Assembly (NCBI RefSeq): GCF_002160255.1
Contig: NZ_NFKF01000003.1
Span: forward strand, 1-64,000
Reading direction: 5' to 3'
From: Olsenella sp. An188
Lineage (GTDB): Bacteria > Actinomycetota > Coriobacteriia > Coriobacteriales > Atopobiaceae
Length of the DNA stretch: 64,000 nt
A program made the translations under genes and the position numbers. Positions within the stretch are counted from its first letter, which is position 1. Every line of letters starts with the position of its first letter. Below the pieces are notes generated by a model. The model saw only the letters and a program-made list of their open reading frames with translations, made no database searches and was not told the DNA's origin. Of the stretch, positions 1-64,000 are shown piece by piece.

Positions 1-2
1 CG

Positions 3-266
3 CTCATGGTCCCGTTCGTGCTCAACACCGTCATCGGCATCCTCGTCGGCTACTTCGCCACGGTCGTCGGCCTCGTCAGCCCCACCTGCATCCAGGTGCC
101 CTGGACCACGCCGATCGTCGCCTCGGGCGTCCTGTCCACGGGCGGCGACATCCGCGCGGGCGTTCTCCAGATCGTGCTGCTGGCGATCTTCACGCTGGTC
201 TACCTGCCCTTCATGAAGGCGTCGGAGGCCGCGCAGCGCAAGCAGTTCGAGATAGCTCAGGAGTAG
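3..266 (+). CDS. PTS cellobiose/lactose-type EIIC, C-terminal fragment (cut by window edge)
   Basis: This is the last 88 or so codons of a PTS permease; the gene starts before the window. The visible part has two hydrophobic segments. Between them is a VPWTTP loop followed by SGG-like residues, as in the C-terminal end of lactose/cellobiose-family EIIC proteins. It ends in a short charged tail (KQFEIAQE). EIIC forms the membrane channel that passes sugar to the phosphorylated EIIB. The next two genes encode matching EIIB and EIIA, so this is the end of a Lac-family PTS operon. The substrate (cellobiose, chitobiose or another beta-glucoside) cannot be told from the fragment. Confidence 0.85.
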   Translation, partial: LMVPFVLNTVIGILVGYFATVVGLVSPTCIQVPWTTPIVASGVLSTGGDIRAGVLQIVLLAIFTLVYLPFMKASEAAQRKQFEIAQE

Positions 267-283
267 CCGCGTAGTTCCCCCTG

Positions 284-349
284 CCCTCTGCGGACGGGCC
301 ATACCGGCTCGTCCGCAGAGGGTGCCCCCCGGGAGGTGTCCCGAGGGGG
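284..349 (+). other. Two intercistronic hairpins between EIIC and EIIB
   Basis: A perfect 13-bp stem (arms 284-296 and 310-322) is followed at once by a second GC-rich stem (325-334 with 339-349). Neither is followed by a T tract, so they are poor intrinsic terminators. They more likely mark an mRNA processing or stability site that uncouples EIIC from EIIB/EIIA levels. Two smaller stems lie just upstream of the EIIB ribosome binding site. Confidence 0.6.
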
Positions 350-428
350 TCCCATGTCAAGAAGCGGTGACCGTCATCTGGCGGTCGTCGGATGCAAGGA
401 CCGGTATGCCGGTCGGAAAGGACAGATC

Positions 429-728
429 ATGAAGATCATGCTGTGCTGCAACGCGGGCATGTCCACGAGCCTGCTCGTCCAGAAGATGCAGAAGGAGGCC
501 GCCTCTCGCGGCACGGACGTGGCCATCGAGGCCCGTCCCATGAACGAGGCCATGGACCACATCGGCGAGGCCGACGTCATCCTCCTCGGGCCCCAGATCG
601 GCTACGCCAAGGGCGACTTCGAGAAGGCCGTCGAGGGCCGCGTCCCCGTCGCCGTCATCCCGATGGTCGACTACGGCCGCATGAACGCCGCCAAGATTCT
701 CGACGACGTCAAGAAGATGCTCGGCTAG
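429..728 (+). CDS. PTS cellobiose/lactose-type EIIB
   Basis: This 99-residue cytosolic phosphocarrier takes the phosphoryl group from EIIA and gives it to the incoming sugar. Its N-terminus carries the family signature C-N-A-G-M-S-T-S, with Cys7 as the phosphorylated residue, and its length is normal for a free-standing Lac-family EIIB. I chose the ATG at 429 because it follows GGAAAGGA and puts the Cys loop right after the first beta strand; an upstream in-frame start at 336 would add 31 unrelated residues. It lies 17 bases before the EIIA gene. Confidence 0.9.
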   Translation: MKIMLCCNAGMSTSLLVQKMQKEAASRGTDVAIEARPMNEAMDHIGEADVILLGPQIGYAKGDFEKAVEGRVPVAVIPMVDYGRMNAAKILDDVKKMLG

Positions 729-745
729 TCAGCTAGGAGGCTGAG

Positions 746-1090
746 ATGGAAGACATGAACGAGCTCGAGCAGATCTGCTTCGAAATCATCAGCTACGTGG
801 GCACCGCCAAGTCCTGCTACGTCAACTCGATCGCCAAGGCCAAGGAGGGCGACTTCGACGCGGCGGCCGAGCTGGTCAAGCAGGGCGACGAGGCGTACAA
901 CGGCGGCCATGAGGTTCACATGAGGCTGCTTCAGGCCGAGGCGTCCGGAGCGGGCAAGAAGACGCTGCCGCTGCTGCTCCTCCACGCCGAGGATCAGATG
1001 GCGAGCGCCGAGACCTGCAAGCTCATGGCGCTGAACTTCGCTGACACCTATCGTGAGCTGCTCTCCCTCAAGGAGAAGCTCGGCTCGTAG
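746..1090 (+). CDS. PTS cellobiose/lactose-type EIIA
   Basis: This 114-residue all-helical EIIA of the Lac family passes phosphate from HPr to EIIB. The active-site His80 lies in L-L-L-H-A-E-D-Q-M, which matches the usual V-H-A-Q-D motif, and the length is typical. Its ATG is preceded by AGGAGG. It is the last gene of the PTS operon and is followed by a terminator hairpin. Confidence 0.9.
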   Translation: MEDMNELEQICFEIISYVGTAKSCYVNSIAKAKEGDFDAAAELVKQGDEAYNGGHEVHMRLLQAEASGAGKKTLPLLLLHAEDQMASAETCKLMALNFADTYRELLSLKEKLGS

Positions 1091-1112
1091 GCGTGGCGAG
1101 ACGTGACCTGCG

Positions 1113-1148
1113 GGCCGGGGCTGCCGATAACGGCGGTCCCGGCCTTTT
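1113..1148 (+). terminator. Terminator after PTS operon
   Basis: A 14-bp stem (113-126 paired with 131-144 within this kilobase, two G-U pairs) with an ATAA loop is followed by TTTT. It lies 22 bases after the EIIA stop codon. Confidence 0.75.
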
Positions 1149-1249
1149 CGTGATCCCTGCCCCCTTCGGACGTTTCCGACGGCCAGCCGTTTGGCGCACA
1201 ATAGGCGACGATACGTTGCGTACTGACCCGACCACGAGGGGCAGAGTCA

Positions 1250-2300
1250 TGGAGTATCGCGAGCTGCCGCACGGCGGAGAGAAGTTCGACGTCATCGGCT
1301 TGGGCACCGCACAGCTGGGCGCCACGCAGTCGCCGTTCGGCCAGGCGCTCATCCGCTACCAGTGCCTGCAGCACGCGCTTGACACCCCGGGCGTGGTCTG
1401 CGTGGTCCCAGGCGTGCGCGACCGTGCCGACCTGCGCGTCCTTCTTGGCTTCTTCGACGCGCCGGGTGCCGAGAAGGACTGTTTGGTGCTTAACGGCCTG
1501 GCTCCGGAGAAGGTGGCCGGGCGCGGCGTCTACTACACCCCGTGGCTGCTGCGTCGCTTTGAGGAGGGCTACGTGCTCGCGCGCAACCCTCTCTTCCCCA
1601 ACAAGGTGACGCGCTACGAGCTGGATCCCGCCGTCGTGGACTGCGTGGTCTTCTGCTCCAAGGACTACGCGCCCATCCTGCCGCACCTGCACAAGATCAC
1701 GGACCGTTTCAACACGTACTTCTACTACACGATCACCGCCTACGGGCGCGACATCGAGCCCGGCGTGCCGAGCATCGAGCGGAGCATGGAGACGCTGATC
1801 GCACTGGCCGAGCAGGTGGGGCCGCAGCGCGTCGCGTGGCGCTACGACCCGGTGCTGCTCACGCCCACCTACACGCTTGAGCGCCACCGAGAGACGTTCT
1901 CGCGTATGTGCAACGTGCTCACGCCGCACATGGACCGCTGCATCTTCTCGTTCGTGGAGATGTACAAGAAGCTCCGCCTCAACATGTCCGAGCTCATGCC
2001 GCTTTCGGTGGAGGACATGGACGCGCTCGCGCGGATGCTCGGTGGCATCGCGGCATGCGCGCTGGCTGTCACTGCTTCGAGGCGCGCGACATCGGCGCCT
2101 ACGACACCTGCCCCAACGGCTGCCGCTACTGCTACGCCAACAAGGACCACCGTCGCGCGGCCGAGAACTACCGCCTGCACGATCCGGAAAGCCCACTGCA
2201 CATAGGCCATCTGCGTCCGGAGGACACCGTCACGCAGGGCGTCCAGAAGAGTCTACTCGGGCGACCAGCGCACCCTCGGGCTGTATTTACCCTGTCCTAA
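1250..2300 (+). pseudogene. Chimeric pseudogene: aldo/keto reductase fragments fused to DUF1848
   Basis: The frame opens with an aldo/keto reductase N-terminus (KFDVIGLGTAQLG). It jumps after about 20 residues to the C-terminal part of the same family (QCLQHALDTPGV, then PGVRDRADL). Before the 4Fe-4S Cys motif it switches in frame to a DUF1848 protein lacking its own N-terminus (from YYTPWLLRRFEEGY through WRYDPVLL). DUF1848 proteins are uncharacterised and have a C-terminal Cys cluster. Near 2055-2085 the frame shifts and part of the protein is missing. The DUF1848 end (IGAYDTCPNGCRYCYANKD) continues in another frame to about 2300. Two internal deletions and a frameshift make a working product unlikely. 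A start and ribosome binding site remain at 1250. Confidence 0.8.
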
Positions 2301-2303
2301 TTG

Positions 2304-3188
2304 TCACATGGAGCTGCGGCTCCACTCGCGAAGCAGCGCGCGATAGCGGCTTGCGTAGTGGCTGCCGCGCTGCCAGATGAGGGAAAAGTCGTGCTCAAGG
2401 GCAAAGTCGACGGGCGTGACGTCCACAAGCGTGCCCGCGGCCAGCTCGTCTGCCACGGCCACGCGGTAGAGAAAGCTCACGCCCGCGCCTGCCGCCACGC
2501 ACGCCTTGATGGCGGGGATGCTTGCAATCTCTATGAATCCGGCAAAGTCGGTCACGCCAAGGTCGCGCGCTGCGAGATTGCGCTCCAGGATTTCCCGCGT
2601 GCCGGAGCCAGCCTCGCGCAGAATGAGGCGCGAGCCAAGGAGCTCCGTGACGCTTGCGGGGCGCTCGCCGGTGGCGGCCACGGCCACAAACGGCTCCGTC
2701 GAGAAGCGCTCGTTCTCAAAGACCTCTCGGTCAAACGAGCCCTCCACCAGCGCAAAGTCAAGCTCTCCGCAGTCGATGAGCCCCACGAGCTCTGCGGTGT
2801 TGCCGGTGCGCATGAGCAGCCGTTCGTTGGGGTGGCGACGCAGGTGTGCGGCAAGGAGGCCCGGCGCCACAAAGTCGGCCACGGTGCGCGTGCAGCCAAG
2901 ATGCAGCGGCGGGCGCGCGGTGCCGGAGGGCTGCAGCGCGGCGAGCTCTTCTCGCAGGCGGTGCTCGTCGTTTACGAGTGCGTCAAGCTCGCGGTAGAGA
3001 AGGCGCCCGGCGGCGGTGGGCTCCACGCCGCGACCGGCCTTGGCAAAGAGCGCCTGGCCGTAGTGGCGCTCCAGCTGCCGGACGTGCTGCGAGACGGCGG
3101 GCTGTGTGATGTGGAGCTCCTGCGCCGCGCGGGTGAAGCTGCCCGTACGGCACACGGTCAGGAAGGTGTGGGTGCGGTAGTCGAGCAT
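2304..3188 (-). CDS. LysR-family transcriptional regulator
   Basis: This 294-residue protein has a winged helix-turn-helix at residues 5-62 (GSFTRAAQELHITQPAVSQH), a linker helix and a periplasmic-binding-fold effector domain from about residue 90. It is divergent from a YeiH-type transporter across a 114-base gap, the usual LysR arrangement, so it probably controls that transporter in response to a small ligand. The pairing resembles YeiE/YeiH of enterobacteria. The effector cannot be read from the sequence. Confidence 0.9.
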   Translation of the reverse strand: MLDYRTHTFLTVCRTGSFTRAAQELHITQPAVSQHVRQLERHYGQALFAKAGRGVEPTAAGRLLYRELDALVNDEHRLREELAALQPSGTARPPLHLGCTRTVADFVAPGLLAAHLRRHPNERLLMRTGNTAELVGLIDCGELDFALVEGSFDREVFENERFSTEPFVAVAATGERPASVTELLGSRLILREAGSGTREILERNLAARDLGVTDFAGFIEIASIPAIKACVAAGAGVSFLYRVAVADELAAGTLVDVTPVDFALEHDFSLIWQRGSHYASRYRALLREWSRSSM

Positions 3189-3302
3189 GTGGGTCCTTCT
3201 CGGCAGAAAAACTTATGGATGCATAAGCAATCGGTGGTAATAGATTATAACTGCAGCATGTAGCCTTGTTGGGAGTTGGAACCCGGCGAGAGGAACATCT
3301 GC

Positions 3303-4355
3303 ATGGAGCTCATCAAGGATTTTAGGTCGCTCTGGAGGGGCGTGGCGTTTGCGCTGGCCGTCGCCGTGCCCGCGTGGCTGCTCGGCAAGCAGTTCGAGGT
3401 CGTGGGCGGCCCGGTCTTTGCCATCCTCATCGGCATGGCTCTTGCGCTCGTGGTTCCGGGCGAGAAGGGCGAGCCGCTGCAGGCCGGGGTGAAGTTCACG
3501 TCAAAGAAGGTGCTGCAGTGGGCGGTGATCCTGCTCGGCTTTGGCCTCAACCTCTCTCAGATCGCGCGGGTGGGCGCCACGTCGCTGCCCATCATCCTCT
3601 CTACGATCGCCACCTCGCTCGTCGTGGCCTTCGTGCTGTGCCGCGCGCTCAAGATTCCCGGGAAGATCGCCACGCTCGTCGGGGTGGGCTCCTCGATCTG
3701 CGGCGGCTCGGCCATCGCGGCCACGGCGCCGGTGATCGACGCCGACGACGAGGAGATCGCCCAGGCGATCAGCGTGATCTTCCTCTTCAACGTCATCGCC
3801 GCGCTCGTGTTTCCCACGCTCGGCGGCGTGCTCGGCCTCACCAACGAGGGCTTTGGGCTCTTTGCGGGGACCGCGGTCAACGACACCTCGTCGGTGACTG
3901 CCGCCGCGGCCGCGTGGGACGGCATGCACCCCGGCGCCAACACGCTCGACGCCGCGACCATCGTGAAGCTCACGCGCACGCTGGCGATCATCCCCATCAC
4001 GCTCGCGCTCGCGCTCTGGCAGCTGCGCCTCGCGAGGCGCGCGGCGGCGGCCGGGGAGGGCTCCGGCGAGGCGGCGGGCACCTTCGACCTCAGGAGGATC
4101 TTCCCGTTCTTCATCGTGTTCTTCGTGCTGGCGAGCGTCGTGACCACGGTCTTCTCGCTTCCCGCTGAGGTCACGGCACCGATCAAGGAGCTCTCAAAGT
4201 TCCTCATCGTCATGGCGATGGCTGCGATTGGCTTCAACACCAACGTCGTCAAGCTGGTCCGCACGGGCGGCAAGCCCATCCTCATGGGGTTTACCTGCTG
4301 GGTCGCCATCGCGTGCGTGAGCCTGGGGATGCAGCACGTCCTGGGGATCTGGTAG
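3303..4355 (+). CDS. YeiH/PSE-family membrane protein (putative sulfate exporter family)
   Basis: This 350-residue integral membrane protein has about ten hydrophobic segments. It shows family landmarks: [11 protein letters not shown], the Gly-rich [11 protein letters not shown] stretch and FNTNVVKL near the end. Members of UPF0324/YeiH are annotated as putative sulfate exporters, but direct transport evidence is thin. The start at 3303 follows GAGAGGAAC. The LysR gene upstream reads the other way and is the likely regulator. Confidence 0.85.
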
Positions 4356-4447
4356 GCGCGTCGCCGCCGGCGCCGTCGTCGGCGGCGCTACCGCAGCGAG
4401 CAGATTGCGCCCTCGCGCGCCCGGGGCCCTGCAACTCGACGGCGATC

Positions 4448-4891
4448 TCACTCATGCGCGCTCTCCCGCTCCGCGCGCTCGAAGTTGCCTATGATGCGCT
4501 CGAGCAGGCGCGAGAGCTCCTCGCACTCCTCCTCGCTCATGCCCGTGTGCGCGATCTCGTCGACCTCGGCGCCGCAGCGCGCGACGCACTCCGCGGCGTC
4601 CCAGCCGGCGTCGGTGAGCCAGATCTCGAGCGCGCGGCGGTCCCCCACCTTCGGGCGCCGCTCGACGAGCCCGAGGCTCTCCATGCGCGTAAGTAGGCCG
4701 GTGACCGTGGCGCGGTCCATCGCGCACGCCTCTGCTATGTCGCGCTGGAGGCATCCCTCGGCACCCGCCACGTACTCGAGCACCTTGGGGTGGCCCGGCA
4801 GAAGGCCGAACCCCCGCGTGCGCGTGACCATGGCGCGGTGCGACTTGCCAAACGCGACCAGGAGCTGGTGGTGGATCGTATCGAGCTGCAC
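4448..4891 (-). CDS. MarR-family transcriptional regulator
   Basis: This 147-residue winged-helix repressor starts at GTG. The DNA-binding region is CLQRDIAEACAMDRATVTGLL, followed by the wing (RRPKVGDRRALEI), with helices for dimerisation at both ends. It lies downstream of the flavodoxin gene on the same strand, separated by GC hairpins. Its own promoter region (4892-4950) is AT-rich. The target and ligand are unknown; control of the neighbouring YeiH or flavodoxin genes is possible. Confidence 0.85.
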   Translation of the reverse strand: MQLDTIHHQLLVAFGKSHRAMVTRTRGFGLLPGHPKVLEYVAGAEGCLQRDIAEACAMDRATVTGLLTRMESLGLVERRPKVGDRRALEIWLTDAGWDAAECVARCGAEVDEIAHTGMSEEECEELSRLLERIIGNFERAERESAHE

Positions 4892-4960
4892 GCGACCTCC
4901 TCTTATTATTTTGATAGCAACAGTTAGTATACAAACAGAAGTCTCGAGAGTAAGAGTGGT

Positions 4961-5015
4961 CCCCTCCGCGCGTGGGCACGGAGGGGCCGTGGGGGCGCCT
5001 CGGGGGCGGCGCCCC
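4961..5015 (-). terminator. GC hairpins after flavodoxin gene
   Basis: Two perfect 8-bp stems (4992-4999 with 5008-5015, and 4961-4968 with 4979-4986) follow the flavodoxin stop codon on the minus strand. There is no clear T tract, but they probably end or trim the transcript. Confidence 0.5.
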
Positions 5016-5034
5016 GCGATCTATCTGGGGGTGT

Positions 5035-5505
5035 CTACAGGCTTGCGACCCAGTCGCGCAGCTCGTCGAGGCCGGGGTTGCCGTTGAGCATCCTGCCCTC
5101 TGCGACCCGGGCCCCGGGGGCGAGCTCGGCCATGCGCTGAGGCGCCCGCCCGAGGCCGCTCCCCCCGCTCGTGGCGAAGGGCACGACGGTCTTTCCGGCG
5201 AGGTCGTGGGCCTCGAGGAAGGTGTCCACGATGCGCGGCTCCACGTACCACCAGACGGGGAAGCCCACGTAGACGGTGTCGTAGTCGTCCATGTTGTCGA
5301 CGAGGCTCGCGATCGCCGGTCGGCACGACTCGTTCGCCATCTCGACGGAGCTGCGGCTGGACTTGTCGTTCCAGTTGAGGTCGGCGGCGGAGTAGGGCCG
5401 CTCGGGCACGATCTCGAAGAGGTCCGCCCCTATGGCCTGCGCGAGCCTGGTGGCGGCGCGGGCGGTGGTTCCGGTTGCGGAGAAGTAGGCGACGAGAGAG
5501 CTCAT
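5035..5505 (-). CDS. Flavodoxin-family protein
   Basis: This 156-residue protein has the flavodoxin fold. The phosphate-binding loop for FMN is S9-A-T-G-T-T14 right after the first strand, and the second flavin loop is G-F-P-V-W-W-Y. It resembles the flavodoxins annotated in anaerobic Actinobacteria and Firmicutes as flavodoxin or NAD(P)H-dependent oxidoreductase, and it lacks a transmembrane segment. It probably serves as a cytosolic electron carrier or small quinone/nitro reductase. A MarR gene lies downstream. Confidence 0.85.
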   Translation of the reverse strand: MSSLVAYFSATGTTARAATRLAQAIGADLFEIVPERPYSAADLNWNDKSSRSSVEMANESCRPAIASLVDNMDDYDTVYVGFPVWWYVEPRIVDTFLEAHDLAGKTVVPFATSGGSGLGRAPQRMAELAPGARVAEGRMLNGNPGLDELRDWVASL

Positions 5506-5662
5506 GGTGCTCCTTTCCTGCGGGGGGTCGTCGACGTCGTTGCGGCGCCACGTTAGCTATGTACCCGGTTTGCACAATAGATAACGCAACGTCAACAAAA
5601 TTGCTGACTCGCGACGGGCCGTTTTAGAGGCCGAGCCGAAGGAGAGGGCGGTGCGCCGGGTG

Positions 5663-5920
5663 TTAGCGCGTCATGAAAAAGAGGGCGACGTTGCTCAGCA
5701 GGGAGAGCACGGGCGCCAGGAAGCACAGCAGCGTCCCGGTGATGGAGCAGAGCATGCCGATGGCGGTGGTGAGGCTCTTGCGGTAGTCGGCCTTCTTGGC
5801 CTTGCGCGCAAGCACGATGCCGGCGATGCCCACGAAACCTCCCACGACCTGAAGCCAGATGAGCGGGGTGAACGCGGTGACCAGGGAGAGAACGCCGAGC
5901 ACGATGGACAGGATGTCCAT
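5663..5920 (-). CDS. Small membrane protein of unknown function
   Basis: This 85-residue protein has two hydrophobic helical stretches (about residues 4-40 and 50-82) around a basic loop (ARKAKKADYRKS), like the small DUF4190-type membrane proteins. The start follows GGAGG. I do not recognise a function. It stands alone, with no co-directional partner within 100 bases. Confidence 0.7.
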   Translation of the reverse strand: MDILSIVLGVLSLVTAFTPLIWLQVVGGFVGIAGIVLARKAKKADYRKSLTTAIGMLCSITGTLLCFLAPVLSLLSNVALFFMTR

Positions 5921-6041
5921 GGAGACCTCCAGTGAAGAGCGCCAGTGACGATCACATCATACGACATGCGCGCCAGTCGGTCGGCTTGCCGGACCTTACA
6001 ATGGGGCCGACGGAACCCGAACGACGGCGGGGGAGGAAGGC

Positions 6042-6890
6042 ATGACCAACGCTCGACTTGCGGAGGACCTCAACAGGATCGCGGCGTTTCTCGGCGTGCG
6101 TGACGTGGCGGAGCTCGTTCCCGACGAGCTCGAGCGGAGCCTCGGCTCCAGACGCGCGGACGTGATGGCGCTCTTTGGCGGGAGCATCCTTGCGGGGGGC
6201 GACGTCCTCGCGTCCGCGATGCGGGCCGGTGTGGCGCGCACGTACGTGATCGTCGGGGGAGCGGGCCACACGACGGGGTCGCTGCGCTCTCGCGCCCGGG
6301 CGCTCTGCCCGGAGCTCACCCTCGCTGACGACGCGCCCGAGGCGGACGTCTTTGCCGCCTACCTGGAGAGCCGGCACGGCCTCTCCGTCGACCTGCTCGA
6401 GCGGGAGTCGACCAACTGCGGGAACAACGTCACGCTGCTGCGGGACCTTCTCGCCCGGAACGGCGTGCGCTGCGACTCGCTCGTCCTTTCGCAGGACGCC
6501 ACGATGCAGCGGCGCATGGACGCGGTCGCGCGCAGGGAGATGCCGGGCGTGGCGCTCGTCAACTTCGCGACGTACTCCGCGCTTCTCGCCCCGCGCCCAG
6601 GCGCGGAGGGGCTTCCCGCCGACGTCGACGACCTCGTGGTGGGGGACGCCCCGCTCGGGATGTGGGACGTGCGGCGCTACGCGACCCTGCTCATGGGGGA
6701 GGTGCCGCGCCTCGTTGACGACGAGAGGGGCTACGGCCCGCGCGGCAGGGGGTTCATCGCGCACGTGGATGTCCCGGACGAGGTGCGCGCGGCGCACGCG
6801 CGCGTCGCCGCCGCGGTGCCGGGTCTCGTGCGCGTCGCCAACCCCGCCTTCGCCACGAGCCGCGCGGAGGGCGAGGGCGGCCGCGCGTGA
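6042..6890 (+). CDS. DUF218/YdcF-like protein
   Basis: This 282-residue cytosolic protein starts after GGGGGAGGAAGGC. It has the DUF218 landmarks: a strand ending in [10 protein letters not shown], then [12 protein letters not shown], and the E-S-T-N-C-G-N-N motif near residue 126. Some DUF218 proteins bind S-adenosylmethionine (YdcF) or act in envelope metabolism (SanA/ElyC). There is no membrane anchor here, so the YdcF type fits better. The enzymatic role is unknown. Confidence 0.7.
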
Positions 6891-6915
6891 CGACGTCCCG
6901 CGCGGGGCTGCGGCG

Positions 6916-7050
6916 CTAGCGCGGCACGCGGGCGAGGAGGTCGCGGTAGATGCGCTCGTCCGAGTCGAGGAACACGTCGAGCACCACCTTGAGCTGGCCC
7001 ATGCGTCCGTTGGCGGCGACGACGGCGACCTTGAGGTTGCTGGTGGTCAT
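6916..7050 (-). CDS. 44-residue ORF resembling the start of a Rossmann-fold protein
   Basis: ATG at 7050 follows AGAGAGGAACCGCA. The peptide begins with a nucleotide-binding-like strand and glycine loop (KVAVVAANGRMG) and ends with DERIYRDLLARVPR. It is far too short for a dehydrogenase. It may be the two ends of a gene joined by an internal deletion, as in other pseudogenes of this window, or a true small protein. The good ribosome binding site and intact frame keep both options open. Confidence 0.45.
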   Translation of the reverse strand: MTTSNLKVAVVAANGRMGQLKVVLDVFLDSDERIYRDLLARVPR

Positions 7051-7244
7051 TGCGGTTCCTCTCTCTTGCGGTTTTGTCGTCGTCGGTATAGTCTCCCCAT
7101 TGGGCTCGATTTGAAAGTAGGCACAAAAAAGTGCTGTAAGTACCTAATGGTAACTATTGTCTTTTATCTTGCGGCTTGTTGGACGGAGAGGGGGTGTGGG
7201 GCGCTTTTGTCGGGCGCGCCGGCCGAGGCGACGGCCCCTGCGAC

Positions 7245-7835
7245 TCACATCCCGGCAAAGCCGGTCTGACGCAGGGCCTCGTACAGGACGACCGCCGCCG
7301 CGTTAGAGAGGTTGAGCGCGCTGATGCGGTAGTCCTCGGGATTCACGAAGTTGCCGCACACGTCCTGAGCGAGGAGCGGCTCGTGCGCGCTCTTCTCGCC
7401 GGCGCGCGGGGCGCCCCAGGTCGTCGCGTTGGCGAGCGAGGCGGCGTCGGGGAGCATGGGTATGCGCTCGCAGCCCTCGGGATGGGAGGCGAGCAGCTCC
7501 TCCGGGAGGCCGACGCTCTCGCAGCCAAAGACGAGGTAGTCGCCGTCGGCGTAGCGGGCCTCGGCGTACGTGCGCCGCGCCTTCTTGGTGAGGAGGTGCA
7601 GGCGGGGGTCGCGCGGGGTCAGGCGGCTCCGTTCCATGAAGTCCGCCCAGCTGTCGTAGACGGTGACGTCGAGGCTCTCCCAGTAGCCCAGGCCCGCGCG
7701 TCGCAGCGCGCGCTCGTCGAGCGCAAAGCCGAGGGGGCCCACGAGGTGCAGGCGCGAGCCCGTGACCACGCAGGTGCGCCCGATGTTTCCCGTGTTGGCC
7801 GGGATCTCCGGCGCCACGAGCACGACGTTGAACAT
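7245..7835 (-). CDS. trmL: tRNA (cytidine/uridine-34 2'-O)-methyltransferase (TrmL, SPOUT class)
   Basis: TrmL uses S-adenosylmethionine to methylate the wobble ribose of leucine tRNAs. The 196-residue product starts with MFNVVLVAPEIPANTGNIGRT (Asn14 and Arg20 are the catalytic-loop residues). It carries the knot motifs FGCESVGLPEELL and ALNLSNAAAVVLYE. I chose the ATG at 7835 (GAGGAAGGCTGCACC upstream) because the family begins with this strand. It is about 40 residues longer than most TrmL proteins because of a loop between MLPDA and the NLSN knot. The family A repeat lies directly upstream. Confidence 0.88.
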   Translation of the reverse strand: MFNVVLVAPEIPANTGNIGRTCVVTGSRLHLVGPLGFALDERALRRAGLGYWESLDVTVYDSWADFMERSRLTPRDPRLHLLTKKARRTYAEARYADGDYLVFGCESVGLPEELLASHPEGCERIPMLPDAASLANATTWGAPRAGEKSAHEPLLAQDVCGNFVNPEDYRISALNLSNAAAVVLYEALRQTGFAGM

Positions 7836-7882
7836 GGTGCAGCCTTCCTCTCCCAAAAAGGTGCGCATAGCGGGGCCGTCCT

Positions 7883-8134
7883 GTGCAAAACGGCCCTTCA
7901 ATCCATGTTACGCGGTCTTTGCTGTGCAAAACCGCCCTTCGAGCCATGGACTTTTGCCCCTCGAGGACGAGACCGAGGAAAAGTATGCAGTGCGGACCGC
8001 TGGCAACTGCGGTTTCTCTGGAAAAAATACATTCAGATATTGATATCTTGGACGAGGCGGGGAAATCGCATGGACTGAGAGCGTCTTTTGCACACGGGAT
8101 GGGGCCCGGCATGGCTCGAAGTCCCTTTTTGCAC
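7883..8134. repeat. Family A inverted-repeat element, copy 1
   Basis: Two direct 25-bp units (7883-7907, 7924-7948) start with GTGCAAAAC and end with CCATG. Then comes an AT-rich centre of about 120 bp, then two units in reverse orientation (8069-8093, 8110-8134). It fills the gap between the divergent trmL and deformylase-like genes. Copies 2 and 3 lie near 26.4 and 35.5 kb. Confidence 0.85.
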
Positions 8135-8197
8135 AGGCGTCGGGGCCGTTATACTGGTTGGCTGACGGAAAAGCCGCTTCTGCCGAAAGGAAGCCCC

Positions 8198-8617
8198 ATG
8201 ATCAAGGACCTGGTGACCGACGAGGCCATCCTCTCCACCCCCTGCGAGCCCGCCACCGCCGAGGACGCCCCCGTGGCGCAGGACCTCGCCGACACCCTCG
8301 CGTCCATCGAGGACGCGGCGTGCCTGGCCGCCAACCAGATCGGCGTGACCAAGGCCCTCTTCGTCTATCAGGACGACGCGGGTGAGGTCCACGCCATGTA
8401 CAACCCCAAGATTCTCATGGCGCTCGGCGGCGCGAAGGTGGCGGAGAGCTGCCTCACCCACGAGGAGCCCAGCACGGTGACGCGCTTCGCCAAGATCAAG
8501 GTCTCCTTCGACGAGCTCGTTGACGGCCAGCTCAAGGCGCGCCGCCGCGACTTCACCGGCTGGGTCGCCCAGATGATCCAGCACATGGTCGACCACTGCA
8601 AGGGCAAGCTGGTCTAG
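8198..8617 (+). CDS. Peptide-deformylase-like protein lacking the catalytic Glu
   Basis: This 139-residue protein has the three deformylase blocks in order: A-C-L-A-A-N-Q (for G-x-G-L-A-A-x-Q), E-S-C-L-T (for E-G-C-L-S) and Q-H-M-V-D-H (for Q-H-E-x-D-H). The metal ligands (one Cys, two His) remain, but the Glu that acts as general base is Met. The first block also has Cys where Gly is usual. It starts after GAAAGGAAGCCCC. It may have weak or different activity, or act without catalysis. A standard deformylase presumably lies elsewhere in the genome. Confidence 0.8.
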   Translation: MIKDLVTDEAILSTPCEPATAEDAPVAQDLADTLASIEDAACLAANQIGVTKALFVYQDDAGEVHAMYNPKILMALGGAKVAESCLTHEEPSTVTRFAKIKVSFDELVDGQLKARRRDFTGWVAQMIQHMVDHCKGKLV

Positions 8618-8674
8618 CACCCGTCCGGTCGCGTCCGAGGTGCGGGCGCGGCCGGCCTCGCCTCCGACGCGCCC

Positions 8675-9337
8675 CTAGCAGCGGTGCGCGCTCGGGCAGA
8701 TGTCCTCGAGGACGCAGCCGTCGCACCTGGGGCCACGCGCGGTGCAGGTGTCGCGCCCGTGCTTGATCCACTGGTGGTTGACCGGCCCCCACAGCTCGCG
8801 CGGCAGCAGCTTCAGCAGGTCCTGCTCGGTCTTGAGCGGCTCCTTGGCGTGCGTCTTGGGCGAGAGCGCCAGCCGGTGAGCGATGCGGTTGACGTGCGTG
8901 TCCACCGCGATGCCCTCCACGATGCCAAAGCCCACGTTCATCACGATGTTGGCCGTCTTACGGCCCACCCCCGGCAGACGCGTGAGCTCGTCCATCGTGT
9001 GGGGAACCTCGCCGCCGAACTCCGAGACGATCATCTGCGCGCACTCGACGCAGTGGCGCGCCTTGCTCTTGTAGAAGCCGAGGCTGTGGATGTACTCGGC
9101 CACCTCCTCGGGCGTGGCGGCGGCCATCGCCTCGGGGGTGGGGAAGCGCTCGAAGAGCGCGGGCGTCACCTTGTTGACCTGCGCGTCGGTGGTCTGCGCG
9201 GAGAGCAGCACGGCAATCGTCAGCCTAAACGGGTTCGCGTGGTCGAGGAAGCACTCGACGGGCCCGTACTTCTCGTCAAGGCGGCGGCACACCTCCACGG
9301 CGCGCTCCACCTTGGCCTGCTTGGTCTCTCGGGGCAT
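8675..9337 (-). CDS. nth: Endonuclease III
   Basis: This bifunctional DNA glycosylase/AP lyase removes oxidised pyrimidines in base-excision repair. The 220-residue product has the helix-hairpin-helix with catalytic Lys (LPGVGRKTAN), the catalytic Asp (VDTHVNR) and the C-terminal 4Fe-4S loop with Cys spacing 6-2-5 (C-TARGPR-C-DG-C-VLEDI-C). The ATG at 9337 is preceded by GAGAGGAG. Length is normal for the family. Confidence 0.95.
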   Translation of the reverse strand: MPRETKQAKVERAVEVCRRLDEKYGPVECFLDHANPFRLTIAVLLSAQTTDAQVNKVTPALFERFPTPEAMAAATPEEVAEYIHSLGFYKSKARHCVECAQMIVSEFGGEVPHTMDELTRLPGVGRKTANIVMNVGFGIVEGIAVDTHVNRIAHRLALSPKTHAKEPLKTEQDLLKLLPRELWGPVNHQWIKHGRDTCTARGPRCDGCVLEDICPSAHRC

Positions 9338-9536
9338 GGGGACTCCTCTCTCGCTGCTACGATGATGGCACATCGTCTACTCAACGGCGAGGTTCGGCCT
9401 CCGGTTGCGTTCTTTTCGCCTGCCCCCGCGGTTGCGTATGCAAAGTCTCAAACGGCTTCGTGCGTAACCTCGCGATCGCCCCGCTTCGTGCCATACCGGG
9501 GTCCTGCGCGACTGGCGAGAAGAACCGGGGGCCTCC

Positions 9537-9957
9537 ATGAACATCAGCTGGGACGCCGAGGGCTACGAGAGGGGCTTCTCCTTCGTTCCGGCCTACGGGG
9601 CCGGCGTGATCGACCTCATCGACGTGCGCCCCGGCGAGAAGTGCCTGGACCTGGGGTGCGGCAACGGGACGCTCACGGCGGAGCTCGCGGCCTGCGGGCT
9701 CGACGCGTCCGGCGTGGACGCCTCTCCCGAGATGGTCGCGCTGGCGCGGGAGCGTCATCCCGAGCTGCGCTTTGAGGTGGGCGGCGCCACGTCCTTCTCG
9801 CTGGACGAGCCCGTTGACGTGGTGTTTTCCAACGCTCTCGGACGAGCTGATCGCCGCGGCGGTGGACGAGCTGGGCGCAGACTCGGAGCTGCTGCGGGAC
9901 GGTGCGTGGTATGCCGACTACGTGCGCCTGCGCATGCGTGCCGTCAAGGTGGCGTAG
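9537..9957 (+). pseudogene. Truncated class I SAM methyltransferase
   Basis: The first 98 codons encode a normal Rossmann methyltransferase start: SAM-binding LDLGCGNGTLTAEL, then GVDASPEMVALAR and VDVVFSNA. At about 9830 the usual middle third is absent and the frame changes. The family C-terminus (ELIAAAVDEL, then DGAWYADYVRLRMRAVK) follows directly in another frame to 9957. This is a deletion with a frameshift, so the product is probably inactive. The original enzyme resembled trans-aconitate or malonyl-ACP type methyltransferases. Confidence 0.75.
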
Positions 9958-10011
9958 GCCGGCTTCAGGGCGCGTGTCCGCGCCGCGCGGCTTCGGCGCT
10001 TAACAATCTGG

Positions 10012-10250
10012 AGTTATGGCAATCGTTATGGCAATCCTGCGAGCGCGGCTGCTTAGGGATTCGGGGTTATGGCAGCAGCGAAGCATCTTCCGCGGGCGAG
10101 AAGTACCGTGGGCGGGCCTCTGACCAGGGGTTCTTCTCGCCACGCCCTTTTTGGCGCCTTGAGGGCTGCCTCCGGGCTGCCATAACCCGGCTTTTCTAAG
10201 CAGAAAAGTGACGCGTGCTGCCATAACCCCGTTTTCGTAAGCAGGCCGCC
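10012..10250. repeat. Family D inverted-repeat element
   Basis: The gap between the broken methyltransferase and the XRE-aminotransferase gene holds forward units of GTTATGGCA (three, near 10014, 10025 and 10066) and reverse units TGCCATAAC (near 10179 and 10221). Between them is an inverted pair of the GGCGAGAAGTAC motif (10095-10106 with 10130-10141). The right half contains TTTTCTAAGCAGAAAA. Layout is the same as family A but with a different unit. Confidence 0.75.
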
Positions 10251-10290
10251 CCGTCATGGCCCCGGATGCCTCTGCCCGCCGCAAAAACCC

Positions 10291-10370
10291 TTGAGTTCAA
10301 ATTTGGTTGTGGTAGAGTGACAACATTGAACTTTTCTTGGCAAGAAGTTCAATTTGAGTCCAAAATTGAA
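10291..10370 (+). promoter_or_regulatory. Promoter and two palindromic operators before XRE-aminotransferase
   Basis: A likely promoter is TTGAGT (10291-10296), a 16-base spacer and TAGAGT (10313-10318). Downstream lies a 27-bp near-perfect palindrome with TTGAACTT/AAGTTCAA ends (10326-10352). Overlapping its right end is a second inverted repeat TTCAATTT/AAAATTGAA (10348-10370). These are placed as autoregulatory sites for the XRE domain encoded just downstream. Confidence 0.65.
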
Positions 10371-10384
10371 CCAATGGAGGCAGG

Positions 10385-11908
10385 ATGGGACAGGAGACCT
10401 TTGCCGACCGGCTGCGCGCCGCCATGTCGGAGCACTCCCTCAAGCAGGCGGACCTCATCCGCCTTGCCTCCGAGCGCGGCGCCAAACTCGGAAAGAGCCA
10501 GGTCAGCCAGTATGCGAGCGGCAAGGTTGAGCCGCGGGCGGACGCCTGCGCGCTCCTTGCCGACCTCCTGGGCGTCGACGCGTCCTGGCTTGCCACGGGG
10601 GAGGGGGCTCCCGGCGCGGCCCGAGCTGCCGCGCGGCCTGAGACCGCCCCCCGCCCGACCACAGCCCACACCACCCAAAGGAGTTCGACCATGCGCGAGT
10701 TCAAGAAGTCCTCAAAGCTCGAGAACGTTCTCTACGACGTCCGCGGCCCCGTCGTGGACGAGGCGGCCCGCATGGAGGCCGAGGGTCAGCGCATCCTGAA
10801 GCTCAACATCGGCAACCCCGCCCCCTTCGGCTTCCGCGCGCCCGACGAGGTGGTCCACGACATGCGCTCCCAGCTCACGGAGTGCGAGGGCTACTCGGAC
10901 TCGCGCGGGCTCTTCTCGGCGCGCAAGGCCATCATGCAGTACGCGCAGCTCAAGCACCTTCCCAACGTGGACATGGACGGCATCTACACCGGCAACGGCG
11001 TCTCCGAGCTCATCCAGCTCTGCATGCAGGCGCTGCTGGACAACGGCGACGAGATCCTCATCCCCGCGCCCGACTACCCGCTCTGGACCGCATGCGCCAC
11101 GCTCGCCGGCGGCACGCCCGTCCACTACCTCTGCGACGAGCAGGCCGACTGGTACCCCGACCTGGCCGACATGGAGTCCAAGGTGACGGAGCGCACCAAG
11201 GCGATCGTCATCATCAACCCCAACAACCCCACCGGTGCGGTCTACCCGCGCGAGGTGCTCGAGGGCATCGTGGAGATCGCGCGCCGCCACCAGCTCATGA
11301 TCTTCTCGGACGAGATCTACGACCGCCTCTGCATGGACGGCGAGAAGCACGTGTCCATCGCGTCGCTCGCGCCGGACCTGTTCTGCGTCACCTTCTCCGG
11401 CCTCTCGAAGTCCCACATGGTCGCGGGCTACCGCGTGGGCTGGATGATCGTCTCGGGCAACAGGCGCTGCGCGCGCGACTTCATGTACGGCGTCAACATG
11501 CTCTCCAACATGCGCCTGTGCTCCAACGTGCCGGCGCAGTCCATCGTGCAGACCGCGCTCGGCGGCTACCAGAGCGTTGAGCGCTACGTGGAGCCGGGCG
11601 GGCGCATCTATGAGCAGCGCAACTATGTCTACGAGGCGCTCAACGCCATCGACGGCATCACGGCGGTCAAGCCCAAGGCGGCGTTCTACATCTTCCCCAA
11701 GATCGACGTGAAGAAGTTCAACATCACCGACGACGAGCAGTTCGCCCTGGACCTGCTGCACGAGAAGCGCATCCTCGTGACGCGCGGCGGCGGCTTCAAC
11801 TGGGGCGAGCCGGACCACTTCCGGATCGTGTACCTGCCGCGCATGGAGGTCCTGCGCGAGTGCATGGAGGACCTGGCCGACTTCCTCTCGCACTATCGCC
11901 AGGGGTAG
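10385..11908 (+). CDS. XRE-type HTH domain fused to class I/II aminotransferase (AlaA-like)
   Basis: This 507-residue frame begins with an XRE helix-turn-helix (residues 5-80; KSQVSQYASGKVEPR is the recognition part). An Ala/Pro-rich linker of about 25 residues follows, then a complete PLP aminotransferase from about residue 103. The enzyme has N-P-N-N-P-T-G-A, S-D-E-I-Y-D-R and the PLP lysine in FSGLSKSHMVAGYRVG. It resembles alanine transaminases of the AlaA group (pyruvate + glutamate to alanine + 2-oxoglutarate). A strong internal ribosome binding site, AAAGGAG, precedes Met103 (ATG at 10691), so a separate 405-residue enzyme may also be made. The upstream palindromes suggest autoregulation. 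Confidence 0.85.
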   Translation: MGQETFADRLRAAMSEHSLKQADLIRLASERGAKLGKSQVSQYASGKVEPRADACALLADLLGVDASWLATGEGAPGAARAAARPETAPRPTTAHTTQRSSTMREFKKSSKLENVLYDVRGPVVDEAARMEAEGQRILKLNIGNPAPFGFRAPDEVVHDMRSQLTECEGYSDSRGLFSARKAIMQYAQLKHLPNVDMDGIYTGNGVSELIQLCMQALLDNGDEILIPAPDYPLWTACATLAGGTPVHYLCDEQADWYPDLADMESKVTERTKAIVIINPNNPTGAVYPREVLEGIVEIARRHQLMIFSDEIYDRLCMDGEKHVSIASLAPDLFCVTFSGLSKSHMVAGYRVGWMIVSGNRRCARDFMYGVNMLSNMRLCSNVPAQSIVQTALGGYQSVERYVEPGGRIYEQRNYVYEALNAIDGITAVKPKAAFYIFPKIDVKKFNITDDEQFALDLLHEKRILVTRGGGFNWGEPDHFRIVYLPRMEVLRECMEDLADFLSHYRQG

Positions 11909-11910
11909 GG

Positions 11911-12246
11911 CTACGGCTCCAGGCGCACCACCTCCCAGAGGTCCTCAAAGCGGACGCGGGTCCGGACGACCTGGAGGACCCGCAGGTCGGGCTCGACGCA
12001 GGCGACGATTCCCTCGCGGGTGACGTAGGCGTCGTCGGCGTAGTACGTCACCCGCGCGAGGTCTCCCCTGCGCAGGCGCGCGAGCTCGGCGGATATCTCC
12101 GTCGCGCGCTCCTCGCCCACCTCGCGGCGCGGCTCCCTCATGCGCTCCTGCGCGCGCACGAGGTCGTAGAAGCCGGTGAGGGCCGCGAACGGCATGAACT
12201 GCGCGGCGCGGTCCGCGTGGCGACGTGGCGTGGCCCGCTCACTCAT
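11911..12246 (-). CDS. YolD-like protein
   Basis: This 111-residue protein starts MSERATPRRHADRAAQFMPF, with the FMPFAALTGF block typical of YolD-like proteins. These are small proteins of unknown biochemical function found next to UmuC/DinB-type polymerases in Gram-positive bacteria and plasmids. Its ATG overlaps the end of the polymerase gene by 8 bases, so the two are translationally coupled. A role as a polymerase partner in SOS mutagenesis is inference. Confidence 0.75.
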   Translation of the reverse strand: MSERATPRRHADRAAQFMPFAALTGFYDLVRAQERMREPRREVGEERATEISAELARLRRGDLARVTYYADDAYVTREGIVACVEPDLRVLQVVRTRVRFEDLWEVVRLEP

Positions 12247-13573
12247 GGTGACCCCCGACCTGGCGGTTCCGTTCGCGGCCCGTTGCCCCGGGCCGGAAGC
12301 TGACGCCTCGGAGCAGCGCGTTTTTCCCAAAGCGCCGCTTGACGGCGTTGGTGGCCTGCGCGAGCCGCCGCTCCGCCGCCTGCGCCTCCACGTCCGTGAA
12401 GAGCGAGAGCTCCGCGTACTCCACGGGAACGAGCGCGCCAAAGGCTATGTTGACGCGCCTGATGGGACGGTTCGGGTCCACGACCTCGGAGAAGAGCCCC
12501 AGCAGCTGCGCGGTGAGCGCCTCGCGCGAGTCGGTCGCCTCCGGGAGCTTGCGCGATGCGCTCGCCCCGTCCGCCGTGCGCCCGAGCACGCGCGTGCCGT
12601 GCTCGCCGGTGAACGTCTGCGCCGGCGCGGGTGCGTCCCGCTCGTCCCAGGCGCGGCGCTCGCGCGCGTAGCCCGCGTACAGCGAGAGGTGTCCGCAGGC
12701 CAGGCCCTTGTCCACGAGGTCGAGCACGAGTGCGTCGGCCATCTCGCGCAGCACCACGCGTGCCTCCTCGAACTCGTAGTCCCTCGCGAGCACCTGGCCG
12801 CTCCCGATGGAGTGGGCGCGCGGCCGATACGCCTGGATCTCTGCGATGGTGCAGGGCTCGATTCCCCACGCATGGTCTATGAGCAGCTCGGCGTTGACGC
12901 CAAACTCGTCGTAGAGCGCGTCCTCGGGAAGTAGTGCCACCTCGCCCAGGCAGCTCGCCCCCATCGCCGCCAGGCGCCGTGCGATCCCCGGGCCTATGCC
13001 CCAGACGTCCGTGATGGGGCGGTGCGGCCAGATGAGGCACTTGAAGCTCCCCTCGTCGAGCTCCCCGATGTTGTCCGTGGCGTGCTTGGCCGTGACGTCG
13101 AGCGCCACCTTGGCGAGAAAGAGGTTGGGCCCGATGCCCGCCGTGGCGCAGACGCCGGTCTCGCGGCGCACGAGCGCGATGAGCTCGACCGCCAGCTCGC
13201 GCGGGGTCCGCCCGTAGAGGGCCAGGTAGGGACCTACGTCCACGAAGCACTCGTCCACGGAGTACACGTGGATGTCCTCTGGCGAGAAGTACCGCAGGTA
13301 GAGGGCATAGATCTGGGCGGACACCTCCATGTAGCGCCGCATGCGCGGCCGGGCCATCTCGTAGTCGATGCCGTCTGGGATCTCGAAGACGCGGCAGCGG
13401 TTGCGCACCCCGAGCGCCTTCATGGCGGGGGATATGGCCAGGCAGATGGTCTTCTCGCCGCGGGAGGGGTCCGCGACGACGAGGCGTGCCTCGAACGGGT
13501 CGTACCCGCGGTCCACGCACTCCACGGAGGCGTAGAAGCACTTGAGGTCTATGCAGAGATACGCGTGCGTCAC
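12239..13573 (-). CDS. Y-family DNA polymerase (UmuC/DinB-like)
   Basis: This 444-residue translesion polymerase starts at GTG after GAGGAGG. Catalytic residues are visible: C-I-D-L-K-C-F-Y-A-S-V near the N-terminus (first Asp) and Y-S-V-D-E-C-F-V-D (Asp-Glu pair). The fingers/palm, the helix-hairpin-helix thumb (DVWGIGPGIARRL) and the little-finger domain follow. It is of the UmuC/UvrX kind rather than housekeeping DinB, judging by its size and YolD partner. A LexA-like box in front suggests DNA-damage induction. Confidence 0.9.
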   Translation of the reverse strand: MTHAYLCIDLKCFYASVECVDRGYDPFEARLVVADPSRGEKTICLAISPAMKALGVRNRCRVFEIPDGIDYEMARPRMRRYMEVSAQIYALYLRYFSPEDIHVYSVDECFVDVGPYLALYGRTPRELAVELIALVRRETGVCATAGIGPNLFLAKVALDVTAKHATDNIGELDEGSFKCLIWPHRPITDVWGIGPGIARRLAAMGASCLGEVALLPEDALYDEFGVNAELLIDHAWGIEPCTIAEIQAYRPRAHSIGSGQVLARDYEFEEARVVLREMADALVLDLVDKGLACGHLSLYAGYARERRAWDERDAPAPAQTFTGEHGTRVLGRTADGASASRKLPEATDSREALTAQLLGLFSEVVDPNRPIRRVNIAFGALVPVEYAELSLFTDVEAQAAERRLAQATNAVKRRFGKNALLRGVSFRPGATGRERNRQVGGHHE

Positions 13574-13586
13574 GGTGCCTCCTCAC

Positions 13587-13598
13587 AAACACCTGTTC
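13587..13598. promoter_or_regulatory. LexA-like box upstream of Y-family polymerase
   Basis: AAACACCTGTTC matches the Gram-positive SOS consensus GAAC-N4-GTTC in 7 of 8 fixed positions. It lies 14 bases upstream of the polymerase start codon. Confidence 0.55.
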
Positions 13599-13667
13599 TT
13601 GTCGTGAAACCATGATGCGCGTCCGGCCGGACAGAAATTCGCCCCGGCCGGCCCGTCACAAATACTG

Positions 13668-13688
13668 CAACACTTGTTCTGGTATAGT
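13668..13688 (+). promoter_or_regulatory. Second LexA-like box and -10 element before thpR
   Basis: CAACACTTGTTC (13668-13679) matches GAAC-N4-GTTC in 7 of 8 fixed positions. TATAGT, a good -10 element, follows 3 bases later (13683-13688). Repressor binding here would cover the promoter of the ThpR gene. Confidence 0.55.
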
Positions 13689-13716
13689 GGCGGGCAAAGA
13701 GAGGCGGGAGGTTATC

Positions 13717-14244
13717 ATGCGCGCGTTCGTGGCCCTTGAGCTGCCGGAGGCGTTTGCCGACGAGGTGGGCGAGCTTGCGCGCGCCCTGGCGGCAACGTGC
13801 GAGGGGCGCTTTGTCCGACCCGGGAGTCACCATCTCACGCTGGCATTTCTCGGCGAGGTGGGGGAGGCGGAGGCGCGCCGGGCCATGGACGCGCTTGACG
13901 CGGCCTGCGCGGGTGCGGGCGCGGTGGAGCTCGCGTCGGCCGGCCTGGGGAGCTTCGGCCGCGGCCGCGACGCGACCCTCTGGCTGGGCGTCGAGAAGAA
14001 CCCCGAGCTCGCGGCCCTGTCGGGGCGCCTGCGCGAGGAGCTTCTCGCCCGCGGGCTTGGCTTTGACGAGAAGCCCTTCCTGCCGCACGTGACGCTCGCG
14101 CGCCGCGCCCGCCTGCCGCGGGCGGCGCTGGAGGGGCTCGTCTTTCCGCGCCCCGACTCGGCCGCGCGCGTCACGCTCTACCGCAGCATCCTCGAGCCGG
14201 ATGGCGCCCGGTACAAGCCGCTCTACACGGTTGCACTGGCCTGA
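13717..14244 (+). CDS. thpR: RNA 2',3'-cyclic phosphodiesterase (2H family)
   Basis: This 175-residue protein of the 2H phosphoesterase superfamily has the paired active-site motifs H-H-L-T-L-A-F and H-V-T-L-A-R, about 90 residues apart. It opens with RAFVALELPE, as LigT/ThpR proteins do. These enzymes open 2',3'-cyclic phosphates on RNA ends. The ATG at 13717 is preceded by GAGGCGGGAGG. It shares a 143-base divergent region with the SOS-like polymerase and may be damage-induced too. Confidence 0.85.
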   Translation: MRAFVALELPEAFADEVGELARALAATCEGRFVRPGSHHLTLAFLGEVGEAEARRAMDALDAACAGAGAVELASAGLGSFGRGRDATLWLGVEKNPELAALSGRLREELLARGLGFDEKPFLPHVTLARRARLPRAALEGLVFPRPDSAARVTLYRSILEPDGARYKPLYTVALA

Positions 14245-14357
14245 CGTGCGGCTTGCGGACGTTCTTCTCGCCCAAAGCGTCCAGAACCTGCGCGTTTCCC
14301 GGTGACGTGCAGGTTGCGGACGCCTCCGCGCGCCAAAGCGTCCGCAGGCCGCACGTC
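14244..14357. repeat. Family B inverted-repeat element, copy 1
   Basis: Starting at the thpR stop codon, this holds two hairpin modules. Each has arms ACGTGC(A/G)GGTTGCGGACG and their complement around CAAAGCGTCC. The first module also contains GTTCTTCTCGCC. It separates the convergent thpR and recQ genes. Other copies are near 16.4, 19.6, 52.5 and 53.5 kb. Confidence 0.7.
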
Positions 14358-14375
14358 ACTCGGCGGCGCGCGGCC

Positions 14376-16286
14376 TCACGCTCCGGCCCCCGTGGCCTCG
14401 GCGATCCGCGCGAGGAAGAGCTCGCCGTAGCGCTCGGCCTTCTTGGCACCCACGCCGGAGACCCCGAGCAGCCCGTCCACGTCGTGCGGCCGCTTGGCGC
14501 ACATGTCCACGAGCGTGGCGTTGCTGAAGATGAAGTAGGCCGGGACGCCCTGCTCGCGCGCGAGCTCGCCGCGCAGGTCGGAGAGCTCGTCGTAGAGCGC
14601 CCTCCCCAGCTCGTCGAGCTCGGCGACGTCCGTGGCCGCGCGCGTCTTGTCCGGCGCGGCGGCGATGCGGGCCACCCGCGGCTCTCCGCGGGCGACCTTG
14701 AGCATGAACGGCTCGTCCCACGGCGCCTCCCTGCGCAGGAACGCGCCGGATGCCTCCGTGAGCTCGATCGTGGGGTAGTCGCCGGCCGTCCGCGCGAGAA
14801 CGCCGCGAAACACCAGCTCGTCGAGGATGGCCCGCACTCGTCGCGCCGGCACGTCGGCCATGATGCCGTAGGTCGAGAGCGTGTCAAAGCCGCGGCGCAG
14901 GACCTTCTCGCCGCGCGACCCGCGCAGCACGTCCACGACCGTCGCCGCGCCCGCGCTCCGCCCGCGCTGGGCGATCCGCGCCACGCAGCTCACCACCTTG
15001 AGCGCGTCCGTGGTGGCGTCGACCTCCTCGAAGTCCGTGAGACAGTTGGAGCAGTTCCCGCAGTACGCGGGCGCCTCCTCGCCAAAGTAGCGCAGGATGT
15101 GGGCGCGCAGGCAGTCCGTCGTGGTTGCGTAGAAGACCATCTGGCGTAGGCGCTCGGCGTCGCGCTCGGCCAGCACGGCGCGCTGCTCGAGCGTGAGGTC
15201 CTCGCGCGGCTCGCTGCGCGACAGCAGGAACTCGGCGGTGTGGACGTCTCCGGGGGAGTAGAGCAGCAGGCACTCGGCGCGCGTCCCGTCGCGGCCGGCG
15301 CGCCCCGCCTCCTGGTAGTAGTTCTCCAGGGAAAGCGGCAGGTTGTAGTGGACCACGTAGCTCACGTTGGACTTGTCGATGCCCATGCCAAAGGCGTTGG
15401 TGGCTACCATCACGCGACTGCGGTCGTAGAGGAAGTCGTCCTGGTTGCGCTCGCGCTCCTCGGGCGTGAGGCCGGCGTGGTAGCGCGTGGCGAGAAGCCC
15501 CTCGTCGCGCAGCAGCTCGCAGACCTCCTCCACGGCCCGGCGGCTCGAGCAGTAGACGATTCCGCTCCTCTCGGCGCGCTGCCGGCAGAAGGCGACGAGC
15601 GTGCGGTCCTTCTCGGCTGCCCCGTGCGGGCGGGCCACGGCAAAGCTCAGGTTGGGTCGGTCAAAGCTGGCGAGAACCACGAGCGGGTCGCGAAGTCCCA
15701 GCGCCTCGTGGATGTCCCGGCGTACCGCACGCGTTGCCGTGGCCGTGAGCGCCATCACCGGCGGGCGCGCGGGCAGCCGGTCCACGAAGTCAATGATGCG
15801 CTGGTAGCTGGGCCTGAAGTCGTTGCCCCACTGGGAGATGCAGTGGGCCTCGTCCACGGCGAGCAGGCCCACGCCGCACGCGGAGACGCACTCCAGGAAG
15901 GCGGGGTCGTCCAGGCGCTCCGGGGCCACGTAGAGCAGCGCGAGCGCTCCCGAGGCCACGCCGTGCAGGACGCTCGCGCGCTCGGAGGCGCCGAGCGTGG
16001 AGTTGAGGAAGCTCGCGGCCACGCCCGCCTGGCGCAGCGCCCCTACCTGGTCGGCCATGAGCGAGATGAGCGGGGAGACCACGAGCGTGAGGCCAGTCCC
16101 GCGCGCGGCGAGCACAAGCGCGGGCACCTGGTAGCAGATGGACTTGCCCGCCGAGGTGGGCATCACGGCCAGCACGTCGCGACCGGCGAGCGCGGCGTCG
16201 ACGATCTCGGCCTGGTGCGGCCGGAACGACCCGTATCCGAAGGTGGTCCTGAGCACGTCGAGGGGCGTGGGTGCGGGTGAGGTCAT
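14376..16286 (-). CDS. recQ: ATP-dependent DNA helicase RecQ
   Basis: This 636-residue 3'-5' DNA helicase works in recombination and replication-fork repair. Residues 42-49 are the Walker A motif (M-P-T-S-A-G-K-S), the DEAH box is A-V-D-E-A-H-C-I-S-Q-W, and helicase motif VI is QEAGRAGRDG. A Zn-binding region (Y-C-G-N-C-S-N-C), the RecQ C-terminal winged helix and an HRDC domain (last 70 residues) follow. All RecQ core modules are present and the length is typical. Confidence 0.95.
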   Translation of the reverse strand: MTSPAPTPLDVLRTTFGYGSFRPHQAEIVDAALAGRDVLAVMPTSAGKSICYQVPALVLAARGTGLTLVVSPLISLMADQVGALRQAGVAASFLNSTLGASERASVLHGVASGALALLYVAPERLDDPAFLECVSACGVGLLAVDEAHCISQWGNDFRPSYQRIIDFVDRLPARPPVMALTATATRAVRRDIHEALGLRDPLVVLASFDRPNLSFAVARPHGAAEKDRTLVAFCRQRAERSGIVYCSSRRAVEEVCELLRDEGLLATRYHAGLTPEERERNQDDFLYDRSRVMVATNAFGMGIDKSNVSYVVHYNLPLSLENYYQEAGRAGRDGTRAECLLLYSPGDVHTAEFLLSRSEPREDLTLEQRAVLAERDAERLRQMVFYATTTDCLRAHILRYFGEEAPAYCGNCSNCLTDFEEVDATTDALKVVSCVARIAQRGRSAGAATVVDVLRGSRGEKVLRRGFDTLSTYGIMADVPARRVRAILDELVFRGVLARTAGDYPTIELTEASGAFLRREAPWDEPFMLKVARGEPRVARIAAAPDKTRAATDVAELDELGRALYDELSDLRGELAREQGVPAYFIFSNATLVDMCAKRPHDVDGLLGVSGVGAKKAERYGELFLARIAEATGAGA

Positions 16287-16358
16287 GGGGCTCCCAAGGT
16301 CACGGTTCTTCTCGCCCCATTATGCGCCTCGGACCGGACGGAGGGATGCGCCGTCGGG

Positions 16359-16546
16359 TACTTGCAGGTTGCGGACGGTTTGGGCCGTGGGACCGTCCGC
16401 AACCTGCACGTAAGCGGATGACGTGCGGCTTCCGGACGGTTTGGACCGTGAAACCGTCCGCAACCTGCACGTACCCAGACAACGTGCGGCTTCCGGACGC
16501 CCTGCCGAGAAGGACCGTCCGCAACCCGCACGTTCTTCTCGCCGCG
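16359..16546. repeat. Family B inverted-repeat element, copy 2 (188 bp)
   Basis: Three successive hairpin modules built from TTGCGGACGGT / ACCGTCCGCAACCTGCACGT arms end in GTTCTTCTCGCCGCG. It occupies most of the 450-base gap between recQ and the sigma-factor gene. Copy 3 at 19571 has the same length, orientation and module order, with about 93% identity by eye. The remaining gap (16547-16724) has no recognisable gene and probably holds the sigma-gene promoter. Confidence 0.85.
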
Positions 16547-16736
16547 CGGCCCCCCACAGCGACCCTCTCAGGCGTCGCCCCCCGCGTCCGAGTCGGTCAC
16601 GAGGGACCTTTCGCCGCAGCTTACCAAGAGCTTACACACGGAGCCGGCCGGCCCGATACCTTTGTCTGCGTGTCCGTTTCCGCGCGACCCCGAAAACGGG
16701 CGGGCGTTGCGCGCACCCTATAGCGGAGGGGATGCG

Positions 16737-17480
16737 TTGAGGCAGGAGAGGGAGATAGTCGCTCGGGTCCGAGCGGCCAGGGATAGCGCCCGGGCCGCCG
16801 ACGCCCTGGTGCGCGACTACTTGCCGTTCATCAAGGCGGAGACGGCCAAGTTCATGGGCCGACCCCCGCGGGAGGGACACGACGACGAGCTGGGGATAGC
16901 CATGTTCGCGTTTCACGAGGCGGTGCTGGCATACGACAGGTCCAAGGGGGCCTTCCTTCCCCTTGCGTCGCTGAGTATAAGAAATCGCCTGATAGACTTC
17001 AGGCGGCGAGAGCGTCGCCACGCAGACGTGGACTCTCTCGACGAGCGGCGTGGCGGGGACGAGCTGGACCCGGGGCGGGCCCTCGTGGACGAGCTCGCCT
17101 CGGAGCGAGACGAGATTGCCGAGAGTGACGCACGCCGCGCGAGCAGGGAGGAGATTGCCGAGTTCGCGCGGCAGCTCGAGGGGCTCGGCATCGCCCTTAC
17201 CGACGTGGCGGAAAACTGCCCCCGTCAGCGCCGCACGCTCGAGGCGTGCCAGCGCGCCCTTGCGTATGCCCGCGAGGACCAGGCCCTTCTCGACCGGCTC
17301 GTAAAGACGGGGAAGCTGCCGATGTCGGACCTCGCGCGTGGGTCGGGCGTTGACCGCAAGACGCTCGAGCGCCATCGTCGCTACCTCGTGGCGCTGCTCG
17401 TTGCCTACACCAACGGCTACGAAATCATTCGCGGCCACCTTTGCAGGATCGTCTCCCCGGCGGGAGGTGACGCGAGATGA
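16737..17480 (+). CDS. sigI: RNA polymerase sigma factor, SigI-like
   Basis: This 247-residue alternative sigma factor resembles SigI of Firmicutes. It contains a sigma-70 region 2 (DALVRDYLPFIKAETAKFMG, then DELGIAMFAFHEAVLAYD and RNRLIDFRRRERR), a long linker and the SigI C-terminal DNA-binding region (ARGSGVDRKTLERHRRYLVALLVAYTNGYEIIRGHL). No ATG suits this frame; I chose TTG at 16737 because GGAGGGG precedes it by 5 bases and the length becomes normal. Its stop overlaps the start of the next gene (ATGA), an RsgI-like anti-sigma factor, which is the standard SigI-RsgI pairing. Confidence 0.85.
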   Translation: MRQEREIVARVRAARDSARAADALVRDYLPFIKAETAKFMGRPPREGHDDELGIAMFAFHEAVLAYDRSKGAFLPLASLSIRNRLIDFRRRERRHADVDSLDERRGGDELDPGRALVDELASERDEIAESDARRASREEIAEFARQLEGLGIALTDVAENCPRQRRTLEACQRALAYAREDQALLDRLVKTGKLPMSDLARGSGVDRKTLERHRRYLVALLVAYTNGYEIIRGHLCRIVSPAGGDAR

Positions 17481-18355
17481 GCTACCTGATCATGGAGTGC
17501 GCCGACAGCTACGCCGTGGCGCTCGACGAGGAGGGGCGTTTCGTCAAGGTCCCCAACCTCGGCTACGAGGTGGGGCAGCGCGTTGATGATGTCATCGTTT
17601 TTGATGACGATGCCGATGGGGCCGAGGTCATCCCCTTCAAGGCGCCGGCGCAAAGAAGGTCGCGCGGTCGGGTGGCTGCCGTCATCGCGGCCGCGGCGTG
17701 CCTGTGCGCGCTGTTCGTCGGGGGCTTTGCCCTGTGGCAGACGCCTGTTGGGACCGTTCGGATGAGCATCAACCCGGACGTGAGCATGGAGGTGAACCGC
17801 CTCGACCGCGTAGTGAGCCTCACGGGAGACAACGCGGACGGCGTCGAGCTGGCGGACGGCTTCTCGTACTACGGGCGCACGGTCGACGAGGTCTCCGACG
17901 ACCTTGCGACCCGCGCGGAGGGCATGGGGTTCCTTGCCGAGGGCGGGACAATCGAGCTGACGGTGGAGTCCGACGACGAGGAGTGGAGGGTGGCGACCGA
18001 GGACCGTCTTGTCGTGGAGCTTGAGGTCCACCTCGACAATCGCGTGAACGTGACGGGCTCGGCATCTGCTGGCGAGAAGGACGCGGACGACGGGGCGATT
18101 ACGGTTGACCAGGACATCGTCGTGGAGATTGCGCCGCCCGTGACGACGGCCGAGCCCGAGAAGACACAGCCCGAGGCGACGCAGCCCGAGGCGAGCACGC
18201 CGGCTCCGTCAGCTCCCTCGTCTCCGACCACGACCTACGACGATGATGACGATTGGGACGATGACGCCGACGACGGCTGGGACGACGATGACGACGCCGA
18301 CGACTGGGACGATGACGATGCCGACGACGGCTGGGACGAGGCCGACGACGACTAG
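17477..18355 (+). CDS. RsgI-like membrane anti-sigma factor with Trp/Asp-rich tail
   Basis: This 292-residue single-pass protein has a cytosolic N-terminal RsgI domain (residues 2-55, ECADSYAVALDEEGRFVKV), one membrane helix at about 66-88 and an extracytoplasmic domain at 92-200. That domain has the conserved Asn99-Pro100 in R-M-S-I-N-P-D, the position where RsgI proteins are known to self-cleave. A Thr/Pro linker leads to an acidic tail (228-292) of repeated DDWDDDAD-type units. It should hold SigI inactive and release it on an outside signal. The tail replaces the carbohydrate-binding modules seen on clostridial RsgI proteins. The tail ligand is unknown. Confidence 0.8.
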   Translation: MSYLIMECADSYAVALDEEGRFVKVPNLGYEVGQRVDDVIVFDDDADGAEVIPFKAPAQRRSRGRVAAVIAAAACLCALFVGGFALWQTPVGTVRMSINPDVSMEVNRLDRVVSLTGDNADGVELADGFSYYGRTVDEVSDDLATRAEGMGFLAEGGTIELTVESDDEEWRVATEDRLVVELEVHLDNRVNVTGSASAGEKDADDGAITVDQDIVVEIAPPVTTAEPEKTQPEATQPEASTPAPSAPSSPTTTYDDDDDWDDDADDGWDDDDDADDWDDDDADDGWDEADDD

Positions 18356-18384
18356 AGCTGCGACGACGGCCGGTTTTTCTCGCT

Positions 18385-18405
18385 GTCAGAAAAAAATCTT
18401 CTGAC
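18385..18405 (+). other. Short inverted repeat between anti-sigma and lipoprotein genes
   Basis: GTCAGAA and TTCTGAC are separated by 7 A/T-rich bases, 30 bases after the anti-sigma stop. It may be a weak terminator, an RNA stability stem or an operator for the next gene. The lipoprotein gene has a separate ribosome binding site (ACGAGGAGG). Confidence 0.45.
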
Positions 18406-18484
18406 GACCCCGATTTCTTGATCCTCGCCTACGCAACCTCTCACTGCAAGGGAAGGAAGTACCCCGAACAACGAGGAGGACGTC

Positions 18485-19465
18485 ATGAGGAACACGAGGA
18501 CGAGGGGCATCCTGGTCGCCGCAATCGCGGGCGCGGCTCTTGTTGCGACGCTGGGCGGATGTGGCGCCGCGGGGTCGGGCACCCAGCAGGGACAGGCGAC
18601 GCACGACGGGACCGCGCAGGTCCAGACGGCCGGAACGCTGCTTTTGAGCGTCAACCCGGAGATCGAGGTCGACTACGACGACCAGGGTCTTGTCACCGAG
18701 GTCGAGGGGGTCAACGACGACGGGCGAAGCGTGGTGGGAGACTACTCGGGATACGAGGGCCGGGAGGCTCGCGAGGTGGTCTCGGAGCTCGTGGGAGAGA
18801 TCTACCAGGACGGCTACTTCGACCAGACCGTTGACGGGCACGACCGAAACGTGGTGGTCAAGCTCGAGCAGGGATCGGCGTACCCGGGCGACGACTTCCT
18901 CCGGGGCATCGAGGACGACGTGCGCACGACGGTCAACGGATTTGGCCTTGAGTCCGACGCGCTCGCCGTGTCCACCGACCAGCTCGATGACCGCGGCTAC
19001 ATTGGTCTGGACGCCGCAAAGGACATCGTCCTCTCCCAGCTTGGCCTGACGGAGGCGACCTTCAACGATCACGAGTACGAGCTTGATGACGGCGTCTACG
19101 AGATGGGGTTCGTTGCGAACGGCGTCGAGTACGAGTATGAGGTCGACGCGCGCACGGGCAAGGTCCTTGAGGCGGACATCGACGGCAACGACGACTGGGA
19201 CGACGCGGACGACTGGGACGACTGGCGCGACAACAGCTATGACCGAGACGATGACGACCTCTACGACGACGCCGACGACCGTTGGGACGACGCTGACGAC
19301 CGGGACGACTGGGACGACGCGGACGACTGGGACGACGCGGACGACTGGGACGACGATGACGACTGGGACGATGCGGACGACGACTGGGATGACGACGCGG
19401 ACGACGACTGGGACGACGACGATGACGACTGGGACGACGACGATGACGACTGGGACGATGACTAG
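18485..19465 (+). CDS. Lipoprotein with RsgI-like domain, PepSY-like domain and Trp/Asp repeat tail
   Basis: This 326-residue product has a lipoprotein signal (lipobox L-G-G-C, Cys26). Residues 50-115 resemble the extracytoplasmic domain of the anti-sigma factor encoded upstream, including L-S-V-N57-P58-E, followed by a V-x-Y-D-D-Q-G-L-V strand. A PepSY-like domain (about 172-232, YIGLDAAKDIVLSQLGLTEA) follows. The last 95 residues are repeats of D-D-W-D-D-A-D, rich in Asp and Trp. Shared domain and tail with its neighbour suggest that it works with the SigI/RsgI system as co-sensor, decoy or regulon effector. This is inference; no described homologue comes to mind. Confidence 0.75.
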   Translation: MRNTRTRGILVAAIAGAALVATLGGCGAAGSGTQQGQATHDGTAQVQTAGTLLLSVNPEIEVDYDDQGLVTEVEGVNDDGRSVVGDYSGYEGREAREVVSELVGEIYQDGYFDQTVDGHDRNVVVKLEQGSAYPGDDFLRGIEDDVRTTVNGFGLESDALAVSTDQLDDRGYIGLDAAKDIVLSQLGLTEATFNDHEYELDDGVYEMGFVANGVEYEYEVDARTGKVLEADIDGNDDWDDADDWDDWRDNSYDRDDDDLYDDADDRWDDADDRDDWDDADDWDDADDWDDDDDWDDADDDWDDDADDDWDDDDDDWDDDDDDWDDD

Positions 19466-19570
19466 CCGGGACGTCTGCGGTGGCGTGACGACCTGTCTGG
19501 AGTCCGAGAAACGCGCGAGTTTCAGACGGTCCTTTAGGTAAAAACGACCGCGGACAGCACGAATTAAGAC

Positions 19571-19758
19571 TACTTGCAGGTTGCGGACGGTTTGGGCCTC
19601 CACATCGTCCGCAACCTGCACGTAAGCGGATGACGTGCGGCTTCCAGACGGTTTGGGCCGTGAAATCGTCCGCAACCTGCACGCACCCAGACAACGTGCG
19701 GCTTCCGGACGTCCTGTCGAGAAGAACCGTCCGCAACCCGCACGTTCTTCTCGCCGCG
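19571..19758. repeat. Family B inverted-repeat element, copy 3 (188 bp)
   Basis: Same length, orientation and three-module structure as copy 2 at 16359. Differences cluster in the loop of the first hairpin. It lies between the convergent lipoprotein and ECF transporter genes, so copies 2 and 3 bracket the sigI cassette as direct repeats. Confidence 0.85.
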
Positions 19759-19763
19759 TGACC

Positions 19764-20510
19764 CTACAGGGCCACGCCCACCGCGACGAGTGCCGCGCAG
19801 GCCGCGAGCGCGCACCAGTCGCGCGCGACGAGCGGGTAGCGCTTGTAGCAGCTCTCGCGCGTGCGCAGGTAGAAGCCGCGCTGCTCGGCGGCGAGCGCGG
19901 TGGCGTCCGTCTTTCCGACGGAGCTCACCAGCAGCGGCACGCACAGCGGCAGCATGAGCCGCAGCTTGCGGAAGGGGTTGCGCGTGTCGTACTCCACGCC
20001 GCGGGCGGTCTGCGCCTCCATGATGGCGGTCATCTCCTGGCTGAACACCGGGACGAAGCGCAGCGCCGTGGTGAACGTGAACGCGTAGCGGTACGGCACG
20101 TGCAGCACCTCCACGCAGGCGTTGGCGAGGTCGCCCATCTTGGTCACGGAGAGCATCAAGATCAGCGGCATGGCCACGCCGAGCAGCCGCAGGCACGCCT
20201 TTGAGCCCGTGACCAGGCCGTCCGTGGTGACCCAGGCCGCGACCGGGGCGCCGGTGCGGACCACGGCGGTCTGGAGCGCGAGCATGATCACCGCCAGCGG
20301 CACCAGCACCTTGAGCAGCGACGCCAGCCTTCGCAGCGCCCCCGCGTACGCGCCGAGCGCCAGCGTCAGCACGATGAGGCCCACGAGCAGCGGGTAGGTG
20401 TCGGCTAGCAGCGTCGCCACGATCAGCGCGGCGGCGACGGCGAGCTTGGTCACGGGGTTCAGCCGGTGAAGCAGCGTGTTCCCGGGCACGTAGTCGATGA
20501 CGCTCGTCAC
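19764..20510 (-). CDS. ecfT: ECF transporter transmembrane (T) component
   Basis: This 248-residue membrane protein has about five helices. The coupling motif EAQTARGVEYD contains the first Ala-Arg-Gly of ECF T components, and AAEQRGF is the second. It links the paired ATPases to the substrate-specific S component. GTG start; the start overlaps the ATPase stop (GTGA). It is the last gene of the ECF operon read on the minus strand. Confidence 0.88.
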   Translation of the reverse strand: MTSVIDYVPGNTLLHRLNPVTKLAVAAALIVATLLADTYPLLVGLIVLTLALGAYAGALRRLASLLKVLVPLAVIMLALQTAVVRTGAPVAAWVTTDGLVTGSKACLRLLGVAMPLILMLSVTKMGDLANACVEVLHVPYRYAFTFTTALRFVPVFSQEMTAIMEAQTARGVEYDTRNPFRKLRLMLPLCVPLLVSSVGKTDATALAAEQRGFYLRTRESCYKRYPLVARDWCALAACAALVAVGVAL

Positions 20511-22303
20511 GGGCGCACCATCTCCTCAACAAGGTCGACGATCCCCGACACCTGGCTGATGCCGGCGAACTCCGCGGACGTGCTTCGCGCCAGCGCGCGG
20601 GAGAGCTGTGCCACCTGAGGCGCCTCGACGCTCGCAGCCGCCATGACGTCGGGCCGCGAGAAGACCTCCGCGGCGGGGCCGTCCGCGAGCACGCGCCCCC
20701 CGGCCATGACCACCACGCGCTCGGCAAAGTCCGAGACGACCTCCATGTCGTGGCAGACCATGATGACGGCGCAGCCGCGCTCGGCCATCTCGCGCACCGT
20801 CTCCATGACGGTCATGCACTCGCGGTAGTCGAGGCCGCTCGTGGGCTCGTCCAGCAGCACGACCTGCGGCTCCATCACCACCACGGAGGCGAGCGCCACC
20901 ATCTGCCGCTGCCCGCGCGACAGCGAGAAGGGCGACTCGCCCGCCGGCAGGCCAAAGCGCTCGGCCGCCGCGGCTGCCCGCCTGAGCGCCTCGTCGCCGT
21001 CGACGCCCTGGAGCTCAAGCCCAAAGGCCACCTCGTCGAGTACGGTGTCCTTGCAGAGCTGGCGGTCGGGGTTCTGGAAGAGGGTGGCCACATGCGCGGC
21101 GATGCGGCTCACGGGGACCTCGCGCGTGTCGATCCCGGCGACGCGCACCTCGCCGGACGCTGGGCGCAGCAGCCCGTTGAGGAGCTTGGTGAGGGTGGTC
21201 TTGCCGGCGCCGTTCTGCCCGACCACCCCCACGAGCTCGCCGGGTCGCACGGTGAGGCTCACGTGGGACACGCCGTCGCCGGACCCGGGGTAGGCAAAGC
21301 CGACGTCGCGCAGCTCCACCACGGGGGCGGGGACGGGCTCGGCCTGGCGGGGGACGGGCGCGTGCGGCGAGGCCTGCGAGGAGGTGGTGCCCGGGGCGGC
21401 GCCGCATGGCGCGGTGTCTGCCGCGGGCAGAGGCACTTCTCCCCGCCCGGCGAGAAGGCCCCGGATGAGCTCCTCGGCCTCGCCCACGCTGAGGCAGGGC
21501 GGGCCGGGCTCGATGACGCCGTGCTCGGCGAGGCTGTTTGAGACGCGCGCCACCCGGGGGCTGTCCACGCCCATGCGTCTGAGCTCGGAGCCGTGCGCGA
21601 AGACCTCGCGCGGGGTGCCGTCGAGCGCGAGGCGGCCGCCGTCCATCACGAGGACGCGGCTGCAGAACTCGGAGAGCAGGGCAACCTTCTGCTCTATGAC
21701 CACCACGGTTATGCCCTCGTCCCGGTTGAGCTGGGAGAGCGTCTGGAAGATGAGCTTGGAGCTGGCCGGGTCAAGCGCGGCGGTGGGCTCGTCGAGCACC
21801 AGGACGCGCGGGCGCAGGGCCAGGATCGCGGCCACGGCGACCTTCTGCTTCTGGCCGCCGGAGAGCGTGGCGATCTCTCGGTCGCGCAGCTCGGCGATGC
21901 CCACGGTCTCGAGCGCGCCGGAGAGCCGGCCCTCGACCTGGTCGTGGTCGACGCCGAAGTTCTCCAGGCCAAAGAGCAGCTCGTCCTCGACCACGGAGGC
22001 GACCATCTGGGCGTCGATGTCCTGCGTCACGCTTCCCACCGTGCGAGCGATGTCGGTGAGGCTGACCTCGCAGGTGTCGTGGCCGTCCACGAGGGCCGCG
22101 CCGTAGAGACGGCCGCGGTAGTGGTGCGGCACCGCGCCCGAGAGCACCGCGGCGAGCGTGGACTTGCCGGCTCCCGAGGGGCCGGTCACGCCCACGAACT
22201 CGCCGGGGAAGACCTCGAGCGAGATGCCGTCGAGGGCGCGCGCGTTCCGGTCCCCGTAGGAGAACGAGACGTCTTCGAGTCGGATGATGGCAGGCGAGCT
22301 CAT
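20507..22303 (-). CDS. ECF transporter duplicated ATPase (EcfA-EcfA' fusion)
   Basis: This 598-residue protein contains two complete ABC ATPase domains. The first is at residues 5-240 (Walker A G-P-S-G-A-G-K-S-T, signature L-S-G-G-Q-K-Q, Walker B L-V-L-D-E-P-T). The second is from about 330 (G-Q-N-G-A-G-K-T-T, then F-S-L-S-R-G-Q-R-Q and V-V-L-L-D-E-P-T). The linker is about 90 residues. ATPases of ECF importers normally work as a pair, here fused. Both sites look catalytically intact. Genes on each side encode the T and S components. Confidence 0.92.
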   Translation of the reverse strand: MSSPAIIRLEDVSFSYGDRNARALDGISLEVFPGEFVGVTGPSGAGKSTLAAVLSGAVPHHYRGRLYGAALVDGHDTCEVSLTDIARTVGSVTQDIDAQMVASVVEDELLFGLENFGVDHDQVEGRLSGALETVGIAELRDREIATLSGGQKQKVAVAAILALRPRVLVLDEPTAALDPASSKLIFQTLSQLNRDEGITVVVIEQKVALLSEFCSRVLVMDGGRLALDGTPREVFAHGSELRRMGVDSPRVARVSNSLAEHGVIEPGPPCLSVGEAEELIRGLLAGRGEVPLPAADTAPCGAAPGTTSSQASPHAPVPRQAEPVPAPVVELRDVGFAYPGSGDGVSHVSLTVRPGELVGVVGQNGAGKTTLTKLLNGLLRPASGEVRVAGIDTREVPVSRIAAHVATLFQNPDRQLCKDTVLDEVAFGLELQGVDGDEALRRAAAAAERFGLPAGESPFSLSRGQRQMVALASVVVMEPQVVLLDEPTSGLDYRECMTVMETVREMAERGCAVIMVCHDMEVVSDFAERVVVMAGGRVLADGPAAEVFSRPDVMAAASVEAPQVAQLSRALARSTSAEFAGISQVSGIVDLVEEMVRP

Positions 22304-22383
22304 GGGCGGCGGGGGTCCTTTCCGAGTGAGGGGCGTCGACCTCCCGGCCGGCGCCCCGACGTTGGTCTGCGGGCGGCCCCGCG

Positions 22384-22950
22384 CTAGTCGCTCAGGCCGA
22401 GCGCCTTGCGGATGGGCAGGTAGAGGGCGCTCACGAGGATGGCGTTGAAGACCGCGGTGAGCACCACCACGGGGAGCATCGCGGCGGCGAGCTCGGAGGC
22501 GGCGCCGACCATGGCGATGCGGATGAGCATGAAGACCGCGCCGGAGACCACGGTGGTGACGAAGGAGCCCACGAGCGGGACGAAGCGCTTGGCCGGGCCC
22601 TCGATGCCGGCGCGCACGATGACGGCCATGAGCATGGCGGCGATGCCCTCGGCCGCAAAGTCGACGAACGGCGAGGTGGTGGTGAGCTGGATGACGGCGG
22701 CGGAGATGAGGCCGATGATCAGGGCCTGGCCCACGTTGGGACGCACCACCAGGATGGTCAGGCAGAACGCGGAGATGATGAACTCGGGGCTGATGAGGCC
22801 GCCGGAGATGCTGGAGATCATGCGGCCCACGGTGAAGTTGAGGATGAAGCCGGCGGCCAGGAGCACGGCGAGAAGGACGAGGGCCTGGACGTCGAGCTTG
22901 CCGCGGTCGACGGAGACGACGGTGCGGGCGGCGGTGGTGTTCTCGGACAT
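22384..22950 (-). CDS. ECF transporter S component, probably tryptophan-specific
   Basis: This 188-residue membrane protein has about six hydrophobic segments (FILNFTVGRMISSISGG, FIISAFCLTILVVRPN, LIIGLISAAVIQLTTTSPF). The size and topology fit an ECF substrate-binding S component of the TrpP-like kind. It is the first structural gene after a leader peptide with three consecutive Trp codons and an attenuator hairpin. Tryptophan is therefore the most likely substrate, an inference from regulation rather than from residues in the protein. Confidence 0.75.
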   Translation of the reverse strand: MSENTTAARTVVSVDRGKLDVQALVLLAVLLAAGFILNFTVGRMISSISGGLISPEFIISAFCLTILVVRPNVGQALIIGLISAAVIQLTTTSPFVDFAAEGIAAMLMAVIVRAGIEGPAKRFVPLVGSFVTTVVSGAVFMLIRIAMVGAASELAAAMLPVVVLTAVFNAILVSALYLPIRKALGLSD

Positions 22951-23027
22951 GGTGAGTTCCTTTCGGTGAAGGTTTTGGCTGGAATGGTGCCTGGGGCGTC
23001 TTGCCTGCGTTCGATGGCTGCGCTACG

Positions 23028-23056
23028 AAAAAGGGCCCCCGGTCCTCCGGGAGCCC
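23028..23056 (-). terminator. Attenuator terminator of the ECF operon
   Basis: On the minus strand a 10-bp stem (23056-23047 with 23042-23033, one G-U pair) with an AGGA loop is followed by TTTTT. It lies 31 bases after the leader-peptide stop and about 80 bases before the S-component start. Confidence 0.8.
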
Positions 23057-23086
23057 CTCAGGCGCAAGAGGTATGGCGCGTGAGAC

Positions 23087-23167
23087 TCACCATCGACCGA
23101 GCGAGGAGAAGTTGCGCCACCACCAGTTCATGGACGTGCGTGCGTTGCGGACGACGGTCTTGGTCAT
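23087..23167 (-). CDS. Tryptophan leader peptide (26 residues, WWW)
   Basis: The peptide is encoded after a strong ribosome binding site (AGAGGAG) and includes N-W-W-W-R-N. Three consecutive TGG codons (TGG is the only Trp codon) are followed by the last codon, also Trp. The bases of the Trp codons (TGGCGC) can pair with GCGCCA just after the stop codon (23074-23079), as segment 1:2 of a classical attenuator. A terminator stem follows. This matches the known design of actinobacterial trp operon leaders (N-W-W-W), but here it precedes a transporter. Confidence 0.8.
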   Translation of the reverse strand: MTKTVVRNARTSMNWWWRNFSSLGRW

Positions 23168-23221
23168 GGTGTGCGCTCCTCTCATCGGTCTGCCGCGGGG
23201 CGGCGGTTGGTGTTGGTGGAC

Positions 23222-23250
23222 AAGATACGCGTCCGGGACGCGTCGCGCAA
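23222..23250 (-). promoter_or_regulatory. Promoter with palindrome upstream of the Trp leader
   Basis: On the minus strand TTGCGC (23250-23245), a 17-base spacer and TATCTT (23227-23222) form a good promoter. The spacer is nearly filled by an inverted repeat ACGCGTC-CGG-GACGCGT (23227-23243), a possible operator. Confidence 0.6.
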
Positions 23251-23462
23251 GGAAGTTTTTCTCGCGGAAACAATCGGGGGAATCGGCGTCAGATGGTGGG
23301 GCGCGATTGCGTTACCTGTGCAACGATTGTACACGCCCGGCCGGCCCATGTGCCCGCGTCGGCGGAACGTCTCGGCCCATCGGTGGGGAAATGCCCGCCT
23401 GAGCTGCTGGTTATTCTCGCTAAGATGCTCGTGTGACCAGTTGGGCAAAGAGAGGAGCACGC

Positions 23463-24254
23463 ATGAGCCTGCGCGAGAAGTACGGTGAGTGGGGCGTCAT
23501 CCTTGGTGCCACCGAGGGTGTCGGAAAGGCCTTCTGCGAGAAGATCGCGGCCGGTGGGATGAGCGTGGTGATGGTGGGCCGCCGCGAGGAGAAGCTTCGC
23601 GAGCTCGCCGCGCAGATCGAGGAGACCTATGGCGTCAAGACAAAGGTCGTGCGTGCGGACTTCTCGCAGCCGGATGCGGCCGAGACGGTCTTTGCCGCCA
23701 CCGAGGGCCTGGACATGGGCTTCATGAGCTACGTCGCCTGCCTGCACTCTTTTGGGAAGATTCAGGACACCCCGTGGGAGAAGCACGAGGCGATGATCAA
23801 CGTCAACGTCATCACCTTCATGAAGTGCTTCTACCACTACATGAAGATCTTCGCCGCCCAGGACCGCGGGGCCGTGATCAACGTCTCCTCCATGACGGGC
23901 GTCTCGAGCTCTCCGTGGAACGGGCAGTACGGCGCCGGCAAGGCCTACATCCTCAAGATGACCGAGGCCGTGGCCTGCGAGTGCGAGAACACCGGCGTGG
24001 ACGTCGAGGTCATCACGCTGGGAACCACGCTCACCCCAAGCCTGCTCTCCAACCTGCCGGGCGGCCCGCAGGGCGAGGCGGTCATGAAGATTGCCCAGAC
24101 GCCCGAGGAGGTTGTGGACGAGGCCTTCGAGAAGCTCGGCCGAGAGCTCTCCGTCATCGCAGGCGAGCGTAACAAGGCTTCCGTGCACGACTGGAAGGCC
24201 AACCACACCGAGGATGAGTACATTCGCTACATGGGTTCGTTCTATTCAAACTAG
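23463..24254 (+). CDS. SDR-family oxidoreductase
   Basis: This 263-residue classical short-chain dehydrogenase has the cofactor loop G-A-T-E-G-V-G-K. The R-R-E-E after the second strand (VVMVGRREEKLRE) favours NADPH. The catalytic Ser is in N-V-S-S-M-T-G and the Tyr-x3-Lys in Q-Y-G-A-G-K. The ATG at 23463 follows AGAGAGGAG. No pathway partners are adjacent, so the substrate is unknown; steroid and bile-acid dehydrogenases of this fold occur in gut Actinobacteria but nothing here identifies one. Confidence 0.85.
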   Translation: MSLREKYGEWGVILGATEGVGKAFCEKIAAGGMSVVMVGRREEKLRELAAQIEETYGVKTKVVRADFSQPDAAETVFAATEGLDMGFMSYVACLHSFGKIQDTPWEKHEAMINVNVITFMKCFYHYMKIFAAQDRGAVINVSSMTGVSSSPWNGQYGAGKAYILKMTEAVACECENTGVDVEVITLGTTLTPSLLSNLPGGPQGEAVMKIAQTPEEVVDEAFEKLGRELSVIAGERNKASVHDWKANHTEDEYIRYMGSFYSN

Positions 24255-24287
24255 GTTGGCAATCTCGACCTCGTCTTTTGTCGGCCT

Positions 24288-24324
24288 GCGGCCCGCGATG
24301 CGCCCCGGTGCATTGCGGGCCGCG
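24288..24324 (+). terminator. Hairpin after SDR gene
   Basis: A long stem (GCGGCCCGCGATGC with GCATTGCGGGCCGC, one mismatch) lies about 35 bases after the SDR stop. It lacks a clean T tract but probably marks the transcript end. Confidence 0.5.
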
Positions 24325-24559
24325 GCGTTTGTCGGGGGCGGCTTGGCGCTATGCGCTGCCGAGAAGCGCCGCTGTTCTTCTCGGCGTCCTTGCTCCCTGC
24401 CGAGCTGTGGCTTCATGCGTGAGCAGGCCGCGGTTGTTTGGGTTGCGTGACTGTGCGGCGCAGGGCGGGCGGCATGGTGCCGTACGCCATTGCTTGCAGC
24501 CGGAAGGGTCTCGGGCGTCTGTGCCATGCCGCTGCTTGCGCCAGCTGCTGCCTGCGCCA

Positions 24560-24775
24560 GCTTTTCGAGGTTGTGTGGGGGGTTGATACCTTGCGCTTTC
24601 CAAGGTGCCGTTTTCGTATCAGAATCCGGATTGTGTGACAAACAATTTATGCCTGCTGGCGAGAAGAGCCGCTAATCACGGACGTTTTTCCAAAATGGAT
24701 TTTTTCTCGGTTGTGTGGGACATTTTTTATGTCAGGTAGTCCTTATCATCAAATGTATGCCACACAATCGATGAT
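24560..24775. repeat. Family F repeat region in a 750-bp gene-less stretch
   Basis: From 24255 to 25004 I find no convincing gene. The middle contains forward copies of GGTTGTGTGG/GATTGTGTGACA (near 24569, 24629 and 24709) and one reverse copy (CCACACAATC near 24761), with a GGCGAGAAGAG motif between. The part after 24600 is AT-richer than the surroundings. The layout is like families A and D but less regular. Confidence 0.5.
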
Positions 24776-24960
24776 TTCTGACTCGGCGGCTACTTTGGCC
24801 GACGCGCCGCTTCCATTCTTGACGCCACGGCGTGATTTGGCGCGCTTGGGAATCGGTGGCGCGCGCCCCTTGGCCGCGGTCGACATCGCGTTCCTTGGCG
24901 GCCCCGCTGTCCGCGCTTGTGCTTATCACGTGACGGTCGGTCCGGGGACCCTCGTTCCTC

Positions 24961-24980
24961 TATCATGTTAACTCGTCAAC
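24961..24980 (+). promoter_or_regulatory. Possible -10 element and operator before MarR gene
   Basis: TATCAT is followed by an inverted repeat GTTAAC-TC-GTCAAC (24967-24980, one mismatch), 25 bases before the GTG start. The size and position fit autoregulation by the MarR protein. Confidence 0.5.
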
Positions 24981-25004
24981 AAGTTTGGGTGAGAGGGGGA
25001 CTCG

Positions 25005-25454
25005 GTGCGGGAGGACACTCGCTTCGAGGACTTCGTGGGGCTCATCGACGCCCTGCACAAGGAGATTCAGCGCATCAAGGCCTCCGAGGCGGAGCGCCTG
25101 GGCTTCAAGGGCGCGGACGTCATGTGCCTCTACTACCTCACGAAGAACCACGAGGGCCTCACGGGCTCGGAGCTCGCGCGCCTCGTGGACGTGAGCCGCG
25201 CCGCGATGTCGCGCACCATCGCGCGCCTCGAGGCCGACGGCCTCGTCGAGACCGCTGCCGGCGGGGAGGAGACCAGATACCGAGTCCCCGTGCGTCTCAC
25301 CGAGAAGGGCGTCGAGGTGGCCCGGCCCATCGAGGGAATCATCCAAGATGTCCTTGAAGAGACGGGGCGCGTGCTCGACGTGAGGCAGCGCGCCCAGATG
25401 TACGAGTCGCTCAACGTCATCCTCAGCCGTCTGAGGCAGATCGCTCGCGACTAG
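25005..25454 (+). CDS. MarR-family transcriptional regulator
   Basis: This 149-residue winged-helix protein has the recognition region LTGSELARLVDVSRAAMSRTIARLEADGLV and a following wing (GGEETRYRVPVRLTEKG). It starts at GTG after GAGAGGGGGA. The DegV-family gene follows 33 bases later on the same strand, so the pair is probably an operon and the regulator may respond to fatty acids. The last point is inference from DegV biology. Confidence 0.85.
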   Translation: MREDTRFEDFVGLIDALHKEIQRIKASEAERLGFKGADVMCLYYLTKNHEGLTGSELARLVDVSRAAMSRTIARLEADGLVETAAGGEETRYRVPVRLTEKGVEVARPIEGIIQDVLEETGRVLDVRQRAQMYESLNVILSRLRQIARD

Positions 25455-25487
25455 GCCCGCCGGGCACGAGGAAAGGAAAGACCAGAC

Positions 25488-26333
25488 ATGGCAGTCCGCA
25501 TCATCACCGACTCAGGCTTCGACGTCCCCGACGCGAGCGACGCGCGCCTCACGGTGCTCCCGCTCAGCATCACCTTTGGCGACACCACCTACGCCGACGG
25601 CGTCGACCTCACTAACGACCGCTTCTTCGAGCTGCTCATCGAGAGCGACGAGCTGCCCAAGACGAGCCAGGCCACCCCGTACGCCTACACGCAGATCTTC
25701 GAGCAGGTCCGCGCGGCGGGCGACGAGGCCGTGGTGATTACGCTCTCCTCGGGCCTCTCCGGGACCTACCAGAGCGCGCTCACCGCTGCCGCCGACTACC
25801 CCGAGGTGCACGTGGTCGACAGCAAGAACGTCACGATCGCCCAGGGCATCCTCGTCCAGTACGCGCTGCGCCTGGTCGACGAGGGCCGCACCGCTGCCGA
25901 GGTTGCCTCGATGGTGGAGTCCGCCCGCGAGCGCCTGGTCCTGCTTGCCCTTCTCGACACACTCGAGTATCTCAAGCGCGGCGGGCGCATCCCCAAGAGC
26001 GTTGGCGCCATCGGTGAGCTGCTCTCCATCAAGCCCGTGGTCGGGGTGCGCGACGGCGAGGTCGTGATGCTGGGCAAGGCCCGCGGCTCCAAGAACGGCC
26101 GCAACCTGCTTCACCAGGAGGTCGAGAAGAATGGCATCGACTTCACGATGCCGGTGCTGATCGGCTACTCGGGCCTCTCCGACAAGCTGCTGCGCAAGTA
26201 CCTCGAGGACAACCGCGCCATCTGGGAGGACAAGGTGGCCGAGGAGGACCTCCCGATCACTTCCGTGGGTGCCACGGTGGGCACGCACGTGGGGCCAAAC
26301 GCCATCGCGCTCGCGTTCTTCCGTAGGGAGTAG
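25488..26333 (+). CDS. DegV-family fatty-acid-binding protein
   Basis: This 281-residue protein opens with the DegV strand-loop R-I-I-T-D-S-G-F-D. It contains T-S-Q-A-T-P and T-L-S-S-G-L-S-G-T-Y-Q-S-A, the residues that bind the fatty-acid carboxylate, and G-G-R-I-P in the C-terminal domain. DegV/FakB proteins present fatty acids to the FakA kinase for phospholipid synthesis. FakA is not in this window. The ribosome binding site is GAAAGGAAAG. Confidence 0.9.
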   Translation: MAVRIITDSGFDVPDASDARLTVLPLSITFGDTTYADGVDLTNDRFFELLIESDELPKTSQATPYAYTQIFEQVRAAGDEAVVITLSSGLSGTYQSALTAAADYPEVHVVDSKNVTIAQGILVQYALRLVDEGRTAAEVASMVESARERLVLLALLDTLEYLKRGGRIPKSVGAIGELLSIKPVVGVRDGEVVMLGKARGSKNGRNLLHQEVEKNGIDFTMPVLIGYSGLSDKLLRKYLEDNRAIWEDKVAEEDLPITSVGATVGTHVGPNAIALAFFRRE

Positions 26334-26353
26334 GTCGCATCGGGCCCCGAGCT

Positions 26354-26605
26354 GTGCAATTTGGTCCTTCGGTCCATGAATCCGCGGGGCCCGAGTGCAG
26401 TTTGGGCCTTCGGTCCATGCGATTTCGCTCCCCAGGACGTAAAATAAAAATAGAAATGAATATAATGCGGCCGCCAACAGGAGAAACTCGCCCTGGAATG
26501 CATATTTTTCAGCGATGCCCGCCGCGGACGCCGGAATCGCATGGACTGAGAGGCCAAATTGCACGCCGACCCCCCCATCTTATGGACCGAAGGGCCAAAT
26601 TGCAC
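26354..26605. repeat. Family A inverted-repeat element, copy 2
   Basis: Forward units at 26354-26378 and 26395-26419, an AT-rich centre of about 120 bp, and reverse units at 26540-26564 and 26581-26605. The units start GTGCA(A/G)TTTGG and end GTCCATG. This fills the space between the convergent degV and tetR genes. Confidence 0.85.
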
Positions 26606-26631
26606 GGATTGCGCACGGGTCGGCGCCTGGG

Positions 26632-27177
26632 CTACAGCACTTCGCGCACGATGAGGTCTATGAGCTGGTCAATCGACATCGGGTCGGGCTCCGAGAGCCA
26701 GGTGCTCACGGCGGCGACGATTCCGGAGAGGTAGAACTCGAGCAGCACGTGGGACTCCTGCTGCGTGAGGCCCTCGGACGGCAGCACGAAGCGCTCGAGC
26801 AGCGGGGCCACCACCTCCTTGAACCGGCGCGAGAACGTGGGGTCACCCTTCTCGCCGATGAGCACCTCGAAGTAGCCGCGGTAGCGCTGGGCGAGCTGCA
26901 GGATGAGGCCCATGTGCTGGGAGAAGTCGAGCCTGTCGCCTTGGAGCAGGCGGTCGTTCACCAGACGGGCGAGGCCTCCTAGGAGGGCGTCCTCGATCTC
27001 CTCGAGGACCTCGTAGACGTCGTGGTAGTAGAGGTAGAAGGTGGCGCGGTTGTAGCCGGCGCGGTCCGTGATCTCGCGCACGGAGATTCTCTCGATCGGC
27101 CGCTCGGCGTAGAGGTTCCAGAACGCCTCGCGGAGGTTTGCGCGCGTCTGCTCGGTGACCTGCGGCTGCTTCTTCAT
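26632..27177 (-). CDS. TetR-family transcriptional regulator
   Basis: This 181-residue regulator has an N-terminal HTH (ISVREITDRAGYNRATFYLYY). The C-terminal ligand domain resembles TetR_C proteins that control exporters. It is divergent from an ABC/FtsX transporter operon. The shared gap carries a perfect palindrome over the promoter region, so repression of that operon by this protein is very likely. The ligand is unknown. Confidence 0.88.
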   Translation of the reverse strand: MKKQPQVTEQTRANLREAFWNLYAERPIERISVREITDRAGYNRATFYLYYHDVYEVLEEIEDALLGGLARLVNDRLLQGDRLDFSQHMGLILQLAQRYRGYFEVLIGEKGDPTFSRRFKEVVAPLLERFVLPSEGLTQQESHVLLEFYLSGIVAAVSTWLSEPDPMSIDQLIDLIVREVL

Positions 27178-27268
27178 GGTTGCCCCCAGATTTGTGGACG
27201 TGCCAAGGAGTGCTCGACAATTGCGGCCCGCGTGTCGAGAGGTTCACGCTCCGTTGACCTGGTGCCAG

Positions 27269-27296
27269 TATACTTCCGGTTAGACAACACGTTGTC
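27269..27296 (+). promoter_or_regulatory. TetR-type operator and -10 element before the ABC exporter
   Basis: TATACT (27269-27274) is a good -10 element. Nine bases on lies a perfect palindrome GACAAC-AC-GTTGTC (27283-27296), immediately upstream of the ATPase ribosome binding site. A half site (CTCGACAATTG) lies near 27215. Confidence 0.65.
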
Positions 27297-27313
27297 GAGT
27301 AATCGGAGCTGTG

Positions 27314-28015
<702 letters not shown>

Positions 28016-28018
28016 CGC

Positions 28019-31000
28019 GTGGTCGGGCGCGGCAACAACCCGAGCGCCTTTGGCAGGGGCATCCTGCGCACGATGCGCGGGAGCCTCAAGCGCTTCGTCG
28101 CGCTCGCCACGATCACGGCGCTCGGCGTCACGATGCTCGTGGGGCTGCGCGCCGCCTGCGTTGACCTGCGCGCCTCCGCAGACGCCTTCTTTGACGAGCA
28201 GAACCTCTTTGACGTGCGGGTGCAGTCCACGCTCGGCCTCACCTCCGAGGACGTGGACGCGCTCGCCGCGCTTCCGGGCGTGGAGGCCGCCGAGGGCGGC
28301 TGGGTCGAGACGGTCTACACCACGGTCGGCTCCGCCTCGGAGAAGGTCGACGTCAAGGCGCTCTCGCCGGACGGGATGAACGAGCCGGCGGTGCTCGAGG
28401 GTCACCTCCCCGAGCGCGACGACCAGATCGCGGTGACCAAGCGCTTCCTGGAGGACTCCGGACTCTACGTGGGCGACACCGTCACCTTCCACGGGGCCGA
28501 CGACGGCACCGACGGCGCCACGGAGGTCTTCGAGCGCAAGGAGTACACGATCATCGCCGTGGTCCTGGACCCGATGGAGATCAACGCGGGCGAGGGCACC
28601 ATGTCCTTCCGCTCGAGCGGCGGCTCGCAGTACTCGTTCTTCGTGCTGCCCGAGTGCGTGAACGACCAGCAGACCTACACGGTGGCCTACCTGAGCGTGG
28701 AGGGCGCGGACGCGCCCCTGTGCTATTCCGCGGAGTACGAGGACATCGTCGACGAGGTGTACCAGGGCGTGGAGGACGCGCGCTCCGAGCGCGAGCGGGC
28801 GCGCGGCGAGGGCCTGCGCGCCGATGCGACGGCAGAGGTGGACGAGGCGGAGGCCGAGGCGCTCTCCGAGCTCGCCGACGCCCAGGCCCAGATTGACGAC
28901 GGCCAGGCCGAGCTCGACAGCGGCCGCGCGGAGCTTTCCGAGCAGGAGAGCCAGGCGCACCGGGAGCTCGCCGAAGCCCAGGCCCAGATTGACGACGGGT
29001 ACGCCCAGCTTGACGCCGCGCAGGCCGAGCTCGACGCGCAGAGCGCGCAGGTCGAGGACGGCCTCGCGCAGATCGCCTCCGGCCTGGGGACCACGGTGGA
29101 CGGCATCCCGGCGGCCCTCTCCTCCACGCACGACACGCTCGTTTCGTCGCGCACGAGCCTGGAGACCACGGCCACGATGATCTCCTCTCTCGCGGGGGAC
29201 GAGTGGCCTGCGGACGCGTGGGCCCAGATCGGCTCCGCTGCCACGCAGGCCGAGCGCGACGCCGCGGCCGCCACGGTGGACTCCTGGCTGTCCGGCTTCG
29301 TCACGGACGGCACCGCCGCCATCGACCAGATAATCGCCCTCGTCGAGTCCCTCCCGGACGCGGAGCGCGGCTGGGAGAGCCTGCCCGAGGACGTTCGCCA
29401 GCAGATCACGGCGATCCTCGACGGCCTGAGCCCGGAGCTTCGCCAGGCCATCCGGGACATCCTCTCCATGGACTCGAGCGCCATCGTCGGTCAGCTCACG
29501 TCGCTCAGGGCCATGCTCTCCCAAATGGGCGGCCTCGGCTCGGGCATGGCACAGGTGGTTGCCGGCGAGGCGCAGCTCGCGGAGGCCCAGAGCGGCTACG
29601 ACGCGCTCGTCGACGCGCGCTCGCAGATCGCCGCGGGGCAGGCTCAGATCGACGCCGGCCGCGCGGAGCTCGACGCGGGTGCCATGGAGCTCTCCAGCCA
29701 GCGCTCGAGCGCGCTCGCCCAGATCGCCGACGGCTGGGCGCAGCTCGAGAGCGGTCAGGACGAGCTCGACGAGGCGCGTGCCACCTACGAGTCCGAGCGC
29801 GCCGACGCGCTCGACCAGATCGCGGACGCGCGGGCAGAGGTGGAGGACATCCCCGACGCCACCTGGTACGTGCAGGACCGCTCGAGCCTCTCGAGCTACG
29901 CCAGCGTCGACTCCGACGCCTCGTCCATCGAGGCCATCGGCACGGTGATACCGGTTGTCTTCTTCGTGGTGGCGGTGCTCATCAGCTTGACCACCATGAC
30001 GCGTATGGTGGAGGAGGAGCGCGGCCTCATCGGCGTCTACAAGGCGCTCGGCTACGGGCGCGGGAAGATCCTCTCCAAGTACGCGCTCTACGCGCTTTCG
30101 GCCTGCCTGGTCGGCGGTCTGGTGGGCAACGTGCTCGGCTTCGTGGTGCTGCCAGCCATCATCTTCACGATCTTCTCGACCATGTACGCGCTGCCCGGCT
30201 TCCTCTACGGCTTTGACGCGCTCTGGGCGCTCGGCGCCACGGCCCTCTTCGCCCTGGGCATCGTGGGTGCCACGCTCGTCACCTGCTGGCGCGAGCTGCG
30301 CGAGTCCCCGGCAGAGCTCATGCTGCCCAAGGCCCCCAAGGCCGGCTCGCGCATCTTCCTCGAGCACGTTGGCCCCGTGTGGCGTCGGCTCAGCTTCCTG
30401 AACAAGGTCACGGCGCGCAACCTCCTGCGCTACAAGCGCCGCTTCCTCATGACGACGTTTGGCATCGCGGGCTGCGTGGCGCTGCTCGTCACGGGCTTTG
30501 GCATCCGCGACACCGTGCTCTCGCTCTCGCCTCGCCAGTACGGCGACGAGGGCGTCATGCGCTACGACCTCATGGCGGTGACGACGTCCGACGACCTCGC
30601 CGTCGTGACCGACGACCTCCTCTCCGGCGACGAGGTCGGCGACCTCGCGCGGATTTACGTGGACAGCGTGACCGTCACGTGGGGCGACACCAAGGAGAGC
30701 GCCCAGCTCTACGTGGTGCCCGACGGCGTTGACCTCCCCGCGTACGTGAGCCTGCGCGACGCCGCGGGCAACGAGATCGACCTCGGCTCCACGGGCGTCG
30801 TGGCGACCAAGGCCCTCGAGCAGGTCATGGGCCTCGCTGAGGGCGACGAGATCAGCCTGCAGGACTCCACGCTCGCCACGGGCAGCGCGCAGGTCGGCGC
30901 GGTGGGGGTGAGCTACCTCGGCGACGCCGTCTACATGAGCGAGAGCGCCTACGAGGAGGCGTTTGGGACGTCGCTCGAGCCCAACGCGCTTCTCGCCCAC

Positions 31001-31522
31001 CTGACGGGCTCGGCGGACGAGCAGATCTCGTATGCCGAGGGGCTCACCGAGGACGGCCGCCTGCTGTCCGTCTCGGCAACGCAGAAGCTCGTGAACGACT
31101 TCTCGAGCGCGTTCACGCTCATCAACACCGTGGTCTACGTGGTCATCGTGCTGGCGGCGGCGCTCTCCTTCACGGTGGTGTTCACGCTCTCCAACACCAA
31201 CATCTCCGAGCGCGAGCGCGAGCTCGCCACAATCAAGGTCCTCGGCTTCAAGCGCGCCGAGGTGCACCGTTACATCAACAAGGAGACGCTCATCCTCACG
31301 GCGATCGGCGTGGTGGCGGGCCTGCCGCTCGGCTACGCGCTCGCGCGCAGCCTCACGTGGATCCTGCGGATGCCGTCGCTGTACTTCGACGTCGTGGTGG
31401 ACCCGCTCACGTACGTGATCTCGGCGGCGCTCGCCTTTGTGTTCACGGTGCTCGTGAACCTCATGACCAACCGCTCGCTCGACCGGATCGACATGGTTGG
31501 CGCCCTCAAGTCCGCGGAGTGA
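28019..31522 (+). CDS. FtsX-like permease with large coiled-coil extracytoplasmic domain
   Basis: This 1167-residue protein starts at GTG. A membrane helix near residues 25-45 is followed by a MacB-like periplasmic domain, then about 350 residues of heptad-like repeats (AQIDDGQAELDSGRAELSEQ and similar; 270-345 and 510-620). The first FtsX membrane block (about 635-760: IPVVFFVVAVLISLTTMTRMVEEERG, YKALGYGR) follows. A second extracytoplasmic domain and a second FtsX block (about 1040-1160, NISERERELATIKVLGFK) end the protein. The coiled coil could reach through the cell wall. Function with the upstream ATPase is probably efflux or envelope-protein release; the substrate is unknown. Confidence 0.88.
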   Translation: MVGRGNNPSAFGRGILRTMRGSLKRFVALATITALGVTMLVGLRAACVDLRASADAFFDEQNLFDVRVQSTLGLTSEDVDALAALPGVEAAEGGWVETVYTTVGSASEKVDVKALSPDGMNEPAVLEGHLPERDDQIAVTKRFLEDSGLYVGDTVTFHGADDGTDGATEVFERKEYTIIAVVLDPMEINAGEGTMSFRSSGGSQYSFFVLPECVNDQQTYTVAYLSVEGADAPLCYSAEYEDIVDEVYQGVEDARSERERARGEGLRADATAEVDEAEAEALSELADAQAQIDDGQAELDSGRAELSEQESQAHRELAEAQAQIDDGYAQLDAAQAELDAQSAQVEDGLAQIASGLGTTVDGIPAALSSTHDTLVSSRTSLETTATMISSLAGDEWPADAWAQIGSAATQAERDAAAATVDSWLSGFVTDGTAAIDQIIALVESLPDAERGWESLPEDVRQQITAILDGLSPELRQAIRDILSMDSSAIVGQLTSLRAMLSQMGGLGSGMAQVVAGEAQLAEAQSGYDALVDARSQIAAGQAQIDAGRAELDAGAMELSSQRSSALAQIADGWAQLESGQDELDEARATYESERADALDQIADARAEVEDIPDATWYVQDRSSLSSYASVDSDASSIEAIGTVIPVVFFVVAVLISLTTMTRMVEEERGLIGVYKALGYGRGKILSKYALYALSACLVGGLVGNVLGFVVLPAIIFTIFSTMYALPGFLYGFDALWALGATALFALGIVGATLVTCWRELRESPAELMLPKAPKAGSRIFLEHVGPVWRRLSFLNKVTARNLLRYKRRFLMTTFGIAGCVALLVTGFGIRDTVLSLSPRQYGDEGVMRYDLMAVTTSDDLAVVTDDLLSGDEVGDLARIYVDSVTVTWGDTKESAQLYVVPDGVDLPAYVSLRDAAGNEIDLGSTGVVATKALEQVMGLAEGDEISLQDSTLATGSAQVGAVGVSYLGDAVYMSESAYEEAFGTSLEPNALLAHLTGSADEQISYAEGLTEDGRLLSVSATQKLVNDFSSAFTLINTVVYVVIVLAAALSFTVVFTLSNTNISERERELATIKVLGFKRAEVHRYINKETLILTAIGVVAGLPLGYALARSLTWILRMPSLYFDVVVDPLTYVISAALAFVFTVLVNLMTNRSLDRIDMVGALKSAE

Positions 31523-31551
31523 CGTGACGAGTAGGGCAGGGTAGATTGTCG

Positions 31552-32325
31552 CTAGGCCCCGCGCTGGGCGAGAAACGCCCGCGTGCGGGCCTCGCGCGGG
31601 TGGTCGATGACCTGCTCGGCGCTGCCCTGCTCCACGATGACGCCACCGTCCATGAAGATCACGCGGTCGGCCACCTCGCGGGCGAAGGCCATCTCGTGGG
31701 TGACCACGACCATCGTCATGCTCTCGGCGGCGAGCTCCTTGATGACGCGCAGCACCTCGGCGGTGAGCTCGGGGTCGAGCGCGCTCGTGGGCTCGTCGAA
31801 GTAGAGGATCTGCGGGTGCATGGCCAGGGCGCGCGCGATGCTCGCCCGCTGCTGCTGGCCGCCCGAGAGCTGGCAGGGCACCTTGTCCTCGCAGCCGGCG
31901 AGCCCCATCTTGGCGAGAAGAGCCCGGGCCTCGGCCTCGGCCTCCTCGCGGGGGCGCCCCTGCACGCAGACCGGCGCGTCCATCACGTTGCGCAGCACCG
32001 AGAAGTGCGGGAACAGGTTGTAGCTCTGGAACACCAGGCCAAAGCGGGAGCGGGCCGCGGCGAGCGCGTTTTTGTCGCCGTACGCGCCGCCTGAGGCCAC
32101 GGGGAGCTCGCCGTAGGAGAGGCTTCCGTCGTCCAGGCGCTCGAGCAGGGTGAGGCAGCGCAGCAGCGTGGACTTGCCGCCCCCGGAGGGGCCGATGATC
32201 GCGACGACCTCGCCGGGGCTGACGGAAAGCGAGATGTCGCGCAGGACCTCGGCCTCGCCGAAGCTCTTGCGCGCGTGCTCGAGCGAGACGACGGGGCGTG
32301 CCGCGTTCTTCTCGACGTCAGTCAT
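31552..32325 (-). CDS. Polar amino-acid ABC transporter ATPase
   Basis: This 257-residue ATPase of the GlnQ/HisP type has Walker [10 protein letters not shown], signature L-S-G-G-Q-Q-Q-R, Walker [14 protein letters not shown] and the H-loop V-V-V-T-H-E-M. Its start overlaps the permease stop by 8 bases. It is the third gene of an operon read as binding protein, permease, ATPase. Confidence 0.93.
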
Positions 32326-32971
32326 GGTAGTAGCTCAGCTTTCTCTCGATGCGGCCGGCAAGGGCGTCAATGAGCAGGTTGAAGACCCAGTAGAACGCCG
32401 CGGCGATGGCGAACGGCACCATGGAGACCTGGCTCGCCACGAGCTGCTTGGCCACCGTGAACATCTCGATGACGCCGATGGAGAACGCGAGCGAGGTGTC
32501 CTTGACGAGCGTGATGACCTCGTTGGTCATGGCGGGCATGATGCGCTTGACCACCTGCGGCAGCACGATGCGCACGAAGGTCTGGGTGCGCGAGTAGCCG
32601 AGGACCTCGGCCGCCTCGTGCTGGCCGCGCGGGATGGACTGGATGCCGGAGCGGTAGATCTCGGCGAAGTAGGCCGCGTAGTTGACCACGAACGCCACGA
32701 TCGTGGCGTACCACTTGGAGTCCGTGGTGAGGCGGATGCCAAACACGTAGAACGGGACAAAGTAGATCGCAAACATCTGCAGCATGAGCGGGGTGCCGCG
32801 CATGATGGAGATGTAGAACCGGGCGAGAAGGGCCAGCGGCTTGAAGCTGCTCATGCGCGCAAAGGCGACGAGCATCCCGAGCGGCAGCGACCCCACGAGC
32901 GTGAGGGCGAAGATCTGCAGGCTGACGAGGAACCCCTCGGCGAGCATCCCGGTCATGGTGAGTATGTCCAC
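32318..32971 (-). CDS. Polar amino-acid ABC transporter permease
   Basis: This 217-residue HisM/GlnP-type permease has about five helices. The EAA loop is [21 protein letters not shown], and [14 protein letters not shown] is typical of this family. I chose the GTG at 32971 because AAAGGA precedes it and the upstream bases form a hairpin instead of coding. As only one permease is present it should work as a homodimer. Confidence 0.9.
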
Positions 32972-32990
32972 GCTGGTCCTTTCAGGGAGG

Positions 32991-33021
32991 TGGGCCAAAG
33001 GGGACGGACCCCTTTGGCCCA
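32991..33021 (-). other. Intercistronic hairpin between binding protein and permease genes
   Basis: A perfect 13-bp stem (TGGGCCAAAGGGG with its complement, loop ACGGA) starts 26 bases after the binding-protein stop. It has no T tract. Such stems are known to protect the upstream mRNA and give more binding protein than permease. Confidence 0.7.
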
Positions 33022-33046
33022 CTGGGAGGAACGGGGAGGGAGGAGT

Positions 33047-33916
33047 CTACTCGAGGCACCAGTTCTCGTAGGAGATCCCCTGGTCGGCGTACTTCTCGCA
33101 GAGCTGCTCGACGAAGCCGTCCTCGTCCATGGCGCGCAGCGTGTCGCTCACGGTGCTCGCGGTGGCGTCGTCGCCGAGCTTGAAGCCCACGGCGTAGTGC
33201 TCCTCGGAGAGGGGCTCGTCGAGCTGGACGTAGGCGTCCGGGTTGGCGGCGAGCTGGTAGGCGGCGATGGACAGGTCGCAGGCCACCGCGTCGACGGCGC
33301 CGGACTCGAGCTGCATGAAGGCGGTGTTGTAGTCGCCGATGGTCTCGAGGCTGGCGAAGGTGGCGGCGAGGTCGGCCTGCGTGGCCTCCTCGCCGGCGAG
33401 CACGTTGTAGGCGGCGGAGTCGACCTGGGTGATCACGGCCTTGCCGGAGAGGTCGCCAAAGCCCGAGATGCCGGAGTCGGCGCGCACGACGACGACCTGG
33501 GCGTTGAGCATGTAGGGGTCGGAGAAGGTGTAGTCCTCCTCGCGCCCCTCCATGGTGAAGCCGTTCCAGATGCAGTTGATGGCGCCGCTGTCGAGCAGGG
33601 TGTCCTTGGCGTCCCAGTCCACGGGCTCGAACTGGACCTCCCAGCCGTTGCGGGAGGCCACCTCGGCGGCGAGCTCGAGGTCGAAGCCGGTGTACTCGCC
33701 GTCGTCGCCCACGTAGCCGTAGGGCGGGTAGGCGGAGTCAAAGCCCACGATGAGGGTGCCGGTGTCGACGGCGCCGGTCCCGGCCTCGGCGGAGGGGTCC
33801 GCGGAGTCGGCGGGGGCGTCGGAGGAGGGGGTGCCACCGCAGCCGACGAGCGTGCCGGCGGCGAGCAGCCATGCGGAGGCGAGCGAGGAGAGGACGAACG
33901 ACCTTCTGGTGATCAT
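33047..33916 (-). CDS. Amino-acid ABC transporter substrate-binding lipoprotein
   Basis: This 289-residue protein has a Tat-like signal (T-R-R-S-F-V-L-S) ending in a lipobox L-V-G-C, so it is probably a Tat-exported lipoprotein. The mature part is a class F solute-binding protein (LIVGFDSAYPPYGYVGDDGEYTGFD near the N-terminus, GAINCIWNGFTMEGREEDY, and a later DGFVEQLCEKY). The binding of a polar amino acid is inferred from the family. ATG at 33916 follows GGAAGG. Confidence 0.9.
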   Translation of the reverse strand: MITRRSFVLSSLASAWLLAAGTLVGCGGTPSSDAPADSADPSAEAGTGAVDTGTLIVGFDSAYPPYGYVGDDGEYTGFDLELAAEVASRNGWEVQFEPVDWDAKDTLLDSGAINCIWNGFTMEGREEDYTFSDPYMLNAQVVVVRADSGISGFGDLSGKAVITQVDSAAYNVLAGEEATQADLAATFASLETIGDYNTAFMQLESGAVDAVACDLSIAAYQLAANPDAYVQLDEPLSEEHYAVGFKLGDDATASTVSDTLRAMDEDGFVEQLCEKYADQGISYENWCLE

Positions 33917-33962
33917 GGGGCTTCCTTCCACGAGGTTCTTCTCGGCTAGGTGCTTTACTTTG

Positions 33963-33992
33963 CTAAAGCGTAGGGAGGAATATACGCTTTAG
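33963..33992. promoter_or_regulatory. Perfect inverted repeat upstream of the amino-acid ABC operon
   Basis: CTAAAGCGTA and TACGCTTTAG are 10-bp arms separated by 10 bases, centred about 60 bases upstream of the binding-protein start. A partial third copy (CTTTACTTTGCTAAAG) lies next to it. This looks like an operator for an unlinked regulator. Confidence 0.6.
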
Positions 33993-34052
33993 TTGGGTGG
34001 AGTGCAAGGCGCCGGCAAGGTGGTTTTCAGGCTGGAAACACGACGGCTGTGG

Positions 34053-34058
34053 TATGAT
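34053..34058 (+). promoter_or_regulatory. -10 element of the mntP transcript
   Basis: TATGAT lies 10-13 bases before the riboswitch aptamer; no clear -35 element is seen, though TG bases occur just upstream. Confidence 0.5.
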
Positions 34059-34067
34059 GCGGCTCCA

Positions 34068-34189
34068 CGAGGGAGTAGTGGCACGCCTGGTGCGTGCGGC
34101 GCGTCAACATGCTGGCCTTTGGCCTGGCGTGCCTTAATCAACGAGACTCGCGGCAAGGGAGGTAGAGGGCCCTTGCCGCGAGTTTTTTG
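34068..34189 (+). ncRNA. yybP-ykoY manganese riboswitch with terminator
   Basis: The conserved GGGAGTAG and the paired internal loop CGTCAACATGCTGG, separated by a GC stem, match the yybP-ykoY aptamer that binds Mn2+. The expression platform is a strong terminator (13-bp stem 34146-34159 with 34170-34183, followed by six Ts), 40 bases before the mntP start. On Mn2+ binding, this class stabilises a form that prevents the terminator and turns on exporters such as MntP. Confidence 0.88.
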
Positions 34190-34229
34190 TTTGACGGAGC
34201 CGGGTTCGCCCGGCGGGAGAGGGGACAAC

Positions 34230-34808
34230 ATGGGAATCGTCGAGCTGCTGCTGGTGGCCGTGGGCGTCTCGATGGACGCGTTTGCCGTCTCGATCTGCCG
34301 GGGGCTGGGGATGCGAAGGCTCAACCTGCGCACCGCGGCGGTGCTCGCGCTCTTCTTTGGCGGCTTCCAGGCGCTCATGCCGCTCATCGGGTGGGCGCTG
34401 GGCAGCCAGTTCATGGGTGTCATCGCGCCCGTTGACCACTGGGTCGCGTTTGTGCTGCTGACGTTCATAGGCGGCAAGATGCTCTGGGAGGCGGCGCACG
34501 AGGGGGAGGACGACTGTGGCTGCAAGGACACGAGCCGCATCGACCTGCGCGAGTTTCTCGTGCTTGCCGTGGCGACCTCGATCGACGCGCTCGCGGTCGG
34601 CATCTCGTTTGCCGCGCTCGCGGTTGACATCGTGCCCGCGGTGAGCCTGATCGGGCTCACGACCTTTGCCTTCTCGTTCGGGGGCGTGGCGGTGGGCCAC
34701 TTCTTCGGCGCGCGCTACGAGCGTCCGGCGAGCGTCGTGGGCGGCGTGGTGCTCGTGCTGATCGGCGTCAAGATCTTGCTCGAGCACCTGGGCGTGCTCG
34801 CGATCTAG
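34230..34808 (+). CDS. mntP: Manganese efflux pump MntP
   Basis: This 192-residue membrane protein has six helices in two repeated halves. Each half carries the Asp in a helix start: V-S-M-D-A-F-A-V-S-I-C-R-G and T-S-I-D-A-L-A-V-G-I-S-F. It exports Mn2+. ATG at 34230 follows GGGAGAGGGG. The riboswitch upstream fits exactly. Length is normal. Confidence 0.95.
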   Translation: MGIVELLLVAVGVSMDAFAVSICRGLGMRRLNLRTAAVLALFFGGFQALMPLIGWALGSQFMGVIAPVDHWVAFVLLTFIGGKMLWEAAHEGEDDCGCKDTSRIDLREFLVLAVATSIDALAVGISFAALAVDIVPAVSLIGLTTFAFSFGGVAVGHFFGARYERPASVVGGVVLVLIGVKILLEHLGVLAI

Positions 34809-34837
34809 CGGTACCTGCGCTTGGCGGCCGTTACGCG

Positions 34838-35425
34838 TTACAGACAGGCCTCGGCGATACGACGGCGAAGCTCGTCGATGCCCTGGCCGGTCTCCGATGA
34901 CGTGACGACGACCTGCTCGCGGTCGATGCCGAGCTGACGCGCGATGGTCGCGGCCTGCTGCGTCTGCTTCGAGCGGCCGAGCTTGTCCGCCTTGGTGAGC
35001 GCCACCACGAAGGGGAGCTCGCTCTCGCGCAGGAAGCCCACCATCTCGTGGTCGAGCTTCTGGGCGTCGTGGCGGATGTCCACGAGCGCGATCACGAGGT
35101 TGAAGCTGCGCTCCTGGGCAAAGTAGCCGGAGATGAGGTCGGCCCAGCGCTGCTTCTCCCTCTGCGAGACCTTGGCGAACCCGTATCCGGGCAGGTCGAC
35201 GAAGCGGATGCCGTCGACGTCAAAGAAGTTGATGTTTGCGGTCTTGCCCGGGGTGCTCGAGACCTTGACGAGCCCCTTGCGGTTGAAGAGCTTGTTGAGC
35301 AGCGAGGACTTGCCCACGTTCGAGCGCCCCGCCACAGCTACCTCGGGCGTGGTGGAGGCGGGGAGCTGGGCCACGGTACCGTACGAGGCCTCGAAGCGCG
35401 CGGTCTGGTAGTTGATGGTGGCCAT
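34838..35425 (-). CDS. engB: Ribosome biogenesis GTPase EngB/YsxC
   Basis: This 195-residue GTPase has the G1 loop G-R-S-N-V-G-K-S-S, G3 D-L-P-G-Y-G-F-A and G4 T-K-A-D-K-L. It assists assembly of the large ribosomal subunit. The ATG at 35425 follows GAAAGGA; the frame is open further upstream but that region belongs to the family A repeat side and is not conserved in the family. Confidence 0.94.
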   Translation of the reverse strand: MATINYQTARFEASYGTVAQLPASTTPEVAVAGRSNVGKSSLLNKLFNRKGLVKVSSTPGKTANINFFDVDGIRFVDLPGYGFAKVSQREKQRWADLISGYFAQERSFNLVIALVDIRHDAQKLDHEMVGFLRESELPFVVALTKADKLGRSKQTQQAATIARQLGIDREQVVVTSSETGQGIDELRRRIAEACL

Positions 35426-35503
35426 AGCAGTCCTTTCGGTGGTTGCGTTGAGCAAGTATTGTACGTGATGGCCCGCGAGGGCCGGGCGCGGCGTCGGCAT
35501 TGT

Positions 35504-35726
35504 GTGCAGTTTGGCCCTTCAGTCCATGTAAACGCTGGTGTCGTGTGCAGTTTGACCTCTCAGTCCATGCAAAAATGGTCGTCTAAGCAGAAAGAGATTC
35601 AGGAGTTTATATATCCAACTGGGAAAACGCGGATGGAAGCCGGTTCAGACCGGGAAAACGCATGGACTGAGAGGCATAATTGCACACGCGAGTCGCGTTT
35701 TCATGGACTGAAGGTCCAAATTGCAC
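35504..35726. repeat. Family A inverted-repeat element, copy 3
   Basis: Forward units at 35504-35528 and 35545-35569, an AT-rich centre, and reverse units at 35661-35685 and 35702-35726. The centre contains TCTAAGCAGAAA, also found in family D (near 10196). It fills the gap between the divergent engB and kinase genes. Confidence 0.85.
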
Positions 35727-35760
35727 GGCGCGGCGCCCTGATCGTGGATGGGAGGGCACG

Positions 35761-36573
35761 GTGGCGGACACCTTTGCAAAGACGGCGGGGTTCGGGGACA
35801 ACCTGCCCGGCGAGGCGGCCGCGCTGCGCTGGCTGGCTGAGGCCGAGGCTGCGGGCGGCATCCGCGTCGTGCGCGTTCTGAGCGTGAGCGCCGAGGAGCT
35901 CGTGGAGGAGCACGTGGCGACGGGGGCGCCCACGGCCGCTGCGGCGCGACGCATCGGCGCCTCTCTTGCCCGGACGCACGCTGCCGGGGCGCCCTGGCTG
36001 GGATGCGCGCCGGAGGGCTGGGAGGGTGAGCCCTGGTGCGGCCGTGCGCGAACCCCGTACGTCGCGCGCGACGACGCGCCGTCGCGCTGGGGAGCCTTCT
36101 TCGCCGAGTACCGGATCATGAACTACGTGCGCACGCTCGTGGACGAGGGCGAATTCGGCCCATCCGAGCTGGCGCTCTTTGAGCGCGTGGCGTCGCGGCT
36201 GGAGGCGGGGGAGTTCGACGCCTCGCAGCCCGGCCTCGTGCGCGCGGCGGGCGTGACGTGCGCGCGCCTTCACGGCGACCTCTGGGCGGGCAACGTCCTC
36301 TGGGACGCGGACCGTGCCGCCCCGACCGGCGGAGTCCTCATAGACCCGATGGCGTACGGCGGCCATGCCGAGACCGACCTGGCAATGCTCGCGCTCTTTG
36401 GCTACCCGTACCTGGAGGAGGTCCTGCGCGGCTACGACGAGGCATCGCCGCTCGCCGACGGCTGGCGGGAGCGCGTGGGCCTGCATCAGCTCGCCCCGCT
36501 GCTGCTCCACTGCGTGCTCTTCGGCGGCTGGTACCTCGACGAGGCCGTGGGCGTGGCGCGTCGCTACGCGTAA
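35761..36573 (+). CDS. Fructosamine-kinase-family protein
   Basis: This 270-residue protein of the aminoglycoside-phosphotransferase/fructosamine-kinase fold has the catalytic loop L-H-G-D-L-W-A-G-N-V-L and the metal-binding I-D-P-M-A-Y-G-G-H-A-E-T-D-L-A-M, both as in fructosamine kinases (HGDLW, DP). It should phosphorylate glycated amines or ribulosamines, allowing removal of sugars from glycated proteins. GTG start at 35761 follows GGGAGG. It lies downstream of a family A repeat. Confidence 0.85.
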   Translation: MADTFAKTAGFGDNLPGEAAALRWLAEAEAAGGIRVVRVLSVSAEELVEEHVATGAPTAAAARRIGASLARTHAAGAPWLGCAPEGWEGEPWCGRARTPYVARDDAPSRWGAFFAEYRIMNYVRTLVDEGEFGPSELALFERVASRLEAGEFDASQPGLVRAAGVTCARLHGDLWAGNVLWDADRAAPTGGVLIDPMAYGGHAETDLAMLALFGYPYLEEVLRGYDEASPLADGWRERVGLHQLAPLLLHCVLFGGWYLDEAVGVARRYA

Positions 36574-36603
36574 GGCAGCCCCGCGCCACGCCCACGGGCG
36601 CGC

Positions 36604-38259
36604 CTAGCCCGCGAGCCCCGCGGCGACGGAGGCGAGCGCAATGATCACGCCCACGATCGACTCGCCGCCGAGCACGCCGGACGCAACGAGCACCCCGTTC
36701 TCCTCGCCGGCCTCACCCGCGTCCTCGCCACCGCGAGCACGGCGCACGCGGTCGTAGGCCCACTTGACGAGCGCGCCGAGCGCGGCCGTGGACGACATGT
36801 AGAACGGCAGGTAAACGCCAAGGCCAAACATCATCGCCGGAAGCCCCGCGGCGTAGAGCGCCACGCCGGCCACAAGGCCAACCACAAACGCCGGGATGCT
36901 CGGGATGCCCGAGACCATCGTGGCCACCACGCTCGCCTGTGTGGAGACGAACATCTGCCCCGGCCCGAACGCGTCCGTTCCGTAGGCGCTCGCCAGCGTG
37001 ACGAGCACGCCTACGGCGACCACGGTCCCGAGCAGGGCGCCCACGGCCTGCCCCACCCACATGGCGCGCGGGCTCGTGCCGATGATGGCTCCGGTCTTGA
37101 AGTCGCTCATGACGTCGCCGGCAAGGCCGCACGTGACGGACACGACGCCGGCGACGTAGAAGAGCTGCACCTGGCTCACGTCGGCAAACGCGGCCACGGC
37201 GAGAAGCACGATCAGCCCGAAGATCTCCATTGGGTCGATGCCCGTCTGCCCGACCGACTGCGCGCTCATGACCGTGGTCACGAAGGCGAGAAGCACCACG
37301 ACGACGGCGACGAGCGGGCCGAGCCCGAGCGCCATGCACACGAGCAACGCGGCGGCGGCCACCATGAGCGCGAGCACGCCGAGGTCGCGCCGCGAGCGCG
37401 GGCCCCTCTCGCCGCTTAGCGAGCCGCGGCCGCGCAGGTAGCCGGCCGCCTTGGGCAGGATGTCGCGCACGACGACCCCGACGCCCGAGCCCATCATGAG
37501 GCCCATGCCCAGGCTCGAGACGATGCCCTGTGCCGTGGACGTGTCCCAGAGGCCCGCCGCCGTGCCACCCACGACGATCCCGAAGTTGCCGAGCACGGCG
37601 CCGGCGAACCAGAAGGCCACGGCCGTGCCGCCCACGAGGAAGCCCACGGCCAGCATCTGCGGGGAATTGTAGATGCCAAAGCTCACGCCGGGCACGGGCA
37701 GCGCCGCCACGATCGAGGGCATGAGGCCCAGCGCGTCGCGCGCGACGCACCACAGGCCCGCCAGCCCCATCGAGCCGAAGAGGCGCCTGCCGGTGGCCCC
37801 GCCCGTCTTGGCGGCGAGCAGCGTCTCCGCGGCGGCGGTGCCGATGGGGTACTCGAGGTCGGACTCCTCCACAAAGCGCCTGCGGATCGCCGCGGTGCAC
37901 ACGAGGCCCAGCAGCGCGCCCGCGAGCGCCACGGCGAGCATCTCAACCCAGCTCACGCTGTCGGCGAGGCCGAGCATCCAGATGCCGGGGATGGTGAAGG
38001 CGAGGCCGCCGGCGACCATGGAGCCGGCGGACATGACGATCTGCGTGACGTTTGCCTCGTTGAGGCTGCGGTGCCCAAACGCGCGCAGCAAAAACAGCGC
38101 GACGATGGACGTGAAGATGGTGGGCCACGGGAGGGCGCCCAGCCTCAGGGCCGTGTAGACCGAGGACGCCGTGATGATGACGCAGCCGACGCACCCGATG
38201 GCAAGGCCAACGGGGCTCAGCTGCTCGCGCCACGCGGTGCGCGAGCCAGACTTGCTCAT
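36604..38259 (-). CDS. OPT-family oligopeptide transporter
   Basis: This 551-residue integral membrane protein has about 14 hydrophobic segments. Family landmarks include SLNEANVTQIVMSAGSMVAGG, ESDLEYPIGTAAAETLLAAK and GLAGDVMSDFKTGAIIGTSP. OPT proteins import small peptides or metal chelates driven by protons. It starts after AAGGAG. No partner genes are adjacent. Confidence 0.9.
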   Translation of the reverse strand: MSKSGSRTAWREQLSPVGLAIGCVGCVIITASSVYTALRLGALPWPTIFTSIVALFLLRAFGHRSLNEANVTQIVMSAGSMVAGGLAFTIPGIWMLGLADSVSWVEMLAVALAGALLGLVCTAAIRRRFVEESDLEYPIGTAAAETLLAAKTGGATGRRLFGSMGLAGLWCVARDALGLMPSIVAALPVPGVSFGIYNSPQMLAVGFLVGGTAVAFWFAGAVLGNFGIVVGGTAAGLWDTSTAQGIVSSLGMGLMMGSGVGVVVRDILPKAAGYLRGRGSLSGERGPRSRRDLGVLALMVAAAALLVCMALGLGPLVAVVVVLLAFVTTVMSAQSVGQTGIDPMEIFGLIVLLAVAAFADVSQVQLFYVAGVVSVTCGLAGDVMSDFKTGAIIGTSPRAMWVGQAVGALLGTVVAVGVLVTLASAYGTDAFGPGQMFVSTQASVVATMVSGIPSIPAFVVGLVAGVALYAAGLPAMMFGLGVYLPFYMSSTAALGALVKWAYDRVRRARGGEDAGEAGEENGVLVASGVLGGESIVGVIIALASVAAGLAG

Positions 38260-38363
38260 ATGATCTCCTTCGTATATCCGCTCCCCCTGAGCGGGGAGTC
38301 GGGTTACTGCGGACTGCTAGAGTATATCCGAGAACACGCAAGACGAGCCCAACGGGAGCTGAG

Positions 38364-39164
38364 ATGGCTGACCATCCCGAGACAAGAAGCGCCGGCGAGA
38401 AGAACGTCCTGGCTGTTGACGTGGGGAACACCACCACGCGCCTCGGGCTCTTCGCGGGCGGCGAGCTCGTGGGCACCTGGGAGCTCACCACGCCCGAGCG
38501 GCTCACTGCGGACGAGGCCCGCGCGCAGGTCGCGCAGGCGCTCTCGATGATGGGCTCCGGCGTTCCCGAGGACGCGATTCTCGCCTGCGTGGTGCCTTCG
38601 CTCACCGACGTGTGGCGCCGGGCCCTCGCGGCGAGCTGCCCCGGGCGCGCCTACGTGGTGGGGCCGGGGCTCAGGACCGGACTGAGGATGCGCTACGACG
38701 ACCCGTCCGAGGTCGGCGCCGACCGCGTTGCGGACGTGGTGGCCGCGCGGGAGCGCTACGGCGCCCCGGTGGTCGTCGTGGACCTGGGCACCACCACGAA
38801 CTTCGAGGTCGTGGACGCCGACGGCGCCTTTGCGGGCGGCATCATCGCGCCGGGCGTGGCCCTGGGCGCCCGCTCCCTCGCGGCGGCCGCGGCGCGCCTG
38901 CCGGTCATCGAGCTTCGCGCGCCGGGCAGCGTGGTCGGGCGCAACACGCGCGCGGCGATGCAGTCGGGCGTGGTGCTCGGCGAGGTCGCCCGCATCGACG
39001 GCCTGCTCGACATGATCGCGTCAGAGCTGGGCGGGCAGGCGGCGGTCGTGCTGACCGGGGAGGGCGCCGCGTCCATGGCGGCCCTGCTGCGCCACGAGGC
39101 GTGCGTGGACGACACGCTCACCCTGCGTGGCCTCTGGCAGCTCTGGCGCGCCAACGTGCGCTAG
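38364..39164 (+). CDS. coaX: Type III pantothenate kinase
   Basis: This 266-residue enzyme performs the first step of coenzyme A synthesis (pantothenate to 4'-phosphopantothenate). The ATP-binding motif L-A-V-D-V-G-N-T-T-T, the second motif V-V-V-D-L-G-T-T-T-N-F-E and the G-A-D-R-V-A-D-V pantothenate region are present. It has a slightly longer N-terminus than usual (about 15 residues). LacI starts 8 bases after its stop. Confidence 0.94.
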   Translation: MADHPETRSAGEKNVLAVDVGNTTTRLGLFAGGELVGTWELTTPERLTADEARAQVAQALSMMGSGVPEDAILACVVPSLTDVWRRALAASCPGRAYVVGPGLRTGLRMRYDDPSEVGADRVADVVAARERYGAPVVVVDLGTTTNFEVVDADGAFAGGIIAPGVALGARSLAAAAARLPVIELRAPGSVVGRNTRAAMQSGVVLGEVARIDGLLDMIASELGGQAAVVLTGEGAASMAALLRHEACVDDTLTLRGLWQLWRANVR

Positions 39165-39172
39165 GGGGCCTC

Positions 39173-40240
39173 GTGGCGGGCAAGGTGACGCTCAAGGACA
39201 TCGCGCGCGAGGTGGGCCTCTCGCCCACGGCGGTCTCGCTCGTGCTCAACGACCGGCCGTGCAAGATCTCGGCCGAGAGCCGGCGCCGCATCAAGGAGGT
39301 CGCGCGCCGCAAGCGCTACATCCCCAACCAGATAGCGCGCAGCCTCGTGACCCAGCACTCCCAGACGCTCGGGCTCGTGGTCCCCAACATCGAGAGCAGG
39401 TTCTTCTCGTCATTTGCGCGCAGCCTCGAGCGGGGGTGCCGCGAGCGGGGCTACGCGCTGTTCATCACGAGCTCGGACGACTCCGCGACCAACGACTCGG
39501 AGCTCGTCCGGCTGCTTGCCAACCGCGGGGCGGACGGCCTGTTCGTCGTTGCCTCGGATGAGCCGACGGCGGACCGCGCCCTGGCCTCGACGCTCTCGAG
39601 CCTGCCCATGCCCTACGTCATGGTCGACCGCCTGATCGAGGACCTCGCGTGCGACAAGGTCGCCTTCAACAACGAGGAGGGCGGCTACCTGGCGACGAGC
39701 CACCTGCTCAGGGCCGGACACCGGCGCGTGGCCTGCATCGTCAACGCCTCGTCCAACACGGGGCGCCGCCGGCTCGACGGCTACCTGCGCGCGCTCGCCG
39801 AGTGGGGCGTCGAGCCCGACCCGGGCCTCGTCTTCGTGAGCGCCTACTACATCGCCGACGCCTACGCCACCTCCGAGGCGCTTCTCGCCACGGACGCGAC
39901 GGCGGTCTTTGCGAGCAGCGACAACATCGCGCTCGGGCTGCTCAAGCGGCTCTACGAGCGAGGCCTGCGCGTGCCGCGGGACTACTCCGTGGTGAGCTAC
40001 GACAACTCCGCGGCAGACGTGCTCTTTGAGCCGGCGCTCACCTCGATCGAGCAGAACGTGGACGAGCTGGCCGCCGCCGCGCTCGAGATCCTGTTCCGGA
40101 GGCTCTCCGAGGAGGGCTCGGGGGAGCTGGGAGCCCCGGTCGAGCGGGTGCTCGAGCCGCGCCTGGTGATCAAGGACAGCGTGCGGGCCGCGAGGGCGCC
40201 GTTCTTCTCGCCGGGGGAGCAGCGCGGGGTAAGGGTTTAG
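39173..40240 (+). CDS. LacI-family transcriptional regulator
   Basis: This 355-residue regulator has the LacI headpiece ([23 protein letters not shown], then [19 protein letters not shown] with the hinge) and a periplasmic-binding effector domain. The frame is open far upstream over coaX; the GTG at 39173 gives the normal N-terminus. An operator-like palindrome 32 bases after its stop, in front of the phosphoketolase gene, makes that gene its probable target. The effector is likely a sugar phosphate but is not identifiable. Confidence 0.9.
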
Positions 40241-40271
40241 TAAATCAGGCCCCGAAGACAATTCTCGGAAA

Positions 40272-40296
40272 GGTAAATCGTTTTACCCAATATACT
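40272..40296 (+). promoter_or_regulatory. LacI-type operator and -10 element of the phosphoketolase gene
   Basis: GGTAAATCGTTTTACC (40272-40287) is a palindrome with central CG typical of LacI/CcpA-type operators. TATACT (40291-40296) follows at once, so binding would block the promoter. Confidence 0.75.
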
Positions 40297-40355
40297 GCAA
40301 TCAGTTGGAAACAAGGCGCCCCGCAAGGGAGGGCGCACGAAGAAGGGAGAAAAGC

Positions 40356-42839
40356 ATGGCTCAGCCCACCATTGGCACCCCGTGGCAGAAGCTCAACGGA
40401 CCGGTGCCCGAGGAGGAGCTCAAGGGCGTCGACCGCTACTGGCGCGCCTCGAACTACCTCTCCGTCGGCCAGATCTACCTGCGCAGCAACCCGCTCATGC
40501 GCGAGGGCTTCTCCCGCGAGGACGTCAAGCACCGCCTTGTTGGCCACTGGGGCACCACGCCGGGCATCAACTTCCTCTTTGGCCACGTGAACCGCCTCAT
40601 CGCCGACCACAAGCAGAACGCCATCTTCCTGATGGGCCCCGGCCACGGCGGCCCGGCCGGCACCGCGCAGTCCCTGCTTGACGGCACCTACCGTGAGGTT
40701 CGCCCCGACATCACCGACGACGAGGCCGGCCTCCAGAAGTTCTTCCGTCAGTTCTCCTACCCCGGCGGCATCCCCAGCCACTACGCGCCCGAGACCCCTG
40801 GCTCCATCCACGAGGGCGGCGAGCTCGGCTACACGCTCTCCCACGCCTACGGCGCCGTGCTCGACAACCCGAGCCTGCTCGCGGTGGCCGTGGTGGGCGA
40901 CGGCGAGGCCGAGACCGGCCCGCTTGCCACCTCCTGGCAGACCAACAAGTTCATGGACCCGCTGACCGACGGCATCGTGCTGCCGATCCTGCACCTCAAC
41001 GGCTACAAGATCGCCAACCCCACGATCCTGGCCCGCATCTCCGACGCCGAGCGCGACGAGTTCTTCCGCGGCATGGGCTACCACCCGTACAACTTCGTCG
41101 CCGGCTTTGACGACGAGGACGTCTCCTCCATCCACCGTCGCTTCGCGGCGCTGCTCGAGGCCGTCTTCGACGAGATCTGCGACATCAAGGCCCGCGTGGC
41201 GGCCGGCGAGGCCTCCCGCCCGTTCTACCCGATGATCGTCTTCCGCACCCCGAAGGGCTGGACGTGCCCGAAGGAGATCGACGGCAAGAAGACCGAGGGC
41301 TCCTGGCGTGCCCACCAGGTGCCGCTGGCCAGCGCCCGCGACACCGAGGCCCACTTCGAGGTCCTCAAGGGCTGGCTCGAGTCCTACAGGCCCGAGGAGC
41401 TCTTCGACGAGAACGGCGCCATCCGCCCCGAGGTCACCGCGTTCATGCCCGAGGGCGAGCTGCGCCTGGGCGCCAACCCCAACGCCAACGGCGGCATCCT
41501 GCACGCCGCCAACCCGCTCGAGCTGCCCGACGTCCGCGAGTTCGAGGTGCCGGTCGCCGAGAAGGGCCACGGCTTCGGCGCCGTGGAGGCCACGCGCGTG
41601 CTCGGCGAGTACACCGCCAAGCTCATCAACGCCAACCGCGACAAGTTCCGCATCTTCGGCCCGGACGAGACGGCTTCCAACCGCCTGCAGCCGTCCTACC
41701 AGGTGACCGACAAGCAGTGGTTTGGCGGCGGCGTCTACGACGACCCGGCCAACGACGAGCACCTCTCGCCCGTGGGCAACGTCATCGAGCAGCTCTCCGA
41801 GCACCAGTGCGAGGGCCTGCTCGAGGGCTACGTCCTGACCGGCCGCAACGGCCTCTGGAGCTCCTACGAGTCCTTCGTGCACATCGTTGACTCCATGGTC
41901 AACCAGCACTGCAAGTGGCTCGAGGCCACCGTGCGCCACATCGACTGGCGCAAGCCCATCGCCGGCCTCAACATGCTGCTCTCCAGCCACGTCTGGCGTC
42001 AGGACCACAACGGCTTCTCCCACCAGGACCCCGGCTTCGTTGACGTCCTGCTCAACAAGAACTTCAACAACGACCACGTGGTGAACATCTACTACCCGGC
42101 CGACGCCAACCTGCTGCTGGCCGTGGCCGAGCGCGCCTACGTGTCCACCAACTGCGTCAACGCGATCTTCGCCGGCAAGCAGCCCGCCCCGACGTGGCTG
42201 ACGCTCGACGAGGCCCGCGAGGAGCTCTCCGCCGGCGCCGCCGAGTGGAAGTGGGCCTCCAACACCGCCGACGGCGAGGAGCCCGACGTGGTTCTCGCCT
42301 GCTGCGGCGACGTGCCCACCGGCGAGGCCATGGCCGCGCTCGACCTGCTCGACAAGCTCGGCGTCAAGGTGCGCCTGGTGAACGTGGTCGACCTCCTGAG
42401 CATCCAGAACGTCTCCGAGAACGACCACGCCATGTCCGACGAGAAGTTCGTCGAGCTCTTCACCGCGGACAAGCCCGTGCTCTTTGCGTTCCACGCGTAC
42501 CCCGGCACGATCCGCCGCCTCATCTGGGACCGTCCGAACCACGACAACTTCAACGTCCACGGCTACCAGGAGCAGGGCTCCACGACCACGCCGTTCGACA
42601 TGGTCCGCGTGAACGACATGGACCGCTGGGCCCTTGCCGCCGACGCCCTGCGCATGGTCGACGCCGAGAAGTGGGCCGACCAGATCGACGAGTGGGAGAA
42701 GTTCCGCGTCGAGGCGTTCCAGTTCGCCGTTGACAACGGCTACGACCACCCGGCCTTCACCGACTGGAAGTGGCGTGACGCGAGCGACGCCGACTCCGCC
42801 ATGAGCGCCACGCAGGCCACCGCGGGCGACAACGAGTAA
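40356..42839 (+). CDS. xfp: Xylulose-5-phosphate/fructose-6-phosphate phosphoketolase
   Basis: This 827-residue thiamine-diphosphate enzyme splits xylulose-5-P (and often fructose-6-P) with phosphate to acetyl-P and a triose/tetrose phosphate, the core of heterofermentative or bifid-shunt sugar catabolism. It has [18 protein letters not shown], the TPP-binding [18 protein letters not shown], and [16 protein letters not shown]. The C-terminal half includes [19 protein letters not shown]. Length is right for the family (about 800). The codon use is strongly biased to the C-ending codons, suggesting high expression. ATG at 40356 follows AGAAGGGAG. Confidence 0.97.
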
Positions 42840-42865
42840 GTAGCGCTCGCCTGATTCACCTGTAA

Positions 42866-42934
42866 GCGCCCTGGCCCCTCTCCTCGGCTCACTGAGCAAG
42901 CTCAGAAATCGCCGAGCGAGAGGGGCCGGGGCGC
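42866..42934 (+). terminator. Long hairpin after phosphoketolase gene
   Basis: Stem GGCCCCTCTC (42873-42882) with GAGAGGGGCC (42918-42927), extended outside by GCGCCC/GGGCGC and inside by CGGC/GCCG, begins about 25 bases after the stop. It lacks a T tract, but its size suggests a terminator or 3' stabiliser. Confidence 0.6.
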
Positions 42935-42978
42935 AGTCGTATCGGCCGAAGGTCGCGGCAGCGAAGAGGGCCGCCTCT

Positions 42979-43049
42979 GGCGAGAAGTGCGGGCGATTGG
43001 GCGCCCCGGCATCAAACATGCCGCCCAATCGCGCGGGCTTTGCGCCGCG
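42979..43049. repeat. Family E inverted-repeat element, copy 1
   Basis: It starts with GGCGAGAAGTGCGG, then GCGATTGGGCGCC, a short centre containing ATCAAACATG, and the reverse arm GCCCAATCGC, ending TTTGCGCCGCGG. A near-identical copy lies at 44378 on the other side of the kinase gene. The rest of this 384-base gap holds a hairpin (GGCGTCGC-GA-GCGACGCC at 43154-43171) and a possible -10 (GATATT, near 43093). Confidence 0.75.
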
Positions 43050-43223
43050 GAGAGGGTGTGCGGGCACCAGGGAGCCGCTCGCGCCGGATCAATGATATTC
43101 TCGGGTCGACGCGGGGCGATGCACTCCGTTGACCTTGAGGGCCTCGCGTTGACGGCGTCGCGAGCGACGCCGCGGATGGGCAACGGCCCTCTCCAAGGCC
43201 CTGAGCGGGAGCAGGTGATTCCC

Positions 43224-44120
43224 ATGGCGCGCATTCTGAACTTCGGCTCGTTCAACATCGACTACGTCTACGGGGTGAGCCACATGGTCACGCCCGGGGA
43301 AACCCTCGCCGCGCGCGACCGCAGCGTCTATCCCGGCGGCAAGGGGCTCAACCAGTCCGTGGCGCTCGCCCGCGCGGGTGCGGCGGTCTGGCACGCGGGC
43401 ATGGTCGGCCCCGAGGGGGACTTTCTCCTCGACGTGTGCCGCGAGTCCGGCGTGGGGGTCGAGTTCGTGCGTCGCACCGAGGTGCCGACCGGGCACACCG
43501 TCATCCAGGTGGATGACGAGGGTCAGAACTCGATCCTGCTCTTCGGCGGCGCAAACCGGGAGATTGACGAGCCCTTTGCCGACGAGGTCCTCTCGCGCTT
43601 CGGGGCCGGCGACTACATCGTGCTGCAGAACGAGACCTCGTGCCTGGCGCACATCGTGGACGTCGCACACGAGAGGGGGCTCGTCGTCGTTCTCAACCCG
43701 TCCCCCTACAACTCCGACCTCGATGCCGTTGACATGGGGAAGGTCTCCCTCTTCCTGCTCAACGAGATCGAGGGCGCGCAGATGGCCGGAGGGTCCGCGG
43801 ACCCCGAGGACGTGCTGGGCGCGCTCGCGGCGCTCTACCCCAGCGCCCGGGTCGTTCTCACCCTTGGGACGCGCGGCTCGATCTACCAGGGGCCGGGCGG
43901 GAGCGATTGCCACGTCCAGCCGATCTATCACGTCTCGGCCGTCGATACCACGGCGGCGGGGGACACCTTCACGGGATACTTCGTCGCGTCGATAAGCGCG
44001 GGGGAGCCGGTGGAGGTCGCGCTTGACCGTGCCGCCCGCGCCTCGGCGATCGCCGTCACGCACCACGGCGCCGTCCCCTCCATCCCCACTGCCGACGAGG
44101 TCGCTGCCTACGTCTTCTAG
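43224..44120 (+). CDS. Ribokinase-family (PfkB) sugar kinase
   Basis: This 298-residue PfkB-fold kinase opens with ILNFGSFNIDYVY and has the substrate motif Y-P-G-G-K-G-L-N-Q-S-V-A-L-A-R-A-G. The C-terminal motif V-D-T-T-A-A-G-D-T-F-T-G-Y-F holds the catalytic Asp in G-D. N-Q in place of N-Q/N-A and the overall length fit ribokinase; other pentoses or nucleosides are possible. ATG at 43224 follows GGGAGCAGG. Ribokinase could feed pentose phosphates into the phosphoketolase encoded upstream, but the two are separated by a long hairpin and have separate signals. Confidence 0.88.
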   Translation: MARILNFGSFNIDYVYGVSHMVTPGETLAARDRSVYPGGKGLNQSVALARAGAAVWHAGMVGPEGDFLLDVCRESGVGVEFVRRTEVPTGHTVIQVDDEGQNSILLFGGANREIDEPFADEVLSRFGAGDYIVLQNETSCLAHIVDVAHERGLVVVLNPSPYNSDLDAVDMGKVSLFLLNEIEGAQMAGGSADPEDVLGALAALYPSARVVLTLGTRGSIYQGPGGSDCHVQPIYHVSAVDTTAAGDTFTGYFVASISAGEPVEVALDRAARASAIAVTHHGAVPSIPTADEVAAYVF

Positions 44121-44222
44121 CGACTCGTCCATATCGTTGCGGGCCGGGAGTCCCCTCTACTTTTCCTTCCTGGCTCCCGGCCCGTCTACGCTTTCCCGGG
44201 ATGTCATCTCTGGCGCAAAACC

Positions 44223-44436
44223 CGTGCGATTGGGTGCCGGCCGGCGCCCGCGCTTCCCGGGATGCCGCCTTTGGCAGGAACCGCGTGCGATTGGGTGGCA
44301 TGTTTGATGTTGCGGGCGCGACGGGGCGATCGGTCACGCCTGTGAGCTGCGGCTTTGCTGGCAGGTTCTTCTCGCCTGGCGAGAAGTGCGGGCGATTGGG
44401 TGCCCCGGCATCAAACATGCCGCCCAATCGCGCGGG
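44223..44436. repeat. Family E inverted-repeat elements, copies 2 to 4
   Basis: Copies of GTGCGATTGGGTG occur at 44223, 44285 and 44388. The last (44378-44448) is the full element matching the copy at 42979. Just in front lies an inverted pair GTTCTTCTCGCC-T-GGCGAGAAGTGC (44365-44389). The gap 44121-44520 contains no gene that I can support. Confidence 0.75.
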
Positions 44437-44520
44437 TTTTGCGCCGCGGGGCGCCGAGGGAGATGCGCGGGTTTTGCGCTGCGGGGTCGTACGTGCCAGG
44501 GTCGTGCATGCCGGGGTCGT

Positions 44521-45501
44521 CTACTGCGGCGACCCGCCCCCGCACATCACGTGGTGTGCCGCGTCGAGCGCGTCGATGAGCGGCGTGAGGCCGTCGAGGT
44601 TGGCGCTCATGTCCGTCATCACCGCAAAGACGTACGGCCCGCTCTCCGAGAAGACCACGCCCGCGTCGTTGGTGGCCACGAGCTCGCCGTTGTCAGGAAA
44701 CCACCCTGGCTTGGCCCACACCTCGCACTCGTCGCGCAGGAGCGCCCCCGCCGGCGTGTAGTTGGTGCGCGCGAGGTAGCCGGCCAGCTCGGCGCCGCCC
44801 GCCTCGCCCGACGTGCCAAAGCGGTAGATCTCCTGCCAGCACGCGGCCAGCTCGCCTGCGGAGATGTCGGGGTAGTACCAGATGGAGCCGTCGTAGGCCG
44901 CCTCCGTCGCGCCGTGCGCGCCCAGCCACGCGCCAAACGCCGGCATCCCGTACGCCCCGATGAGCGCCTCGTAGTCCTCGTTCGAAGAGTCCACGAGGCA
45001 GCGCTCCATCACGTCCGCCATCCCGCCCGAGCCGCCGCTCGTCTCGCACACCATCGCGCAGTAGAGGGCCTTGATGGAGCTGGCCGGATAGAGCCGCTCG
45101 TCGGCATTGTAGGAGATGCTTCGGCCCGTCCGCAGGTCGACCAGGGACACGCCCACGGAGTACCCCTGGTCGCGAAGCGCCGCAATCTCTGCGTCCACCC
45201 GCGCAAACGCCTCCGTGGCGAGAAACCCCTCGGGTGCGGTGACGCTCACACCGCTCTCGGACGTGGCGGAAACGACGGGCGCGTCGGCGAGGAGCTCGGC
45301 CTCGGTGGGCTCCGGCGCGGGCTCCGGTTCCGGCTCGGCCGCCGGCTCTGCTACGGGGTCGGTGATCTTCATCGGCTCTGGCTCCGCAACGTCCGCGTCC
45401 CGCGCCCGCCCGTCGGGCGCAACGCCCCGCCACACGGCAAACGCCCCTCCCGCCACCACGGCGAGAAGAACCACCGACACCACAACGACGCGTGCCCTCA
45501 T
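44521..45501 (-). CDS. Membrane-anchored serine hydrolase of class A beta-lactamase fold (1)
   Basis: This 326-residue protein has an N-terminal membrane helix (residues 4-25), a Pro/Glu-rich linker (40-70) and a class A beta-lactamase/penicillin-binding-like domain. S141-S-I-K144 is the SxxK motif, S-S-N-E-D-Y is the SxN-like element, and K-P-G-W stands where K-T-G would be. Many actinobacterial proteins of this type are annotated as serine hydrolases acting on cell wall; beta-lactam hydrolysis is not assured because the E166-type Omega loop is not recognisable. A paralogue lies directly upstream. Confidence 0.8.
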   Translation of the reverse strand: MRARVVVVSVVLLAVVAGGAFAVWRGVAPDGRARDADVAEPEPMKITDPVAEPAAEPEPEPAPEPTEAELLADAPVVSATSESGVSVTAPEGFLATEAFARVDAEIAALRDQGYSVGVSLVDLRTGRSISYNADERLYPASSIKALYCAMVCETSGGSGGMADVMERCLVDSSNEDYEALIGAYGMPAFGAWLGAHGATEAAYDGSIWYYPDISAGELAACWQEIYRFGTSGEAGGAELAGYLARTNYTPAGALLRDECEVWAKPGWFPDNGELVATNDAGVVFSESGPYVFAVMTDMSANLDGLTPLIDALDAAHHVMCGGGSPQ

Positions 45502-45573
45502 GGCAACCTCCCCACGACGGCTCCATTCTGCCACGTGGGAGCGCGCAGTCGCACGGTCTTCTCGCCAGACGCG

Positions 45574-46788
45574 CTATCCCACGTAGCCGGGGATGGTCGT
45601 CTCCTCGCTGAGCTGGGACTCCGTACTGCCCCCACACATGGCCCCGTGCGCCGCGTTGAGACTGTCGAGCAGCGGCAGCAGTCCCGGCAGGTCGCCGTTG
45701 AGGTCGGTCATGACGGCGACCACGTACGGCCCGCAGTCGGAGAAGACCACGCCTGCGTCGTTCGTGCTGGTGATGTCGTAGCTGTCCTGGAAGTACCAGC
45801 CCGGCTTGCTCCACACCTCGTACTCGTCGCGCAGCAGGCCGCCGAGCACGGAGTAGTTGGTCTGCGAGAGGCTGTCCACCAGCTCCTGCGCGCCCGCCTC
45901 CCCCGAGGTGCCGAAGCGATAGATCTCCTCCCAGACGGTCTCGAGCTCGGCTGCGGAGATCATGGGGTAGCTGTGGCTGTCGCCGGTCCTCGAGCTCTGC
46001 GCCGCGCCGTGTGCGCCGACCTCGTCGAGCCAACTGGCAAACGAGTCGAGTCCAAAGGCAAGGATGAGCGAATCGTAGGCGTCGTTTGAGGAGTTGACCA
46101 GGCAGTTCTGCATCGCAGAGGGATACTGGCCCGAACCGCCGTAGGTCTCGCAGACCATCGCGCAGTACGCCGCCTTCGCGCAGCTTGAGGGGTAGCGCGC
46201 CACGTCGTCGTTGTACGAGAGGGTATTTCCGGTCTGGACGTCCACGAGGGTGAAGCTCACGCTCAGCCCCTCTGCCTCGAGCGTTGCCACCTCATCCTCA
46301 AGCTGCGCGAGCGCGTCCGACGAGAAGAACGAGTTTGGGGCCGTGGCAGCTATGCCCAACTCGGTGCTCTGCGCGACGATCTCTTTGGGGTCTACCTGGA
46401 CCTCTTCCACGGCAGGCTCGACCGGCGCGGGAGCGGCGAGGTGCGTGAGCGCCACCGCGGCCAGCGCTATCACGAGCGCGCCCGCAAGCAGCAGCGCTGG
46501 GAGAGGAGGCAGGTGTCGGGAAGACCTGGGCCGGCGACCGCGAAGGTACATTGCTCTCTGCGGGGCTGGGTGGGTGTGGCGCTGCGTGGGCCGTGAGGCG
46601 GGGCGAGAAGGACGCCGGGTCGGCTGCGCATCGCGTGTGCGCGGCGTGGGATGGCGAGACGTCTGGGACACGCGCGCCGGCGCACTCCTGCGCGCCTGGG
46701 GTGTGCGGGGCGTGCCGTAGCGGCTGGGGTCGCGCGGTGTGGGCCGGCGCCGGCCGCGCGCACCCGGTTCGTGGTCCTTCTCGTCCAT
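45574..46788 (-). CDS. Membrane-anchored serine hydrolase of class A beta-lactamase fold (2)
   Basis: This 404-residue paralogue has an about 95-residue cytosolic N-terminus that is very rich in Arg, Pro, Ser and Thr and probably disordered. A membrane helix (about 96-118) follows, then the hydrolase domain: S202-C-A-K205 for SxxK, N-S-S-N-D-A-Y for SxN and K-P-G-W for KTG. The two domains are clearly related along their length (C-A-M-V-C-E-T, I-Y-R-F-G-T-S-G-E-A-G, T-N-D-A-G-V-V-F-S). The gene pair arose by tandem duplication and has since diverged in the anchor region. ATG at 46788 follows GGGAGAACCG. Confidence 0.8.
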   Translation of the reverse strand: MDEKDHEPGARGRRRPTPRDPSRYGTPRTPQARRSAPARVSQTSRHPTPRTRDAQPTRRPSRPASRPTQRHTHPAPQRAMYLRGRRPRSSRHLPPLPALLLAGALVIALAAVALTHLAAPAPVEPAVEEVQVDPKEIVAQSTELGIAATAPNSFFSSDALAQLEDEVATLEAEGLSVSFTLVDVQTGNTLSYNDDVARYPSSCAKAAYCAMVCETYGGSGQYPSAMQNCLVNSSNDAYDSLILAFGLDSFASWLDEVGAHGAAQSSRTGDSHSYPMISAAELETVWEEIYRFGTSGEAGAQELVDSLSQTNYSVLGGLLRDEYEVWSKPGWYFQDSYDITSTNDAGVVFSDCGPYVVAVMTDLNGDLPGLLPLLDSLNAAHGAMCGGSTESQLSEETTIPGYVG

Positions 46789-47041
46789 CGGTTCTCCCGT
46801 GCAGCTTGCTGAACGCTTGCTTATTATCCAACCACGTAAACAGAGGTTGCTAGGTGATTTCACTGTTTAGAAACTGTGACGGGAGACGTCGGATCCGGAG
46901 TGCTCTCGGCCCGTTGCCGCTCCGTGAAGAACTTGTGCCGAGCGCATCCGTGTCAAGTTTCTGCACAGGTTGTGCAATACTACGCAGGCTGTGAAGAAAC
47001 GGGGCAACGCGCCCCGGACACGACGAAAGGCACCGCGCCAC

Positions 47042-47719
47042 ATGCAGGAATGCGTGCTCAGCACCGACCGCCGGAGCGTGCGCACCAGACGCGCCCTGCG
47101 CCAGGCCCTCGCGGAGGAGATTTGCTCCACCGGGGACCTCTCCCGCGTCACCGTCACGGCGGTGACCGAGCGCGCCGGCGTCACCCGGCGCACGTTCTAC
47201 TCCCACTTCCGTGACATCCCTGACCTCGTGAACCAGATCGAGGAGGAGACGCTCTCCGAGCTGCGCGCCCCGCTCGCGCGCCTGGCGGCGTGCCACCTCG
47301 ACGACCTGCGCCGCGCGCTCGACCACGGCGACCCGGCCCCGGGCGCCCCCGAGCTGCTCTCGGCGGTCCGCGAGCGCCGCGACTACCTGCGCGCGCTTCT
47401 CGGCAACGGGGGAGACCCGGCCTTTGCCGAGCGCATCAAGGCGCTCGCCCACGAGGTCATCGGAATGCGCGCGCTCGACGGGCTCGACCTGCGCGCGCTC
47501 GGCCCCTTCTTTGACTACTACCTCACCTTCGCGATCTCCGCCGAAGTGGGCGTGCTGCTGCGCTGGCTCGAGTCGGGCTGCCGCGAGAGCGTGCCCACGA
47601 TGGCGCGCCTCATGACGGCCCTCATGTTCGTGCGCCCCGGCGACCTCTATGACAACCCCATCGACCTCGACATCCCGAGCTTTGCCCTGGCTGCCATGTG
47701 CTCCGAGGAGGAAAACTAG
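47042..47719 (+). CDS. TetR-family transcriptional regulator
   Basis: This 225-residue regulator has an N-terminal HTH (VTVTAVTERAGVTRRTFYSHFRDIPDLV). Its stop TAG directly abuts the ATG of the giant activase gene, so they are co-transcribed and translationally coupled. It likely controls its own operon. The start codon is uncertain because AAAGG lies about 14 bases upstream. Confidence 0.85.
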   Translation: MQECVLSTDRRSVRTRRALRQALAEEICSTGDLSRVTVTAVTERAGVTRRTFYSHFRDIPDLVNQIEEETLSELRAPLARLAACHLDDLRRALDHGDPAPGAPELLSAVRERRDYLRALLGNGGDPAFAERIKALAHEVIGMRALDGLDLRALGPFFDYYLTFAISAEVGVLLRWLESGCRESVPTMARLMTALMFVRPGDLYDNPIDLDIPSFALAAMCSEEEN

Positions 47720-50700
47720 ATGACCGACAAGACCGCCGCTTCCATCCAGGCCGAGAAGGACGCCCGCAAGGCCCTGGAGCTCACCCAGGACGGCGCCGAG
47801 CTCTCCCCGGCGCACCGCACGGACTTCAGCCACGCGCACCTGCGCCTGGGCATCGACGTGGGGTCCACCACCGTCAAGCTCGCCGTCATCGACGACAACG
47901 ACAACCTCGTCTACGCCAACTACGAGCGCCACCACACCGACATCCGCGCCACGGCCAAGGAGCTTTTCGCCCGCGCGCGCAAGGTGATCGGCTCCGCCCC
48001 GATGCGCGTCTCCATCACCGGCTCGGGCGGCATGCTGCTCGCCAGCTGGCTCGACCTCGAGTTCGTGCAGGAGGTCATCGCCTCCAAGCGCGCCGTGGAG
48101 ACCCTCATCCCGCAGACCGACTGCGCCATCGAGCTCGGCGGCGAGGACGCCAAGATCATCTACTTCGACAACGGCATCGAGCAGCGCATGAACGGCACCT
48201 GCGCCGGCGGCACGGGCGCCTTCATCGACCAGATGGCGAGCCTGCTGCACACCGACGCCGCCGGCCTCAACGAGCTCGCCAAGGGCTCCACGCAGATCCA
48301 CCCGATCGCCAGCCGCTGTGGCGTCTTTGCCAAGTCCGACGTCCAGCCGCTGCTCAACGAGGGCGCCCGCCCGGAGGACATCGCCGCCTCCATCTTCCAG
48401 GCCGTTGCCAACCAGACCGTCTCGGGCCTCGCGTGCGGCCACCCCATCCGCGGCCACGTGGCGTTTCTCGGCGGCCCGCTCCAGTACCTCTCGGAGCTCC
48501 GCAAGCGCTTCTACCTCACGCTCAACCTCGACGACGAGCACATCATCGTGCCGGAGAACGCCCACCTCTTCGTGGCCACCGGCGCGGCGCTCGCCGGCGA
48601 GTCCGACAAGTACGTCACCTTCGACGAGGTCATCGCCGCGCTCGAGGGCCTGCACGACGTCCAGGGCTCCGAGGTCGAGCGCCTCGACCCGCTCTTCGAG
48701 ACCGAGGAGGACTACCGGGAGTTCAAGGAGCGCCACGACGCCCAGGTGGTGCCCAAGGGCGAGCTCGCGAGCTACCACGGGCGCGTGTTCATCGGCATCG
48801 ACGCCGGCTCCACCACGATGAAGGCGGCCGTGGTCGGCGGGGGCGGCGAGCTGCTCTACACCTGGTACGGCAACAACAACGGCGACGTCCTCGGCACCGC
48901 CCGCACCATCATGGACGACATCTACGACAAGATGCCCTCCGACTGCGTGATCGGCCACGTGACCACCACCGGCTACGGCGAGCAGATCCTCATCGAGGCC
49001 CTGCGCGCCGACTCCGGCGAGATCGAGACCGTCGCCCACCTGCGCGGCGCCAAGGCCTTTGTCCCGGACGTCGAGTTCATCCTGGACATCGGCGGCCAGG
49101 ACATGAAGTGCCTCCAGGTCAAGGACGGCGTCATCGAGCACATCATGCTCAACGAGGCGTGCTCCTCGGGCTGCGGCTCCTTCATCGAGAGCTTCGCGGT
49201 GTCCATGAACATGTCCGTGCAGGAGTTCGCGGCCGCGGCCGTGGGCGCCAAGAGCCCCGTCGACCTCGGATCGCGCTGCACCGTCTTCATGAACTCCCGC
49301 GTCAAGCAGGCCCAGAAGGAGGGCGCGACCATCGGCGACGTGGCGGCCGGCCTCTCCTACTCCGTCATCAAGAACGCCCTGTTCAAGGTCATCAAGCTGC
49401 GCGACTTCGACGAGATCGGCACGTACTGCGTGGTCCAGGGCGGCACCTTCATGTCCGACGCCACCCTGCGCGCCTTCGAGCTGCTCACCGGGCGTGACGT
49501 CATCCGCCCGGACATCGCCGGCACGATGGGCGCCTACGGCGCGGCCCTTCTCGCCCGCGACCGCGCCGGCGCGTACGGAACCTCCACGCTGCTCTCCCGC
49601 GAGGACATCGACAACCTCAAGGTCAAGCACACCAACGTCCACTGCGGCCGCTGCTCCAACAACTGCCTGCTGACGATCAACGACTTTGGCGGCGGGCGCC
49701 GCTTCATCACGGGCAACCGCTGCGAGAAGGGCGCGGGTGGCTCGCGCGCAAAGAAAAACGACGCCCCCAACCTCTTTGACTTCAAGAACAAGCTGCTCTT
49801 CGACCGCCCGGTGCTCTCGCCCGACGAGGCCCCGCGCGGCACGGTGGGCATCCCGCGCGCGCTCAACATGTACGAGAACTACCCGTTCTGGCACGCGTTC
49901 TTCACCAAGCTGGGCTTCTCGGTGGTGCTCTCCGACCAGACCTCCGCGGCAACCTATGACGCCGGCATCGAGTCCATGCCGTCCGAGAGCGTGTGCTACC
50001 CGGCCAAGCTCTCCCACGGCCACATCATGAACCTCATCGAGAAGGACCCGGACTTCATCTGGATGCCCTGCATCCGCTGGGAGCGCCAGGAGGACGACGG
50101 GGCGACCAACCACTACAACTGCCCGATCGTCATGAGCTACCCGCAGGCCCTCGGCCTCAACGTCGACGAGCTGGGCGCGGGCTCCAAGATCGAGTACCTC
50201 TCGCCGTTCATCCCCTACGACAAGAAGAAGGAGCTCAAGCGTCGCCTCTACGAGCTCGTGAGCGAGCAGCGCGAGAAGGACGCCGCCGAGGGCCGTGGCC
50301 GCGTGCGCGGCGAGCACATCACCCGCGCCGAGATCGACGCCGCGGTCAACGCCGCCTGGGAGGCCGACCTCGAGTTCAAGGACGCCATGCACCGTGCCGG
50401 CGACGAGGCGCTGCGCTGGATCGAGGAGCACGACGCCCACGGCATCGTGCTCGCCGGGCGCCCCTACCACAACGACCCGGAGATCAACCACGCCATCCCG
50501 TCGCTCGTGCACTCCTTCGGCTTTGCCGTGCTCACCGAGGACTCCGTCGCGCACAAGATGGCGCCGGAGCGCCCGATCCGCGTGATCGACCAGTGGATGT
50601 TCCACAGCCGCCTGTACCGTGCGGCGCGCTTCGTGGCGTCCCGCAACGACCTCGACCTCATCCAGCTCTTCTCGTTTGGCTGCGGGCTCGACGCCCTCAC

Positions 50701-52438
50701 CACCGACCAGGTCCAGGAGATCCTCGAGGCCTCCGGCAAGATCTACACCGTGCTCAAGATCGACCAGGTGTCCAACCTGGGCGCCGCGCGCATCCGCATC
50801 CGCTCGCTCATGGCCGCCCTCTCGGAGCAGCGCGAGGAGCTTCGCCGCGCCGCGAGCCAGGGCAGGGTCCACGAGGTCGAGCCCGTGGGCGTGCGCCAGG
50901 CGGACGGCTCGCTCGAGCGCGCCCGTCACACGCAGGAGGGCCGCGTGCCCGTCTACCGCGAGGCCGCGAGCGCCGCGTTCGAGAAGGTGCGCTACACCGA
51001 GGACATGCAGAGGGCCGGCTACACCATCCTCGTCCCGCAGATGGCGCCGATTCACTTTGACCTGCTCGAGGAGCTGCTCAAGAGCGCCGGCTACAACGTG
51101 GTGCTGCTGCCCTCCGTTGACCAGGGCGCCGTGGAGGCGGGCCTCAAGTACGTCAACAACGACATCTGCTACCCGTCCATCCTCGTGACGGGCCAGATCA
51201 TGGAGGCGGTCCTCTCCGGCAAGTACGACCTCTCGCGCCTGGCCGTCATCATCACGCAGACCGGCGGCGGCTGCCGCGCCACCAACTACATCGCCCTCAT
51301 CCGCAAGGCGCTCAAGGACTCCGGCCACCCGGACATCCCGGTGATCTCCCTCACCGCCGCGTCCGGCCTGGACGAGAAGAACCCCGGCTTCAACATCTTC
51401 AAGCAGCCGGACGTGCTCATCAAGGCCGTCAACGCCCTGCTCTACGGCGACCTCATCATGCAGCTGCTCTACCGCGTGCGCCCCTACGAGGCGGAGGCCG
51501 GCGCGGCCGACACGCTCTACGACCGCATGATGGCGGAGGCCAAGGGCACGATCGTGGCCGGCGGGCGCAAGCGCTTCTACGACCTCTGCCAGCGTACCGT
51601 GGACGCCTTCGAGGCGCTGCCGCTCGTGAACGACCGCTCCAAGCCGCGCGTGGGCGTGGTCGGCGAGATCCTCGTCAAGTTCCACCCCACGGCCAACAAC
51701 CAGGTGGTCAAGGTCATCGAGCAGGAGGGCTGCGAGGCCAACGTGCCGGGTCTCGTGGACTTCTTCCTCTTTGGCATGACCAACGCCATCAACACCAACG
51801 CCGAGCTCGGGACCAAGGCCACGAGCCGCCTCTCGCACATGGCCGGCATCAAGCTCATCGAGGGGATGCGCGAGCCCATCAACCGGATGCTCGAGAAGAC
51901 CACGCGCTTCCAGGCGTACCCCGACATCTTCGAGCTGGCCTCCAAGGCCGAGCAGGTGCTCTCCCTCTGCAACACGATGGGCGAGGGCTGGCTGCTCACG
52001 GCCGAGATGTGCGACCTCATCGAGACCGGCACGCCCAACATCGTGTGCTGCTCGCCGTTTGCGTGCCTGCCCAACCACGTGGTGGGCAAGTCGGTCATCA
52101 AGCGCCTGCGCCAGATGCACCCGGAGAGCAACATCGTGGCCGTTGACTACGACCCGGGCGCGTCCGAGGTCAACCAGCTCAACCGCATCAAGCTCATGAT
52201 CTCCGTGGCCAAGGAGAACTACCGGACCAACCGCGAGGGCGGCTTCCACCTGGAGAACCCGGCCGACCCGGTGACCAATGACGCCGTGGCTCCCTACACG
52301 GGCAGCCACCGCTTCGAGGACTCCGTGGCCCGCGGCGACGGCTCCGCGTGCGGCGTGCACGGCGGCGCCGGCATCCAGCTCACGCCCGAGCAGCTCGCCC
52401 AGATCGAGGAGGCCAAGCGCAAGGCCGGCGTGAAGTAG
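47720..52438 (+). CDS. Giant 2-hydroxyacyl-CoA dehydratase activase-like protein
   Basis: This 1572-residue protein contains two BcrAD/BadF-type ATPase domains. The first spans about 38-310 (LGIDVGSTTVKLAVID, IELGGEDAKIIYF). The second spans about 350-625 (IGIDAGSTTMKAAVVG, ILDIGGQDMKC). A Cys-rich segment (HCGRCSNNCLLTI, near 640) and a DUF2229/2-hydroxyacyl-CoA dehydratase-like region fill the C-terminal half (YPAKLSHGHIMNL, NNDICYPSILVTGQIME, TGGGCRATNYIALI). Classical activases such as HgdC are about 260 residues and deliver ATP-driven electrons to a dehydratase through a 4Fe-4S cluster. This long form is seen in many anaerobes and its substrate is not defined. ATG follows GAGGAGG. Confidence 0.88.
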   Translation: MTDKTAASIQAEKDARKALELTQDGAELSPAHRTDFSHAHLRLGIDVGSTTVKLAVIDDNDNLVYANYERHHTDIRATAKELFARARKVIGSAPMRVSITGSGGMLLASWLDLEFVQEVIASKRAVETLIPQTDCAIELGGEDAKIIYFDNGIEQRMNGTCAGGTGAFIDQMASLLHTDAAGLNELAKGSTQIHPIASRCGVFAKSDVQPLLNEGARPEDIAASIFQAVANQTVSGLACGHPIRGHVAFLGGPLQYLSELRKRFYLTLNLDDEHIIVPENAHLFVATGAALAGESDKYVTFDEVIAALEGLHDVQGSEVERLDPLFETEEDYREFKERHDAQVVPKGELASYHGRVFIGIDAGSTTMKAAVVGGGGELLYTWYGNNNGDVLGTARTIMDDIYDKMPSDCVIGHVTTTGYGEQILIEALRADSGEIETVAHLRGAKAFVPDVEFILDIGGQDMKCLQVKDGVIEHIMLNEACSSGCGSFIESFAVSMNMSVQEFAAAAVGAKSPVDLGSRCTVFMNSRVKQAQKEGATIGDVAAGLSYSVIKNALFKVIKLRDFDEIGTYCVVQGGTFMSDATLRAFELLTGRDVIRPDIAGTMGAYGAALLARDRAGAYGTSTLLSREDIDNLKVKHTNVHCGRCSNNCLLTINDFGGGRRFITGNRCEKGAGGSRAKKNDAPNLFDFKNKLLFDRPVLSPDEAPRGTVGIPRALNMYENYPFWHAFFTKLGFSVVLSDQTSAATYDAGIESMPSESVCYPAKLSHGHIMNLIEKDPDFIWMPCIRWERQEDDGATNHYNCPIVMSYPQALGLNVDELGAGSKIEYLSPFIPYDKKKELKRRLYELVSEQREKDAAEGRGRVRGEHITRAEIDAAVNAAWEADLEFKDAMHRAGDEALRWIEEHDAHGIVLAGRPYHNDPEINHAIPSLVHSFGFAVLTEDSVAHKMAPERPIRVIDQWMFHSRLYRAARFVASRNDLDLIQLFSFGCGLDALTTDQVQEILEASGKIYTVLKIDQVSNLGAARIRIRSLMAALSEQREELRRAASQGRVHEVEPVGVRQADGSLERARHTQEGRVPVYREAASAAFEKVRYTEDMQRAGYTILVPQMAPIHFDLLEELLKSAGYNVVLLPSVDQGAVEAGLKYVNNDICYPSILVTGQIMEAVLSGKYDLSRLAVIITQTGGGCRATNYIALIRKALKDSGHPDIPVISLTAASGLDEKNPGFNIFKQPDVLIKAVNALLYGDLIMQLLYRVRPYEAEAGAADTLYDRMMAEAKGTIVAGGRKRFYDLCQRTVDAFEALPLVNDRSKPRVGVVGEILVKFHPTANNQVVKVIEQEGCEANVPGLVDFFLFGMTNAINTNAELGTKATSRLSHMAGIKLIEGMREPINRMLEKTTRFQAYPDIFELASKAEQVLSLCNTMGEGWLLTAEMCDLIETGTPNIVCCSPFACLPNHVVGKSVIKRLRQMHPESNIVAVDYDPGASEVNQLNRIKLMISVAKENYRTNREGGFHLENPADPVTNDAVAPYTGSHRFEDSVARGDGSACGVHGGAGIQLTPEQLAQIEEAKRKAGVK

Positions 52439-52463
52439 GCCTCACGGCACAGACCGCGCTGCT

Positions 52464-52497
52464 CGCCCGCGCCCCGGTTACGTTTGGGGCGCGGGCG
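52464..52497 (+). terminator. Hairpin after activase gene
   Basis: A perfect 12-bp stem CGCCCGCGCCCC (52464-52475) with GGGGCGCGGGCG (52486-52497) lies 26 bases after the stop. TTCTTCTC follows immediately. Confidence 0.7.
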
Positions 52498-52536
52498 TTC
52501 TTCTCGCCCGTCGATTCTCTTCTGGCGAGAAGAACG
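52496..52536. repeat. Inverted pair of the GGCGAGAAGAAC motif
   Basis: CGTTCTTCTCGCC (52496-52508) and GGCGAGAAGAACG (52524-52536) are 13-bp perfect arms with a 15-base loop. Similar pairs lie at 10095-10141, 44365-44389 and 53501-53546. Confidence 0.75.
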
Positions 52537-52646
52537 TGCAGGTTGCGGACGTTCTTCTCGGCGGAAGCGTCCGTAACCTGCACGTGCCCCGCGAGCGTGC
52601 AGGTTGTGGACGGTTTCTACCTCCAGACCGTCCGGAAGCAGCACGT
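52535..52646. repeat. Family B inverted-repeat element, copy 4
   Basis: Two hairpin modules with CGTGCAGGTTG(C/T)GGACG arms lie between the activase terminator and the chimeric pseudogene. The remaining 140 bases of this gap carry no recognisable gene and probably hold the promoter of the former PTS gene. Confidence 0.7.
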
Positions 52647-52790
52647 AAGGTCGCGGCTCAAATCCACCGCACTTCTCGACCCGTTTTGTCCGTCCAGTTG
52701 TGACAAAACGGACCTTAAGCCGAAAACACCCCCTTGTTAAGCTCACCTATGTAGAGCACGTGAAGGCGATAAGCCCGGAGGGAGGTTACC

Positions 52791-53457
52791 ATGGCACTCT
52801 TTGCGAAGGACCACATGCTCGGGACCATCGAGGTCTCGAGCCAGTCCGATGCGTTCGAGGCGCTCGCGGCCGCGGCCGTGCGCCTGGGCGCTGCCACGGA
52901 CCAGGCGGCGGTCGTGGCCGACTACAAGGAGCGCGACGGAGCTCGCGAACCCGCAGTACGTGGCGAAGTACCTTGATCTTGTAGATGCCAACAACGGCAA
53001 TGTTTGGCTGAGGTCAAGCGCGCCAGTCACGGTATACTGGCCGTATCCGGAAGGCACCGACCAGAGCACGGAGTTCCACCTCGTGCACTTCGAGGGTCTC
53101 GATCGCGAGATGGCGAACGGTGACATCTCGAGCAGCATCGAGTCGGCCAACACGCAGTACGTTGAGGTCGAGAACACCGAGCACGGCATCAAGTTCACGA
53201 CCACGGGCTTCTCGCCCTTCGTCCTGATGTGGGATGCCGGGTCGGACACCCCGGATACTCCGGATACTCCGGACACGCCGGATACCCCGGAGGAGCCTGC
53301 GGACACCACCAAGCCCGCAGGTGACGTCACCAAGCCCGCCGACAACGGCGAGCTGCCTGACGCCGGCGACGCAACCAACGTCGCCCTCCCGATCGCGGTC
53401 CTCTGCGGAGGGGCCGCCCTCGTTGTCGCTGCCCTCCGCGTTGCGCGCAAGCGCTAG
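52791..53457 (+). pseudogene. Chimeric pseudogene: PTS EIIA start joined to end of an LPxTG-type surface protein
   Basis: From 52791 (ATG after GGGAGG) about 48 codons match the N-terminus of a fructose/mannitol-type EIIA (MALFAKDHMLGTIEV, AVVADYKERD). At about 52940 the sequence changes frame and identity to the C-terminal part of a secreted surface protein. That part contains VTVYWPYPEGT, FHLVHFEGLDREM, FTTTGFSPFVLMW, Thr/Pro repeats (DTPDTPDTPDTP) and a sortase-like anchor L-P-D-A-G-D, followed by a hydrophobic helix and R-V-A-R-K-R. The two halves cannot be read as one protein. A deletion most likely removed the end of one gene and the start of the next. Confidence 0.8.
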
Positions 53458-53545
53458 CACGGGGGAAGCGTTTTCCTTTTGACGGGGCGCGCGGGTCGAG
53501 GTTCTTCTCGCCCGCGCGCTCGCGCTTTTCTTCTGGCGAGAAGTA

Positions 53546-53596
53546 CGTGCGGGCTGCGGACGGTTTTGGACTCCAGACCGACCGCGGCCCGCACGT
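53546..53596. repeat. Family B inverted-repeat element, copy 5 (single module)
   Basis: One hairpin module (ACGTGCGGGCTGCGG with CCGCGGCCCGCACGT) is preceded by a GGCGAGAAG motif pair (53501-53512 and 53535-53546). It lies between the pseudogene and the HAD gene. Confidence 0.65.
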
Positions 53597-53682
53597 AAGG
53601 CGGCGCGGTCCAGCTGCGAGGCACTTCTCGCCCAGTGCGCGCTATCATGGGGCGCGGACGTTTGCAAAGGGGAGGAGCGCTC

Positions 53683-54501
53683 ATGACAAGGCTGGTCTTC
53701 GTTGACATGGACGACACGTTTCTCTCGCCGGACAAGAGCGTCTCGGCGGAGAACATGGCCATCCTCGACGAGGCGCTCAGGCGCGGCGTGCAGTTCGTCC
53801 CCTGCACGGGCCGCAACGTGACCGGCGTGCCGCGCGAGCTCTCCGAGCACCCGAGCGTACGCTACGCGGTCTGCTGCAACGGTGCGCTCGTCTGCGACGT
53901 GCGCACCCACGAGGTCCTGCGCGAGGTCGACATCGACAAGGGCCTCGTGCGCTCGCTCTACGCCGACGTGCGCGACCTGCCCATCACCTTCGACCTCTTT
54001 GCCGACGGCATCGTCTACACCGCGTCGGACCGCTGGCCGCTGCTGGACCGCCTCTGCCTGACCCCGGAGGGCCTCGCCCCCATCAAGCGGGTCCGCACCT
54101 GCTTTGACGGCACGGTCGACGAGATGATCGGCGCGGTGGGGGACATCTGCCGCATCAACGTCTTCTACCTTGACGAGAAGGACGCGCGCTCCGTGTGGGC
54201 CGCCGTCGACGCGCGCCCTGAGCTCATCCGCTCGAGCTCGCTTCCCTGCAACGTTGAGATCACCTGCGCGGAGGCCCACAAGGGCTCCGGCCTGAGGTGG
54301 CTCTGCGACCATCTTGGCGTCGACCTCTCCGACGTGGTCGCCTTCGGGGACTCGAGCAACGACCTCACGATGCTCGAGGTCGCCGGCGACGGCGTGGCCA
54401 TGGCCAACGCGAGCGACGAGTGCAAGGCGGTGGCCGACCACGTCTGCGGTAGCTGCGCCGAGTCCGGCGTGGCCCGCTACCTGCGCTCGCTCTGGGCGTA
54501 G
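53683..54501 (+). CDS. Cof-type HAD-family phosphatase
   Basis: This 272-residue HAD hydrolase has motif I V-F-V-D-M-D-D-T-F-L (Asp nucleophile), motif II C-T-G-R-N, a Lys in C-A-E-A-H-K-G-S-G and motif IV F-G-D-S-S-N-D-L-T-M-L. A C2-type cap lies between, which is typical of Cof-type sugar-phosphate phosphatases. The ATG at 53683 follows GGGGAGGAG. A family C repeat begins at its stop codon. Confidence 0.9.
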   Translation: MTRLVFVDMDDTFLSPDKSVSAENMAILDEALRRGVQFVPCTGRNVTGVPRELSEHPSVRYAVCCNGALVCDVRTHEVLREVDIDKGLVRSLYADVRDLPITFDLFADGIVYTASDRWPLLDRLCLTPEGLAPIKRVRTCFDGTVDEMIGAVGDICRINVFYLDEKDARSVWAAVDARPELIRSSSLPCNVEITCAEAHKGSGLRWLCDHLGVDLSDVVAFGDSSNDLTMLEVAGDGVAMANASDECKAVADHVCGSCAESGVARYLRSLWA

Positions 54502-54662
54502 GGGGCCGCGGGCCGGCCGGCTTGCCCCCCGCTTGGTGCACAATTCCGGAATTGTGCGAAAACCGCCCCGGACGACTTGGCTTTTCTAAGCGCGAGAAGA
54601 ACCTCAACTGGCGTTTTTCCTCCAAGTGCGTCGCCCCCGCCGCACAATTCCGGAATTGTGCG
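54501..54662. repeat. Family C element, copy 1 (about 160 bp)
   Basis: It begins at the stop codon of the HAD gene and contains two copies of a 20-bp perfect palindrome, GCACAATTCCGGAATTGTGC (54538-54557 and 54642-54661). The centre holds TTTTCTAAGCGCGAGAAGAA. An almost identical copy lies at 61746. A GC stem with T-poor tail (54670-54735, GGCGGGGC/GCCCCGCC type) follows. Confidence 0.88.
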
Positions 54663-54767
54663 CGAGTGGCCTGCGGGCCAAGGCCCCCGCAACATGACGA
54701 CGGGGCGGGGCTTGCTCAAGGCCCCGCCCCGCCTGCTAAAAGGAGGAATGCGTCTTTCCCGTCGCCG

Positions 54768-55373
54768 CTAGAGCATCACCCAGGGCAGGCGCGACTCCGG
54801 CACGATGACGCCGAGCAGCACTATGAGGGTGACGGCGATGACGGCGCCGAGGACGAACTGGAGCACCACGTTGCGGGTGTTTCTCCCGGCCCGGCGCTTG
54901 AGGACGAAGTTGGTCTGCGATCCGTCGGCTGCCTCGAGCGCGTTACGGAAGGCCTTTGCGCGCCGCGCCGTCGGGCTGCGGCGCATGAACAGCAGGACGA
55001 GAAGGCCGATAAGAACGACGGCCTCCGTGATGCGCACTGCGAGCTGCGTTGACTCGGGTGCCGTGCTCGAGACTGCGACGAGTGCCACGGCGCAGGTCGC
55101 CGTGACGACCGAGACGAGGGCCATGACGGCGGTCTCGTAGGTCTCCGTTCCGTCTATGACCCTGAGCATCAGCTCCTCGTCCTTCTCGACGAGGCGCCCT
55201 ATCTTGACCTTGAGGGCAACGGCAAGGGCGAGCAGCTGCTCCTGTGAGGGAAACTCGTCCCCCGTCTCCCATGCCGCCACGGTCTCGGGGCTGACCCCCG
55301 CCTTCGCGGCAAGCTTGGCCTGCGTGAGGCCCCGTCCCTCCCGCAGCCGGGCAACCGTGCTTCCAAACTCCAT
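54768..55373 (-). CDS. XRE-family regulator with C-terminal membrane segments
   Basis: This 201-residue protein has an XRE HTH at residues 5-60 (LTQAKLAAKAGVSPETVAAWETGDEFPS). A linker and about four hydrophobic segments follow (VMALVSVVTATCAVALVAVS, VVLIGLLVLLFM, LQFVLGAVIAVTLIVLLGVIV). It looks like a membrane-tethered DNA-binding protein. It is divergent from the aldolase-PTS operon across an AT-rich region, so it is the prime candidate regulator for that operon. The ATG at 55373 follows GGGAGTCAGC. Confidence 0.82.
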   Translation of the reverse strand: MEFGSTVARLREGRGLTQAKLAAKAGVSPETVAAWETGDEFPSQEQLLALAVALKVKIGRLVEKDEELMLRVIDGTETYETAVMALVSVVTATCAVALVAVSSTAPESTQLAVRITEAVVLIGLLVLLFMRRSPTARRAKAFRNALEAADGSQTNFVLKRRAGRNTRNVVLQFVLGAVIAVTLIVLLGVIVPESRLPWVML

Positions 55374-55429
55374 GCTGACTCCCGTCGAAGAGCGTGCAGG
55401 GCTAACGACCGGGACCATTCTTGAACAAT

Positions 55430-55760
55430 AATATGGAGAAATAATGAAGAATTTTAACCTATTCCAAAATAATATACAAATCACGACAAATAATATGCAT
55501 AAACAAATGTGATGAAATAACTAGCAGATTTGTCTGCACACTTAAATCATTTTGTCTAAATTATGAACGCTAATTCATATAAATCAAATAATCTGCAGAT
55601 AAGACCCATAATTTGTAAACTGCGAAAACAGAGGAATGAGAACGAACTGGGAAAATGCCGCCGACAACAAGCAAAGATAATCCCTAACAATATGTAGAAA
55701 ATATGTAGCATGCTCAGCATTTTGAAAACAAAATATGCAGACATAAAATCGGGCCAACAA
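55430..55760. promoter_or_regulatory. AT-rich island between XRE regulator and aldolase-PTS operon
   Basis: About 330 bases are strongly AT-rich in an otherwise GC-rich window and hold no gene. They include short inverted repeats: GCAGA-TTTG-TCTGC (near 55527-55540) and the palindrome ATCTGCAGAT (near 55592). The direct repeat ATATGTAGAAAATATGTAG lies near 55690. This is probably the control region for both divergent genes; the repeated GCAGA half-sites are candidate operators. Confidence 0.6.
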
Positions 55761-55781
55761 GACCAGGACAGAGGAGGTCCC

Positions 55782-56402
55782 ATGAGCGAGCTCGTTCTTC
55801 CCAAAGTGACGGTCATTCTCCGCGGATACGAGACGAAGCAGGTTCTGAGTGTCGTCGAGCAGCTCGTGGGCACGAGGGTCAACTCCATCGAGGTGGCGAG
55901 CAACTCCCCCCACGCCATGGAGTCCATCTCCGCCGCGCGCCACGAGTTCGGCGACGAGGTCCACGTGGGCGCCGGCACCGTCAAGAACGCGGAGATTGCC
56001 CGCCAGGCCATCGATGCGGGCGCGGAGTTCATGCTCTCGCCGATCATGTTCACTCAGGAGATCTTCGACCTCGCTCGCGACGCCGGCGTCATCACGGTTC
56101 CCGCGGCCTTCAGCCCCACGGAGATCCAGCGGATGATCGACATGGGCGCCGACATCGTCAAGGTGTTCCCGGCCGGACAGCTCGGACCGGACTACATCAA
56201 GGCCGTCCAGGCCCCGCTCGGAAAGCTTCCGCTCATGGTCGTGGGGGGCGTCAACGTGGCGAACGTGCAGTCCTACTTCGACAAGGGCGCCACGTACGCG
56301 GGCATTGGCTCCGGCATCTTCGACCCCGCAGACATCGAGGCGTGCGACTCGGCCAAGCTTGCCGCCGCGGTCGCCCGGCTCGAGGAGAGCGTCACCTGGT
56401 AG
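55782..56402 (+). CDS. KDPG/KHG-type aldolase
   Basis: This 206-residue class I aldolase of the Eda family cleaves 2-keto-3-deoxy-6-phosphogluconate-type compounds to pyruvate and a triose phosphate. The Schiff-base lysine is K127 in D-I-V-K-V-F-P-A, and the general-base Glu is E37 in S-I-E-V-A. Arg14 lies in I-L-R-G. GAGTVKNAE and LMVVGGVN are also conserved. It is the first gene of an operon with a galactitol-type PTS and an IlvD/Edd dehydratase. ATG at 55782 follows GAGGAGG. Confidence 0.9.
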   Translation: MSELVLPKVTVILRGYETKQVLSVVEQLVGTRVNSIEVASNSPHAMESISAARHEFGDEVHVGAGTVKNAEIARQAIDAGAEFMLSPIMFTQEIFDLARDAGVITVPAAFSPTEIQRMIDMGADIVKVFPAGQLGPDYIKAVQAPLGKLPLMVVGGVNVANVQSYFDKGATYAGIGSGIFDPADIEACDSAKLAAAVARLEESVTW

Positions 56403-56404
56403 TC

Positions 56405-56419
56405 GTCGCGCATCGCGAC
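56405..56419 (+). other. Hairpin in aldolase-EIIA gap
   Basis: GTCGCG-CAT-CGCGAC, 2 bases after the aldolase stop. One of four hairpins, one in each gap from the aldolase to the dehydratase. Confidence 0.5.
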
Positions 56420-56441
56420 AGGATAGGAAGAAGGAGACAGC

Positions 56442-56906
56442 ATGGCAGATCTGAGCTTTGACAGCTCGCTCGTCGTCCGCATCGACGAGAACGGCCTCAC
56501 CTGCGAGGACGTGGAGCGCCGCCTGGCGGCCGTTCTCGAGGAGCAGGGCTACGTGAAGGACACCTACGCCCAGGCCATCGTCGACCGCGAGGCCAACTTC
56601 CCCACGGCGCTCGACATGAGCGGCCTCAACGTTGCCATCCCGCACTGCGACGTCACAAACGTCAACAAGGCGGCCATGTGCATGGGCGTCCTCGCCAACC
56701 CCGTCGACTGGCACAAGATGGACGAGCCGGACGAGACCTGCAAGGTCTCGGTCGTTTGCATGCTGGCCCTCACCGAGGCCCACGCTCACCTTGAGATGCT
56801 CCAGAAGGTCATCGCCTTCGTCCAGGACCAGGAGCTCGTCGCCAAGGTCATCGACGCCAAGAGCGCCGACGAGGCCTTCGCCCTTGCCGAGTCGCTGATC
56901 GCGTAG
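56442..56906 (+). CDS. PTS galactitol/fructose-type EIIA
   Basis: This 154-residue EIIA of the PTS_EIIA_2 class has the active-site His68 in V-A-I-P-H-C-D and the following T-E-A-H-A-H-L-E-M-L-Q element. It is of the GatA kind and works with the EIIB and EIIC encoded next. ATG follows GAAGAAGGAG. Confidence 0.9.
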   Translation: MADLSFDSSLVVRIDENGLTCEDVERRLAAVLEEQGYVKDTYAQAIVDREANFPTALDMSGLNVAIPHCDVTNVNKAAMCMGVLANPVDWHKMDEPDETCKVSVVCMLALTEAHAHLEMLQKVIAFVQDQELVAKVIDAKSADEAFALAESLIA

Positions 56907-56937
56907 GCTCGCCCGGCGAGAAGAACATCGGGAAAGC

Positions 56938-56957
56938 GGCGCGCCGGAGGGCGCGCC
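56938..56957 (+). other. Hairpin in EIIA-EIIB gap
   Basis: GGCGCGCC-GGAG-GGCGCGCC, a perfect 8-bp stem. The same gap also contains the GGCGAGAAGAAC motif. Confidence 0.6.
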
Positions 56958-56988
56958 TGAGGACGTTCTCAAGAGAGAGGAAAGAAAA

Positions 56989-57276
56989 ATGGCAGCAAAG
57001 CGCGTTCTCGTGGCCTGTGGAAACGGTGTCGCCACCTCCACCGTCGTGGCCTCCAAGATCAAGGACTACTGCGCCGAGAAGGGCGTGAGCATCCAGGTCT
57101 CCCAGTGCAAGATGCTCGAGCTTCACGACAAGGCCAACGACTACGACCTCGTGGTGACCTCCGGCAAGTTCAAGGACGCCGACGTCAAGACCCCGATCAT
57201 CATGGCGATCGCCCTGCTCACCGGCATCAACGAGCAGGCCACGCTCGACAAGATCGTCGACGCCCTGAAGGACTAG
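56989..57276 (+). CDS. PTS galactitol-type EIIB
   Basis: This 95-residue GatB-like phosphocarrier has the P-loop Cys10 in V-A-C-G-N-G-V-A-T-S-T. Length and sequence are typical of free-standing galactitol-family EIIB. ATG follows GAGAGAGGAAAG. Confidence 0.92.
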   Translation: MAAKRVLVACGNGVATSTVVASKIKDYCAEKGVSIQVSQCKMLELHDKANDYDLVVTSGKFKDADVKTPIIMAIALLTGINEQATLDKIVDALKD

Positions 57277-57283
57277 TTGACCT

Positions 57284-57297
57284 GCGGACTCGTCCGC
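57284..57297 (+). other. Hairpin in EIIB-EIIC gap
   Basis: GCGGAC-TC-GTCCGC, 7 bases after the EIIB stop. The loop is too small to close fully, so the effective stem is 4-5 bp. Confidence 0.4.
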
Positions 57298-57354
57298 TGG
57301 CAGGCGGGTCCCGTCGCCCCGCGCACCTGTTAGTGAAAGTGAGAAAGGAAAGGC

Positions 57355-58737
57355 ATGGACGCGTTCCTCAATGGCGTCAGCACCGTCTTCCAGGCGCTCA
57401 TCGACGCCGGCGCCTACGTCATGCTGCCGATCATCATCACGATCATCGGCCTCATCTTCCGTATGAGCATCGGTAAGGCGTTCAAGAGCGGCATTACCAT
57501 CACCTGCGGATTCGTGGGCATCAACCTGCTCGTGAACCTGCTCAAGTCCGCGGTCTCCCCGGCCGCGAGCGCCATGGTCGAGAACTTCGGCCTCAACCTC
57601 GACGTCACCGACGTGGGCTGGGGCGCCATCTCCTCGGTCACCTGGGCCTCCCCGATCGTGGCCTTCCTGGTCTTTGAGATCCTGGGCATCAACATCCTCA
57701 TGCTCGTCCTCAAGCTCACCAGGACGATGGACGTCGACATCTGGAACTACCATCACATGATGATCGCCGGCATCCTCGTTTTCTTCGTGACCAACAACAT
57801 CGTCTGGGCTCTTGTCGCCACGGCATTCACCGCCGTCATGACGCTCAAGTTCGCCGACTGGACTTCACCGCTCATAGAGCACTTCTTCGGCATCCCCGAC
57901 GTCACGCTCCCGACGATCTCCTATACCTCGTCGATCATCATCGCGGCGCCGCTCAACTGGGTCATCGACCGCATCCCCGGCCTCAACAAGGTCAACGTCT
58001 CGATCAAGAACGTCCAGAAGTACCTGGGCATCTTCGGTGACCCGATGATGCTCGGCCTGATCCTGGGATGTGCGATGGGCGCCCTGGCCCTCATGCCGAT
58101 CGACCAGATCTTCCTCACCGGCGTCAACGTCGCCGCCGTCATGGTGCTCATGCCCAAGATGACCGCCATGTTCGTCGAGGGCCTCATGCCCATCTCCGAC
58201 GGCGCCCAGAAGTTCACCACCAAGCACTTTGGCGGCCAGTCGCTCTCCATCGGCCTCGACGCTGCCGTCGTCGTGGGCAACCCCGAGGTCATCACCACGG
58301 CGCTCATCATGATCCCGATCACGATCCTGCTCGCCTTCGTCCTGCCGGGCAACCGCATGATGCCGCTCGCCGACCTCTCCGTCGTCACCTTCCGCGTGGC
58401 GCTGGTCGTCGCGCTCTGCCGCGGCAACGTGTTCCGCTCGATTCTCATCTCGATCCCGGTCATGGCCGCGATCCTGTACGCCGGCACCTTCGCTGCCCCG
58501 TACCTGACCGACCTCGCCACCTCCACGGGCCTGTCGTTCGACGGTCAGATCGCCTCCATGGCCGGCCCGTCGCTGACGCAGACCGCCATCGTCTTCTGGA
58601 CCTGCATCTCCGAGAACGCGATCATCTTCGTGCCGATCGCCGTGGCCATCTTCGTGGCCGTGTGGGTCCTCGTCGAGAAGAAGATCGGCATGGACAAGAT
58701 CGAGGCCTACGCCGCCGAGTACGAGGAGATGGAGTAG
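57355..58737 (+). CDS. PTS galactitol-type EIIC
   Basis: This 460-residue permease of the GatC family has about 11 membrane segments. Its landmarks include the N-terminal ISAGAYVMLP-like helix, NYHHMMIAGILVFFVTNN, GNPEVITTALIMIPITILLAF and CISENAIIFVPIAV. In a galactitol-type PTS the imported substrate is phosphorylated, typically at a terminal carbon. The neighbours (dehydratase and aldolase) suggest an acidic sugar, not a polyol, as substrate. Confidence 0.92.
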   Translation: MDAFLNGVSTVFQALIDAGAYVMLPIIITIIGLIFRMSIGKAFKSGITITCGFVGINLLVNLLKSAVSPAASAMVENFGLNLDVTDVGWGAISSVTWASPIVAFLVFEILGINILMLVLKLTRTMDVDIWNYHHMMIAGILVFFVTNNIVWALVATAFTAVMTLKFADWTSPLIEHFFGIPDVTLPTISYTSSIIIAAPLNWVIDRIPGLNKVNVSIKNVQKYLGIFGDPMMLGLILGCAMGALALMPIDQIFLTGVNVAAVMVLMPKMTAMFVEGLMPISDGAQKFTTKHFGGQSLSIGLDAAVVVGNPEVITTALIMIPITILLAFVLPGNRMMPLADLSVVTFRVALVVALCRGNVFRSILISIPVMAAILYAGTFAAPYLTDLATSTGLSFDGQIASMAGPSLTQTAIVFWTCISENAIIFVPIAVAIFVAVWVLVEKKIGMDKIEAYAAEYEEME

Positions 58738-58758
58738 GCACCATCCTGCAGTCTCGCG

Positions 58759-58785
58759 CAGGTGCCGCCGACGGGGCGGCACCTG
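58759..58785 (+). other. Hairpin in EIIC-dehydratase gap
   Basis: CAGGTGCCGCC-GACGG-GGCGGCACCTG, a perfect 11-bp stem about 20 bases after the EIIC stop and 32 before the dehydratase start. No T tract follows. Confidence 0.65.
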
Positions 58786-58816
58786 TCGCGCTATCGAGAA
58801 ACTGAGGGGAACAACC

Positions 58817-60460
58817 ATGGAACGTGCGATTGACAAGCTGGAGCCCTTCCAGCGCGCCATCTCCAAGGCCCACCTCGCCGCCGCCGGCGTTGCCGTTGAC
58901 TCTCTCGAGAACCCCGACAAGCCGCTCATCGCGATTGCGAACAGCTGGAACGAGGTCTGCCCGGGTCACGAGCCGCTCAAGAAGCTCGCCGAAGAGGTCA
59001 AGAAGGGTGTCCTCGAGGCGGGCGGAGAGCCGATCGAGTTCAACACGATCGGCATGTGCGACGGCATCGCGCAGGGTCACGCCGGCATGCGCTACTGCCT
59101 GCCGCACCGCGAGATCATCGCGGACTCCTGCGAGGCCATGATCGTCGGCGAGGGCTGCTTCGACGGCGTGGTCTACCTTGGCAGCTGTGACAAGATCATC
59201 CCCGCGATGCTCATGGCGGCGGCGCGTATCGACCTGCCTGCCGCGCTCGTGACCTGCGGTCCCTGCTACGACGAGATCAAGCCCTCCGAGTCCAAGGCGC
59301 TTCGTGCGCGTTTTCTGGCGGGGGAGGCAACCGAGCGCGACGTCATCGAGGGCACGCTTCGCTACTACACCGGGCCCGGCGTCTGCCCCTTCCTCGGCAC
59401 CGCCAACACGATGGGCTGCCTCACCGAGGGCCTCGGCATGATGCTGCCCAACGGTGCGCTCTGGCCCAGCTCCACGAGCCAGCGGCGCTTCTCGGCCCGC
59501 CAGACCGGAGCGGCCGTGGTCGACCTCGTCCGTCGCAACGTGCGTCCGTCCGACATCATGACGCAGGCCGCGCTCGACAACACGGTCAAGCTGCTCGCCT
59601 CCATCGGCGGCTCTCTGAACGCGCTCATCCACCTTCCCGCGCTTGCGCACGAGCTTGGGCTAGAGTGCACCTGGGCCCAGGTCGCCGAGATCACGTCCAA
59701 GACGCCCGTCATCTGCAACGTGGTCCCCAACGGCGACATCTCCTGCGTGAACCTGTACAAGGCGGGTGGCATCCCGGCCGTCCTCAAGACCATCGAGGGC
59801 GACCTCGACACCTCCGTCATGACGGTCACCGGCAAGACCATGGCGGAGAACCTCGAGACCTCGGTGCTGCGCTGCGACCGCTCGGTCATCCGTACCCAGG
59901 ACGATCCCGCCTCCGTCGCCAACGGAATCCAGGTCCTCTACGGCAACCTCGCTCCCGAGGGCGCGCTCGTCAAGACGAGCGCCGTGCCCGCCGACCAGCA
60001 CGTCTGGAGCGGCACCGCAATGGTGTTCAACTCCGAGGAGGAGGCCTTCGACGCGTACAACGCGCATGCCATCAAGCCGGGGACGGGCGTCATCATCCGC
60101 TACGAGGGCCCCAAGGGCGGCCCGGGCATGAAGGAGCTCCACCGCGTCACGGAGATCATGAAGGGCATCCCCAACTCCGCCGTCATCACCGACGGGCGGT
60201 TCTCCGGCGCCTCCGGTGGCCTCTCGGTCGGCTATCTCTGCCCCGAGGCCTTTGACGGCGCACCCATAGCGCTCGTCGAGGATGGCGACAAGATCAACAT
60301 CGACCTCACGAAGAACCTCATCGAGGTCGAGGTTTCCGACGAGGAGTTCGCCCGCCGCAAGCAGGGCTGGCAGCCCGTCGTTCACGAGAACGGAGGCCAC
60401 CTGCTCGCCCGCTACGCGAGGCAGGTGAGCTCCGCAAAGACGGGCGCCGTCATCGGATAG
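58817..60460 (+). CDS. IlvD/Edd-family dehydratase
   Basis: This 547-residue Fe-S dehydratase belongs to the family that includes dihydroxy-acid dehydratase (IlvD) and 6-phosphogluconate dehydratase (Edd). Conserved parts: ANSWNEVCPGHEPL, NTIGMCDGIAQGHAGMRYCL, YLGSCDKIIPAMLMAAARI, GLMLPNGA-like, NVVPNGDISCVNL and VITDGRFSGASGG. The Cys residues for the cluster (CDGI, SCDK, CPF) are present. Context with a KDPG-type aldolase and a PTS argues for an aldonate or phospho-aldonate substrate instead of branched-chain amino-acid synthesis. Confidence 0.9.
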   Translation: MERAIDKLEPFQRAISKAHLAAAGVAVDSLENPDKPLIAIANSWNEVCPGHEPLKKLAEEVKKGVLEAGGEPIEFNTIGMCDGIAQGHAGMRYCLPHREIIADSCEAMIVGEGCFDGVVYLGSCDKIIPAMLMAAARIDLPAALVTCGPCYDEIKPSESKALRARFLAGEATERDVIEGTLRYYTGPGVCPFLGTANTMGCLTEGLGMMLPNGALWPSSTSQRRFSARQTGAAVVDLVRRNVRPSDIMTQAALDNTVKLLASIGGSLNALIHLPALAHELGLECTWAQVAEITSKTPVICNVVPNGDISCVNLYKAGGIPAVLKTIEGDLDTSVMTVTGKTMAENLETSVLRCDRSVIRTQDDPASVANGIQVLYGNLAPEGALVKTSAVPADQHVWSGTAMVFNSEEEAFDAYNAHAIKPGTGVIIRYEGPKGGPGMKELHRVTEIMKGIPNSAVITDGRFSGASGGLSVGYLCPEAFDGAPIALVEDGDKINIDLTKNLIEVEVSDEEFARRKQGWQPVVHENGGHLLARYARQVSSAKTGAVIG

Positions 60461-60507
60461 CGCCCGCGCCGCGAGGTTCTTCTCGCGAGAAAAAAGGAGG
60501 GGAGGGG

Positions 60508-60551
60508 GTGCCGCCCGCGTCTCGGACAATGGCTCCGGGCGCGGGCGGCAC
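60508..60551 (+). terminator. Strong hairpin after the dehydratase gene
   Basis: A 12-bp perfect stem GTGCCGCCCGCG with CGCGGGCGGCAC, 47 bases after the stop. A smaller palindrome TTCTCGCGAGAA followed by A-rich sequence lies before it. The rest of this 305-base gap contains a -10-like GATAAT (60639-60644), so the next gene has its own promoter. Confidence 0.6.
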
Positions 60552-60765
60552 GCCGTTCCGGCGCCGGCTGCCGGACCGTCCGGTTGCGTGGCTTTGTGGT
60601 GAGTTGCGCATTTTTGCTCATGCCATCCCCGCATTTGGGATAATGTCAGGAACGCTCGGCCCGGCCGTCGGGTCGGCGCCAACAATCACGTGACAGCGAT
60701 TCGCGCGTCATCGGGCGTCGCGCGAGCATGTCGTTTCCCGGCTGAAAACCGAAGGGAGGCCCGGC

Positions 60766-61746
60766 GTGTCTGATGCGTTTGTCGTCGCGTCGTGCGCAGC
60801 AACCTTTGGAATCTTCAACGAGGAGCCGGTGAGGCGCCTGGAGGCGGCGGGCTGCGAGGTGAGGCTCAACCCGTACGGCCGGCCGCTCACGTCCTCCGAG
60901 ATCGTCGAGCACGCCTACGGGGCGGACGCACTCATTCTGGGCAACGACCACCTTGACGCCGCGACCATCGAGCGCCTGCCCGACCTCAGGCTCATCGCGC
61001 GTCACGGCGCCGGCGTCGACGCCATTGACTTTGCCAAGGTGGGGGAGCGTGGCATTACGGTCACCAACACCCCCGGGGCCAACAGCGAGGAGACCGCAGA
61101 CCTCACCTTTGCGCTCATCCTCGACCTCGCGCGCATGGTCACCCAGTCGGTGACGCAGCTCAAGGGGGGCGTCTGGAACAAGATTCCGGGGCGCAGCCTC
61201 CACGGCAAGACGATCGGCATCATCGGCGTGGGCGCGATAGGCATGGCCGTCGCGCGGCGCGCAATGGGCTTTGGCATGGACATCCTCGGCAACGACATCG
61301 TCCAGCGCGACGAGGCGGCCCGCTATGGCCTGCTCTACACAAGCCTCTCCGACCTGCTTGCGTCTTCGGACGTGGTGACCATCCACGCGCCGCTCACCTC
61401 GGCGACCAAGAACCTTCTCGGGGCGAAGGAGTTCCGCCACATGAAGGAGGGCGCGCTGCTCGTGAACACTGCCCGCGCCGGTATCGTGAGGGAGTCTGCC
61501 CTCGAGAAGGCGCTGCTTGGCGGGCGACTCGGTGGGTATGCCGTTGACGTCTACGAGCCGGAGCCGCCCGTCCTCAGCAAGGTGTACGAGCTTCCCAACG
61601 TGCTCACGACGCCGCACATCGGCTCGGCGACCTTCGAGGCCAACCTCCGGATGGGCATGGCCGTTGCAGACAACATCATCGCCTTCATGGACGGCCGGGT
61701 GCCGCCCAACCGCGTGACGGCCGTGGATCGGGTCCGCTTCTCGTAG
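60766..61746 (+). CDS. D-isomer-specific 2-hydroxyacid dehydrogenase (SerA/GyaR-like)
   Basis: This 326-residue NAD(P)H-dependent enzyme interconverts 2-keto and D-2-hydroxy acids. It has the Rossmann motif G-I-I-G-V-G-A-I-G, catalytic Arg in L-V-N-T-A-R-A-G, Glu in V-Y-E-P-E-P-P and His in T-P-H-I-G-S-A-T. The gene starts at GTG after GAAGGGAGG. It lies 305 bases after the dehydratase gene and inside the interval bounded by family C repeats. It may reduce a keto-acid produced by the aldolase pathway, but the substrate is unproven. Confidence 0.9.
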   Translation: MSDAFVVASCAATFGIFNEEPVRRLEAAGCEVRLNPYGRPLTSSEIVEHAYGADALILGNDHLDAATIERLPDLRLIARHGAGVDAIDFAKVGERGITVTNTPGANSEETADLTFALILDLARMVTQSVTQLKGGVWNKIPGRSLHGKTIGIIGVGAIGMAVARRAMGFGMDILGNDIVQRDEAARYGLLYTSLSDLLASSDVVTIHAPLTSATKNLLGAKEFRHMKEGALLVNTARAGIVRESALEKALLGGRLGGYAVDVYEPEPPVLSKVYELPNVLTTPHIGSATFEANLRMGMAVADNIIAFMDGRVPPNRVTAVDRVRFS

Positions 61747-61908
61747 GGGGGCGCGGGCCGGCCGGCTTGCCCCCCGCTTGGCGCACAATTCCGGAATTGT
61801 GCGAAAACCGCCCCGGACGACTCGGCTTTTCTAAGCGCGAGAAGAACCTCAACTGGCGTTTTTCCTCCAAGTGCGTCGCCCCCGCCGCACAATTCCGGAA
61901 TTGTGCGC
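61746..61908. repeat. Family C element, copy 2 (about 160 bp)
   Basis: Nearly identical to copy 1 at 54501 over its whole length (a handful of mismatches). It begins in the same way at a stop codon and contains the two 20-bp palindromes (61783-61802 and 61887-61906). The rest of this gap (to 62074) contains only a possible promoter for the next gene. Confidence 0.88.
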
Positions 61909-62074
61909 CAGCGGATAGGCGGCATGGGACAAAAGCCCCGATGGAGGTTTTTCTCGCCGGCGAAAGCACTTTCCGCGCCAAGGCCCGACAGGTGGGCGTC
62001 GGCCCGGCCGGCTTGTGTCGCCTCGCGTCCGGGGCGATACTACTGGTGCACGGAAGCGGCTGGGAGGAGCCCCC

Positions 62075-63055
62075 ATGAGGATCATCGCCTTTGACGTCCG
62101 CCCCGACGAGAGGGACGAGTTCGAGCGCCAGGCGGCGCGTGCCGACGTTGACGAGCTCGTCTGCCGCGAGGAGCCGCTCACCGCGTCCAACGCCGACGAC
62201 GTGCGCGGGTTTGACGCCGCGCTCATCCTGGGGATGGTCAGCTACGACGAGGTTCTTCTCGCCGAGCTTGCCGCCCGCGGGCTGCGCGTGCTTGTCACCC
62301 GAACGATCGGCACGGACCACATCGACCTCGCGGCCGCCGAGCGCCTGGGCATCAGCGTCTCCAACACGAGCTACGCGCCGGACAGCGTGGCCGACTTCAC
62401 CCTCATGCTCATGCTCGTGGCGCTGCGCAAGTACAAGCCGATGGTCTACCGCCAGAACGTGAACGACTTCTCCCTCCCGGGTCTCATGGGCCGCACGCTC
62501 GGCTCCCTCACGGTGGGCATCGTGGGCACGGGGCGTATTGGGTGCGCGGTGGCCCGGCGGCTTGGGGGCTTTGGCTCCACGGTGATCGGCTTTGACCCGC
62601 ACCAGAGCGAGGCGTTTCTTCCCCTGGGGACGTACGTGACGCTCGAGGAGCTCTACCGGGGCTCCGACGTCATCACCTTCCACGTGCCGGCGACGCCCGA
62701 GAACGACCGCATGGTCCGCGACGAGACCCTCGCGACGATGCGCGACGGCGTGGTGCTCGTCAACACGGCGCGCGCGAGCCTTATGGACGTGGACACGCTC
62801 GTGCGCGGCGTGGAGACGGGAAAGATCGGCGCGCTCGCGATGGATGTCTTTGCGGGCGAGGACGAGATCTACCACGCCTCGCGCGTGAACGACATCATCG
62901 CCAACCGCGACATGGCCTACCTGCGCCAGTTTCCCAACACGGTGCTCACGCAGCACGTTGCGTTCTACACGCGCGAGGCCGTGAACGAGATGGTGGCGCA
63001 TGCGGTGGATGCCGCGCTGCGGTGTGCGGGGCGCGACGGGGAGGCCCGGGAGTAG
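62075..63055 (+). CDS. D-lactate dehydrogenase/VanH-type 2-hydroxyacid dehydrogenase
   Basis: This 326-residue enzyme of the D-2-hydroxyacid dehydrogenase family has Arg in V-N-T-A-R-A-S and the Rossmann loop G-I-V-G-T-G-R-I-G. Catalytic Glu is in G-E-D-E-I-Y-H and His in L-T-Q-H-V-A-F-Y-T. LVTRTIGTDHIDL is typical of the D-LDH/VanH branch. It would reduce pyruvate to D-lactate or a similar keto-acid. ATG at 62075 follows GGGAGGAG. It is distinct from the dehydrogenase gene just upstream and outside the family C interval. Confidence 0.88.
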   Translation: MRIIAFDVRPDERDEFERQAARADVDELVCREEPLTASNADDVRGFDAALILGMVSYDEVLLAELAARGLRVLVTRTIGTDHIDLAAAERLGISVSNTSYAPDSVADFTLMLMLVALRKYKPMVYRQNVNDFSLPGLMGRTLGSLTVGIVGTGRIGCAVARRLGGFGSTVIGFDPHQSEAFLPLGTYVTLEELYRGSDVITFHVPATPENDRMVRDETLATMRDGVVLVNTARASLMDVDTLVRGVETGKIGALAMDVFAGEDEIYHASRVNDIIANRDMAYLRQFPNTVLTQHVAFYTREAVNEMVAHAVDAALRCAGRDGEARE

Positions 63056-63178
63056 TCGGCAGCCAGCTGAGCCGCGGCCCGCGCGCTCGCGCCCCGACCG
63101 CTTACGGCCCAGAAAATAGGCGAGCGGCGCGCGGCTAGAATGATGGGGTCCGCGGACCTTCCCCGAGAGGAGCCCCTC

Positions 63179-64000
63179 ATGAGCTGGTATGAGCCGTCCT
63201 TTGTCTATCAGGTGTACCCGCTGGGACTGACCGGAGCCCCGCACGAGAACGACGGCGTGCTCGAGCACCGTATCCTGCAGCTCGTTGACAACGGCTGGAT
63301 CGAGCACATGGCCAAGCTCGGTGCAACGTGCCTGCTGCTCAACCCGGTCTTTGAGTCGGACGCCCACGGCTACGACACGCGCGACTACACGAAGGTGGAC
63401 TGCCGCCTCGGCACCAACGAGGACCTGCGCACGGTGGTGGACGCCGCGCACGCCGCGGGCATGAAGGTTCTTCTCGACGGCGTGTTCAACCACGTGGGCC
63501 GCGGATTCTGGGCGTTTCAGGACGTGCTCCAGCGGCGCGGCGAGAGCCCGTATGCCGGCTGGTTCGAGATCGACTGGAACGGGAACAACCAGTGGGGCGA
63601 CGGCCTGTCATACACCTGCTGGGAGGGCGTGCCCTACCTCGTGAAGCTCAACCACTGGAGCGCTGAGCTCAACGACTACCTGGCCGACGTCATCCGCGGT
63701 TGGGTGCGCGAGTTCGACGTCGACGGCCTGCGCCTGGACGTTGCCTACTGCCTCGACCAGGGGTTCCTCCGCTTCCTGCGAAACCTCGCCAACAGCATCG
63801 GCCAGGAGCGCGGCGAGAAGTTCGTGCTGCTGGGCGAGACCATGTTCGGCGACTACAACCAGTGGATGGCCGAGGACATGTGCGACTCGGTGACCAACTA
63901 CGAGGCGTACAAGGGCCTGTGGTCCTCGATGAACTCCGCCAACATGCACGAGATCGCCTACGCGCTCGAGCGCCAGAGCGGAAGCCAGCCCTGGGACCTC
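63179..64000 (+). CDS. GH13 alpha-amylase-family enzyme, N-terminal part (cut by window edge)
   Basis: The first 274 codons are present. They contain GH13 conserved regions: D-G-V-F-N-H-V-G (region I), D-G-L-R-L-D-V-A (region II, Asp nucleophile) and L-L-G-E-T-M-F (region III, Glu acid/base). The start MSWYEPSFVYQVYPLGLTGAP has no signal peptide. It is therefore a cytosolic enzyme such as a neopullulanase, maltogenic amylase or oligo-glucosidase acting on imported maltodextrins. ATG follows GAGAGGAG. Confidence 0.9.
   Translation, partial: MSWYEPSFVYQVYPLGLTGAPHENDGVLEHRILQLVDNGWIEHMAKLGATCLLLNPVFESDAHGYDTRDYTKVDCRLGTNEDLRTVVDAAHAAGMKVLLDGVFNHVGRGFWAFQDVLQRRGESPYAGWFEIDWNGNNQWGDGLSYTCWEGVPYLVKLNHWSAELNDYLADVIRGWVREFDVDGLRLDVAYCLDQGFLRFLRNLANSIGQERGEKFVLLGETMFGDYNQWMAEDMCDSVTNYEAYKGLWSSMNSANMHEIAYALERQSGSQPWDL

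Follow-up and report, generated by a model that had tools for sequence, protein, structure and literature searches.

In Olsenella sp. An188, a group I ECF importer with its own dedicated module and tryptophan as its predicted substrate is very probably controlled by ribosome-mediated transcription attenuation. The window analysed here (the first 64,000 nucleotides of contig NZ_NFKF01000003.1, assembly GCF_002160255.1; G+C 67%) carries on its minus strand, in this order, a leader ORF, an intrinsic terminator, an S-component gene, a gene for a fused EcfAA' and a gene for EcfT (Table 1), and a Trp-codon attenuator acting on the importer is supported as the best reading of this locus. The parts of the attenuator, their conservation and covariation, the alternative folds, the TrpP homology of the S-component and the genome context were all computed.

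The components on which the original prediction had been built were recovered on the minus strand: a leader ORF of 26 sense codons (ATG at 23167-23165, TGA stop at 23089-23087) with its ribosome binding site and three consecutive TGG codons, a terminator stem (23059-23030) with five Ts (23032-23028) between the leader and the S-component gene, and complementarity between the Trp-codon region and bases 3' of the stop (segments 1 and 2, Table 1). A fourth Trp codon, directly before the leader stop, had not been mentioned there. The locus has two features by which attenuators are recognised: a short ORF that can be translated and bears consecutive codons for the regulating amino acid, and an intrinsic terminator ahead of the first structural gene. 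A simple consensus scan returned no promoter, and the same scan did not list the terminator; no covariance model of a T-box or other Rfam RNA matched the window at gathering scores.

Table 1. Positions of the leader, attenuator and importer features in the window, with the basis of each assignment
Feature	Positions	Strand	Basis or remark
Possible promoter, weak (TTGCGC, 17 nt, TATCTT)	23222..23250	minus	read by eye; conjectural
Ribosome binding site of leader ORF (GAGAGGAG)	23176..23183	minus	sequence; purine-rich, 8 nt 5' of ATG
Leader ORF (MTKTVVRNARTSMNWWWRNFSSLGRW, then stop)	23087..23167	minus	sequence; WWW leader in 64/70 family loci
Three consecutive Trp codons (predicted stall site)	23117..23125	minus	sequence
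Segment 1 (UGGCGC)	23114..23119	minus	pairs with 23079-23074 if no ribosome covers segment 1
Antiterminator outer 5' strand (CUCGGUCGA)	23093..23101	minus	inside last leader codons
Antiterminator inner 5' strand (GAGUCUC)	23082..23088	minus	overlaps stop codon
Segment 2 (GCGCCA)	23074..23079	minus	partner of segment 1
Intrinsic terminator (13-bp stem, loop AGGA, TTTTT)	23028..23059	minus	sequence; covariation
Antiterminator inner 3' strand (GGGGCUC), the terminator 5' arm	23051..23057	minus	
Antiterminator outer 3' strand (GACCGGG), the terminator loop and 3' arm	23038..23044	minus	
ECF S-component, TrpP family, predicted tryptophan carrier	22384..22950	minus	Pfam TrpP, relatives, AF2 model
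EcfAA', two fused ECF ATPases	20507..22303	minus	TIGR04520 441.9 bits, TIGR04521 415.2 bits
EcfT transmembrane coupling protein	19764..20510	minus	Pfam CbiQ 89.3 bits

In a protein search, 69 of the 140 family genomes and 190 of the 297 genomes sampled from the order had a match to the S-component. Among 70 S-component loci of the family (the An188 locus included, from 68 of the 69 matching genomes, with G068 left out), a leader ORF containing TGGTGGTGG lies no more than 420 nt upstream at 64, and in 61 of these 64 leaders the stop follows the first TGG at exactly 36 nt. Six family loci have no WWW leader (L055, L058, L043, L062, L063 and L070); at L055 the contig ends and L058 has two Trp codons only. 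L062 and L063 have kept a terminator with GACC, their WWW codons are gone and their genomes carry trpA; judged by sequence, the attenuator looks decayed in both. A set of named-record loci, 44 of 58 of which were examined (L165-L208, from genomes partly shared with the family set), gave a leader at 40; L204, L207 and L208 are without a WWW leader, and L200 offers just 36 nt of upstream sequence. L204 itself is an S-component fragment, 79% identical and leaderless, in a record labelled Lachnospiraceae, and might reflect misbinning or transfer.

Thirty Eggerthellaceae loci (L121-L150), picked from those with an S-component match (35–44% identity), were searched up to 1400 nt, and the WWW leader was absent from 28 of them; 20 Eggerthellaceae loci scanned against Rfam gave no family, and a loose scan for two nearby Trp codons returned some short ORFs in a few loci, which were judged unconvincing. 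The Eggerthellaceae S-components formed a separate clade (support 1.0) in a midpoint-rooted FastTree tree of 34 sequences, in which the leadered outliers L106, L107, L127 and L137 fell inside this clade (L120 was entered as leadered, with its label unchecked). The original prediction had held that relatives lacking the WWW codons would count against it; such relatives do exist, in these 28 loci and at L043, L062, L063 and L070.

A script called a hairpin and T-run in 63 of the 64 family leaders. Alignment and fold tests were run on 55 of the 56 distinct leaders obtained by merging identical rows, L069 (which has WWW codons but stops early and lacks the GGUC element) and L059 (no T-run found by the script) being left out. 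Across these 55 leaders the terminator is paired in 96.4% of cells, with 39 double-change cells distributed over 8 pairs, a value as high as which was reached by none of 500 shuffles. Segment 1 and segment 2 are paired in 88.5% of cells, compared with at most 53% when the pairing was slid. Because the leader is so frequent at the family loci and the terminator covaries in this way, its occurrence upstream of the S-component exceeds chance. A merely coincidental leader, with control of the importer residing in the promoter, might be argued from the relatives without a leader; it is extremely improbable in view of leader conservation and of the covariation of both terminator and antiterminator.

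The attenuator reading was borne out, although the antiterminator is not formed by the Trp-codon pairing that the original prediction had pointed to. It is a hairpin absent from that account, whose 5' strands are GGUCGA of the last leader codons and GAGUC at the stop; GGUC pairs with GACC of the terminator loop and 3' arm, and GAGUC with GGCUC of the terminator 5' arm. This antiterminator is paired in 87.8% of cells of the 55 importer leaders, as against 30–57% for slid versions, and its covariation within this set is marginal by the shuffle control because the antiterminator columns hardly vary there. Duplex energies compared with shuffles gave z < -2 in 49 of 53 importer leaders and z < -1 in 53/53 (median -3.4; L050 and L051 were unscored). 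In six further leader groups, which had not been used in framing the idea, z was below -1 in 62/68 and below -2 in 25/68 (no terminator was called for L261).

Leader classes, the others being taken from the RNA-model search or from fetched TrpB-like gene loci, covary at the same place, as GGUC/GACC, GGAC/GUCC and GGAU/AUCC (in full, CGGUCGA/UCGACCG, CGGACUGA/UCAGUCCG and CGGAUUA/UAAUCCG); these pair types come from predicted folds and so lean towards pairing, for which a permutation test served as control. In that test, which treats related sequences as independent, 77 distinct leader/terminator pairs had a mean energy of -11.5 kcal/mol with their own partners, stronger than 2000/2000 permutations (mean -9.1).

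Nascent and complete transcripts folded differently. In modelled nascent transcripts with a ribosome at the WWW codons (RNA masked up to a point 14 nt beyond where the third Trp codon begins), the inner helix was present in 54/55 leaders once the terminator 5' arm was out, and both helices in 55/55 once GACC was out; these counts carry no shuffle control, whereas the duplex z-scores do. When the terminator was forbidden, the best fold was the antiterminator hairpin in 54 of the 55. Full-length folding, on the other hand, gave no antiterminator: the terminator still formed in 50/55 complete transcripts with the ribosome at WWW, and it was better than the best alternative by a median of 7.3 kcal/mol. 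Since the terminator is favoured in full-length folds, the model implies that the switch, if switching occurs, must be kinetic. The mutual exclusion of antiterminator and terminator, with ribosome position choosing between them, is a finding of computation only (nascent folds and covariation).

We infer stalling, read-through and tryptophan transport in the following steps. With ample charged tRNA-Trp, the ribosome would pass UGGUGGUGG, reach the stop and cover GGUCGA...UGAGUC, upon which the terminator hairpin would form and transcription would end 5' of the S-component gene. With charged tRNA-Trp scarce, the ribosome would stall at the WWW codons, with GGUC 27 nt downstream of the first UGG; GAGUC would capture the emerging 5' arm of the terminator (GGCUC), GGUC would capture its loop and 3' arm (GACC), and the antiterminator hairpin so formed would allow read-through into S-EcfAA'-EcfT. 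If the leader went untranslated, the Trp-codon region would pair with GCGCCA, and the antiterminator strand, enclosed by this pairing, would leave termination as the favoured outcome.

The conserved spacing between the Trp codons and the stop, like the conserved C-terminal Gly-Arg/Gln residues, could also be expected of a TnaC-like leader peptide, that is, a nascent-chain sensor of free tryptophan working with no codon stalling. The conservation, however, is at the nucleotide level. The Gly codon bearing GGU is GGT in 54/55 importer leaders, while four window genes mostly use GGC for Gly (81/110, against 5/110 for GGT), and the codon after it varies (CGA 43, CAA 6, CAG 3, CTA 1, CGG 1 and TGA 1 in the 55 leaders). 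At L056 and L057 the ORF ends right after GGT and the RNA element is kept; in the NSS leaders L103 and L101 (the second one), the ORF runs for just three codons beyond WWW and CGGTCGATCG stands at an unchanged distance. With GGT almost invariant and the RNA element outlasting shortened ORFs, the constraint is on the RNA and not on the peptide; across importer and NSS leaders, no conservation of the C-terminus at the amino-acid level of the TnaC type was found. Sensing by the nascent chain is accordingly very unlikely.

The substrate of the S-component is predicted to be tryptophan. The protein matched Pfam TrpP (PF17099) with 20.3 bits (E 5e-4), below the gathering cut-off of 27.2; 47 of 57 aligned relatives matched the same model at E ≤ 0.01 (best 1.4e-13), and of ten relatives scanned singly against it, six scored above the cut-off, two below and two had no match. 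Its AF2 model exhibits the six helices of the S-fold (pLDDT 86.7), and its nine best Foldseek matches in the PDB are ECF S-components (probability 0.72–0.99, TM up to 0.62/0.70), with E-values of 0.1–1.4 and hence none at or below 0.001; no PDB chain was matched by the S-component profile at the sequence level. An AxxxA motif in helix 1 is a hallmark of ECF S-components, and A28 and A32 are invariant in 57/57 aligned sequences. EcfA, EcfA' and EcfT are encoded in the same operon, as in group I importers. Part of the family also carries a tandem second S-component of ~50% identity without a leader of its own (L013, L022, L033 and other loci).

WWW leaders were not confined to importer genes. 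They precede an NSS symporter gene in genus g70 (L101-L104), whose product belongs to the Pfam PF00209 (SNF) superfamily and has 4us3, which we take to be MhsT, as its best PDB sequence match; these symporters are an alternative WWW-leadered transporter of the g70 relatives and are not present in the window. Genes for TrpB-like enzymes (TIGR01415/NF009057) have 18 WWW and 5 WW leaders, in 23 of 40 fetched family loci (L252 and L254, where WW was judged intragenic, are excluded from this count), and a WWW leader was found at 11/11 such loci of the window's own genus. In one genome (G144), a single leader heads both a TrpB-like enzyme and an S-component. No WWW leader was seen in 18 fetched regions (16 around trpA and 2 around S-components), which may stop short of trpE. 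At E ≤ 0.001 a leader RNA model matched 150 of the 297 genomes of the order, a tally that is an overcount since the matches at L109, L110 and L113 are weak and look false; outside the order, the best match in a search of 396 genomes from the phylum had E 1.1e-5. The window's genome contains a second match to this model (E 9.8e-4).

Profile searches found no match to TrpA or TrpB in the genome to which the window belongs, and from this gene content this gut-type bacterium apparently cannot make tryptophan. The same searches were positive for TrpA and TrpB in 14/14 control genomes, TrpB mostly below its cut-off because the search also catches ordinary TrpB. Importer and TrpB were anticorrelated in the family (Fisher p = 5e-5), in the window's own genus (p = 0.02) and in the family without that genus (p = 8e-4), with a TrpB threshold set by hand and with eleven genomes whose TIGR01415 matches were weak or fragmentary counted as lacking TrpB; importer versus TrpA gave p = 0.01. 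Phylogeny is ignored in all these tests. Both importer and TrpB were present in 31 of the 140 family genomes and neither in 15. Within the genus, 10 of 11 genomes without the importer had a TrpB-like gene and the eleventh a fragment, compared with 9/20 of those with the importer, two others of which (G087 and G088) held fragments (G087:C1:899828-900238 and G088:C3:287114-287326).

Tryptophan as the substrate is supported because the S-component has TrpP homology, WWW leaders stand before TrpB-like and NSS genes, the genome gave no match to TrpA or TrpB and importer and TrpB are anticorrelated. The attenuator could be real and the importer serve a different aromatic or indolic substrate (indole, 5-hydroxytryptophan, kynurenine or anthranilate), easing tryptophan shortage indirectly; the shared leader in G144 would fit an indole-type precursor, and the tandem S-components under one leader might be read in the same way. 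Against this, with no TrpA or TrpB match in the An188 genome, indole and anthranilate could not be converted to tryptophan by the known route, and the S-component family matches TrpP, described in the accessible text of PMC13170310 as the one tryptophan importer that has been characterised in B. subtilis. A substrate other than tryptophan is thus unlikely.

We consider it reasonably probable that these leaders make up a tryptophan-starvation regulon extending across the Coriobacteriales, in which one class of WWW attenuator would act on the ECF-TrpP importer, the NSS symporter and the TrpB-like enzyme; in its unusual antiterminator, the loop and 3' arm of the terminator, together with the 5' arm, would be captured by leader codons set at a constant spacing from WWW, and importer and TrpB-like enzyme would replace each other under the same type of control.

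Attenuators of trp genes in Corynebacterium and Streptomyces are in print, and those in the accessible text of PMC1262725 have in common with the An188 leader two or three UGG codons, a GC-rich terminator with poly-U and an alternative antiterminator. They sit before biosynthesis operons or trpS, whereas the target in An188 is an importer, and their complementary triple gGCC-rGCy-GGCC, compared by eye, is not that of An188 (GGUC/GACC and GAGUC/GGCUC). The his attenuators of Firmicutes, with His-leader peptides, are likewise ribosome-mediated and were found by comparative genomics, but belong, in the part of PMC9413887 at hand, to histidine biosynthesis operons. Among S-protein genes deleted in B. 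subtilis was trpP, and tryptophan is named as an ECF substrate in the available sections of PMC11487621. The B. subtilis protein is of the same family (PF17099), the An188 protein scoring below the Pfam cut-off; as far as the accessible sources describe it, the TRAP protein represses trpP translation in B. subtilis, where one general ECF module serves the cell, in contrast to the leader-peptide attenuator and the dedicated module inside the operon in An188. In our survey of open-licence literature, no tryptophan attenuator was seen to be described ahead of an ECF importer, or in Coriobacteriia at all. Attenuators of trp genes have been published, and so, separately, has the place of TrpP among the ECF S proteins; the two in combination were not found.

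If the reading is true, leader-peptide attenuation extends from biosynthesis to import. It yields a directly testable tryptophan assignment for a large ECF S-component family of the Atopobiaceae and Coriobacteriaceae (in records named Thermophilibacter, Olsenella and Collinsella), and mutations could be used to disrupt the covarying antiterminator and to rebuild it. How gut bacteria are supplied with tryptophan is relevant to indole metabolism in the host.

Two features near the importer were seen in passing. The divergent neighbour (23463-24254, plus strand) matched the NCBIfam 7beta-hydroxysteroid dehydrogenase model NF050024 with 544 bits (cut-off 300), a bile-acid enzyme. Two adjacent ORFs close to the importer on the plus strand (17477-18355 and 18485-19465) encode long Asp/Trp-rich C-terminal repeats (DDDWDD...), which would cost much tryptophan.
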